Shown: positions 1 to 32,303 of the stretch, piece by piece | Layout of the letters: each line of letters opens with the position of its first letter | Numbering within the stretch: the first letter of the stretch is position 1 | DNA from: a virus | Virus record (IMG/VR): IMGVR_UViG_3300037487_001806 | Span: 1 to 32,303 of that record | Direction: 5' to 3' (one strand) | DNA length: 32,303 nt | Translations under genes and position numbers: made by a program | Notes under the pieces: model-generated | The model's input: the letters and a program-made list of their open reading frames with translations, nothing else | Databases searched by the model: none | Told to the model about the DNA's origin: nothing

Positions 1-127
1 ACGGCGATGGGATTTTCCGTGCTGTGCAGCACTACCCAATCGACCTTGGCGCGGTTTGATTTTGTGTAGTTTTTGGCCAGGATTGTGGCCGACTTCGCTC
101 GTTCCGCAGGCTTCGGTGATGGTGGGG
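1..127. repeat. Direct terminal repeat, left copy (circular closure)
   Basis: These 127 bases are identical to the last 127 bases of the window (32177-32303). Reading frames continue across the join: the endolysin gene is intact only when the ends are merged. The length equals a common maximum k-mer of short-read assemblers, so the simplest reading is an assembly overlap of a circular or circularly permuted genome of 32,176 bp, not a biological terminal repeat. Confidence 0.95.
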
Positions 128-689
128 GCGGCATCGTCGTGACGGCCCCTCGCACCACGTGCGTCGTCGTTGCGTAGTCGGCATGGCTGCTCCCTGCGTG
201 CGCCTTGCTTGCGTTTTGCCACTTTGTCCCATCGGTACGCCACCAGCCGTAGATGAGCCCGCCAGCCGCCCAGTGCTTGCCAGCATTCGCCACGGGTTCG
301 TCGATCCAATTCTTCGCCGCGAGGCGTGCGAAAACCTTCGCGTCGTGCAGACGCGCCCACTCAAGCGACGTCATATTCCCGTTGCGGAATTTGTCGATGC
401 CAGGGACGTCGTTCGCGCGGATACCAGCCTCGGCGAGTTGCTCGGCGGTCGGCATCGTCGCGGGGTCGATGTGGAGCGCCACAACGTGCAGCGCGTCGAG
501 CTCGTCGAGCGACGGGAGACGCGCGCCGTTCGCCGTGGCCCACTCGACGGCTGTCCGCGGCGTTAATCGAGCGAAGCAACTCGACGCGGAGTCCCACAGC
601 GGGAGTCTCGTAATTTCGACGCCGCTCGGCAGCGCGAACCAACCCGAGGGATGAGGCGCCACGCAAGACAGCGGCGAAGTGAATGTCAT
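1..689 (-). CDS. Endolysin, N-acetylmuramoyl-L-alanine amidase (5' part; gene crosses the contig junction)
   Basis: This is the upstream part of a 377-residue protein that continues at 32176 and stops at 31732. The start is ATG at 687-689, overlapping the previous gene's stop as ATGA. Residues 1-219 form an N-terminal region that I cannot assign to a named family. It contains LPSLDELD, an MTSLEWARLHD segment, an aromatic YGWW-TDG segment and a SSHADY segment. A proline-rich linker (PPPPSPKP) follows, and then the amidase domain begins with WVVLHSTE. H222 in that motif is the expected first zinc ligand of the Amidase_2/PGRP fold. The protein would cut the bond between N-acetylmuramate and L-alanine in peptidoglycan at lysis. 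No signal peptide is seen, which fits holin-dependent release. It is the last gene of the lysis cassette. Confidence 0.85.
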   Translation of the reverse strand, partial: MTFTSPLSCVAPHPSGWFALPSGVEITRLPLWDSASSCFARLTPRTAVEWATANGARLPSLDELDALHVVALHIDPATMPTAEQLAEAGIRANDVPGIDKFRNGNMTSLEWARLHDAKVFARLAAKNWIDEPVANAGKHWAAGGLIYGWWRTDGTKWQNASKAHAGSSHADYATTTHVVRGAVTTMPPPPSPKPAERAKSATILAKNYTKSNRAKVDWVVLHSTENPIA

Positions 690-943
690 CGCTCGACCCG
701 AGCGCGCGGCGCACGATGAGCCGCAAAGCGATGCGCCCGCATACTGTTATCAGCGGTATTATGGCCGCAATTGCATTGCGCGCATCGAGCGTAGACGCGC
801 GCGCAATCAGCGCACCGGAGCACGACGGTCGCAATCACAGGTTTATTGCCAGTCAAATGCCACGCTTTGTCGCAAAAACGGCCCTCAATGCGATCTTGCC
901 GCGCGACTCCACCGTAGTGCGCGGGCGTCAAGGTAGACGTCAC
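686..943 (-). CDS. Small cysteine-rich protein in the lysis cassette
   Basis: This 85-residue protein has a central cluster with two CxxC pairs (CADC and CAQC) about seven residues apart, then CNCGH and further histidines. That looks like a small zinc-binding knuckle. I chose the GTG at 941-943 because it overlaps the stop of the lysozyme-like gene as GTGA, the coupling used all along this strand; another GTG at 950-952 would add three residues. The stop overlaps the endolysin start as ATGA. I do not recognise the family. Its place between two cell-wall enzymes suggests a lysis-linked or regulatory role, but nothing in the sequence proves that. The C-terminus is Arg/His-rich, so the reading-frame call is only moderately secure. 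Confidence 0.6.
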   Translation of the reverse strand: MTSTLTPAHYGGVARQDRIEGRFCDKAWHLTGNKPVIATVVLRCADCARVYARCAQCNCGHNTADNSMRAHRFAAHRAPRARVER

Positions 944-1509
944 GGTTGCCACGCCGGGGTTGAGTGCGCGTGCAGCAACTGAGCGAACAACGCGAAACGT
1001 TTACGCGAGCCCGCCTTGCCACCATCGTTCGAGCACGAGCCGCTTCCGTAGGCCGCAAGGCGCTCTTCGACTGGCAGACGCCAGCACGCTAGGAGCGAAC
1101 CACGCAAGGCTTTGAGGCCTACCGCCAAGAGCTTGCGCCTGTCGGCGAAGTGCTCCGCGCGTCCTGCGGAGAGCTGAACCTGGAGGATGCCCACAGCGCG
1201 CCCGCCGTCGCACCTCGCCGCGTAGTTGCGTCCCAGGTGCCGGCCTCGAAAACATGGCCCCTTGTCCGCGTCGAGCGCCAAGCCCGTCTCGCCGATAGCC
1301 ATCGCAAGCACAAACGCCGCGGACTCGGGCCGCGTCAACCCTGGTAGCGGTTCGTGCGCCTGGACGACGAAAACGATGTCCTCGGCTATGGCGGCGTACC
1401 TCACGCGCGTCGCGTCGGCAGTCTCGTCGTAGCCCGGGAACCGCAACGCCTGCGACGGTGGCGCAAATTGAAGCGCCAGCGCGAGCAGCCACTCGACGAC
1501 GACGGTCAT
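940..1509 (-). CDS. Exported lysozyme-like / lytic transglycosylase-like protein
   Basis: This 189-residue protein begins with a hydrophobic stretch (about residues 3-15, WLLALALQF) that could be a signal peptide or signal-anchor. The rest resembles a lysozyme-fold muramidase. IGETG at 72-76 supplies a candidate catalytic glutamate (E74), GILQV at 107-111 resembles the G-(I/L)-(M/L)-Q core of lytic transglycosylases, and LAAYGSGSC at 151-159 resembles the late AYN-type motif of that fold. Cysteines at 86, 100, 142 and 159 could form disulphides, consistent with an extracytoplasmic location. ATG at 1507-1509 overlaps the lipoprotein stop as ATGA. It would cut glycan strands, complementing the amidase. 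A virion-associated role is less likely given its place in the lysis cassette. Confidence 0.65.
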   Translation of the reverse strand: MTVVVEWLLALALQFAPPSQALRFPGYDETADATRVRYAAIAEDIVFVVQAHEPLPGLTRPESAAFVLAMAIGETGLALDADKGPCFRGRHLGRNYAARCDGGRAVGILQVQLSAGRAEHFADRRKLLAVGLKALRGSLLACWRLPVEERLAAYGSGSCSNDGGKAGSRKRFALFAQLLHAHSTPAWQP

Positions 1510-1937
1510 TGCAGCGCCGCCGCGACTTCGCTCGAGCTCGGGAGCGCCAGCGCCCCTGGCAACGGGGAGGACGTCTCAGCGCCACCGATTGCAGTCCCGG
1601 CAACGACGCCAGCCTCGACGAGAAGCGCCGCGAGCTCGGCGTATGCTTTCGCGGCCTCCTGGCGGGCCTTTACGGGGTCCGCTTGCCCGGGTTGCGCCAA
1701 AGCCCCACTCAGCGCCGCCGCGCTCTCCCTGGCGCGTTTGAGCGCCGCGGCGATGCGAGGCTCCGTGTCTTGCTTTGGGTGGCGCGCGAAATAGATCCGC
1801 GAGCCCGCATCGGCCACGCTGATTGCGTCCGAAAGAAACGCCGCGCCTCGAGCGAGTTGGAGCGCGAGCTGCGCGCCACCGGCACACCCGAGGGTGAGCG
1901 CCGCGACAAGCCCAAGAGCCAACGCGCGCCTCATCAT
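1506..1937 (-). CDS. Putative lipoprotein, possible outer spanin-like lysis protein
   Basis: This 143-residue protein starts MMRRALALGLVAALTLGC. That is a basic n-region, a hydrophobic core and a lipobox-like TLGC that would put the lipidated cysteine at residue 18. The mature part is helical and Ala-rich, with several charged segments, and ends in a Pro/Ser-rich tail. The start is the first of two adjacent ATGs (1935-1937), which overlaps the holin-like gene's stop as ATGA. Lipoproteins beside holins in phages of Gram-negative hosts are often outer-membrane spanins. No obvious inner-membrane spanin partner is present unless the coiled-coil/TM protein at 2122-2493 serves. Function is inferred from the lipobox and position only. 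Confidence 0.65.
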   Translation of the reverse strand: MMRRALALGLVAALTLGCAGGAQLALQLARGAAFLSDAISVADAGSRIYFARHPKQDTEPRIAAALKRARESAAALSGALAQPGQADPVKARQEAAKAYAELAALLVEAGVVAGTAIGGAETSSPLPGALALPSSSEVAAALQ

Positions 1938-2125
1938 TCGACGGCCTTGGAGGCGACCTGCGGCTGCTGGAACAAATGCAAGACTGCCGATGCCCCAGCC
2001 AAGAGCGCCCCGATGGCGATTTGGCGCAACCCGATGCCAGCATGTGGCACCGCGACGTGGGCAATAGCCCCGCCGATAAATGCGGTGGCAGCAACTGAGG
2101 CCCAAGATTTCCAGTTCGTTTTCAT
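1934..2125 (-). CDS. Holin-like small membrane protein
   Basis: This 63-residue protein has two hydrophobic segments, at about residues 8-25 (VAATAFIGGAIAHVAV) and 29-48 (IGLRQIAIGALLAGASAVL), joined by a short turn. It has a basic, aromatic N-terminus (MKTNWKSW) and a polar tail. The size, two membrane spans and place directly upstream of lytic enzymes are what is expected of a holin, which would permeabilise the inner membrane and let the amidase reach the wall. I chose the ATG at 2123-2125 because it overlaps the upstream stop as ATGA. The open frame continues 14 codons further, but that extension lacks membrane character. Confidence 0.65.
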   Translation of the reverse strand: MKTNWKSWASVAATAFIGGAIAHVAVPHAGIGLRQIAIGALLAGASAVLHLFQQPQVASKAVE

Positions 2126-2493
2126 CGAAAAGCTTTCGCGGCGAGAGCACCAAGTAGAGCGAGACAAGCCCCCACAAACACTGCGAGCAAGCTTCGCTTG
2201 ACGTCGCCCGTTGCGGTCCTGCGGTCGCTTGCAATTTCCTTCGTCTCGGCTTCAACGTTGCCGATTCGCAACTCATGCAGCTCGATTCGAGTCGAACTGC
2301 CGACAAGGAGCGCCATCACTGTCTCGTGTCGCCTGTCCTGTTGCGCCGCTTGTTTCGCAAGCATTTCGCTCAAGTTTTCGCGTAGCTCGGAGATTGACGC
2401 GGCAGAGCGCGCCTCGTGAGCTTGAAACTTCGAGTCGAGCGCCGCGGCAATCGCTGGCGGTATCGGTCGGCTTGATGGCCTCGCCGAGGCCAC
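2122..2493 (-). CDS. Coiled-coil protein with C-terminal membrane anchor (XhlA/BhlA-like lysis accessory)
   Basis: The protein has about 123 residues when started at GTG 2491-2493. An in-frame ATG at 2539-2541 would add 16 Arg/Ser-rich residues and a 47-base overlap with the upstream gene. A long polar heptad-like helix runs through the middle (SISELRENLSEMLAKQ and onward). The C-terminus is one hydrophobic span (SLLAVFVGACLALLGALAA) followed by KAFR. This architecture, an amphipathic coil and then one TM next to a two-TM holin, matches hemolysin XhlA/BhlA-type phage proteins that work with a holin. It could instead be the membrane-anchored partner of the downstream lipoprotein. Its stop couples to the holin start by ATGA. 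Confidence 0.6.
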   Translation of the reverse strand: MASARPSSRPIPPAIAAALDSKFQAHEARSAASISELRENLSEMLAKQAAQQDRRHETVMALLVGSSTRIELHELRIGNVEAETKEIASDRRTATGDVKRSLLAVFVGACLALLGALAAKAFR

Positions 2494-2494
2494 G

Positions 2495-2764
2495 CTATTC
2501 AACCGTTCCAAGCGCGCCGCGGCTTGTCGCGAGCATCGCATAGAGTGCGAGCTTTATACCCCCGCGCAACTCGCCGTGCTCATCCACGGATGCCAGCTCA
2601 TCAGCGCCGAACAACTCGGAGCCGTGTTCGACGACGACGCCGGCGCTCGTCTCAGAAACAAACTCGACGCGCATCACGTTTGACTCCGCGGCGTATGAAA
2701 AGCTCGTGATGCGGATGGCCGTTGCGACTGCTGCGGGTTGTGGCTTTGACAATTTGTAGGGCAT
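2495..2764 (-). CDS. Small hypothetical protein, end of virion block
   Basis: This 89-residue, mildly acidic protein has no membrane span. An N-terminal segment resembles a beta-strand-rich fold (AVATAIRITSFSYAAES, then VMRVEFVSETSAGVVVEHG). A helical segment near the C-terminus (GGIKLALYAMLATSR) follows. It starts at ATG 2762-2764, 12 bases after the stop of the gene at 2777-3304, and runs just up to the coiled-coil lysis protein. I do not recognise the family. The position suggests a small virion or fibre-associated protein. Confidence 0.6.
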   Translation of the reverse strand: MPYKLSKPQPAAVATAIRITSFSYAAESNVMRVEFVSETSAGVVVEHGSELFGADELASVDEHGELRGGIKLALYAMLATSRGALGTVE

Positions 2765-2776
2765 GTTGGGATTTGC

Positions 2777-3304
2777 TCAGGAGGTGGAGTTGGTGATTAG
2801 GCCCAAATTTGCGAGCTCAGTAAGTAAGTTTTGTAGGGCCGAGTTTCCACCGCGAGAACCTGTTACCGTCGGCTTGGCAATTGGCGTAGTGGCGAAAAAT
2901 CCTATTGACTGGCCGGAGCGCCCGATTTTTACCGACGTTGCCGCAATGGTTCCGATGTTAATAATTGCCGCAGCGTCGAGCGTCCATGACGTGGCCCCGC
3001 CTGTCATCGTGCTTGTCGCCCCGGGTACAATTTGAAGCCCGAGCACGGTGCCGGACGAATAAAACGACCAACTGCCAGCGCGCCATGCTTGAGCCGCGCC
3101 GTTAGAATCGAAAAACAACCTGCCGGTTCCGCTCATCTCTACGGACAGGTCAGTGTTAATCGGAGCGCGCACAACCGACGCAGCGCCGCCCGTGAACCAA
3201 TTTGTCGCCGTACTGCCAATCGCGGCACCGCTACCGACAGCCGCAACCGTCACCTCGCCAGACGCCAGCCGCAACGCACCGCTTTTTGTTTCGTGGATTG
3301 TCAT
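2777..3304 (-). CDS. Fibre-like structural protein
   Basis: This 175-residue protein is rich in Gly, Ser, Thr and Ala with short beta-type repeats (GSGAAIGSTATNWFTGG, GTGRLFFDSNGAAQAW). The C-terminal 55 residues, from SVKIGRSGQSIGFFATTPI through SRGGNSALQNLLTELANLG to the end, look like the closing module often seen in phage head- or tail-fibre proteins: a hydrophobic FF strand, a PTVTGSRG turn and a short amphipathic helix. I infer that it is an appendage or decoration protein exposed on the virion. No enzymatic motif is visible. It is cotranscribed with two other small virion proteins upstream. Confidence 0.6.
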   Translation of the reverse strand: MTIHETKSGALRLASGEVTVAAVGSGAAIGSTATNWFTGGAASVVRAPINTDLSVEMSGTGRLFFDSNGAAQAWRAGSWSFYSSGTVLGLQIVPGATSTMTGGATSWTLDAAAIINIGTIAATSVKIGRSGQSIGFFATTPIAKPTVTGSRGGNSALQNLLTELANLGLITNSTS

Positions 3305-3308
3305 ATTT

Positions 3309-3746
3309 TCACGGCAGGGTGGAGGTCAACAGCCAAATGGTGACGCTGCCCGCGGTTGCAGCGTTGAGCAGCCCGACGGTGCTTACCGCGGACAACAAAA
3401 CCGGCGTCGTCGTGCTGAAGTTTTCGCAAAACAGCGCATGCGACAATTGCCCGACAGTTGCGCCCACGGCTTGGAAAACGTTGAAGGCGCTTGCATATTT
3501 GTCCACTGTTCCGGCGATGCCAACCGACACGGTGTAGCTCGCGATGGTGCCGCCGGCGAATGCGGTGTCGTGCTTTATCGCTACGGCGTGCAGTACAGTT
3601 TTCGCCGGCAACGTTGCGAGCGTGATCGAACTCGTCAACGCGGCGGCTGAAAGGCTTGCAAATGTCGCGGTGTATGGAGTCCACATAAAATCATCAGGTA
3701 AAAAGAACCAAGGCGGCGAGACACAATCGATGGAGAAGGTGATCAT
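3309..3746 (-). CDS. Hypothetical beta-rich virion protein
   Basis: This 145-residue protein is dominated by alternating hydrophobic/Thr-Ser segments (AALTSSITLATLPAKTVLHAVAIKHDTAFAGG, then ASYTVSVGIAG), suggesting a beta-sandwich. It starts at ATG 3744-3746, three bases after the previous stop. A second in-frame ATG at 3684-3686 would give 125 residues, and the more conserved-looking part starts near there. I do not recognise a named family. By position between the ejection-protein block and the fibre-like gene, a small structural role (decoration, fibre base or receptor contact) is likely. Confidence 0.55.
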   Translation of the reverse strand: MITFSIDCVSPPWFFLPDDFMWTPYTATFASLSAAALTSSITLATLPAKTVLHAVAIKHDTAFAGGTIASYTVSVGIAGTVDKYASAFNVFQAVGATVGQLSHALFCENFSTTTPVLLSAVSTVGLLNAATAGSVTIWLLTSTLP

Positions 3747-3749
3747 TGT

Positions 3750-4034
3750 TCACCAGTGCACCAAGAGGCCGGTCGCGGTGGTGCCAACCGCAATGATTTT
3801 CGCGGCCTGGATTTCGCGCGACTGACCGCCGTAAATCGGGACAGTCACGTTCACGCCGTCGCCGCGTTGAACGACGATGACGCCAGCAACGCCCAGGGCC
3901 GCGTTTTGCACGGTGATTCTGATGCAGGTCCGCTTGCGGCCCTTCGGATCGTTTGCCAATAAATCCACGTCGGCGACGATGGCCGGGAACGCAACGTAAT
4001 CCGGCGACGAGTAAAGTTGGCTGGAGGCGCTCAT
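3750..4034 (-). CDS. Small conserved-looking virion protein
   Basis: This 94-residue protein is probably all beta. It has KGRKRTCIRITVQNAALG, then VAGVIVVQRGDGVNVTVPIYGGQSREI, then AAKIIAVGTTATGLLVHW to the end. The alternation of strands with a GGQSREIQAAKI turn is typical of small capsid or appendage jelly-roll proteins, though I cannot name the family. ATG at 4032-4034 overlaps the stop of the 1005-residue gene as ATGA, so the two are likely cotranslated. Confidence 0.6.
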   Translation of the reverse strand: MSASSQLYSSPDYVAFPAIVADVDLLANDPKGRKRTCIRITVQNAALGVAGVIVVQRGDGVNVTVPIYGGQSREIQAAKIIAVGTTATGLLVHW

Positions 4035-7000
4035 TTCAGCTCCGAGGTTAGCGCAATTCCCTCGCTACCGCTTTGATAGTTTTTGGCGATGTTAGGCGGC
4101 GGGCCTCGACGTACCGGTAATAAAGCTCCAGACGGCCCCGCGCTTGCCGGCGGCGGGTAGATGCCTTGGATGGCCCGCATTGATTGAGGCATCAATAGCG
4201 GGTCCGTTGGAATGCCAAGTAACAGCCCGAGCTGCGTGCGCGTTGCGACGTTTGGCGCGCGCCCCTCGGCTTGCAATTTGGCGAGCTTTTGAACGACGCG
4301 CGCTTGCATGTCCGCAAAAGTCGCAGGGTAAACCGTTCGCACGGCGTCAACGGCCTCGGGTGAAAGCTTGCCGGATGCAACGTCGTCAAGAAGGCTTGCG
4401 GGGTTCTCGACGGTGCGAAGGCGCACAAGCCAAGTTTGAATTTGCGCGCGCGTAGGCGGGAGGTCTTGCGCGTAGGGTGTGGGAGCTTTCAAGCCCTTCG
4501 GCAAATTGGCGTTGAGGTAGTCCACCTGGCGCACGGCTGTTTTGACGGCCTCGGTTCGCGCTGTCGGCGCTTGCTCTGCCAGCCACTCGGTTTGTTTTGC
4601 GACCTGTGCCTCAATAGCGGGGAGCTGCTCTGCGAGCTTGCGAACGCTTGCGGCTTTGGCGGCGAACGCTGCCGCAGCAACGCCGGTTGTCGGCGCTCGT
4701 TTAACGGCAACGACGGACGTTTTGCCGATAGCGTCGGCGGCTTTTGTGACGCCCGCGGCAACCGTCCCGGCTTTGCCCTCGGCGATGTTGTCGAGCATCT
4801 CCGCGGCGCGCAAAACCGTGCGCGTCCCGAGCAGCGGTGAGATCCACTTCGGCAAGAACCCAACGCCAGCACCAAGGTCTGCGAGCGTCTTTTGAGCTTT
4901 TGCGATTTGCGCGCCTTCAATGAGCTTTTTTTGCAAGCGCACGTTAAGCGCCGCCAATTCCGTCATCTCTGCGCGGTGGACTGGTAGCTCGCTCAAATTG
5001 CCAAATTCAAGCGCTGCTTTTTGCCATTGCGTTTGATCTGCGATTTGTTCGATTAGCGCTTTGTAAGCAATATTTTCTGTAGGTTTTGTCGTCGCGGTAA
5101 TGTTGGAAAGAATCGATTCAGGGTTTGCGACGCGCCCACTTAGCCACGGGTTTGTGGGGTGCGCCCCGTAACTGGTGCCGTGGTACCACGACTGCATAAC
5201 CATGCCCGACTTGTCAAACGACGCGGCCATCGGCGCGTTCATGCGCCGATTTTGGGCCCCCGCCGCGCCCCATATCGCCTCGTCTTCAAGGCCGGTGCGA
5301 AGGCGCCCGTACACCGGCTCGAGGATGTCGGTTAGCAGCCGCCGGTGCTGCGCGCCCATGTTGGGTAGCCCTTGGAAATTCGACGTTGTTCGGCCCACCG
5401 CGCGCTTTGCGCCGACATCAAGCGCTTTGTACGCGGCCTCGGCTCCTTCAGCGCCGCCAAGTTCCAACGCCGCGCCAACTTCGCGTTGGGCGAGCAACAA
5501 CTCGTGCCTTAGTTGCGGCAATCCGGTTTGCGCGTACTGTTGCTTGCCTTCGAGAATTGCCCTGTCAATGTCGTCAATTGATTGCTGAAGCGCTTCAGTT
5601 GCAAACGCCCGCTGCCCTAGCAAGCTGTCCGCGTCGGACGACACCAGGCCTTTATAGGATGCGATTTTTAGATCGCCGTTGCGAATCAGCGTTGCCGTTT
5701 TTTGTTCAAGCACCCACTTGCGATCTAGGTCCGCTTGGATCGATTCGGGTTGCGCTTTAACGAGCAACCCGCCCTCGGGTTGTTTGCCCGAGACAAGCTC
5801 TGCCAGGCGCTTTTTGCCGTCGAGCGCAGCGGCACGCGTCTTGGGCTCGGCCAGGCGCATCGCGTCGTCGAGCTCGGCCCCCTTTAGGCCAGCCATTCGG
5901 CCTTTCACTTTGAGCAGCGTTTTTGCCACCGGACGGCTGACACCTGGCGGTGGCGTCAGCGAATCGACGAAGGTTGCGGCGGTTACGTCGTCTAGCGTCG
6001 TGGCTGCACTCGCGCCGAGCGGGGCAACTTCGCCCGCCGCAGGCACGGCCTCGAGCACGTCGCCGAGCGGCTCCGCTGCGCTTACCTCGCCAAAGTTTTG
6101 CGCGTGCGCTAGCCGGCGCCTAAGTAGCGGGTCACCGCGAAGCGTAGCGTCGTCGAACGGCGCAACCGCGCCCAACGGTGCCGCTTCAAGCGGTGCGACC
6201 GCGCCGACAGGCACGGCCTCGAGCACGTCGCCAACCGCGCCAACGGGCGCTTTGACGGCCCCGGCTTCAAGCGGCGTTGCCAAGTCGGCAAGCGGTGCCT
6301 CGACGCGTCCTGCGGCCTCCTGTGCTGCCGCCGGTGCGCCCCGGCGAGCGACTTTGCCAAGCAACCCAGCGCCGGCCCCGATGCCGCCGCCAAGTCCAAA
6401 CCCGAGCGCGCCACCAGTTAGGCCCGCCGCGGCAATCTGGCCAATGCGTTCGCCGTTGAGCTGGTTGTCAAGCGCGAGTTGCCCCGCTTCGCGTCCAGCG
6501 CCTTGTAACGCCCCTTCGGCGGCGCCCTGCACCCCGAATCGCAACGCGGTGCGCCCGATGCCTTGGGTGGCCCCCTCGGCGGCGGCAAGGCCTAGCCCCG
6601 CGACCGCGCGCTCGCCCGCTCGCATCGCAAGCGCCGCTGGAGCTTGAGCCGCGATGCGAGCGGCGAGGCTCCCGATGATTGGAGCCGCGCCAGCCCCGCC
6701 CGCTGGCGCGGTCGCGATGGCCGAGGCGATGATGGGCGCGACAGCACCGACGACCTCGGAGCCGATTGACAGCCCTGGCTCGAGCTCTTGGTACGCTCGC
6801 AACCGCTCCCCGAGCCCGAGTTGCGAGGCGAGAAGGTCCGATCCGCTGAGTGTCGCGCCGCGTAATGCGCCGCCGACCACGGCCCCGACCTTGGCCTCGA
6901 TGCCGCCGTATTTTTCGCCGAGTTCAGCTTGCGCGACCTCTTGCGCCGTTGGGACGCCGTAGCCCTCGTCCTTGGCCGCGGCGAGGTCGGATTCCTCGAC

Positions 7001-7048
7001 ATAGACGAGCTTGCCGCTGAGGGGCTTAAGGACCGGAACGCGGGCCAT
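4031..7048 (-). CDS. Large internal virion / DNA-ejection-like protein
   Basis: This is the second largest protein here, 1005 residues, very rich in Ala, Gly and Leu. Residues 50-240 are long Ala/Gly helices with membrane-active character (GAVAPIIASAIATAPAGG, AAGLTGGALGFGLGGGIGAGAG). Residues 240-350 are a Pro/Glu-rich region with the repeats VLEAVPVGAV, APLEAAPLGAV and VLEAVPA. The remaining part is mostly coiled-coil-like helices, with a hydrophobic stretch around GAGVGFLPKWISPLLG. Size, composition and place downstream of the nozzle gene match podovirus proteins stored in the capsid and ejected with DNA to form a trans-envelope channel. No peptidoglycan hydrolase motif is evident. A tape-measure protein is the alternative, but tail-tube and sheath genes are absent. 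Confidence 0.65.
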   Translation of the reverse strand: MARVPVLKPLSGKLVYVEESDLAAAKDEGYGVPTAQEVAQAELGEKYGGIEAKVGAVVGGALRGATLSGSDLLASQLGLGERLRAYQELEPGLSIGSEVVGAVAPIIASAIATAPAGGAGAAPIIGSLAARIAAQAPAALAMRAGERAVAGLGLAAAEGATQGIGRTALRFGVQGAAEGALQGAGREAGQLALDNQLNGERIGQIAAAGLTGGALGFGLGGGIGAGAGLLGKVARRGAPAAAQEAAGRVEAPLADLATPLEAGAVKAPVGAVGDVLEAVPVGAVAPLEAAPLGAVAPFDDATLRGDPLLRRRLAHAQNFGEVSAAEPLGDVLEAVPAAGEVAPLGASAATTLDDVTAATFVDSLTPPPGVSRPVAKTLLKVKGRMAGLKGAELDDAMRLAEPKTRAAALDGKKRLAELVSGKQPEGGLLVKAQPESIQADLDRKWVLEQKTATLIRNGDLKIASYKGLVSSDADSLLGQRAFATEALQQSIDDIDRAILEGKQQYAQTGLPQLRHELLLAQREVGAALELGGAEGAEAAYKALDVGAKRAVGRTTSNFQGLPNMGAQHRRLLTDILEPVYGRLRTGLEDEAIWGAAGAQNRRMNAPMAASFDKSGMVMQSWYHGTSYGAHPTNPWLSGRVANPESILSNITATTKPTENIAYKALIEQIADQTQWQKAALEFGNLSELPVHRAEMTELAALNVRLQKKLIEGAQIAKAQKTLADLGAGVGFLPKWISPLLGTRTVLRAAEMLDNIAEGKAGTVAAGVTKAADAIGKTSVVAVKRAPTTGVAAAAFAAKAASVRKLAEQLPAIEAQVAKQTEWLAEQAPTARTEAVKTAVRQVDYLNANLPKGLKAPTPYAQDLPPTRAQIQTWLVRLRTVENPASLLDDVASGKLSPEAVDAVRTVYPATFADMQARVVQKLAKLQAEGRAPNVATRTQLGLLLGIPTDPLLMPQSMRAIQGIYPPPASAGPSGALLPVRRGPPPNIAKNYQSGSEGIALTSELK
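6041..6064 (+). repeat. 24-bp direct repeat, copy 1, inside the ejection-protein gene
   Basis: This stretch is repeated exactly at 6209-6232, 168 bases away, a multiple of three. It encodes the recurring GDVLEAVP element of the Pro/Glu-rich linker. It is best explained by duplication within the protein. Confidence 0.8.
6209..6232 (+). repeat. 24-bp direct repeat, copy 2
   Basis: Second exact copy of the repeat at 6041-6064, in the same reading frame of the 1005-residue virion protein. Confidence 0.8.
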
Positions 7049-7050
7049 TA

Positions 7051-8748
7051 TTATTTACTCTCGTACGATTTCACGGGAGCGGCACGAGACGCACCGTCGC
7101 GGCGCACTGCGCCCGCGGCTTTGAGGTGCTGCCGCACGGAGTCGGCCGCAAGTTTTGGGATTTCATGGATAGTCGTTGCCCATGCGTCTTGGCCGAACGT
7201 GCGTGGTGGCGCCGTCACCGTCGCTTGCGCCCTCTCTTCCGTCGGTGCCGACGGGTTGAAGCCGCCGCTGTTCGCTTTCGCGAGATTAGCGGCGAGCGCG
7301 CCACGAATAATTTCGCCCCGCCCCGCCGCTACCGATGTTCCAACTAACTGATGCCAGCCGCCCTTACCAAGTTCGACCAACGACTCGGCTTGGTTCTGCG
7401 TCGCTGCCGCTGCCGCTGCCGCGCTTTGTAAATCTCTCGCGGCATCCTTCGGGACGAGATAGTCCACGCCTTCGAACGACACCACGCCTTGCGTTTTTCG
7501 CGTCTCGCCTTCGCCCCCGGCTTCGCGCTCGGCCTTCACCGTATCGGCTCTGTCCCGCCTCATCTTGAGGTCTTCTCGCTCTACCGCGCGCTCTTTCGCG
7601 AACGCCTTCTCTTCTGGCGTAGCCCCGCCACCACCACCGCCGCGATTCGCCGCCGCGATGCGTTGCTGCTCGGCTTTCGCGTGGAGCAGTTGAACTTCGT
7701 TGTCGCCTTTCTTGCTTTCGAGATCCAAATGCTCCGCGAGCTTCGTCGCGTTCGCACGAATCGCCTCGGTGCGCCCCTCGTTCGCGAATCGCAACGCCTG
7801 CGTTTTTAGCACGTCGTTTTGACGCGCCCTCGTGAACTCCGCGGCTTGCTGGTCGTCCCCGAATTGCTGGCGCGCGAGGCCGTAGATTGACTGCGCCGCG
7901 CCGAGCGCGCTCTTTTTATTGTCGAGGTTGGCTTTTTGCGCCGCGATATCGTTGTCAATTGAATTTTGCAACATGGCGAGCGCGTTATTTTTGAGACGCC
8001 CGCCGCTGTAGCCTTCGGCGTAACCACCGAGCGCAACGGCCAAGAGCGACAAGACGTTGCCGAATGCGTTGCCCTTCGAGAAATACTGCGACGGGTCAAT
8101 CTTTGTCGCGGCAATGTCGGCTTTCATCGTGTCCATTTGTGCGACGCGATTACTTTGCGACGCGTCGAACTCGGAGCGCATCTTTTCGTAGCTGGCAATC
8201 TGTTCTCGCTCGGTAACTGCCGCGGCCTCTTGCGCCTTCGTGTCCCGCTCGAGCGCGTTTGCGAGGCTCGTTTGCTCGGCCCCAGCGGCCACTAAATCGG
8301 CTTTGCGCTTGGCCGAGTCAATCAACATGCCCTCGCCGGTCAAGCCCAGCGGCGTGGCCCCGGCGCGAGCTTTCGCGGCTTGGTACGCTGCGATTTGTTC
8401 CGGCTTGAGTTTGCCCGAGGCGACGGCGGCGTCGTACTTCGCGGGGTCGAAGTATGTCCCGCCGTACTCAGCCGCAATCGGGCTTGGAGCCGCTACTGGA
8501 CGCGGCGCGTAGACCATCGGTGCGCGTGCGATGGGCTGGGCGACTGGCAACGAACCAAGGCTGTACGTTTGAGGCTGCTGAATAGTTTCCTCGGGCTGGA
8601 TGCTTTGCCCCGAATACAGATCTGGAAGCGACAACCTGCGCCTTTCGTCGTCGTTGATAAACCCGTCAAAGCCTCCTTGCCCGCCTTGATTACCGCCCAC
8701 CACGTAGCCGCTTGCGCCGCCTTGCCCGCCTTGGTATTCACCCGCCAT
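7051..8748 (-). CDS. Coiled-coil virion protein, probable ejection protein
   Basis: This 565-residue protein has a Gly/Gln-rich start (GEYQGGQGGASGYVVGGNQGG), then a proline-rich stretch to about residue 90. A long charged coiled coil runs from roughly 140 to 420 and contains one hydrophobic hairpin-like segment (FGNVLSLLAVALGGYAEGY, near 228-246). A GGGGGG break separates this from a second basic helix (EEKAFAKERAVEREDLKMRRDRAD) and an Ala-rich tail. There is no catalytic motif. The arrangement resembles internal virion proteins of podoviruses that ride with the genome and enter the envelope. Its start (ATG 8746-8748) overlaps by one base the last base of the upstream stop, so the two are translationally linked. 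Confidence 0.6.
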   Translation of the reverse strand: MAGEYQGGQGGASGYVVGGNQGGQGGFDGFINDDERRRLSLPDLYSGQSIQPEETIQQPQTYSLGSLPVAQPIARAPMVYAPRPVAAPSPIAAEYGGTYFDPAKYDAAVASGKLKPEQIAAYQAAKARAGATPLGLTGEGMLIDSAKRKADLVAAGAEQTSLANALERDTKAQEAAAVTEREQIASYEKMRSEFDASQSNRVAQMDTMKADIAATKIDPSQYFSKGNAFGNVLSLLAVALGGYAEGYSGGRLKNNALAMLQNSIDNDIAAQKANLDNKKSALGAAQSIYGLARQQFGDDQQAAEFTRARQNDVLKTQALRFANEGRTEAIRANATKLAEHLDLESKKGDNEVQLLHAKAEQQRIAAANRGGGGGGATPEEKAFAKERAVEREDLKMRRDRADTVKAEREAGGEGETRKTQGVVSFEGVDYLVPKDAARDLQSAAAAAAATQNQAESLVELGKGGWHQLVGTSVAAGRGEIIRGALAANLAKANSGGFNPSAPTEERAQATVTAPPRTFGQDAWATTIHEIPKLAADSVRQHLKAAGAVRRDGASRAAPVKSYESK

Positions 8749-10247
8749 TACTTGCGAGCCTCAAGCTTCTTGACGCGCTTCCCGAGCTGCCCCGTCATCG
8801 CAAGCAGCGGGCCGGTGGCCTTAACTGGGTCGAGCTGTAGCCCTTGCGGCGTCGACACAACCATCGGCGCGGTTGTTGGGTTTGACGCCATGTCCTGCGC
8901 CGTGACGCCAAGTTGACGGCCTGGAATGCCGACGCGGGTTTTGTAGTCGAACGACTTCGGCTTTGTGGCTTCGAGCGCGGACTGCGCGGCGTAGTCGTCG
9001 AACGAGCGCACAACCTCGGCGCGTTTCGCGGCTTCCGGTGCGCGCGCGCGACCCTCGAATTCTGCCGCGCGTTCGTTGAAGAATTGCGCCAGCTTTTGCG
9101 ATTCATCGGGCGCCGCCCCGTACTCATCATCCGAAATGCCCTCAAATTGCGTTGGCATCGCCTTGGCGACGATGGCCGCTGCTCGCGGGTCAATCGCGCG
9201 TCGGATGCCTAGATGCTCGTTTGCCATGGCGCGCTGCGTTTCGGTGTACCGTCTAGGTGTCGCCGTGATTGCGTCGGGCGGGAGCTGCACGTCCCCGCGG
9301 CGCTTTGGCATTGAAAGCGGGGCCATTAGCTGTTGCGGCGGCATCATATAGCTGCCGTCGGCGAGACGCACGGGCTTGCCTGAGACGTCGGCGGGGTTCG
9401 GTGCGTCACCCGCGACTGCGCGGTCGCGCTCGTTCAGGCTCGCGGTCAGCGCCCGCAAGCGCGCGGCTTTGATATCATCAAAGCTTGTCGTGTCGGCGTC
9501 GTGCTCGTCGCTGTAGCCCTGGAGCTGCTCAATCTCGTCGTCGTCGCTTGCGGCCGGCTCGTCGTCACTCAGCGGCCTTTTTCGCGCGTAGCCCGCGGGC
9601 GTATTGTAATATCTTTTTGCGGCCTCGCGATTCGCGGGCATCGCTAAAGCTTCCATCAATTTGTCTGCTGCCATGCCGCCGTCTTTCATGTTTTTCTTCT
9701 GCCTCTTGTCGGACATTAACGTTTTTCCGACTACCCCGGCCACTCCGGTCACAGCCCCCAGCACCGCGTTTTGCGTCCTGGTTTCGTCGGCTTCTTTTTT
9801 AGCCTGCAAGTCGTCTTTGGCTTGCTGATTAAAAGCGTAATCGCTGTACGACTGCCCGAGTTGTTGGCCTTCAATCCCGCTTTGCGCCATGTCCTGCGCC
9901 CCGCGTTGCTGCAAAAGCGCAAGCCTGGCTTTGCGCGCGTACGCGGCTTGTTGCTCGCGAATTCCAGCGGCTGCGCCGTAGCCTTGTGACTCGAGCTCCG
10001 CGTTGGCCTGGCTAGCGCCGCGCGCCATAGAGGGGTCGTAGCCGCGTCGGCCCGCTTGCGATTGGGCGAAGGCCTGCTGTTGTTGCAAGCCTTGCCACAG
10101 CTGCCCCTCCGGCCCTTGCGTGGCCTTCGGCCCCATCTCTGGCGGCACGATTGTCCCGAGCGCGTCGTCGTAGAGCGCGCCGTAGGCGTCTCGGCGGCGT
10201 TGCTGACCTTCGGGGCGGGCGTATTTAAAATCGTCGATCATTGTCAT
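8748..10247 (-). CDS. Virion protein with a split S74-type (intramolecular chaperone) signature
   Basis: This 499-residue protein has a Gln/Ala-rich helical N-terminal third (residues 1-160). At 163-178 is a small hydrophobic segment (LGAVTGVAGVVGKTLM), directly followed by SDKRQKKN (179-186). That matches the SDxRxKxx signature that opens peptidase S74/endosialidase chaperone domains. The expected continuation (xxFDYK, GxxAQDM, VDxxK, then a coiled coil ending in LE) is found only at 432-497: SFDYKTR, LGVTAQDM, LDPVKATG, LGKRVKKLEARK. About 220 acidic, proline-rich, low-homology residues are inserted between. In known families S74 domains trimerise fibres and cut themselves off at the Ser. 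Here cleavage would release a 178-residue N-part. It starts at ATG 10245-10247 with TAGGAGC upstream. Confidence 0.65.
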   Translation of the reverse strand: MTMIDDFKYARPEGQQRRRDAYGALYDDALGTIVPPEMGPKATQGPEGQLWQGLQQQQAFAQSQAGRRGYDPSMARGASQANAELESQGYGAAAGIREQQAAYARKARLALLQQRGAQDMAQSGIEGQQLGQSYSDYAFNQQAKDDLQAKKEADETRTQNAVLGAVTGVAGVVGKTLMSDKRQKKNMKDGGMAADKLMEALAMPANREAAKRYYNTPAGYARKRPLSDDEPAASDDDEIEQLQGYSDEHDADTTSFDDIKAARLRALTASLNERDRAVAGDAPNPADVSGKPVRLADGSYMMPPQQLMAPLSMPKRRGDVQLPPDAITATPRRYTETQRAMANEHLGIRRAIDPRAAAIVAKAMPTQFEGISDDEYGAAPDESQKLAQFFNERAAEFEGRARAPEAAKRAEVVRSFDDYAAQSALEATKPKSFDYKTRVGIPGRQLGVTAQDMASNPTTAPMVVSTPQGLQLDPVKATGPLLAMTGQLGKRVKKLEARK

Positions 10248-10257
10248 TATTTAGCTC

Positions 10258-10848
10258 CTACGCCTTTGGCCCGCCCAACGCTTGCCCAGCGTACCCGAGT
10301 CCGGTGTTCGCCGCGCCCAACACCGCTTCGCCGAATCGCCTGTCATCCGCGTCTTGCCGCGCCTGGACGCCTTGTTGCAGCTGATATTGCTGCTGCGCCG
10401 CGCGTTTCGCGAGCGCTTGTTTCCGCAGCTCTTCAGTCTGCACCGCTTGGCCGTAGTCGATCTGCCGCATATGCGCCGCCAGCGCCGCGTTGGTACCCGC
10501 CTCAAGCGCCTGCTGCCCCTGCTGCGCGCCCTGCATCGAGGTTTGCAACGCCTGCCCTGCGCCAGCAAACTGCGCGCCTCGAGCTGCTAGCGGATTCCCA
10601 CTAGCCGCGGCCACCGCCGCTTGCTGCATATCCTGCCCCGCCGCGAGCCTCTGTCCCGCCTGCATCTCGCCGCTCATCGCCGCTTGGCGCATCGCTTCAG
10701 CCGCGGGTATCTCCTCGGCGTAACGGGCCTCGAGGCGCTTACGCTGCTCGGCCTCGTAGGCGTCGCCGTACATTGCCCCGGTGGCGTACCGGGCCTTGCT
10801 CATTTGCTCTTCATACGTGAGCGGTTCGCCTACAGCCTTGAATGCCAT
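10258..10848 (-). CDS. Gln/Ala-rich helical virion protein, probable ejection protein
   Basis: This 196-residue protein is almost entirely Ala, Gln, Arg, Glu and Gly in amphipathic helices (AAVAAASGNPLAARGAQFAGAGQALQ and similar), with a glycine-rich end (GAANTGLGYAGQALGG). The composition resembles the N-terminal part of the adjacent 499-residue protein, so the two could be distant paralogues. Lying just after the nozzle gene, it is probably the smallest of the internal/ejection-type proteins. The start at ATG 10846-10848 has AGGAA a few bases upstream, three bases past the nozzle stop. Confidence 0.6.
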   Translation of the reverse strand: MAFKAVGEPLTYEEQMSKARYATGAMYGDAYEAEQRKRLEARYAEEIPAAEAMRQAAMSGEMQAGQRLAAGQDMQQAAVAAASGNPLAARGAQFAGAGQALQTSMQGAQQGQQALEAGTNAALAAHMRQIDYGQAVQTEELRKQALAKRAAQQQYQLQQGVQARQDADDRRFGEAVLGAANTGLGYAGQALGGPKA

Positions 10849-10851
10849 TTC

Positions 10852-13800
10852 TTAATTCCTCTGCTGCGTCCCGGGCTTGTAGAGGCCTTGTTTGCCCGCG
10901 AGCTCGACGGTGAATCCGGTGCAATCGTAACCCTGTCCAGTTGTCGAACCAGCGCTCGCCGTGTCCTCGATTCGCAATTTAAAAGACGTGCATTTCTGCG
11001 CCTTCACTCGCAAGACTTCAAGCTCTACGAGTTTCTGATTGTCGATAGTGGCCTCGCCGTAGGATTGGATTTGCGTCGGCGTTGTCGAGTCAAAATCCTG
11101 GTAGAGCGAAATCGTCAAAGTGTGCCGGTTGTTTTTCTTGCACAACGCGGCCACTTGGCGCACGCGCTGCAACCCGCTCTGCTGCGTGGCTTGAAGCCAG
11201 CCCGTTTCAATTTTCATCGGCACGTACAGGGTCGAGCTGTCCCAGTAGCTGGTTAGATCCTCTTTGTAGACGATGCCAGCGCTTGACAGGACGTAGTAGT
11301 TTTCCTTGTGCATTGTCGCGCCTACCGGATCAAGAACGCCCGCCGCGGTGCGGACGTCCCACCGGCTCCACGCGCCTTGGGCGAAATCGTAACACAGGAC
11401 GACTCCGGTGCTGGTTACCGGGTTCCGCAGCGTAAACCGAACGTGGTTGTTACGCGGCACCAAAACGCCCGAGGTGCATTCGGTAAACTCATCGGTGGCG
11501 TCGAGAATTGCCGCGCCGATGAAGTTAATCTGCAAGTCGCGCCCGAGCACCATCATCCCGGCTTGCGACTGGAAGAACAGCCCCGCAGGCGTTTCGACGA
11601 CGCTTCGGACGTCAACGCACCCTGCGTCGGAGCTGATAAGCTGGAGGCCCGAAAAGTCGTTGTTGCGGCCCCCGTCGTCGGGGCCAGTCCCGGCCACCGC
11701 GTAGATTTTGCCAGCCGTAAAAATGATGGTTTTGTCGTCGAGCTCGCCGAGCGCCGTGACGTGCTCGCCGCCCGGGATGATGAACGCAAACGCGTCGTTG
11801 AACTCGGGCGCAATTGCAAGTTGGTTCGCAGTCGCGGCGTTGTAGAGTTTCGAGTACTGCACACGGTCACGGCGAAAGAAGCCCGCGAGCCACACGCGTT
11901 TTGTGCCCACCATGACATACGCGGCACCGTCGGGGCCGGCGGCGTCAACCTCGGCCCCCGACTGCGTGTAAAGGGCGTCGAACTGCGCGCCGGTGTCGCG
12001 AATGACGGGGAAAAATTGCGTCGCCTCCGAGTCAAACGTGTTTGTTAACGGCGTCGAGCACCGTTGAAACACCCCGTCTTGGTCCGCGCGGAAAAGCGCC
12101 ACTTGGAAACGCTTGCCGCTGAAGTACCGTTGCGATGGGCCGAGCGTGTAAAACTCGACTTCCACGCGCAGGTTTGGCCCCGCTACAGTGTGCGTGACCG
12201 AAGGGCCGGGGACGCTGCGCGTCAGGTTGCCCTTTTCATCGTAGCTCTCAAAAACGCCAAGATAAGTGTACGTTCCAGCAACCAGTGTGCTGGTAACGTC
12301 GGCAACCGAGGCCGTGCGGACCACAAAGGGGCCGCTGGCAAAACCGAGCTCCGTCACGGCCTGGCCGGTGTAATACCCGACGCTAGCCCCGCCAAACGTA
12401 GTCCCGCTTTGCGACGCGGAGCCTTGTGAAACCTTGCCGTTTAGGTCAAGGTCCACGATGTCGCTCGCAAGCGTCGGCTCCTGGCTTGGAGCGTCGGCAG
12501 TGATTCTGTGCGTCCCGTACCGATACTCGGTTAGGACCGTGGCTTTCCGCTGAACGGTTTGAAGCGAACCCGTCGGAAGGTTGCGAAAGCTTTTAACAAG
12601 CGACGGCGTAACGCCGAAATTGTACCGGCCCACGGGGGCCGTTAGATGGACAAACGAATTCTCCTGGAAAAGATCAAATATTACCTCGGAGCAGTACCCG
12701 TTGCTGCCCGAGGGGTACAATGGCCGCGCCGCCACGAAAAACCTGTCGTTTGCGGACCACGGCTTAGATACGGCGCCGCAATTTCTGACGGTTTTGCGAG
12801 ACGAAAAAGCCGTGTTTGTGGAATTTGTTGCGTTGATGTCGAGGTTGTAGAACGTCGGCGCTATTCCGTTGCCTCGCACAACGACCGTTACTACGCGGTC
12901 GTCGTTTAAAGCTTCGACGACGCCTAGCTGGTACGGTTGGTAACCCGAGCTTGGTACAAGCCAGGACCAGTTGAGCACTCCGTTTTCCGTGTACGCTTTC
13001 AAATAAACGTTATCGGCGTCGTCTGCTGCCAGGATGTAGATTTGCCCAATCCTCGGCCCGTCGGCTATCGCGCAGTACATCCACGCGCGGCCTACGGCGG
13101 GCAGAATTACCCATGATGCGTTCGTCGCGGCGTCGCTCATGCGCGCTACGTAAATCTCGCTCCCACCTCGCCGGACGTAAGTATATGCCCACTGGCCCGA
13201 AAAACCCGTCGGCCAAGTGCCAAGCGGAGTCGAGTCGTGCGTGCGAACGTTGCCTGTTTCGTCAAACACGTACGCGGTCAAATCTGCGTGCGTAATTGAC
13301 ACAGCCGGCGCGGTTGTTGGGGTTAAAGACGACCAGCGGTAGAATTGCAACGTTGTCGTCGCGAGGCGCTGGACACTAATAAAAGCCACGCTTTCACCAG
13401 CCCCGGCCCCGGCCCCGGTGACGACGCGAGCGCCGCCTATCTCGGCGTATGCCGCGATTGGATCGGACGCGATAATCGTAGTGGGTTTGATTTCGTTCGC
13501 GGCGTTCTCAGCCTCGATTTTGTAAACGAGGCTCGTCGCAAGGCCCGTGGACAGGCCATTGACGACAAACCGCAACGTCGTCGCCGCGTGGATTGCATAG
13601 CCGGCAACGTGCGCGGTGTCGCAACTTTGGACGCTTAACGAGTCCGAGAACATAGGGCGTTCCGCGCCCGTAAAGGGGGCAAGAGCGCCTTTCTTAAACC
13701 AAGACGGGGCAAGGCTGGCGTTCCCCTCAATAAGCGCCCACAGGCTGCGGTTGCCACGAATTAGCAGCTCGTCGCCCGACGACAGCAACCCCTTGTCGGT

Positions 13801-13980
13801 GCCCTCGTAAGTGTAGCCGGTGGCAGTCACCGGCGTGAACCCGTGCCGCTTTGTCAGCGCCCCGCCGCGCTTGTAATAGGCATTCGTAGCTTGCGCCAGG
13901 CTGTCGGGTTGGCGAAGGCGCTCGTCAAGCTTCTGGTTGAGGCCAGTTGATAGCGGGATAAATATTGGCTGGCGTGGCAT
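10852..13980 (-). CDS. Tail nozzle / tail tubular protein B-like
   Basis: At 1042 residues this is the largest protein. It starts MPRQPIFIPLSTGLNQKLD and continues with a segment listing residue blocks (NAYYKRGGALTKRHGF) typical of the N-terminus of podovirus tail-hub/stabilisation proteins, the T7 gp12 or P22 gp10 type. Most of it is beta-rich with repeated W/F-containing blades. Near the C-terminal third are GTKRVWLAGFFRRDRVQYSK, then GGEHVTALGELDDKTIIFT and GLFFQSQAGMMVLGRD. These are characteristic of the beta-propeller part of the nozzle that closes the tail until ejection. The longer open frame starts with TTG at 14001, but ATG 13978-13980, one base after the upstream stop, is the better start. 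It lies directly downstream of the adaptor genes. Confidence 0.75.
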   Translation of the reverse strand: MPRQPIFIPLSTGLNQKLDERLRQPDSLAQATNAYYKRGGALTKRHGFTPVTATGYTYEGTDKGLLSSGDELLIRGNRSLWALIEGNASLAPSWFKKGALAPFTGAERPMFSDSLSVQSCDTAHVAGYAIHAATTLRFVVNGLSTGLATSLVYKIEAENAANEIKPTTIIASDPIAAYAEIGGARVVTGAGAGAGESVAFISVQRLATTTLQFYRWSSLTPTTAPAVSITHADLTAYVFDETGNVRTHDSTPLGTWPTGFSGQWAYTYVRRGGSEIYVARMSDAATNASWVILPAVGRAWMYCAIADGPRIGQIYILAADDADNVYLKAYTENGVLNWSWLVPSSGYQPYQLGVVEALNDDRVVTVVVRGNGIAPTFYNLDINATNSTNTAFSSRKTVRNCGAVSKPWSANDRFFVAARPLYPSGSNGYCSEVIFDLFQENSFVHLTAPVGRYNFGVTPSLVKSFRNLPTGSLQTVQRKATVLTEYRYGTHRITADAPSQEPTLASDIVDLDLNGKVSQGSASQSGTTFGGASVGYYTGQAVTELGFASGPFVVRTASVADVTSTLVAGTYTYLGVFESYDEKGNLTRSVPGPSVTHTVAGPNLRVEVEFYTLGPSQRYFSGKRFQVALFRADQDGVFQRCSTPLTNTFDSEATQFFPVIRDTGAQFDALYTQSGAEVDAAGPDGAAYVMVGTKRVWLAGFFRRDRVQYSKLYNAATANQLAIAPEFNDAFAFIIPGGEHVTALGELDDKTIIFTAGKIYAVAGTGPDDGGRNNDFSGLQLISSDAGCVDVRSVVETPAGLFFQSQAGMMVLGRDLQINFIGAAILDATDEFTECTSGVLVPRNNHVRFTLRNPVTSTGVVLCYDFAQGAWSRWDVRTAAGVLDPVGATMHKENYYVLSSAGIVYKEDLTSYWDSSTLYVPMKIETGWLQATQQSGLQRVRQVAALCKKNNRHTLTISLYQDFDSTTPTQIQSYGEATIDNQKLVELEVLRVKAQKCTSFKLRIEDTASAGSTTGQGYDCTGFTVELAGKQGLYKPGTQQRN

Positions 13981-13981
13981 G

Positions 13982-14317
13982 TTAGAAAATCCACACGTCA
14001 ACGGTGATCGTTATTGCGCCAGAATGCACCAGCGTGACGTCGGTGGACGTCAATGCCGTTTGCGAGTTCACGAACACCCCGGGGCCACCGATTGCTTTAG
14101 TGACAATGAAACCGCTCGGGACGTGCCCGAGATTGTGCGCTAATTTGACGCCGAAAAACGCAGGTACTGCAACGTCGCGGAGCCACACGCCAACTGCAAA
14201 AGGGAGACGATTCGCGTCGCGTCGTTGCGAATCCACGGCCTCGGCGAGCGCTACTTTCGCAAACGAGTCCGACTGAGGCCGCAAGCCTTGGAGCGGAAGC
14301 ACCCGCGCGCGCGTCAT
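13982..14317 (-). CDS. Small neck/tail protein
   Basis: This 111-residue protein is probably a beta-sandwich. It contains RDANRLPFAVGVWLRD, then FFGVKLAHNLGHVPSGFIVTK, and ends in alternating strands (VTLVHSGAITITVDVWIF). It starts at ATG 14315-14317, overlapping the adaptor stop as ATGA; an upstream in-frame start at 14335 is less likely. The LAHNLGHVPSGF segment looks like a small family common between adaptor and nozzle genes in podophages, but I cannot name it. A role in the neck or tail attachment is inferred from position. Confidence 0.6.
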   Translation of the reverse strand: MTRARVLPLQGLRPQSDSFAKVALAEAVDSQRRDANRLPFAVGVWLRDVAVPAFFGVKLAHNLGHVPSGFIVTKAIGGPGVFVNSQTALTSTDVTLVHSGAITITVDVWIF

Positions 14318-15030
14318 GCTTGCCAGCGATTCCACGGCGCGTAATTGTCCCAGTCCCGCATCGTGTCGCCCACAATTTCCGGCATCCCTGCGTCTCGAGC
14401 GCCGGCGAGCTTTGCGATCTGTTGCTCGAGCTGCGCTCGCTGCGCCATGAGGCCATTCGCCTGTTCAAGCGATTCCTCCTTGTTGAGCATGTCGATTGCG
14501 GCGCCGTAAATCGCCCAGTCTTCCCAACCGTTCACGCCGTCGAACACGTCGCCGTCAAGCACCAGGGGCACGAACGCGGGGACGTAATGAAGCGTGAAAC
14601 TGTGGCTCGCGTTCGTCACTGCGGGCCTAACTTCGAGGTTCGCGCCCATAAGCCTATATCGATAATCGTCGAGCTCGGCGTTGCTCGTGTTCTGTTGATA
14701 AACGAGCGACGCCCACTGTTTCAGATTAAATTTCGGCACCCACACAACGCGCCGCCCGTCCGTTGCTGATAGCGCAAGCAGCGCCATGAACGACGGCACC
14801 AACAAGGGTAGGTAGGCGTTCGAGCCGCCGATAACAAACGACGTTGTTGCGGCGTAATACTCATCGCCGCGCGCAATGATGAGCAAATTGTATAGCTGCT
14901 TCAGATGGCGGTTCACGCCATTCGTTAGCTCGGCGTCGGTCACAAACGCCGCGGCCTGATTCGAGGTTTGCATATCCGCGAGTTCGCGGGCGCGTGAACG
15001 CATGTCGAGTAGCGAGACGTTCGCGGACAT
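14314..15030 (-). CDS. Head-to-tail adaptor protein (podovirus type)
   Basis: This 238-residue protein has the usual opening of podovirus adaptors: a helix LLDMRSRARELADMQTSN, then FVTDAELTNGVNRHLKQLYNLL with a following GDEYYAAT strand. Helical ends and a central beta region match the fold of adaptors such as P22 gp4 and T7 gp11, which bind the portal and receive the tail nozzle. The C-terminal region has a coiled coil (EQANGLMAQRAQLEQQIAKL). It starts at ATG 15028-15030 after a strong AGGAGG ribosome site. It sits between the capsid genes and the nozzle gene, as expected. Confidence 0.7.
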   Translation of the reverse strand: MSANVSLLDMRSRARELADMQTSNQAAAFVTDAELTNGVNRHLKQLYNLLIIARGDEYYAATTSFVIGGSNAYLPLLVPSFMALLALSATDGRRVVWVPKFNLKQWASLVYQQNTSNAELDDYRYRLMGANLEVRPAVTNASHSFTLHYVPAFVPLVLDGDVFDGVNGWEDWAIYGAAIDMLNKEESLEQANGLMAQRAQLEQQIAKLAGARDAGMPEIVGDTMRDWDNYAPWNRWQA

Positions 15031-15045
15031 GCAGACCTCCTAGCG

Positions 15046-15408
15046 TCAGGTATCGTAGCCGTAGAATGCGACGGTGTTGATCGAACCGGCGGCGTCGTTG
15101 GCTGCGCCCGCAGCGTTCACAATTTGAATCGTGATCGTGTTCGCAACGGTGCCGCCGGGAACGGTCGCGCTCACGTTGGCCGCAAAACCGAGAACGCTGT
15201 TAGTGTTTGCCAGCGCGTGAACGCGAGCGTAACGCCGTTTCAGGGTAGCGACGTAGACGCCGACGCCAGTTCTTGCGACCGAGGCAACGATGCCGCCCGG
15301 GTCGTCCTGCACAGTCGGCGGCGTGTTCGCGGTGATGCGAAAGCTCCCGACAGTTACCCCGCGCGCGTGAGCGTAGGGATGGTAGAGGCCTTTTTCGGTG
15401 GTGCTCAT
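15046..15408 (-). CDS. Small capsid-associated protein (possible decoration protein)
   Basis: This 120-residue protein is rich in Ala, Thr, Val and Gly. Central strands (GVGVYVATLKRRYARVHALAN) and a C-terminal strand pair (ANTITIQIVNAAGAANDAAG, SINTVAFYGYDT) suggest a compact beta fold. The family is not recognised. It follows the capsid gene and a similar small protein (15416-15880), a position often held by capsid decoration or head-fibre proteins. ATG 15406-15408 is the start. Confidence 0.6.
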   Translation of the reverse strand: MSTTEKGLYHPYAHARGVTVGSFRITANTPPTVQDDPGGIVASVARTGVGVYVATLKRRYARVHALANTNSVLGFAANVSATVPGGTVANTITIQIVNAAGAANDAAGSINTVAFYGYDT

Positions 15409-15415
15409 ATTTGCC

Positions 15416-15880
15416 TCACGCGAGCTGGTAGGTCACTTCGACGAGGAGCACGCCGACCGCTACTCCGGTGCCCGGCTTAGTAACGTTCAACGCAATGCGC
15501 TGGTTTGCCGCGAGCGCGGAATTCAGACCAGAAGCCACGGCCGTTGCAGTGTTGACCACAAGCCCGGTGACGTTTGTGCTGCGGCTTCCAAGCGGGGTGC
15601 CGCCAAGTGCGCCGCCCGCAACGTCGCCAGTCTGAAGCGCAAGCGTAGCGTAGTTGGTTGCGTCTGCGGTCGATGCAGTTTGCGGGACAACGTTGCAGCT
15701 GTTAATGATGATCGGGACTTCCGACACCATTAGCAGATGCTGAGTCAGCGTGCTAGCGGCTGCGTCGGCTGGCAACTTGATGCGGACGACGCGCGTGCGA
15801 AGCGCGTAGTCCACATCGCTTGGAACGCCCAAAGCGTGCGCGGGTGGGATGATCAAATCTGTGCTGGTTTTGATTGCCAT
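15416..15880 (-). CDS. Small virion protein downstream of the capsid gene
   Basis: This 154-residue protein begins MAIKTSTDLIIPPAHAL and has strands VVRIKLPADAAASTLTQHLL and VPIIINSCNVVPQTAST, then a Gly/Thr-rich loop region, and ends in GVAVGVLLVEVTYQLA. The alternating pattern suggests a beta-sandwich. A strong ribosome site (AGGAGG, 9-10 bases upstream) precedes ATG 15878-15880, which suggests high expression, as expected for a major virion component. Decoration protein is the likely role; I cannot assign a named family. Confidence 0.6.
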   Translation of the reverse strand: MAIKTSTDLIIPPAHALGVPSDVDYALRTRVVRIKLPADAAASTLTQHLLMVSEVPIIINSCNVVPQTASTADATNYATLALQTGDVAGGALGGTPLGSRSTNVTGLVVNTATAVASGLNSALAANQRIALNVTKPGTGVAVGVLLVEVTYQLA

Positions 15881-15901
15881 TTTCTTATCCTCCTACAGAG
15901 T

Positions 15902-17116
15902 TCACACGCCGTCGAAGTCAATAACAACGTTATCAACGGGACGTTGGCAAATCAGGTTGCCGTACATTTTCAAGCGGAACTCGATGCCGTCGCTTGCGGA
16001 CTCGCGAAGGAACCGGCGCCCATCTTCCTCGGCGAAATGCGGGGCATCGCCGAGCGTTGCGAATTCCCATGCGTCACGGCGCGAGAGCAGGCCGAACGCG
16101 TAGGGGCACGTGGGGTCGTCGAGAACTGTGATGTTTCCGGACGAAGTGATGAGGTTGAAGCCCTGAAAGCCAACCTTGGCCTTTCCGGCCGATTGGACAT
16201 CGACGAAGGCCTTAGCCTGCATCGACTTCTGGAGCTCGCTTGCACGCTCGGAATTCATCCAAACCGTGTCGAATTTCCCACCGTTGGTGCGGCCTCGAGC
16301 AAGGCTGTCAAAGATAACCTCCTCGATTGTCTTCGCGCCGCCGCGAACACGACCGCCGGCCAAACGCACCGGGTTTACCGAGCGGTCTACGCCAAAAAAC
16401 GGGGTAGCCGAAGGGCTCGCAACGGGGATCCAAGCAAACACGCCGCTCATGCAATTTGACTGACCGATACCGGCGAGGAAGTCGCCCTGACGAGCAAACA
16501 AGTCGGTTGCAATCGGAGCCACTGCGCCGCCCTGGAGGGTCAACGTTACGGTGCCCAAGTCGATATCTAGTGCCGTCACCAAGAACGTGCCGGCGTAAAT
16601 TACGCCAGCCGCGCTCTTGTTTTCGATCACCATACCGACCTCGAATTTGACACAATCGCGACGGTCGGTGAGCGTGACGACGGGGCCAGCCGCAATCGTC
16701 AGAGCGACGCCGCGAACACCGCTGCCATCGCCCCAAACCTGGACGGCCATCGAACGGCCGAACTCGTAGCCCGCCGCGTCAACCTGGGTTTTGATCGCTT
16801 TGGCGATTGCACCCTTGTTGCTCTGCGAGGCCATCATCGTCTCGTTGTCGATGCTGCCGAGTACGTAGTCCTTCTTACGGGTGACGTTGAACTTCGCAAG
16901 GCTCGGGGTGCTTTTCCCGTTCAGCGCCGTGCTGAAATCGGTGCTGCCGCGGATGCCGGAAAACATTGCGTTCGATTGACGCGACGCGCCTTCGAAATCG
17001 TATGCCTTCGGCACCCAGGCGAGGAACGGAGCCTCGGGAAACCAAACCTCTTCGAGCGAGTCAGGGTAGAGAATTTTGAGGGCAGACGAGAAACTCGTCA
17101 TGTTTAGAGAAGCCAT
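15902..17116 (-). CDS. Major capsid protein (HK97-fold)
   Basis: This 404-residue protein starts MASLNMTSFSSALKILYPD, continues with VWFPEAPFLAWVPKAYDFEG, and has an E-loop-like segment and a long spine-type helix (NKGAIAKAIKTQVDAAGYEFGRSM). A middle beta domain follows, then FDTVWMNSERASELQKSM and a C-terminal strand set ending RLKMYGNLICQRPVDNV. Length, domain order and context (scaffold upstream, small decoration-like proteins downstream) fit a major capsid protein of the HK97 fold. A ribosome site (AAAGGACG) lies before ATG 17114-17116. No N-terminal prohead-protease segment is visible, so assembly probably depends on the separate scaffold. Confidence 0.85.
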   Translation of the reverse strand: MASLNMTSFSSALKILYPDSLEEVWFPEAPFLAWVPKAYDFEGASRQSNAMFSGIRGSTDFSTALNGKSTPSLAKFNVTRKKDYVLGSIDNETMMASQSNKGAIAKAIKTQVDAAGYEFGRSMAVQVWGDGSGVRGVALTIAAGPVVTLTDRRDCVKFEVGMVIENKSAAGVIYAGTFLVTALDIDLGTVTLTLQGGAVAPIATDLFARQGDFLAGIGQSNCMSGVFAWIPVASPSATPFFGVDRSVNPVRLAGGRVRGGAKTIEEVIFDSLARGRTNGGKFDTVWMNSERASELQKSMQAKAFVDVQSAGKAKVGFQGFNLITSSGNITVLDDPTCPYAFGLLSRRDAWEFATLGDAPHFAEEDGRRFLRESASDGIEFRLKMYGNLICQRPVDNVVIDFDGV

Positions 17117-17140
17117 AAATCACGTCCTTTTCTTAGCGGC

Positions 17141-18166
17141 TCAGCCGTTGGACCACAGAATTTTAGTCGCTTCGGCCAACCGCTCTTCGGGCGTAAGCGC
17201 CCTGCGTTGCGCCCCGCTTTCGGCGGCGGCTGCGTTGGTTGGGATATGCCGACTTGCGCCGTTGCGCGGCCTTGTGGATGCCGCGGGTGTCCCCGTCCGC
17301 TTGCCGCCGTTAGGCGCGGGGGAGGAGGCACCCCGTGCCACGACTCTATCAGAAATATCGTAGTCGTCTAGCGTCGATTTTACGATGCGATCCACCGCTT
17401 GCAAAACCTCGTAGCGTCCAACCTCTTCGCCGCGCGCGACGTAGAAAGCCACCGCGTCAGCCATTCGTCGCCCGAGTGCAGCCTCGGACAGACGCTGGAG
17501 TGACGGGAATTCGTTGGCGTATGCGCTCGCCAACTCGACAAGGTTTGCCGTTTCGGTGGTCGTTATCTCGGCAACCTGTTGCTGGTAATCCTGCGTCGCC
17601 GCGGCCTCGGTGCGGGCGTTGCGCTCGGCGTGGAGCTCGGCGCGAAGCTCCGCTACCTCGCGTGACGCCGCGGACTCTTGGCGCGCTTCGTCGCCGCCCA
17701 GGTAGGCGAGCTGCAACCGCTGGAGGTACTCGTGCGGCTGGATACCGGCGAGCGCGGCCAGGCGCTCGACAGCCGCGATCGGGTCTTTCGACATCAACGT
17801 CGCCACCTCGCGCGCTGTCGCAGTTTCGCCCTCAAGCGCGGCATGCCGAACGTCCAGCTCTTGTTGGCGTTTGGCGTTTGCGGCCTGCATTCGCCTGGCG
17901 GTCGCCCACTCTCCCGCGGCCTCGCGAAGTCCGCTTTTCGACTTGGCCTCTTTTGCGCCCTCAACCTTCGGCTTGGCGTCCCCTTCCGCGGCCTCTGCGT
18001 CGCCCTCTGCCGCGTCCCCGCTGTCGGGTGCTGGCTCCGTTGGCGCGACTTCATCGGCATCGTTTAGGAACGCCGTAGCGGCCGCGACGCGGGCGTCGGC
18101 CTCGCTCGAGCCGGTGGCAACGACCTGCGAAGTTTCGACTGGAGTGGGTTGGGTGGTTTCGCTCAT
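17141..18166 (-). CDS. Capsid scaffolding protein
   Basis: This 341-residue protein is highly charged and Ala/Glu-rich. Residues 1-95 are an acidic disordered region (EAAEGDAKPKVEGAKEAKSK). Residues 95-225 look like a long coiled coil (ANAKRQQELDVRHAALEGETATAREVATLM, then VAELRAELHAERNARTEA). The C-terminus is basic and ends with TPEERLAEATKILWSNG, a helix of the kind that binds capsid protein. The portal-scaffold-capsid gene order supports the call. It would direct prohead assembly and leave before packaging. Confidence 0.8.
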   Translation of the reverse strand: MSETTQPTPVETSQVVATGSSEADARVAAATAFLNDADEVAPTEPAPDSGDAAEGDAEAAEGDAKPKVEGAKEAKSKSGLREAAGEWATARRMQAANAKRQQELDVRHAALEGETATAREVATLMSKDPIAAVERLAALAGIQPHEYLQRLQLAYLGGDEARQESAASREVAELRAELHAERNARTEAAATQDYQQQVAEITTTETANLVELASAYANEFPSLQRLSEAALGRRMADAVAFYVARGEEVGRYEVLQAVDRIVKSTLDDYDISDRVVARGASSPAPNGGKRTGTPAASTRPRNGASRHIPTNAAAAESGAQRRALTPEERLAEATKILWSNG

Positions 18167-18170
18167 TTTA

Positions 18171-20018
18171 TCAGCTCGGCATCGGCATCGGCATCGGCGG
18201 CATTCCTTCGGGCATCGGCGGCATCGGGCCAGGCATTGGCCCCGCGCCTAGCATCGGATCCATTGGCATCGGTGGCATCGGCGGCATTGGTGGCGGTCCC
18301 GCGGCTTGCTCCTGGAGCAGCAACACGTGCGACAGGAACTGCCGCAACAAGTCCACGCGCTCCTCGGGGATATCGTCGAGCTCCGCGCGCTGGATGGCGA
18401 GCGCTGTTTCTTTCAACGCGAGCGCGAGATCCATGACTGGCTCGGGTGGTAAATACACGTCGTCGTAAAGCATTTTTGCGATGCGTTTGTGGATCAATTC
18501 GAGCGGAGCCACGATTCGATTTCGCACCGCCTCGAGGTCCGGTACGTCAAGCGCGAGCTCGTAGAACGCCTGATTGTCGATTACGCCAGCGCCAAGCATG
18601 TCCTGCAAGACTTGAATCTTCGCCGCTGGGTTCGTCGGGAACGCCGACGTCGGGAACACCCGAGCGCGAAAGCGCCCCGCCTCTAAGTCGATCTCGCTCC
18701 ATTGAATTCGCGTCGTTCGCGACGGCCCGTCGCTGCAAATAATCTCGTGATCGGGATACTCGTCGGCTATCTCCGTGTGCAGCGTCACGATCCATTTCGC
18801 CAAGTCTACGTAGAGGTTCTCGTAGGCGCGCTCGAGGCCGATGAAGCGCCTCGATTGCACGTCGTTGTAAACCTGGAGTGCGCGCCCGCTGTTGAGGCCC
18901 GCCGGTTTCATGCTCGTCGCGGCCAATTCGCTTGCGCCCATGAGCTTGAAAACGCGCTGCTCACACTGCTCAATATAATTTGCAATCTGCGGGTGCATTA
19001 CCGCAGGCGTCATCTGTTGCGGTGCCGCGCCGTCGTGCTCCACAATGGCGCCGATCTGATTTACCATGTGGGCTTTGATAACGCGGCTTTGGCGGTTGAT
19101 AAACCACAGCGACGTCGCGTTCAGCCTCAGCGATTCGTTCCACCGGCGCAGCACGCGGTTCAATTCAATCTGCGTCGGCGCTGCACGCTGCACGAGCGAC
19201 AGCCCCCAGAATCGCCGCATCGGTTTGACGGCGCGAATGAAAACGAAGGGAGGCTCTTTGTGCGCGTAGGGTTGATCGGAAAGCACCACCTCGCTGATGC
19301 AGAAAACGTGACGGCCATCCTTTGCGCCAGCCTTCGACGGCAAATGCACCGCCTCGATGGCCTCAAGCAAGTCTTGGCCTCGCGGCCCGTCCGAGAACCA
19401 CGCCGAGGACGACACCGTTTGCGCCATTTCGATTGCGTCTCGGTGCTCGGGGTACAGCTCGCAGAGCTGCCACTTATCGACGAGATGCCGCACGAAAAAC
19501 GAGCGCGGAACGACGTCAATCGCGCCTCTGTCGTCCACCAGAAAATTGGGTGGGAATATCCGCTCAATAATGACTTTCGTTTCATCCTCGGGGTCGCGTC
19601 GCGGGCGCAATATCCCAAGGCCAGCAATCACGGCATCGCGCGCCGCTTGTTCTGTCAGCTCGTGCACGTTGCAGTGATCAAACTCCGCGTCGCAGAAATA
19701 CGTCAATTTCCTCGCGCGTTCCTGCTCCAACCAATCGCCGCCGATGGTCACAAACATCGGGCGCGGGCGCGCCTGTGTAATCTCGCTGATTACGGTGTCA
19801 ACCGCGAGCGCAAGCACGTTGCGCGTCACCTGCGGGTTGCCGCGAAACTCTATCGAGTTCTCCGGTATCGCCGAGTCGTCGCCGTAGAGACAATAACTCT
19901 CAAGCATTTGCAACCGGCGCGAACTCGTCACCATATCGACGCGCCGCGCCTCGGCCACTACCTCGGACGCTAGAAGCGAAGATTCAGCGTTCCACCATCG
20001 ATCATGCGACAAGCTCAT
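18171..20018 (-). CDS. Portal protein
   Basis: This 615-residue protein fits portal proteins of podoviruses. It has an N-terminal crown (SSRRLQMLESYCLYGDD, NVLALAVDTVISEITQARPRPMF), a clip/stem region (FGLSLVQRAAPTQIELNRVLRRWNE-type helix near 290-320, read here as WGLSLVQRAAPTQIELN), and a late helical region from about 470. The dodecamer would sit at the vertex, contact the terminase and pass DNA to the adaptor. The final 50 residues are Pro/Met/Gly repeats (PPMPPMPMDPML and similar), unusual for portals. ATG 20016-20018 is the start, 19 bases past the upstream stop, and it is preceded by terminase and two small genes. Confidence 0.85.
   Translation of the reverse strand: MSLSHDRWWNAESSLLASEVVAEARRVDMVTSSRRLQMLESYCLYGDDSAIPENSIEFRGNPQVTRNVLALAVDTVISEITQARPRPMFVTIGGDWLEQERARKLTYFCDAEFDHCNVHELTEQAARDAVIAGLGILRPRRDPEDETKVIIERIFPPNFLVDDRGAIDVVPRSFFVRHLVDKWQLCELYPEHRDAIEMAQTVSSSAWFSDGPRGQDLLEAIEAVHLPSKAGAKDGRHVFCISEVVLSDQPYAHKEPPFVFIRAVKPMRRFWGLSLVQRAAPTQIELNRVLRRWNESLRLNATSLWFINRQSRVIKAHMVNQIGAIVEHDGAAPQQMTPAVMHPQIANYIEQCEQRVFKLMGASELAATSMKPAGLNSGRALQVYNDVQSRRFIGLERAYENLYVDLAKWIVTLHTEIADEYPDHEIICSDGPSRTTRIQWSEIDLEAGRFRARVFPTSAFPTNPAAKIQVLQDMLGAGVIDNQAFYELALDVPDLEAVRNRIVAPLELIHKRIAKMLYDDVYLPPEPVMDLALALKETALAIQRAELDDIPEERVDLLRQFLSHVLLLQEQAAGPPPMPPMPPMPMDPMLGAGPMPGPMPPMPEGMPPMPMPMPS
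18179..18296 (+). repeat. Low-complexity GGCATCGG-type repeat in the portal gene 3' end
   Basis: Units of GGCATCGG and GGCATTGG recur at least ten times on the plus strand. They encode the Pro-Met-rich tail of the portal protein. They are in frame and look like expanded codons of a flexible tail, not a regulatory element. Confidence 0.75.
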
Positions 20019-20037
20019 GGGCGCATCCTAGCACGGC

Positions 20038-20337
20038 TCACGGTTTCACCGCCGTCACCGCTCGACGGCGCGGGCTGTGGTCCCAATCGTCCATCCCGCG
20101 AGCGGCGAGTCCCTTCAAGTCGGGAGCGTTATCGGCCTCGACTTCGGCCAGCGTGCACCGTCTGACCATGTGCATTGGGTACAACTCAAGTCCCGCCGCG
20201 ACACCGTAAGGCGTCAGCCGCAGGTCGGGCGCGTAGCTGTCTCGCCGCGCTGGCTCCGTCGTCTGGAGGTACGTCACTTTTGACGTGCTCCCCGGTGCCT
20301 CGCATGACTCGCGGAATATGACGCGGGTAATTTTCAT
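20038..20337 (-). CDS. Hypothetical protein between terminase and portal
   Basis: This 99-residue protein starts MKITRVIFRESCEAPG. It has a strand-rich start, a segment YAPDLRLTPYGVAAGLELYP, and a basic tail (RRRAVTAVKP). ATG 20335-20337 overlaps the previous stop as ATGA. An upstream in-frame start would begin inside the preceding gene. I do not recognise the family. The place next to terminase suggests a packaging accessory or a small DNA-binding role, with no direct motif support. Confidence 0.6.
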   Translation of the reverse strand: MKITRVIFRESCEAPGSTSKVTYLQTTEPARRDSYAPDLRLTPYGVAAGLELYPMHMVRRCTLAEVEADNAPDLKGLAARGMDDWDHSPRRRAVTAVKP

Positions 20338-20579
20338 GCGTCCACCTTCCGCAATCGAATCCCCACGTGATCCCATTTTGCATCGTCGTCGTCGTCAGGC
20401 TCGGTGCCTGTCAGCGCAAAGTCGTCGAGCGCACGCGGGGGCATCGCCACCGGGCCGAGCTCAACCTCGATTTCGCCACTGCGTAGTCGAGTTACCCCGT
20501 GCTGTCGAAGCACGTCGAGCATCACGGCCAAGTCGCCCAGGTCAATCCCACTCAGCAAGTTCACTTTCGGTGTCCCCAT
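20334..20579 (-). CDS. Small acidic protein following terminase
   Basis: This 81-residue protein starts MGTPKVNLLSGIDLGDLAVML. It has a helix (LAVMLDVLRQHG) and a short beta segment (VTRLRSGEIEVELGP), then an acidic tail with a run of five Asp. It overlaps the terminase large-subunit 3' end by 38 bases and couples by ATGA to the next gene. An alternative GTG start lies five codons later. The family is not recognised. Confidence 0.55.
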   Translation of the reverse strand: MGTPKVNLLSGIDLGDLAVMLDVLRQHGVTRLRSGEIEVELGPVAMPPRALDDFALTGTEPDDDDDAKWDHVGIRLRKVDA

Positions 20580-22203
20580 TCGCGTCGTCTCCTCGAAGCT
20601 TGCGCTCCATCTTCTCGGCCTCGGCAACCTCCCAGGGTTCCCACCCGTCCTGTGCCGAGCTTGCACCCTCTATAGGCTCGCCGATTGGCTGCGCCAGCGC
20701 AAGCGCCGCCGCAAATGCATAATCGCAGTGACGGCCCGCGGCTCGGGGCAAGTCGATTGTGATTCCGTTTTGCGTGACTTTTTTCCGCACGCGACGAATA
20801 TCCTCGAGCAGCTCGCGCACCGGGGGCAGTTCGACGCCACCCGAAAGAACGAGCGCGCGCATCGACTCGAAAAGCTCCACTTTGCGCGATGCCGTGATCG
20901 CCTCAGAGACGACGGACAACCCGTAACGGCTCCCGATGTCCGCGAGCGCGTCCGCGGCCCATTGGTCCGTTGCAACGCGGGCCACGTTGTAGGGCCGCAG
21001 CTCTTCGGCAATCTCGCGGAGCACGTCGTCGGGTGACAGTGGAGCGCCGCGAGCTGCTTGCCATTGCCTTGCCATAACCACCGCGAGCTTGCCGCCGGCC
21101 AGGCGCGTGGCCACAACGAGAGTCCACGCATCGCCGCGGGTTGCTGGATCCATCGCGGCAACGTAGAAATGACCCGAAGTGGGGCCGAGCTCAACCGCAT
21201 CGCGTCTGGTAACGAGCGCCAGGTCATCGGAGCTGAACATCGTGCTTTCGGGGTCCGCGAACTCGCCGAGCACGTCAGTTCTAAACGCCGCGGGATCGCG
21301 TCGTCGAAGCTCTTCGCACCTCTCGGGAGTCCAGAAAACCGGGTTCATCGCCGGCCCTACAGCGCGGATGACAATCCTCTCGGGCGTCGGCTTTTGCCAG
21401 TGTGCAGTCACGATGTCGAATGCTGGCCCGAAAGGGGCCCAAGGCGAGCCGATGCCGCACAACTGCGCTCCTGGTAGCAGTCGGCCAGCGACCGCGCTCC
21501 TAGCGTCATCGAAGTTCACAACGCCTTCGGACCCACCGACCATCCTCGTAAATTCGTCAAAGATTGCGCCCGCGCTCCAACGCGCCACGAGGCTACCGCC
21601 CGCCCTTGAACCCGCGACGATTTTGACCTCGACGGCAACGCCCGACGGGTGCGCGAACATAATCGAGTCGCTCGTCGGCTCGCCGCAAGTCAACTTCTTC
21701 AACGACTTCGAGGCCGCGACGCGCCCGACGACGTGCCCGTGAACGACGCGCGCCAGGTCTGTTGTGAGGCTCACCACGGAGACGCGCGGCACTTCGCCAG
21801 CTCCAAGCAACGACACGTCGCACCGCTGTGTGGCGCACGTTGCAACTGCCGCAGTCAGTAGGCTTTTGCCGCTCCGTATCGGGCCGACGATGTAGATTTC
21901 GGCTGGCCTTCGCTCTTCGACTTTGCGAAGCGAGCCGACGCTCCACTGAAACGTTGCGCGCTCGCGAATATCTGCGGCGTAAGCCCGCGCGTTTTTGAGC
22001 AGCGGCACGCGTTCGAGGCCAGCCAACGGCTTACCATCGATTAGGCGGCATATCGCAAGCTGTAACGGCGTCGCTGTCGCCAGCCCAAAGCCGTTTGGGG
22101 ACGTGAGCATCCGCTCAAGCGTGAGCGCCGCGGCGTCAGTGCGCTGATTGCGTTGCGCCGCGAGCTGCTCCAGCCTCGTCTGCGCCACTGTTTGCAAGCT
22201 CAC
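20542..22203 (-). CDS. terL: Terminase large subunit (TerL)
   Basis: This 553-residue DNA-packaging motor carries a Walker A loop GPIRSGKS (107-114) and a Walker B strand with catalytic acid AGAIFDEF (211-218). A probable coupling motif lies after that (CGIGSP, 249-254). The C-terminal RNase H-like nuclease region shows YVAAMDPATRGD (347-358), then RVATDQWAAD (409-418) and RHCDYAFA (491-498), whose Asp residues are candidate metal ligands. It would cut concatemers and pump DNA through the portal. The start at ATG 22201-22203 overlaps the small subunit's 3' end by 68 bases. Its N-terminal about 90 residues are longer than in compact terminases. Confidence 0.9.
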   Translation of the reverse strand: MSLQTVAQTRLEQLAAQRNQRTDAAALTLERMLTSPNGFGLATATPLQLAICRLIDGKPLAGLERVPLLKNARAYAADIRERATFQWSVGSLRKVEERRPAEIYIVGPIRSGKSLLTAAVATCATQRCDVSLLGAGEVPRVSVVSLTTDLARVVHGHVVGRVAASKSLKKLTCGEPTSDSIMFAHPSGVAVEVKIVAGSRAGGSLVARWSAGAIFDEFTRMVGGSEGVVNFDDARSAVAGRLLPGAQLCGIGSPWAPFGPAFDIVTAHWQKPTPERIVIRAVGPAMNPVFWTPERCEELRRRDPAAFRTDVLGEFADPESTMFSSDDLALVTRRDAVELGPTSGHFYVAAMDPATRGDAWTLVVATRLAGGKLAVVMARQWQAARGAPLSPDDVLREIAEELRPYNVARVATDQWAADALADIGSRYGLSVVSEAITASRKVELFESMRALVLSGGVELPPVRELLEDIRRVRKKVTQNGITIDLPRAAGRHCDYAFAAALALAQPIGEPIEGASSAQDGWEPWEVAEAEKMERKLRGDDANGDTESELAEWD

Positions 22204-22618
22204 CTAGCACCTCCTCGCAAGCGTCACTCAGCCCACGTCGAGCGCACGCGCCAATAAACGCGTCCATCATCGCCTCGCGCTCGGCGTCCAGCTTCGCCGC
22301 GTGGCCGCGAACGTCGCCCCACTGCAACGGAAACCTTCGCTCAAGGTACCACGCGAGAGCGCGCCAATCCTCGCGGCCTTGAACCTGAATTGACGCCACG
22401 GCCCGGGCCTCACACTCGGCCTCGGCTTTCGCCACCTCGAGGGCGAGCGGAATGAACATCTCATTCCCCGCCTCGGCTTGCCGCAGCCAGTCTCTCAGCG
22501 TCGTTTTAGCAATGCCAGCCGCGCCGCACGCGGCGTTTCGTTGCTGCCCTGACCGAAGGGACGCAACGAGGCGCTCTGCGATGTTTGGCGTCAGCTTGCT
22601 TGTTCCGCGTTTCAACAT
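22136..22618 (-). CDS. terS: Terminase small subunit (TerS)
   Basis: This 160-residue protein has an N-terminal helix-turn-helix (about residues 26-48, NAACGAAGIAKTTLRDWLRQAE) and the hallmark EDWRALAWYLERRFPLQWG (83-101) seen in many small terminases after the DNA-binding domain. C-terminal helices would form the oligomer and contact TerL. The chosen ATG (22616-22618) has a good GGAGG ribosome site and overlaps the methyltransferase stop by seven bases; the open frame upstream is not protein-like. It would recognise the packaging start site. TerL follows directly with an overlap. Confidence 0.85.
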   Translation of the reverse strand: MLKRGTSKLTPNIAERLVASLRSGQQRNAACGAAGIAKTTLRDWLRQAEAGNEMFIPLALEVAKAEAECEARAVASIQVQGREDWRALAWYLERRFPLQWGDVRGHAAKLDAEREAMMDAFIGACARRGLSDACEEVLGELANSGADEAGAARGATQSAH

Positions 22619-23289
22619 GGTGCCTCCAGTGTGGCCGTCTTGCCTGTCAGGTTTTCCCAGCGCTTCACGATGACGTCGCAGTACTGCGGGGATATTTCCA
22701 TCCCGTAGCATTTGCGGCCTAGTTGCTCGGCGGCGATAAGTGTGGTGCCGGAGCCGCAGAAGGGCTCGTAGACCAAACTTCCATTAGCAGACCATCCTCC
22801 GATGAAATGCCCGGCAACTGCGATCGGAAAAACGGCTCCGTGGACAGAGGCATCGTGCCCGCTTGCGGTGGCGTGCTCAAAGACATTCGAGAATGAACCT
22901 CGGCTGAAAGAGCACCCAGTAATTTTCCTAGTGGGTTCTTTTTCGCACGACAGCAGCCAAACAAACTCGAAAGCGCTAGTCATAACGCCATCTGCCATAG
23001 CTGGTTGTGGATTTGATTTCACCCAAACGGCGATGTCGGTTGTGTGATCTGCGAACTCTCCGAGCAATCCAAGCAGAGAAATCTTATTTCCTGAAAGCAT
23101 CTGGACGTTGACGGCACACAAGCGAGAAACACCAATTGCCGCGATAATGAATGCACGCATCATTTCGAGCCAGCCGTCGCCGCAGTCTTCGTTGTCGTTG
23201 TATGCTAGCGAGCTCCGCGCAACCCACACCGCCGCGGGATCGTCCTCGCTGGCCTGGAGCGTAGGCTGCGCCGCCTTGGCGGCTTTCAA
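22612..23289 (-). CDS. DNA methyltransferase-like protein, beta-class order, atypical catalytic motif
   Basis: This 225-residue protein carries the C-terminal SAM-binding signature YEPFCGSGTTLIAAEQLG (174-191), then KCYGMEISPQYCDVIVKRW (193-211). This is motif I at the C-terminal end, as in beta-class N4/N6 methyltransferases. In that order the catalytic (D/S)PP(Y/W) motif should lie near the N-terminus. The only candidate is SSLAYND (26-32), with Leu-Ala in place of the two prolines. The rest (NVQMLSGNK, FEFVWLLS) looks intact. It starts with TTG (23287-23289), overlapping the preceding stop. It may methylate phage DNA before packaging or protect it from restriction. Its place right before TerS is notable. 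Activity is uncertain because of the motif. Confidence 0.75.
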   Translation of the reverse strand: MKAAKAAQPTLQASEDDPAAVWVARSSLAYNDNEDCGDGWLEMMRAFIIAAIGVSRLCAVNVQMLSGNKISLLGLLGEFADHTTDIAVWVKSNPQPAMADGVMTSAFEFVWLLSCEKEPTRKITGCSFSRGSFSNVFEHATASGHDASVHGAVFPIAVAGHFIGGWSANGSLVYEPFCGSGTTLIAAEQLGRKCYGMEISPQYCDVIVKRWENLTGKTATLEAPC

Positions 23290-23591
23290 TATTTCGTGTC
23301 CTCGTTCGGCTCGTGGCTCCCCGCCCCGCTCGATTCGCTTTCGGGCATCGCCTCGCGCTCGTCGAGCGGCAATTCCTCAATCATCTTGTCGAGGCTTCGA
23401 GTCGGGCGCTTGCCGCTGGCGTGCATTGCCGCAAGCGCGCAAGCACGATCCCGCATCGACGCCGCGCCAAGCTCATACTCGGTGACGTCTTCGCCGTCCT
23501 GGTCGTTCTCGTCGCCCTGGTCGTGCTCGTCGCCCTTGCCAGGTTTCGCGCGTCCGCGTCCGAGTCCGATAACGATGTTCATGCCGGCCAT
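23286..23591 (-). CDS. Acidic hypothetical protein
   Basis: This 101-residue protein opens with MAGMNIVIGLGRGRAKPGKG. An acidic, low-complexity segment of Asp, Glu, Gln and Asn follows (around DEHDQGDENDQDGED), then a helical part with several Met and a final acidic, Ser-rich tail. A second in-frame ATG at 23580-23582 would give 98 residues. The stop overlaps the TTG start of the methyltransferase. It is not recognised. The acidic stretch could mimic DNA, but that is speculation. The tandem 10-mers at 23640-23669 lie upstream of it. Confidence 0.5.
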   Translation of the reverse strand: MAGMNIVIGLGRGRAKPGKGDEHDQGDENDQDGEDVTEYELGAASMRDRACALAAMHASGKRPTRSLDKMIEELPLDEREAMPESESSGAGSHEPNEDTKY

Positions 23592-23639
23592 GACGCCAAA
23601 GCTACGCCGCGGGGGAGCGCAACGCAAGCGGGACGCTTC

Positions 23640-23669
23640 GACGTGGAACGACGTGGAACGGCGTGGACC
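23640..23669. repeat. Three tandem 10-mers (GACGTGGAAC, GACGTGGAAC, GGCGTGGACC)
   Basis: Two exact units and one with three changes follow each other with no spacer, each one helical turn long. They lie in the gap between the HTH gene (stop at 23676) and the acidic gene. The phasing suggests a protein-binding array, possibly for the HTH protein encoded just upstream or for the packaging machinery. Confidence 0.7.
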
Positions 23670-23675
23670 CCCGGG

Positions 23676-23909
23676 CTACCGCGTCCCTTGCAACTCAGCA
23701 ATGCGCGCTCGAGCACGCTCAATTGTCGCGGCCCGCAGGTTGCCGCCCGTGGCGAGCAGCTCCTCAAGCGTCGTCTGCGAGACGCGCATGATTTTCGACG
23801 CCTCAGTCCGCGACGACGAGAGGTTGACGACGAAACGCCGCTGTTCCTGGGTGAGCGAGCCGGCGCCCGTGACGGTTTTGAGCCTCGCGGCCTGTGGCGT
23901 GCGCGTCAT
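23676..23909 (-). CDS. Small HTH-like DNA-binding protein
   Basis: This 77-residue basic protein has a probable helix-turn-helix at about residues 34-65 (RTEASKIMRVSQTTLEELLATGG). The second helix is preceded by an Arg/Val/Ser turn of the kind seen in small phage regulators. The C-terminus is a charged helix (ATIERARARIAELQG). ATG 23907-23909 overlaps the upstream stop as ATGA. It could bind the tandem 10-mers just downstream of its stop, which would make it a local regulator of the packaging genes. That is inference from proximity. Confidence 0.6.
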   Translation of the reverse strand: MTRTPQAARLKTVTGAGSLTQEQRRFVVNLSSSRTEASKIMRVSQTTLEELLATGGNLRAATIERARARIAELQGTR

Positions 23910-24133
23910 CGGCGCGTGTGCTCCTCGTGTGACTCAGCCCAACGGGTGTGCTCGCGGACAGCTCGCTCGCAGTTCGAACACCGCGAGTCAAGCGGGCTTT
24001 CGTCGTTGAGCTGGCCGGGGTGCGGTTTCAAACATAGCGTCCGGCGCATGTGCGCGGAATCATAGCAATGCGAGCGCGAAAGTGCGTCGTCTGAGTGCCC
24101 CCACCACGCCAATCTGTCAAGAACCTTCGTCAT
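23906..24133 (-). CDS. Small Cys/His-rich protein
   Basis: This 75-residue protein has Cys at CYDSAH and in LCLKPHPGQ, and a CSNCER pair, with many His between. A small zinc finger of the CxxC/H type is plausible. ATG 24131-24133 overlaps the DnaC-like gene's stop as ATGA, and its own stop overlaps the next start as ATGA, so it is cotranslated with the loader and the HTH gene. The family is not recognised. Confidence 0.55.
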   Translation of the reverse strand: MTKVLDRLAWWGHSDDALSRSHCYDSAHMRRTLCLKPHPGQLNDESPLDSRCSNCERAVREHTRWAESHEEHTRR

Positions 24134-24864
24134 CTCCCGTTAACCCCGCTGCCAAATAAGTCAACAATCTCCGCGCCGTGCATCAGCCGGCGAACCACCC
24201 CGGCCCCGTATCGCTCGGCAATCGCCACCCGCGACAGACCCGACGTTGCGATGGTCGTCAGGCCCGCGTCGTAGCGCCTCCCCAGGATAGCTGCGACGAC
24301 AGGCGACTGGCCCACTTGCGAAACGTGACCGCCCGCGGTGCCCAGTTCGTCAATCACCAAGATGTTAGCGGACTCAGCCGCAAAAAACAGCCCGTCCTTG
24401 CGCGCGGATTGCTCGCGAACAAGCGATTCCTCCGACGCCCACACCAGGGTAGGCGGCGAGCCAAAAGCCACACCTGACGCCATCGCCGCCAACCGCGCCG
24501 CTTTTGACGCGGCAGACAGCGCCGCGAACACGCTCGAGCTTTTGCCGCAGCCACTCGGACCGATAACGAGCTTCGCTTGGCCAACGACGAACGCCCCGTC
24601 GGCAAACGTAAACGGCTTCCAGGGTTCAAGCGCCGCGCGAGTCCGAGGCCAAAGGCGCGAAGTCCACGCTTCGTTAGCCCAGTTCGCCCACTCCCACGCG
24701 GGAAGTCCACCAGCGGTAGCCTTGCGCCACTCCGCGAGCTTGGCCCCCCGAGCATCGCGTTCTCGTTCGTCGGCTCGATCCGGTTGCCCGCTGTCGAGCT
24801 GCAACCCGCGGATAAAGCCTGCGAAATCAAAACCGCCGCCGTAATCGTCCTCGAAACCGTTCAC
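24130..24864 (-). CDS. DnaC/IstB-like AAA+ ATPase, probable helicase loader
   Basis: This 244-residue protein has Walker A GPSGCGKSS (102-110), Walker B ILVIDELG (168-175), a sensor-like strand TTIATSGL (203-210) and a late arginine cluster RYGAGVVRRL (218-227) suited to an arginine finger. These are the marks of helicase-loading DnaC-type ATPases. I chose GTG 24862-24864 because it overlaps the initiator's stop as GTGA and has a perfect GGGAGG ribosome site; an upstream ATG at 24879 would start inside that site. It would load the host replicative helicase at the phage origin, because no helicase gene is present. The initiator is directly upstream. Confidence 0.8.
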   Translation of the reverse strand: MNGFEDDYGGGFDFAGFIRGLQLDSGQPDRADERERDARGAKLAEWRKATAGGLPAWEWANWANEAWTSRLWPRTRAALEPWKPFTFADGAFVVGQAKLVIGPSGCGKSSSVFAALSAASKAARLAAMASGVAFGSPPTLVWASEESLVREQSARKDGLFFAAESANILVIDELGTAGGHVSQVGQSPVVAAILGRRYDAGLTTIATSGLSRVAIAERYGAGVVRRLMHGAEIVDLFGSGVNGR

Positions 24865-25802
24865 TTTGCATCCTCCCACGCGAGTCGCCCCGCGGTTATG
24901 TTGGTCACGAATCGTTTCAGATCCGGATCGCCTTGAACCAGGTGCTTGCTCTTGCCATTGCCCCGCGGCTTCTGCGGTTCGAGTGCGTCCTTAAACTTCC
25001 AGCCCAAGAGGCGCCGCGTCTCGCGCTCCGTCGCCCCGTCCGCGAGCTCGAGCGCCGCCGCTGCGATGGCCTTGCCGATCTTGGCCGCGTCGAGCTGCAA
25101 CGCAAGCGGCCCCAAGTGGTCTAGCAGCGCCTCGGCTACGTCCCCTCCCAAGTTCTTAAACCGCGACGACGCCGCAAGCGCCGTGGCGATCTCCGCTGCC
25201 CGAGGATCCCGAGCAATCGCAACCGGGGGTGCCGCCGCCTCTCGCGCGCCCGCGCGTCTGCTGCTCCCTCTCAGCTCTGCTTCTGCTTCTGAACTGTGCT
25301 TCTGAGATCTGAGATCTGCTTCTGCTTGTGTGACGTCACGGTCTTTTGGCGTGACGTCACGCGTGACGGACTGTGACGCGGCTCGCTTGCGATTGCGGTA
25401 ATCAGCCGCTCGAGTCGCGCTGGTGTGGTCCTTCTCGCGGTACCGGTCAAAGTTCAAGACGATGTACCCGCCGCTGATTCTGGCAAGCCGGCGCCCGTCG
25501 AAATCCTGCGATCTCGACTCGGGCTCAGGCGCCGACATCTGCTCCAACGACGCCAACCCCGCCTCGGCCTCGACCACGGCCTGATGAACGATGCCGATCC
25601 CGCTCGCCTCGATTAACCCGTACCAGCCTGCCGGTATCGTCCAGCCCGTTGGGGTCAGCGAACGCACCTCAAGTTGCGGCGTGTCCTCCGCGAGCTTGTG
25701 CGGCCTCGCCATAAGCAGCGCGGTCACGAACACCGACCGCGCCGCTGGTTGATGCCATAAGGTTGAATGCAGGATCCCGCAGTCCAGCTTTACGAATGCC
25801 AT
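24861..25802 (-). CDS. Phage replication initiator (O-like/replisome organiser)
   Basis: This 313-residue protein starts MAFVKLDCGILHSTLWHQP and continues PTGWTIPAGWYGLIEASG. This N-terminal DNA-binding module of about 130 residues resembles replication proteins of the helix-turn-helix replisome-organiser type, with VLNFDRYREKDHTSATRAADYRNRKRA closing it. Residues 140-190 are a flexible, repetitive linker; the DNA encoding it holds iteron-like repeats (25330-25378), as in lambdoid O genes. The C-terminal third is helical and may bind the loader or helicase. It lies just upstream of the DnaC-like gene, the usual O-P order. ATG 25800-25802 is four bases downstream of the XRE regulator's stop. 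Confidence 0.75.
   Translation of the reverse strand: MAFVKLDCGILHSTLWHQPAARSVFVTALLMARPHKLAEDTPQLEVRSLTPTGWTIPAGWYGLIEASGIGIVHQAVVEAEAGLASLEQMSAPEPESRSQDFDGRRLARISGGYIVLNFDRYREKDHTSATRAADYRNRKRAASQSVTRDVTPKDRDVTQAEADLRSQKHSSEAEAELRGSSRRAGAREAAAPPVAIARDPRAAEIATALAASSRFKNLGGDVAEALLDHLGPLALQLDAAKIGKAIAAAALELADGATERETRRLLGWKFKDALEPQKPRGNGKSKHLVQGDPDLKRFVTNITAGRLAWEDAK
25330..25378. repeat. Iteron-like cluster inside the replication initiator gene (candidate origin)
   Basis: Two perfect palindromes GTGACGTCAC (25330-25339 and 25351-25360, 21 bases apart) are followed by two GTGACG half-sites at 25363 and 25373. The spacings are near whole helical turns (21, 12, 10). They lie in the linker-coding part of the initiator, beside a low-complexity stretch with recurring CTTCTG (25275-25327). 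Repeats inside the initiator gene are the classic phage origin layout, so this is the best candidate for the replication origin. Confidence 0.6.
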
Positions 25803-25804
25803 GG

Positions 25805-25837
25805 CGTCACGCTATCACGCCGTGACGCGCCGTGACG
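25805..25837. repeat. Second GTGACG repeat cluster at the initiator start
   Basis: CGTCAC (25805-25810, the complement of GTGACG), a degenerate copy (25814-25819), then GTGACG at 25822-25827 and 25832-25837. They span the junction between the XRE regulator's stop and the initiator's start. The same motif in the initiator's middle suggests binding by the initiator for autoregulation or origin function. Confidence 0.5.
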
Positions 25838-26127
25838 ACTTTTTCGTCTGCCAGCGCCAACACCAACCGCAACCCGAGCGCCGCCGCCACGCGCTGGATG
25901 TTGTCCTCGCGCAGGTTTTTGGCCCCAAGGATCTGCCGCGCCCGCGCCTCGGACACCTCAAGCCTGATGGCCAGATCGCGCACCGAAAGCCCGAGCTCAA
26001 GCGCCCTGGCCGCGAATATCCGCGACAGCGGGAACCCGTGCTCGCAGTACGAGCGAAGCCGCTCTGCGCGTTTCGCAAGCGCCGCCCGCGTCGCCTCAAC
26101 GGACTCATCCATGTTGTCGTTCGTCAT
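25807..26127 (-). CDS. XRE-type HTH regulator
   Basis: This 106-residue protein has a helix-turn-helix at about residues 47-86: GLSVRDLAIRLEVSEARARQILGAKN. A leucine-rich tail follows (RLVLALADE). The turn and recognition helix fit the lambda-repressor-like (XRE/Cro) fold. The N-terminus is a charged helix. The chosen ATG (26125-26127) has an AAAGGAAA ribosome site; an upstream in-frame ATG would start inside the previous gene. It is likely a DNA-binding regulator, perhaps acting on the initiator gene that starts right after its stop. No protease or dimerisation domain is seen, so a full CI-type repressor is unlikely. Confidence 0.7.
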   Translation of the reverse strand: MTNDNMDESVEATRAALAKRAERLRSYCEHGFPLSRIFAARALELGLSVRDLAIRLEVSEARARQILGAKNLREDNIQRVAAALGLRLVLALADEKVVTARHGVIA

Positions 26128-26440
26128 TGTAATTTCCTTTCCAGTCCAGAACGGCCACCTCGGCCAGCTCGACAACCCACGGGCGCGGGTCGTCGGCCTC
26201 GTCGTCGTCGTTGCCGACGCCGTGAAACGTCACCGATTGCACCGGCACCCATTTGCTCCTGTCAGGGTCGCGGCTGTTGTCGTGGCCCGTTACTGGCCCG
26301 AGAACGGTGCGCCGTGAACGCGCTGCAATCGCCCGGCGTAGCTCGCCGCTCGCGTCGTAATCCAGGCTCTCGGCGACGCCGCCGGACGACTGGCTCTCGG
26401 CAATGAGGCGCTCGGCTTCGACGGATGCCTCGAGGCTCAC
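26105..26440 (-). CDS. Hypothetical protein upstream of the XRE regulator
   Basis: This 111-residue protein has a charged helical N-terminal half (EASVEAERLIAESQSSG, ELRRAIAARSRR). A C-terminal beta part follows (KWVPVQSVTFHGVG, PWVVELAEVAVLDWKGNY) with an acidic loop GNDDDEADD between the strands. It overlaps the regulator start by 23 bases and couples to the preceding gene by ATGA (26437-26440). I do not recognise the family. Confidence 0.6.
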   Translation of the reverse strand: MSLEASVEAERLIAESQSSGGVAESLDYDASGELRRAIAARSRRTVLGPVTGHDNSRDPDRSKWVPVQSVTFHGVGNDDDEADDPRPWVVELAEVAVLDWKGNYNDERQHG

Positions 26441-26892
26441 AGCGCGCCCCGCAGCTTTGCGTCGCGGCGCGCAACCCGCGCGGCCTCGGTGGCGAATTGG
26501 GCGGCGATGAAGGCATCGTACGCCGCCGGTGCTTTCGGGCCGGTGGCCGCGGCGAGGTATGCGGCGTAGGCCATGGCCTCAACGCATTGAGCGAGGCTGT
26601 ACGCTGCGTCCTCCTCGCTTTCTTCGTCCTCGTCTTCCTCCTCCTCTTCGTCATCGTCGCCATCGTCGTCCTCGGATGCCGCTGCCTCCCGCCCGAGGGC
26701 CGCGCGGAGTTCCTCCCGCAGCGCATCTACGTCGAACTCGGATGTGGCGAACCCCCATTCCTCCAGAGCCCTTTGAAGCACCAAATACTCGAAGTCGTCC
26801 GCGTCGTCGACAGCGACCAAACGACCAACCAATAGGTCGGCAACATGGTCCATAACAATTGACTCGACCAGGAACAAGTAAGCGCGGTTCAC
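26437..26892 (-). CDS. Highly acidic hypothetical protein
   Basis: This 151-residue protein has residues 1-65 mixed alpha/beta (YLFLVESIVMDHVADLLVGRLVAVDDADDFE). It then carries an uninterrupted run of about 24 Asp/Glu/Ser/Gly residues (around DDDGDDDEEEEEDEDEESEE), and ends in an Ala-rich helical domain with a basic tail (RVARRDAKLRGAL). I chose GTG 26890-26892, which overlaps the preceding stop as GTGA and has GGTGGAG upstream. The acid run is typical of disordered linkers, but also of DNA-mimic proteins used against restriction or other defences. The family is unknown. Confidence 0.6.
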   Translation of the reverse strand: MNRAYLFLVESIVMDHVADLLVGRLVAVDDADDFEYLVLQRALEEWGFATSEFDVDALREELRAALGREAAASEDDDGDDDEEEEEDEDEESEEDAAYSLAQCVEAMAYAAYLAAATGPKAPAAYDAFIAAQFATEAARVARRDAKLRGAL

Positions 26893-27395
26893 GACTCCAC
26901 CCCGATTCTGACGCACACGCACCAGCTGCCGTGCTTGTTTTCGCCCCAGTAACAGCCGCCGTCGCCGTCGCAATTATCGTCGCATTTTTGCGAGAGCACC
27001 GAGCGCACTGCCTTGCTGTCGCCAATCTTAATGACGCGGATTTCGTCTTGGCTTTTGCCGATTGCGTTTTCGACGGCCTCGGCCGCGGCGGCGGCGTCGT
27101 CGGCGGCGTCGTCGGCGTCGGCGTCGGCTTGCGCTTTGGCCTCGATTGCGTCAACAAGCTCGGCAAGCGCGCGATGGTGATGCGCGCACCACTCCTCGGG
27201 CCGCTCGCCCTTCATGGCGAGGTCTTCGTCCCACGTTGTGGCCTCGGACTGGTCGAGCCAATCGTCGAGGCCGTCGTTGCGACCAATCTGGTGCCCGTCG
27301 GCCAGGTCGTGCTCGGCGACGGTTGCGGCGACGCCCTGGGGCAGGACGGCGGCGAGGTATTGTTCGTAAGTCCAGGTTTTTGCGGTGGTGGTCAT
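26889..27395 (-). CDS. Acidic, Cys-rich hypothetical protein, first gene after promoter region
   Basis: This 168-residue protein opens MTTTAKTWTYEQYLAAVLP and carries an acidic Ala/Asp repeat (about residues 89-105, ADADADDAADDAAAAAE). It ends with five closely spaced cysteines (CDDNCDGDGGCYWGENK then CVCVRIG), possibly a metal site. Histidines are clustered as CAHHH. It is the first gene behind the candidate promoter at 27449-27477. The family is not recognised. Confidence 0.6.
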   Translation of the reverse strand: MTTTAKTWTYEQYLAAVLPQGVAATVAEHDLADGHQIGRNDGLDDWLDQSEATTWDEDLAMKGERPEEWCAHHHRALAELVDAIEAKAQADADADDAADDAAAAAEAVENAIGKSQDEIRVIKIGDSKAVRSVLSQKCDDNCDGDGGCYWGENKHGSWCVCVRIGVES

Positions 27396-27448
27396 GTTCG
27401 TTGTCTTTCTTTGTTGCGAGCGGCGCGGTGTGGCCAGCTCGTAAAAAG

Positions 27449-27477
27449 ACCATAAGCCCTGCCCTCGTTCAGCGCAA
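27449..27477 (-). promoter_or_regulatory. Candidate sigma70-like promoter
   Basis: On the minus strand, TTGCGC (27472-27477) and TATGGT (27449-27454) are 17 bases apart, in one of the few AT-richer gaps (27396-27553, 158 bases) of the genome. Transcription would start near 27442 and read the gene at 26889-27395 and on. Two direct repeats, GCGAAACCG (27508-27516) and GCGAAACGG (27530-27538), lie upstream. No terminator hairpin is clear in the gap. Confidence 0.4.
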
Positions 27478-27553
27478 CATAAAACTTCTACCTTGCGTCA
27501 CTTTATCGCGAAACCGTGCTTTTTCATTGGCGAAACGGCGACGCTTTTTTAGC

Positions 27554-27907
27554 TTAACCTTGCGCCGCAATTGTAATCAGCACCGACGGCTGGCCTTTTG
27601 ACTGGCTATATTCCCAGCGATACCGCGCGCTCCCGTCGTCAAGGCCGAGCGCATCGGCCACGCCATCGCGGACGGCTTTTAAAGCGCCTTGGAGGTTGTC
27701 GCTGTCCAGCGTGCGAGGGGACACGCGCACGAGCTCGGCGCGGATGACGCCGCCGAGAGCTGCCAGCGCCCGAAGCTCGCGGGCGTAGGGCAGCAGTGCG
27801 AGCCGCGCCGCGAGCCGCTGCCCCTGGACGCGCTTGGCCCTCCTGGCCCAGTGCTCGCGAAGGTTCGTCGTGCTCGGCGCGGGGATGCGAAGCGTCACCG
27901 AAATCAT
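27554..27907 (-). CDS. RusA-like Holliday-junction resolvase
   Basis: This 117-residue protein has the size and motif layout of phage RusA resolvases. An N-terminal strand (ISVTLRIPAPS) is followed by a basic helix (REHWARRAKRVQGQR). The conserved acidic site then reads LDSDNLQGALKAVRDGVADALGLDDG: D68, D70, D81 and D90-91 match the DxDN, K..D and DD positions. It would cut four-way junctions made during phage recombination or clear branched DNA before packaging. I chose ATG 27905-27907 because it overlaps the Cro-like stop as ATGA and has GAGG just upstream. A longer open frame upstream would be Arg-rich and unlike the family. Confidence 0.75.
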   Translation of the reverse strand: MISVTLRIPAPSTTNLREHWARRAKRVQGQRLAARLALLPYARELRALAALGGVIRAELVRVSPRTLDSDNLQGALKAVRDGVADALGLDDGSARYRWEYSQSKGQPSVLITIAAQG

Positions 27908-28167
27908 CGCGCCGCCTCGATTCTGTCCAACGCCGCGAACGCCTCGAGCTGTTCTTCCCGCAGCCACGCCCGGGCAGGGATAGCGCCGCCCGTCCAAGCT
28001 TCAATCGCGAGCGCGTGACGCCAGCTCGGACGCCGAATTCCCGCGAGCCACAAATGGACGGCAGTGCGCGTAACCCCGAAGATGCGCCCCATCGCGGCTT
28101 GGCTCGTGTTCGTTTTGACTAGGTATTTACCTAGCTCTTCGTTTGCAATGCGCTTTTTTCTTGTCAT
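27904..28167 (-). CDS. Cro-like HTH regulator
   Basis: This 87-residue protein has a helix-turn-helix of the Cro/XRE type at about residues 21-57 (TSQAAMGRIFGVTRTAVHLWLAGIRRPSW). A lysine/arginine-rich start (MTRKKR) precedes it. The size is that of Cro proteins, with no extra ligand domain. It starts at ATG 28165-28167; an upstream TTG would add three residues. The start lies five bases from the palindrome at 28172-28187, and the gene diverges from the plus-strand operon, so it probably represses that promoter and/or itself. No clear ribosome site precedes it, so a nearly leaderless mRNA is possible. Confidence 0.75.
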   Translation of the reverse strand: MTRKKRIANEELGKYLVKTNTSQAAMGRIFGVTRTAVHLWLAGIRRPSWRHALAIEAWTGGAIPARAWLREEQLEAFAALDRIEAAR

Positions 28168-28189
28168 GATTGTCAACCGAGGTTAACAT
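28161..28189 (+). promoter_or_regulatory. Promoter for the plus-strand operon
   Basis: TTGTCA (28161-28166, five of six consensus bases) and TAACAT (28184-28189, four of six) are exactly 17 bases apart. Transcription would start near 28196, about 50 bases before the first gene's ATG (28247). The -35 box overlaps the start codon of the divergent Cro-like gene. Confidence 0.6.
28172..28187. promoter_or_regulatory. Operator-like palindrome in the divergent region
   Basis: GTCAACCGAGGTTAAC is an inverted repeat: GTCAACC and the complement of GGTTAAC differ at one base. It fills the spacer and most of the -10 of the plus-strand promoter and ends five bases before the Cro-like gene. A related half-site (AGTTGAC) lies at 28211-28217. 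It is the natural target of the Cro-like protein. Confidence 0.55.
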
Positions 28190-28208
28190 CCTTTTCGTCA
28201 GCTCGCAA
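28180..28208 (-). promoter_or_regulatory. Weak candidate promoter for the Cro-like gene
   Basis: On the minus strand TTGCGA (28203-28208) and TAACCT (28180-28185) are 17 bases apart. The -10 is poor. Transcription would start about six bases before the ATG (28167), so the mRNA would be almost leaderless. The palindrome overlaps this -10 as well. Confidence 0.3.
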
Positions 28209-28246
28209 TGAGTTGACGCACCATCACCTTTACCAAGGACTTCACC

Positions 28247-28483
28247 ATGATTGACCTCACCGGCCGCGCTTTTGCGCGTGCCTACCGCCCCGGAACCGCC
28301 ATTGCGCTCGCCGTCCGCTGGAACCCGCCCCGAGCCCCTGGGAGCGCGGGCAACCGCCGCCACGAGCGCCCTGACGCCGCTCGCGTGGCCCCTGCGCCGC
28401 GCGAGTACGTCGTCGCCCTCGTCGGGCTGACGCTTGCGAATCTCGCCCTCGTTGCGTTGTGCGCGTTTGGAAGTGTCCGATGA
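28247..28483 (+). CDS. Small membrane protein, first gene of the plus-strand operon
   Basis: This 78-residue protein has a basic, Pro/Arg-rich N-terminal 50 residues and a single C-terminal membrane span (VVALVGLTLANLALVALCAF). An AAGGA ribosome site lies seven bases before ATG 28247. The stop overlaps the next start as ATGA. It is the first protein from the divergent promoter and thus probably among the earliest made. Early single-span proteins of phages often act on host membrane functions, but no family is recognised. Confidence 0.6.
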   Translation: MIDLTGRAFARAYRPGTAIALAVRWNPPRAPGSAGNRRHERPDAARVAPAPREYVVALVGLTLANLALVALCAFGSVR

Positions 28484-28716
28484 CGCGCGACGAATACGTT
28501 AAGGCCGAGGCCCGCGCTGTCCAAGCCTGCAGTGTCGCCGCGGACGCCCATGATCGGGCTTACGGGGCGTATGAAGCCATCCGCTACGTCGGCTCCCGCG
28601 CGGCCGTGGAGGACGCCTACACGGCCACGTTGACCACCCGCGCAGTCTACGACGCCGCGAAGGCGTGGCGCGACAATACCGGTTGGCGTCGCCCAACGTT
28701 GCGAGGTGCCCGATGA
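28480..28716 (+). CDS. Hypothetical helical protein
   Basis: This 78-residue protein, MTRDEYVKAEARAVQACS and onward, is largely Ala-rich amphipathic helix with many Tyr, and has a basic C-terminus (WRRPTLRGAR). ATG 28480 overlaps the previous stop as ATGA and the next gene couples the same way. The family is unknown. Confidence 0.6.
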   Translation: MTRDEYVKAEARAVQACSVAADAHDRAYGAYEAIRYVGSRAAVEDAYTATLTTRAVYDAAKAWRDNTGWRRPTLRGAR

Positions 28717-28919
28717 GCCCGCAACGCGAGCTGGACGCGCCCTTGATTCGCTTCGGCCGCGCGGTCATCGACCTGCAGCGCGTGCCCCTCATCCCGTACG
28801 CCGAGCGCGACGAAGAAAGCATCGCGCTTTTGTGCGACGCGACGACAGAGTGGGCCGCGTCACTGGCCGTGGTGACCGCCGTGGCCGTCGAGCGCGCACT
28901 CGCGGGAGGTCGCGAGTGA
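28713..28919 (+). CDS. Hypothetical small protein before the exonuclease-annealing fusion
   Basis: This 68-residue protein has a first half with RFGRAVIDLQRVPLIPYAE and a second, Ala/Val-rich helix (TEWAASLAVVTAVAVERALAGG). It couples by ATGA to the upstream stop and by GTGA (28916-28919) to the large recombination gene. The family is unknown. Confidence 0.6.
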   Translation: MSPQRELDAPLIRFGRAVIDLQRVPLIPYAERDEESIALLCDATTEWAASLAVVTAVAVERALAGGRE

Positions 28920-30391
28920 GCACGCTAATTGTTGATTTCAGCGCCGTCTTTTGGCGCCAATGGCACGCGAGCGGGAACGAGGCCGTGAATTTTGCGCGTC
29001 AACGCACCGTCGGGCAGATTCGCGCCCACGCCGTCGAAGCCCGCGGATTTCCTTTGGCCCCGCGCGCGGGGGCCGTCATCGCTCTTGACGCCGGCAACAA
29101 CTGGCGGCGCAAACTGTGGAGCGGCTACAAAGCGACGCGCCCCGAAAAAGACGCGCTCGCGCTCGAGCAGTTGCGTCTCTGCGAGCAGGAGCTGCGCGCG
29201 GAAGGCTACCCGCTCGTGCGCCTTGACGGGTACGAAGCCGACGACGTGATCGCGTCGCTCGTGGCGTCGATTGAAGGCCACAAGACAATCTTGACGGCTG
29301 ATAAAGACCTCCTCCAGCTCCTCGGGCCGGAGTGCGACATGTACCACCTCGCCCGCGATAAATACGTATTTGACCTCGACGTGAAAAGCGAGCTTGGCAT
29401 TGAGCCAAGCCAGGTTGCCGAATGGTTGGCACTCGCGGGGGACGCGAGCGATAACGTTCCCGGGGTCGTCGGGGTCGGCCCCAAGGGGGCCGCGAAATTG
29501 CTGGCAAAACACGGCGACCTCGCCGGGATTTACGCCGCGCTCAACACGGAAGGGGCGTTCACACCCGCGCTCGACAAAAACCTACGCGACGCTGCGAGCC
29601 GCGCCGACTGCCCAATCTTGATGAGCCTCGAGCTCGTCAAGCTCACCCCGAAACGCGCGATGGCGTGCATCACTCCCGAATTGCTCGCGGCAATTAAAGC
29701 ACCGCGAATACCGAAACCCAACACCGCAACCGAAACAGAAGAAAACATGATTCAAGAACACGAATTTGAACCCGAGGCCGCGGCGCTGCCAGAGCCACCT
29801 AAAACCCTGCCGCACCAACACGAGGTGCCAATCATCGATCGCGCCCCCGAAACGCCGGCAGAGCGCGCCCTGGTCGTGCTACCGCGCGACTGGACGCGCC
29901 AGCTCGAGCCAATCGATTCGCGCTCAGCCTACGGCTTGGCTAAAGTCGTCGTCGCGTCGCGGATGTTTCCCGCGTATGGCGCTCCCGAGTCCGCGCTGTT
30001 GGTTCTCATGGCGGGCCGCGAATTCGGCCTCGGCGCTATGGCATCGCTCAGGTCATTCCACATCATCGAAGGCAAGCCCACAATGAGCGCGCAGGCCATG
30101 ATGGCGCGGTGTTTGGAGCATCCGAGCTGCGCGGAGTTCCGTGTGGTGCGGAGCGAGTGCAGTAACGAGCTTGCGACTGTGAGCGTGCGCCGCGTCGGCT
30201 GGACTACGCCCGAAATCTACACGTGGAGCGCCGACGATGCGAAGCGTGCGGGCCTTGCTGGCCGGGGCAACTGGTCGAAGTACCCGCGCGAGATGCTAAT
30301 CAATCGCTGCATCGCCGAGGCCGCGCGATTCACTTGGCCCGAGGTTATGGCGGGTGTGTACGCGCCCGAAGAATTTGGCGGTGCGTCGTGA
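28916..30391 (+). CDS. Fusion of FEN-type 5'-3' exonuclease and RecT-like single-strand annealing protein
   Basis: One unbroken 491-residue frame holds two recombination activities. Residues 1-265 are a 5'-3' exonuclease of the PolA-N/T5 D15 class: D7 (LIVDFS), D58 (IALDAG), YKATRPEK (71-78), EADDVIASL (107-115), TADKDLLQLL (127-136) and GDASDNVPGVVGVGPKGAAKLL (175-196, with a helix-hairpin-helix) supply the metal-binding acids and DNA-binding loop. Residues 266-325 are a low-complexity linker. Residues 326-491 resemble RecT-like annealing proteins: LAKVVVASRMF, LVLMAGREFGLGAMASLRSFHIIEGKPTMSA, DAKRAGLAG and NWSKYPREMLINRC. The start is GTG 28916 with GGGAGG upstream. An in-frame ATG at 29747 with AGAAGA could make the annealing part alone. 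It would degrade 5' ends and anneal the exposed strand, with the SSB nearby. Confidence 0.85.
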   Translation: MSTLIVDFSAVFWRQWHASGNEAVNFARQRTVGQIRAHAVEARGFPLAPRAGAVIALDAGNNWRRKLWSGYKATRPEKDALALEQLRLCEQELRAEGYPLVRLDGYEADDVIASLVASIEGHKTILTADKDLLQLLGPECDMYHLARDKYVFDLDVKSELGIEPSQVAEWLALAGDASDNVPGVVGVGPKGAAKLLAKHGDLAGIYAALNTEGAFTPALDKNLRDAASRADCPILMSLELVKLTPKRAMACITPELLAAIKAPRIPKPNTATETEENMIQEHEFEPEAAALPEPPKTLPHQHEVPIIDRAPETPAERALVVLPRDWTRQLEPIDSRSAYGLAKVVVASRMFPAYGAPESALLVLMAGREFGLGAMASLRSFHIIEGKPTMSAQAMMARCLEHPSCAEFRVVRSECSNELATVSVRRVGWTTPEIYTWSADDAKRAGLAGRGNWSKYPREMLINRCIAEAARFTWPEVMAGVYAPEEFGGAS

Positions 30392-30465
30392 GTGCATTGA
30401 AACCAAAACCGAAACCAAGGCCTCGGCCAAAACCGCTCTACAACCAAGGACAGAACCATGAATAA
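30388..30465 (+). CDS. 25-residue Lys/Arg-Pro peptide
   Basis: A tiny frame, started by GTG 30388 that overlaps the fusion gene's stop as GTGA and ending in TAA inside the next gene's start region (ATG 30458). The peptide is [19 protein letters not shown] plus six residues. It has strict K-P/R-P alternation and an LYN segment, and is strongly basic. The dipeptide pattern and PRPRP core resemble proline-rich peptides that enter the ribosome tunnel, but a translational coupling leader for the next gene is equally likely. It is too short for a confident coding call. Confidence 0.4.
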
Positions 30466-30805
30466 AAGCCAGCTTGAAGCGGTGCTTAAAGCCCACGCGC
30501 TGTGGCTTTGTTTCAAACAAGGTTGTGCCGCGGACTTGAGCTTTGCAGACTTGCGTGGCGCGGACTTGATTGGCGCAGACTTACGCAACGCTAATTTGAG
30601 CTGCGCGGACTTACGCCGCGCTGATTTGAGCCTTGCTAACTTGGACGGGGCTAACTTGGACGTGGCTAACTTGGACAGGGCTAACCTTTATGGCACAACC
30701 CTTGACAACACATGCCACGAAAAGTCTGAATTTGATTACACAAAAGGAGGCAGCGAGTATGTTTGTCTAAAGCTCACTGCCCTATGCTTAGATGAGGACA
30801 CATGA
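30458..30805 (+). CDS. Pentapeptide-repeat protein
   Basis: This 115-residue protein has a helix at 1-24, then about 12 consecutive A(D/N)LxX pentapeptides (residues 25-84: [60 protein letters not shown]), and a Cys-rich tail. The repeats fold as a right-handed square beta-helix. The array is far shorter than that of the gyrase-protecting Qnr/MfpA group, so a DNA-mimic role is not established. ATG 30458 sits within the end of the small peptide's frame, and the stop overlaps the SSB start as ATGA. Many phages carry such proteins with unknown role. Confidence 0.8.
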
Positions 30806-31227
30806 ACAAAACCACACTATTTGGGCGGCTCGGGCGTGATCCCGAGTTGAAACAAGCGGGCAACACAAGCTTGCTCAAATTCTCAATCGCGACGACGGAG
30901 CGCATCAAGAAAGGCGACGTGTGGAGCGACCACACCGAGTGGCATAACGTCATCATCTTCGGCAAGCGCGGCGAGGCGCTGGCGAAACACCTGACGAAAG
31001 GCTCGCAAGTTGTCGTCGAAGGCTCGCTCAGGACGTCCTCGTGGGAGAAGGACGGCCAGAAACACTACAAGACCGAAATCAGCGCGAGCGACGTCCACCT
31101 CGTGAGCGCGCCCCGCGAGCAGGGCCAGGGACAGGGCCGAGGGCAGTTGCGGAGCTTGCCGCTGCCCGGGGTGTCTATCGTCGGTGGTGGTGACGATGGC
31201 TTTGGCGGCGACGACATTCCGTTTTGA
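30802..31227 (+). CDS. ssb: Single-stranded DNA-binding protein
   Basis: This 141-residue protein starts [20 protein letters not shown], continues [15 protein letters not shown], then [20 protein letters not shown] and [23 protein letters not shown]. These are the OB-fold strands of bacterial SSBs. A Gly/Gln-rich linker leads to the acidic tip GGDDIPF, which binds host repair and replication proteins. It protects single strands at the fork and after exonuclease action, so it fits beside the exonuclease-annealing fusion. ATG 30802 overlaps the pentapeptide gene's stop as ATGA. Confidence 0.92.
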
Positions 31228-31237
31228 GGCTAACACA

Positions 31238-31735
31238 ATGAGAAAAACGCCCACACCGATTGACGACGAGATTGAAATCCCAATGCCTCAGGATAAGGAG
31301 CGTGCGGGATGGCTCGACACGACGGCCTGCGGGGAATGCAACGGGAGACCCAAGGAGTACTCAGCGGCTTGCGCGAAATGGCACGAGTGCAAAAGTTGTG
31401 CTCCTCCCGTTCCTCGACCCCCGATGACAACGTGGGAGCTTGACGCGGATTGGTTCCAAGCAATAGCGAGCCAGTTGCGCCAAGACCCTGTGCACTCTGT
31501 GCCACGGTTAGACCCAGACATTCTGTACGAGCAGCTAGGCTATTTGAGAGAAGGCCGCGATTTTTGGCAAGAGGCCGCGGAGAAGGGGTATCAAAGAATC
31601 CGCACGTTGACGCGCGAAAACCAAACGATTCGCGCGTCGTTTAACGAATGGAAGGCCGACGCGGAATTAGCCGAGGCGCGAGTTTTGGAGCTCGAAGGCT
31701 ACGCCCCGCCAAAGGAGCAAAAAGGCACCGGCTAA
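31238..31735 (+). CDS. Cys-rich hypothetical protein at the end of the plus-strand operon
   Basis: This 165-residue protein has an N-terminal cysteine cluster (CGEC, then AAC and ECKSC), a possible zinc ribbon. A Trp-rich middle follows, and then a C-terminal charged coiled coil (YQRIRTLTRENQTIRASFNEWKADAELAEARVLELEG). ATG 31238 follows a GAGG site nine bases upstream, 10 bases past the SSB stop. The stop codon overlaps that of the endolysin on the other strand (31732-31735). The family is not recognised. Confidence 0.65.
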   Translation: MRKTPTPIDDEIEIPMPQDKERAGWLDTTACGECNGRPKEYSAACAKWHECKSCAPPVPRPPMTTWELDADWFQAIASQLRQDPVHSVPRLDPDILYEQLGYLREGRDFWQEAAEKGYQRIRTLTRENQTIRASFNEWKADAELAEARVLELEGYAPPKEQKGTG

Positions 31736-32303
31736 CCGCGCACCAGCCGCAGGAATAGCTCCCAAGGCCAGCGCACGTCCCCGACGCCTCCCGGGTCAAC
31801 GTGCGTTGATTTCTTGAACGCCGCCCCAACTGCCGCGTGGCTCGTGATGCCGCGTTTGCCGGCGAGAAGGCCGGCGGCGTCCACGCGCTCGAGTGGGATA
31901 TCCCAGCGCTTGCAGATTGCGCGCACAAGCTCGGCTGCGCGCACAACGACTCGGAGGCCATCCTGCGGCCCGTCACCATCGCGAGTCCAGTCCGTCTTGT
32001 GGGCTTGCCCGACGAGTTCGATTTGGATGCCGGTGGCGTTCGCGCCCGGTGCGGCCCATGCGACGTCGTGCTCGATGACGCACTGGAAGGTTTTCTCAGG
32101 CCCGACGACGTAGTGGGCGCTCGCTTGCGGCGCGTCTTGCCCCGCGAACCACAAGGCGACGTTTCGCGCGGTGCCGACGGCGATGGGATTTTCCGTGCTG
32201 TGCAGCACTACCCAATCGACCTTGGCGCGGTTTGATTTTGTGTAGTTTTTGGCCAGGATTGTGGCCGACTTCGCTCGTTCCGCAGGCTTCGGTGATGGTG
32301 GGG
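31732..32303 (-). CDS. Endolysin amidase (3' part; 5' end continues in the left copy)
   Basis: This holds the catalytic Amidase_2/PGRP-type domain (residues about 216-377) of the gene begun at 689. Visible motifs are WVVLHSTE (H222), SAHYVVG (H251, Y252), IQIELVG, ITSHAAVG (H343) and KKSTHVDPGG (K352, D357). In the zinc amidases the first and last His and a Cys/Asp are metal ligands and the Tyr/Lys help catalysis, so the active site looks complete. The right end of the window stops within the gene because the contig was cut here. The stop overlaps the stop of the plus-strand gene by four bases (CTAA). Confidence 0.85.
   Translation of the reverse strand, partial: PPSPKPAERAKSATILAKNYTKSNRAKVDWVVLHSTENPIAVGTARNVALWFAGQDAPQASAHYVVGPEKTFQCVIEHDVAWAAPGANATGIQIELVGQAHKTDWTRDGDGPQDGLRVVVRAAELVRAICKRWDIPLERVDAAGLLAGKRGITSHAAVGAAFKKSTHVDPGGVGDVRWPWELFLRLVRG
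32177..32303. repeat. Direct terminal repeat, right copy (circular closure)
   Basis: Identical to bases 1-127. Merging the two copies restores the endolysin reading frame and gives a closed genome of 32,176 bp. Confidence 0.95.

Follow-up and report, generated by a model that had tools for sequence, protein, structure and literature searches.

The locus raises the question of why the gene for a predicted phage replication initiator contains an array of CGTRACG sites within its reading frame, and what these sites do. We analyzed a window of 32,303 nt, one strand of DNA from an uncultured phage, and all coordinates are window positions unless a locus is named.

A CGTRACG site array and its surroundings in the window

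The array (25330-25378, no strand assigned) consists of two perfect GTGACGTCAC palindromes (25330-25339 and 25351-25360), spaced 21 nt from start to start, and two GTGACG half-sites (25363-25368 and 25373-25378), whose starts lie a further 12 and 10 nt on. It codes for residues ~142-158, in the linker of the protein from the minus-strand ORF 24861-25802. The initial annotation had reported the palindromes 21 bases apart and the two half-sites within the linker part of the gene, and this description proved exact. It had also called the linker flexible; the linker position is correct, and flexibility is suggested by the low AF2 confidence in this region.

Synonymous recoding with the codon usage of the phage gave 1.3 expected GTGACG/CGTCAC words in the linker on both strands, where six are observed (P = 6e-5), and a pair of palindromes was likewise unusual under recoding (P = 4e-4); these P-values are post hoc for the motif, and an unbiased k-mer count in the relatives recovered the same words. 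In 5000 codon shuffles of the initiator gene, six words in 60 nt were never reached, and first-order Markov copies of the window contained three at most. The cluster is explained neither by chance nor by coding for the protein.

The array belongs to a larger module, in which the CGTRACG sites are followed by a GCAGAN repeat tract and accompanied by a further site cluster at the gene start. Both of these additional elements had been overlooked in the initial annotation. The tract (25267-25328, minus strand) adjoins the array on the side opposite the N-terminal coding part and is a candidate unwinding region. Its coding strand is 67% purine and 48% GC over 60 nt, compared to ~62% GC for the phage, which places it at the 5.5th GC percentile of the window. 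It is thus purine-rich rather than clearly AT-rich, which counts against an origin reading. The second GTGACG cluster (25805-25837, mixed strands), with sites at 25805 (minus), 25822 (plus) and 25832 (plus), is a candidate operator. No promoter consensus was found at this cluster in the window; in the relatives (50 loci), the same words (CGTGAC, CGTAAC) are enriched upstream of the gene together with TTGACA.

The gene surrounding the array (24861-25802, minus strand) codes for 313 aa, with an N-terminal DNA-binding-type domain, the linker and a C-terminal domain. The N-terminal domain (N-domain; aa 1-127, 25422-25802, minus strand) is conserved in an alignment of 49 sequences and was modeled confidently (AF2 pLDDT 89.6), with low confidence outside it in the full-length model. 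Its best named fold matches, all weak, are replisome organizers and one O protein. Just ahead of the array lies the coding part of a basic helix (aa 128-142, 25377-25421, minus strand), in which R131 and R136 are invariant in the 49 sequences; the R-x4-R pattern is also invariant in two other N-domain alignments. The window protein matched nothing in Pfam, PHROG or NCBIfam, and searches of the PDB by sequence and by fold returned nothing significant. The C-terminal halves of its relatives match the PHROG replication initiation families 9474, 270 and 678 ('O-like'), to which the window protein itself has no match. The next gene downstream (24130-24879, minus strand) is predicted to encode a DnaC-like helicase loader (PHROG 3277, E 6e-10; PHROG 50, E 3e-9). 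On the basis of the relatives' C-terminal matches and the neighboring loader, the window gene is identified as encoding a predicted replication initiator, in support of the name that it had been given before.

Several other window genes were recorded. In a single ORF (28706-30391, plus strand), a Pol I/FEN-type 5'-3' exonuclease (PF02739, PF01367) is joined with a RecT-like annealing protein (PHROG 561); this fusion is matched over its full length in five loci (L127-L130 and L132) and in L131 over 417 aa, to the end of that contig. A pentapeptide-repeat-like ORF (ADLxxAxL; 30458-30805, plus strand) lies between the RecT fusion and SSB. On the minus strand, a methyltransferase-like ORF (motif CGSGTTL; 22612-23289) is located beside the terminase small subunit gene, and the ORF at 27904-28176 is YdaS-like HTH (PF15943, E 3e-5, below the curated cut-off).

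Module placement and selection on the DNA in relatives

We defined the family as ~50 distinct uncultured phage loci sharing the N-terminal ~140 aa, and these relatives carry the module. A first scan of a genome collection for N-domain relatives found none, and a second yielded four MAG contigs, three of them with GTRAC-type sites in the linker. INPHARED contained no phage relative of the N-domain. In an unbiased word count over 50 loci, the top words after the N-domain were AGCAGA, the word of the tract, with 24-fold enrichment, CGTGAC (18-fold) and CGTAAC (33-fold). The densest site cluster of a locus fell at the initiator gene in 37 of 49 loci, compared to 13% expected by length; the remaining 12 loci have few or degenerate sites. 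Site centers in the relatives are preferentially 5 and 21 bp apart, with 29 pairs at 21 bp vs. 18.9 for shuffled intervals, a count reached in 0 of 2000 shuffles.

Scans that started from the DNA pattern also led to N-domain genes, the exceptions being coincidental matches in coding sequence, for example in endolysins; nine matches in endolysins and other proteins were rejected on these grounds (L088, L090, L093, L095, L107, L111, L117, L119 and L120).

Three placements of the module were observed. It lies inside the linker, as in the window; it runs on past the stop codon (5 loci: L050, L054, L055, L057 and L060); or it is located wholly upstream of the gene and inverted. The last arrangement was found in 11 loci, namely 10 family loci recognized by eye, where a strict regular expression finds 6, and L109. 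In every placement the tract is separated from the N-domain coding part by the sites. Mapped on the N-domain tree, the upstream state needs 5 changes on the best tree, of which at least 3 are forced by supported branches. In L109, a Dam-like methyltransferase-type ORF (L109:12706-13470) is situated between the upstream module and the initiator gene.

Across 35 linkers we counted 110 sites, compared to 36.6 ± 4.9 under synonymous recoding, while the N-domain control region contained 4 sites vs. 4.3 expected. The in-gene sites occupy both frames that are free of an in-frame stop, and the GTRACG frame that would create a stop is never used. The initial annotation had treated the array as a DNA element, and the excess in the linkers bears this out. 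Since the element is kept in relatives even outside the gene, we read the module as functioning as DNA and not as protein code, based on the frames, the arrays past the stop codon, the inverted upstream copies and the excess over recoding.

Sites associated with other N-terminal domains

The family loci share the N-domain alone: the window's repressor-like gene, its loader and its C-terminal domain occur in none of them. Site variants (G/A) in the upstream and in-array positions covary modestly (rho 0.54, P = 0.012; 0.44 after GC, P = 0.046; phylogeny not corrected). Phages with the same exonuclease-RecT gene, loader and initiator C-terminal domain as the window have another N-domain, and their linkers still contain 2-9 GTNAC repeats vs. 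0.5-1.0 expected, plus a purine tract.

When we scanned for DNA encoding RRYRERK, from the basic helix that precedes the array, we obtained 40 loci in which an open frame lies upstream. Twelve of them (10 non-redundant) have at least three GTRACG sites within the following 170 nt and are mostly initiator-like by eye; blastp did not place these 12 in the window's N-domain family. All 40 together contain 77 GTRACG sites vs. 10 expected. Five further loci (L201, L209, L213, L218 and L153) code for small proteins that terminate in a basic helix (AExxRRYRERK), and several of these proteins also have a short segment resembling a coiled coil. The 200 nt that precede the helix codons contain 5-8 GTRACG sites vs. 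~0.5 expected. Because GTNAC-type repeats occur both in the siblings with a different N-domain and with small unrelated proteins, the sites are not exclusive to the window's N-domain. Profile comparison showed that the N-domain families are alike mainly at the wing and the basic helix.

In cultured phages sharing only a C-terminal domain, the linker contains different repeats, such as GGGTGCAA or GATTCC. In four cultured phages (L123, L121, L122 and L236), namely Pseudomonas phages and Salmonella phage epsilon15, the linker repeats GGGTGCAA, GATTCC and GCGGAC are candidates for their own origins. Two cases weaken the proposal that specificity is determined by the basic helix alone: epsilon15 has R-x4-R together with GCGGAC repeats, and the Rac prophage of E. 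coli 442/2 has GTAACG sites without RRYRERK.

Rac provides a natural swap. The prophages of E. coli 442/2 and K-12 share 87% identity on either side of an exchanged cassette of ~507 bp. In 442/2 this cassette includes the N-domain and every one of the 8 sites around ydaU, while none of these sites is found in the K-12 counterpart. Like the window, ydaU/ydaV of Rac 442/2 and Escherichia phage vB_EcoS-673R7 combine GTAACG sites upstream and in the linker with a purine-rich tract and a DnaC-like gene next to it. They differ in that the sites are mainly of the form GTAACG-7-CGTTAC and that the N-domain resembles the window's around the wing and basic helix only. Rac has an active origin, oriJ (PMC3945230).

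It is conceivable, though in our estimate rather unlikely, that GTRACG arrays and a purine-rich tract form a portable origin module of several phage initiator families with otherwise dissimilar N-domains, whose half-site would be read by the shared basic helix (R-x4-R, often AERQRRYRERK), as eukaryotic bZIP basic regions read TGACGTCA. The bZIP-like idea is speculation drawn from little beyond co-occurrence.

Candidate origin function and comparison with known origins

From the sequence comparisons, we consider it likely that the sites of the array are bound by the N-terminal domain of the surrounding gene's own protein and that the array forms the core of the phage replication origin. We infer origin activity at the array together with the following steps. 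The initiator would bind the GTRAC sites, which are partly phased at 21 bp, and the complex would open the adjoining purine-rich GCAGAN tract. The host helicase would then be recruited by the C-terminal domain together with the DnaC-like loader encoded next to it, and the same initiator may bind the gene-start cluster, limiting its own synthesis. Cumulative GC skew around 25.3 kb had been suggested as a check on the origin, and we found no extremum there; the minimum lies near 30-30.5 kb. As this minimum is located beyond the flip in gene orientation (~28.7 kb), GC skew is uninformative here rather than refuting.

An unlikely alternative is that the sites are operators only, through which the protein or another regulator controls transcription of the replication operon, with the origin elsewhere. 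In many relatives the same sites do occur at the promoter, alongside TTGACA, and some upstream modules overlap this promoter. However, arrays within the gene are situated ~430 bp inside it and are linked to a repeat tract whose side and sequence are fixed, which an operator would not require, and the absence of the window's repressor-like gene from all relatives also argues against this reading. Very unlikely, in our view, is binding by a conserved host protein with a role at phage origins, an explanation that would account for a half-site common to several dissimilar N-domains with GTRAC-type arrays. In Rac, though, presence or absence of the sites follows the N-domain cassette within the same host species; epsilon15, with a related domain, has its GCGGAC repeats instead; and relatives occur in MAGs labeled as several phyla. 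Finally, selection for a flexible or charged linker peptide (RDVT, AEAEAE), with the DNA repeats as a by-product, can hardly hold: the (GCAGAA)n tract does read AEAEAE in most in-gene cases, but the arrays past stop codons and the inverted upstream modules already contradict it, as do the differing frames and the three-fold excess over synonymous recoding.

The preferred reading, an origin core bound by its own initiator, invites comparison with oriLambda, whose repeats and unwinding tract lie in the middle of gene O (PMC7466680). As in gene O of lambda and Stx phages, initiator-binding repeats (predicted for the window) stand between the N- and C-terminal coding parts, with a flanking unwinding tract (a candidate here) and a helicase-loader gene next (DnaC-like here). 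In contrast to the tandem 18-19-bp inverted-repeat iterons and AT-rich tract of oriLambda, the window type has CGTRACG sites of mixed spacing, with the two peaks given above, and the purine-rich GCAGAN tract; placement of the module is not fixed in the gene, and there is an extra cluster at the gene start. The initial annotation had drawn the parallel to lambdoid O genes, which holds for the layout and does not extend to homology: the N-domain has no detectable sequence homology to lambda O, given the empty Pfam, PHROG and NCBIfam searches and only the weak fold match to an O protein. The module is best read as built like the lambda origin and, on present tests, as not a member by descent.

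The likeness to SPP1, with its replisome organizer G38P, is likewise one of layout. SPP1 oriL lies within gene 38 (PMC6316719), and oriL/oriR share with the window direct repeats bound by the initiator (predicted here), a second repeat region and a loader gene (loader and helicase genes in SPP1). The second SPP1 region is ~13 kb away and itself an origin, whereas the window's second cluster lies at the start of the initiator's own gene. Origins within genes are already known, and repeats have served earlier to propose putative ones (PMC7924643). What is novel here is the GTRAC/GCAGAN module, the fact that it has repeatedly shifted into and out of the reading frame, and its reappearance alongside several families of N-domain.

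The module is a sequence signature by which the likely origin can be recognized in a large phage group that, by N-domain, has no INPHARED member. Its moves show that a candidate origin element can shift between the inside and the outside of the initiator's reading frame. The ydaU cassette of Rac 442/2 and its K-12 counterpart offer an E. coli system in which the rule of specificity may be tested.

Follow-up and report, generated by a model that had tools for sequence, protein, structure and literature searches.

The window, that is, the whole 32,303-nucleotide stretch of viral DNA analyzed here, encodes in one open frame a 491-residue polypeptide which, as judged and confirmed from its sequence, is a fusion of a PolI/FEN-type 5′ nuclease, a disordered linker and a RecT/Redbeta-type annealing core (Table 1). 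We consider it probable that this gene provides the phage with an exonuclease and annealing protein recombinase in a single polypeptide, together with a probable extra supply of free annealer. What appears to be new is that exonuclease and annealer are joined in one chain, the nuclease being of a different class and the annealer truncated. The lost annealer tail, the Mgm101-type module of contig L095 and the probable internal start in the linker go beyond an earlier note made on this DNA.

Organization of the fusion gene

The earlier note had read one continuous frame carrying nuclease motifs followed by a RecT module, and the translation bears this out, with the motifs EADD, TADKD and GDASDN and no stop over its whole length. 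The GTG start agrees with the start of close homologues (MSTLIVDF). Across the fused family, the linker between the domains measures approximately 60 to 180 residues. Structure prediction, which the note had recommended, was performed with AlphaFold2 on an alignment of 57 rows and returned two confident domains separated by a linker of pLDDT below 50 (mean pLDDT 88.4; 381 of 491 residues at or above 90; pTM 0.64), with PDB matches for residues 1-275.

Table 1. Features of the window discussed in the text, with their evidence
Feature	Position	Strand	Evidence
GGGAGGT, Shine-Dalgarno-like, ahead of the GTG of the fusion	28904..28910	+	sequence reading
Exonuclease-annealer fusion gene, 491 aa	28916..30391	+	single frame, no internal stop
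5′-3′ exonuclease N-terminal (resolvase-like) domain, residues 4-146	28925..29353	+	PF02739, E 3.3e-22; D7, D58, E107, D109, D110, D129, D131
5′-3′ exonuclease C-terminal SAM-fold part, residues 162-243	29399..29644	+	PF01367, E 1.1e-17; D176, D179
Pro/Glu-rich linker, residues 274-327, predicted disordered	29735..29896	+	pLDDT <50 at 274-288, 297-304 and 306-327
Putative shorter product of 214 aa, consisting of the annealing protein and starting at an internal ATG	29747..30391	+	Met column in common, open mRNA, Shine-Dalgarno-like bases among relatives
RecT/Redbeta-type annealing core, residues 326-488, with just three residues left to the protein end	29891..30379	+	phrog_561, Redbeta 7ujl and lambda Bet matches
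Pentapeptide-repeat protein, between fusion and SSB	30458..30805	+	PF00805, E 1.4e-18
Single-strand DNA binding protein (SSB), downstream of fusion	30802..31227	+	phrog_44, E 5.2e-39
DnaC-like helicase loader	24130-24879	-	phrog_3277, E 6.1e-10

A functionless fusion, created by an assembly error or a lost stop codon, has a negligible probability. The frame is unbroken in the window and in at least 69 further contigs, some of them at only 25-30% identity and each an open frame, and the fused annealers lie together on one side of a well-supported branch (see below). Because the same one-frame architecture recurs in so many contigs, chance and assembly error are excluded, as is the frameshift or stop between the domains that the note had named as a refuting result.

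The nuclease half

Both nuclease domains, PF02739 and PF01367, score above their Pfam cut-offs in the window protein, and the nuclease half matches the exonuclease family phrog_107 (E 1.1e-29). When superposed on the predicted model, the PDB matches to this half are ExoIX, the M. smegmatis FEN, the T5 FEN and Taq, with a Foldseek E of 1.4e-16 for ExoIX and a VIA Z of 26.3 to T5 FEN 1exn_A (rmsd 2.1 over 245 residues). These Pfam and fold matches agree with the earlier proposal that the nuclease is of a class other than lambda Exo or RecE. The nine acidic residues of the two nuclease domains (Table 1) align with those of Taq polymerase, and we take them to be the metal-binding carboxylates of the FEN/PolI family. 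None of them varies among the 57 aligned fusions, three of the nine being pre-selected by the search pattern of the contig scan, which required EADD or MAGREFG; K72 and R75 are likewise identical in all 57 rows. The N-terminal half is thus predicted to be an active FEN/PolI-type 5′ nuclease with intact active-site residues.

The DNA polymerase A domain (PF00476) was found in none of seven records, comprising the window and six relatives that may be incomplete, while 10 of 14 control genomes were positive. Hence the nuclease lacks the polymerase that normally accompanies it, and a remnant of DNA polymerase I is ruled out as the origin of the gene. In a further contig (L101:2497-4293), a nuclease domain lies within an open frame of 599 codons, with sequence lacking a family match on both sides.

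The annealing half and its lost C-terminal tail

The annealing core is recognized by several profiles of the RecT/Redbeta families. The RecT-like annealing protein family phrog_561 matches residues 342-488 with E 5.3e-23 to 3.1e-22, Redbeta matches by profile with E 4.4e-5 (7ujl) and, in a separate comparison, 3e-4, and lambda Bet aligns with the fused core in hhalign over 75 columns (E 5.4e-7, probability 92.3). The match of Pfam RecT (PF03837) to residues 422-487 of the window protein (E 0.0017 and 18.3 bits with the whole protein, 5.3e-4 and 20 bits with the C-terminal part alone) is below the Pfam cut-off of 24 bits, and the same profile is matched by 41 of 52 fused members at E ≤0.01. Some of the BFVD structure matches are named RecT, with the aligned range not given, and the PDB fold matches, which cover residues 1-275, include no RecT. 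By sequence the C-terminal half matches an annealing family; a match to a non-annealing family would have counted against the original reading. From its family, this RecT/Redbeta-type core would be expected to anneal strands.

The fused annealers differ from the others in their length. Only 0 to 14 residues (median 3) follow the core in the 62 complete fused proteins, against 44 to 337 in 21 stand-alone relatives, one of which (L118) is cut. The region beyond the core that is typical of lambda Bet and of the stand-alone relatives is missing in all 62. According to one report, the C-terminal region of lambda Bet takes part in the contact with Exo (PMC5052646). A covalent link between nuclease and annealer would make a contact of this type dispensable.

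Distribution of the fused family

The earlier note had suggested a search for the same fusion elsewhere. A first contig scan returned six contigs, each related to the query along most of its length, and a second returned 14, of which L008-L015 are fused and the other six have just the annealing half. In a scan with a wider alignment, at least 537 stretches, out of the 599 listed, encoded some relative and the best 80 were taken. Nuclease and annealer share one frame in 69 of these 80, giving at least 69 fused contigs, two of which (L030 and L089) run out within the annealing domain. That leaves 11: L090, L093 and L096, where the contig stops short of the annealer; L095, which carries another annealer; and L097-L103, whose nuclease is accompanied by no annealing-profile match. 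Judged by the two profiles, nuclease and annealer occur as separate genes in none of the fetched loci.

With the window, 70 fused contigs were available, of which 57 entered the main alignment (A4) and 13 were left out, either as copies or near-copies (L002, L044, L062, L064, L067 and L087), as cut (L006 and L089) or for a late start of the tblastn match (L060, L070, L080, L084 and L085). A second alignment (A5) holds 52 of the 57 rows, without L004, L005, L012, L057 and L094. Across the 57 rows of A4, identity to the window protein ranges from 67% down to 27%.

Searches with four fused proteins against 50,697 phage records, and with that of the window against 72,556 plasmid records, gave no place at which 80% of the query was covered. 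Among 794 genomes of two bacterial phyla, the RecT annealing profile (E ≤1e-12) matched seven (4 of 398 and 3 of 396), none with a nuclease-profile match in the 3.5 kb fetched. The profile of the whole fusion matched 385 of 398 genomes through its nuclease half, for the most part in frames with the length of a DNA polymerase I gene (about 900-1000 codons), and is uninformative on fusions; one scan of genome contigs gave three loci, in which only the nuclease half was matched.

The best BFVD match to the fusion model is A0A6J5MUB0, a UniProt entry of 462 amino acids from an uncultured Caudovirales phage described as "PIN_53EXO domain containing protein". It aligns over 498 columns with 32% identity (E 5.5e-38) and a whole-chain rmsd of 21, as two differently placed domains would give. 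The model comparison suggests that this protein, named for its nuclease part alone, is probably a deposited fusion of the same family. The titles and abstract starts of the literature matches listed contain no description of a nuclease-annealer fusion, which may nevertheless be mentioned in the annealing-protein surveys of 2002 or 2010. The main text of PMC8093625 contains neither "fusion" nor "fused".

Phylogeny and exchange of annealing modules

In a tree of the annealers built by a quick method, a branch with support 99 separates the 62 fused proteins from 21 stand-alone RecTs. In a similar quick tree of 77 nucleases, a branch with support 95 sets 65 fused proteins, along with L090, L093, L095 and L096, apart from eight outsiders. 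The label "fused" needs five changes on this tree, at least three of them forced by starred branches. Of the four non-fused intruders in the fused clade, three are the contigs cut before the annealer and the fourth is L095. The simplest reading of both trees would be a single origin of the fusion, followed by exchange.

In the L095 frame at 2833-4395, the same kind of nuclease is joined to an Mgm101-type annealer (PF06420, E 4.1e-28) in the place of RecT; this C-terminal half also matches Rad52, below the cut-off. The L095 nuclease is nested in the fused clade as the sister of L061 (support 100), with 72% DNA identity over the nuclease part and similar neighboring stretches on both sides. This exchange is represented by one contig, as a scan for close relatives with L095 as query returned L095 alone and no second Mgm101-type fusion. 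Because L095 has swapped the RecT core for another annealing family, annealing appears to be the property that is kept.

This bears on a different function, in which the protein is a replication nuclease that removes RNA primers or flaps, the RecT core merely tethering it to single-stranded DNA and annealing not being its main job. FEN/PolI-type nucleases do such work in cells, the polymerase A domain is missing from the seven records described above, and 21 of the 26 columns that are invariant over the 57 rows fall in the nuclease half, some of them favored by the search pattern. However, the remaining five invariant columns are in the annealing core, and among the seven closest relatives it is this core that has changed less (81-100% identical to that of the window, versus 47-94% for the nuclease). 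Together with the replacement seen in L095, this makes a replication nuclease unlikely.

Exchange may also have occurred within the RecT-type modules. The window and L002 show no mismatch at fusion residues 323-453 (about 390 bases) and several per cent divergence elsewhere in the gene, which suggests a recent exchange or conversion of the annealing module between them. A recent swap of the annealing domain was also considered for L004 and L005, which are 99% identical in protein, and is ruled out by a DNA identity of 83% with only 45% identity at fourfold sites. Since the DNA has diverged and the two trees place L005 differently, this pair reflects strong conservation and an older exchange.

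A candidate internal start in the linker

The linker is variable apart from a methionine that recurs approximately 20-35 residues past the nuclease domain. Among 53 rows below 80% identity, it occupies one alignment column in 29, and 41 have a methionine at 15-45 residues. In the same rows, a Shine-Dalgarno match precedes 17 of 97 linker ATGs; among linker codons that are not starts the count is 138 of 4700, and for ATGs within the nuclease and annealing domains it is 6 of 514. Linker GTG codons give 8 of 182 and TTG codons 0 of 28. Folding, codon and shuffle tests were restricted to the 29 rows with the methionine in the shared column and, because codons and related rows are not independent, their P values and those of the other internal-start tests are guides.

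The mRNA at the internal site is less folded than the rest of the linker by 5.2 kcal/mol and less folded than its own synonymous shuffles by 2.1 kcal/mol (P 9e-5, 29 rows). Three control regions, in the downstream linker, the nuclease and the annealer, are no less folded than their own synonymous shuffles. In the downstream-linker control, the folding P is 0.66 with a G+C shift of -0.013 (P 0.03), compared with a G+C shift of -0.036 at the internal site. In the window itself, no linker position beyond seven codons from the site at 29747 is as open as that site. Relatives such as L043 and L049 have a strong Shine-Dalgarno at their internal site.

A single product from the gene is a less probable explanation, in which the methionine and the open, purine-rich stretch are by-products of an acidic peptide or of the needs of co-translational folding. 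Strict 5-mer Shine-Dalgarno matches show a weak excess over synonymous shuffles (12 against 8.1; 75 of 2000 shuffles reach this number), as do strict matches taken with a further motif (13 against 9.2; 92 of 2000). Because the shuffles already supply 8.1 of the 12, the strict signal is largely accounted for. A strict match precedes the linker ATG in only 17 of 53 rows, the shared column holds methionine in just 29 of 53, and the internal ATG of the window has a weak Shine-Dalgarno, just a weak purine run. On the other hand, the excess is clearer for looser 4-mer matches (21 against 14.6; 6 of 2000 shuffles), the glutamate codon at -4 is GAG rather than GAA in 16 of 17 cases (11.3 expected, standard deviation 1.9), and the site is less folded than its shuffles where the controls are not. 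An internal start is therefore a likely feature of the fused family on these statistics, and a linker methionine with Shine-Dalgarno-like bases and unusually open mRNA suggests that genes of this family probably yield both the fusion and a free annealer. The window gene may do likewise, its free annealer having an estimated mass of about 24 kDa.

Genome context

The record is that of a phage, with terminase, portal, head and internal virion protein families. An exact direct repeat of 127 bases (1-127 and 32177-32303) and a contig, L002, that spans the junction suggest that the record is complete at about 32.2 kb and circular or terminally redundant, though listed as linear. Downstream of the fusion are genes for a pentapeptide-repeat protein and an SSB. 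An SSB like that of the window is found near only 7 of 69 fused loci (single-sequence phmmer, flanks of up to 3 kb), hence its linkage is a trait of the near relatives of the window rather than of the family as tested. In L015, a protein that reads by eye like pentapeptide repeats precedes the fusion (5528-5998). The window also encodes a DnaC-like helicase loader, in a phage without a polymerase A domain.

Proposed mechanism

In the mechanism that we propose, the FEN/PolI-type nuclease would remove the 5′ strand at a DNA end, as its intact active-site residues suggest, and the tethered RecT-type core would bind the exposed 3′ strand and pair it with its complement, as expected from its family. 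The tether would stand in for the noncovalent contact of lambda Beta with Exo, made partly by the C-terminal domain that the fused annealer lacks, and could thereby couple resection to annealing. The start in the linker would also make the annealing domain alone, in extra copies, and a few fusion molecules could then start a nucleoprotein filament that free annealers extend. Such a protein may serve phage recombination or concatemer formation.

A fuller reading, on which we are evenly divided, is that of a widespread phage recombinase in which one gene would supply both the fusion, seeding annealing in cis, and free annealer as the bulk of the filament. Its annealing module would be exchangeable, as for the Mgm101-type one, implying that selection keeps the one-gene layout and not a given annealer. 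With its FEN-type nuclease and an annealer lacking the tail, this naturally single-chain protein makes the hand-over of the strand testable, and it might offer a compact tool that depends less on contacts between partners. If the second start is real, the gene would also illustrate a way for a fused recombinase to deliver annealer in excess of nuclease.

Comparison with known systems

The lambda Red system (Exo and Beta) and the Rac pair RecE and RecT likewise combine a 5′-3′ exonuclease with an annealer of the RecT/Redbeta family. They are, however, encoded by separate genes, whereas the fusion is one polypeptide in the window and in at least 69 contigs. Furthermore, lambda Exo and RecE are nucleases of another class than FEN/PolI, the type that the fusion nuclease matches by Pfam and by fold. 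Lambda Bet also continues for 86 residues past its aligned part (175 of 261 residues), whereas no fused annealer continues beyond 14.

Stand-alone phage RecT-like proteins (phrog_561; L016-L021 and L113-L135) have the annealing core in common with the fusion but, unlike it, lack a nuclease-profile match in their frame and extend 44-337 residues past the core in 21 proteins. Conversely, the T5 D15 FEN, E. coli ExoIX (Xni) and the 5′ nuclease domain of PolI share the fold and active-site residues of the N-terminal half. To our knowledge, none of the three has an annealing domain, PolI having a polymerase instead. Mgm101/Rad52-type annealers belong to a different annealing family from the RecT core and are found on the same kind of nuclease in L095 only.

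The earlier note had called the pairing new or at least uncommon. This holds for the fusion as such, set against the separate genes of lambda Exo/Bet and RecE/RecT, and less so for the combination of activities, as T7 gp6 and gp2.5 pair a FEN-like exonuclease with an annealing protein in the form of separate proteins.
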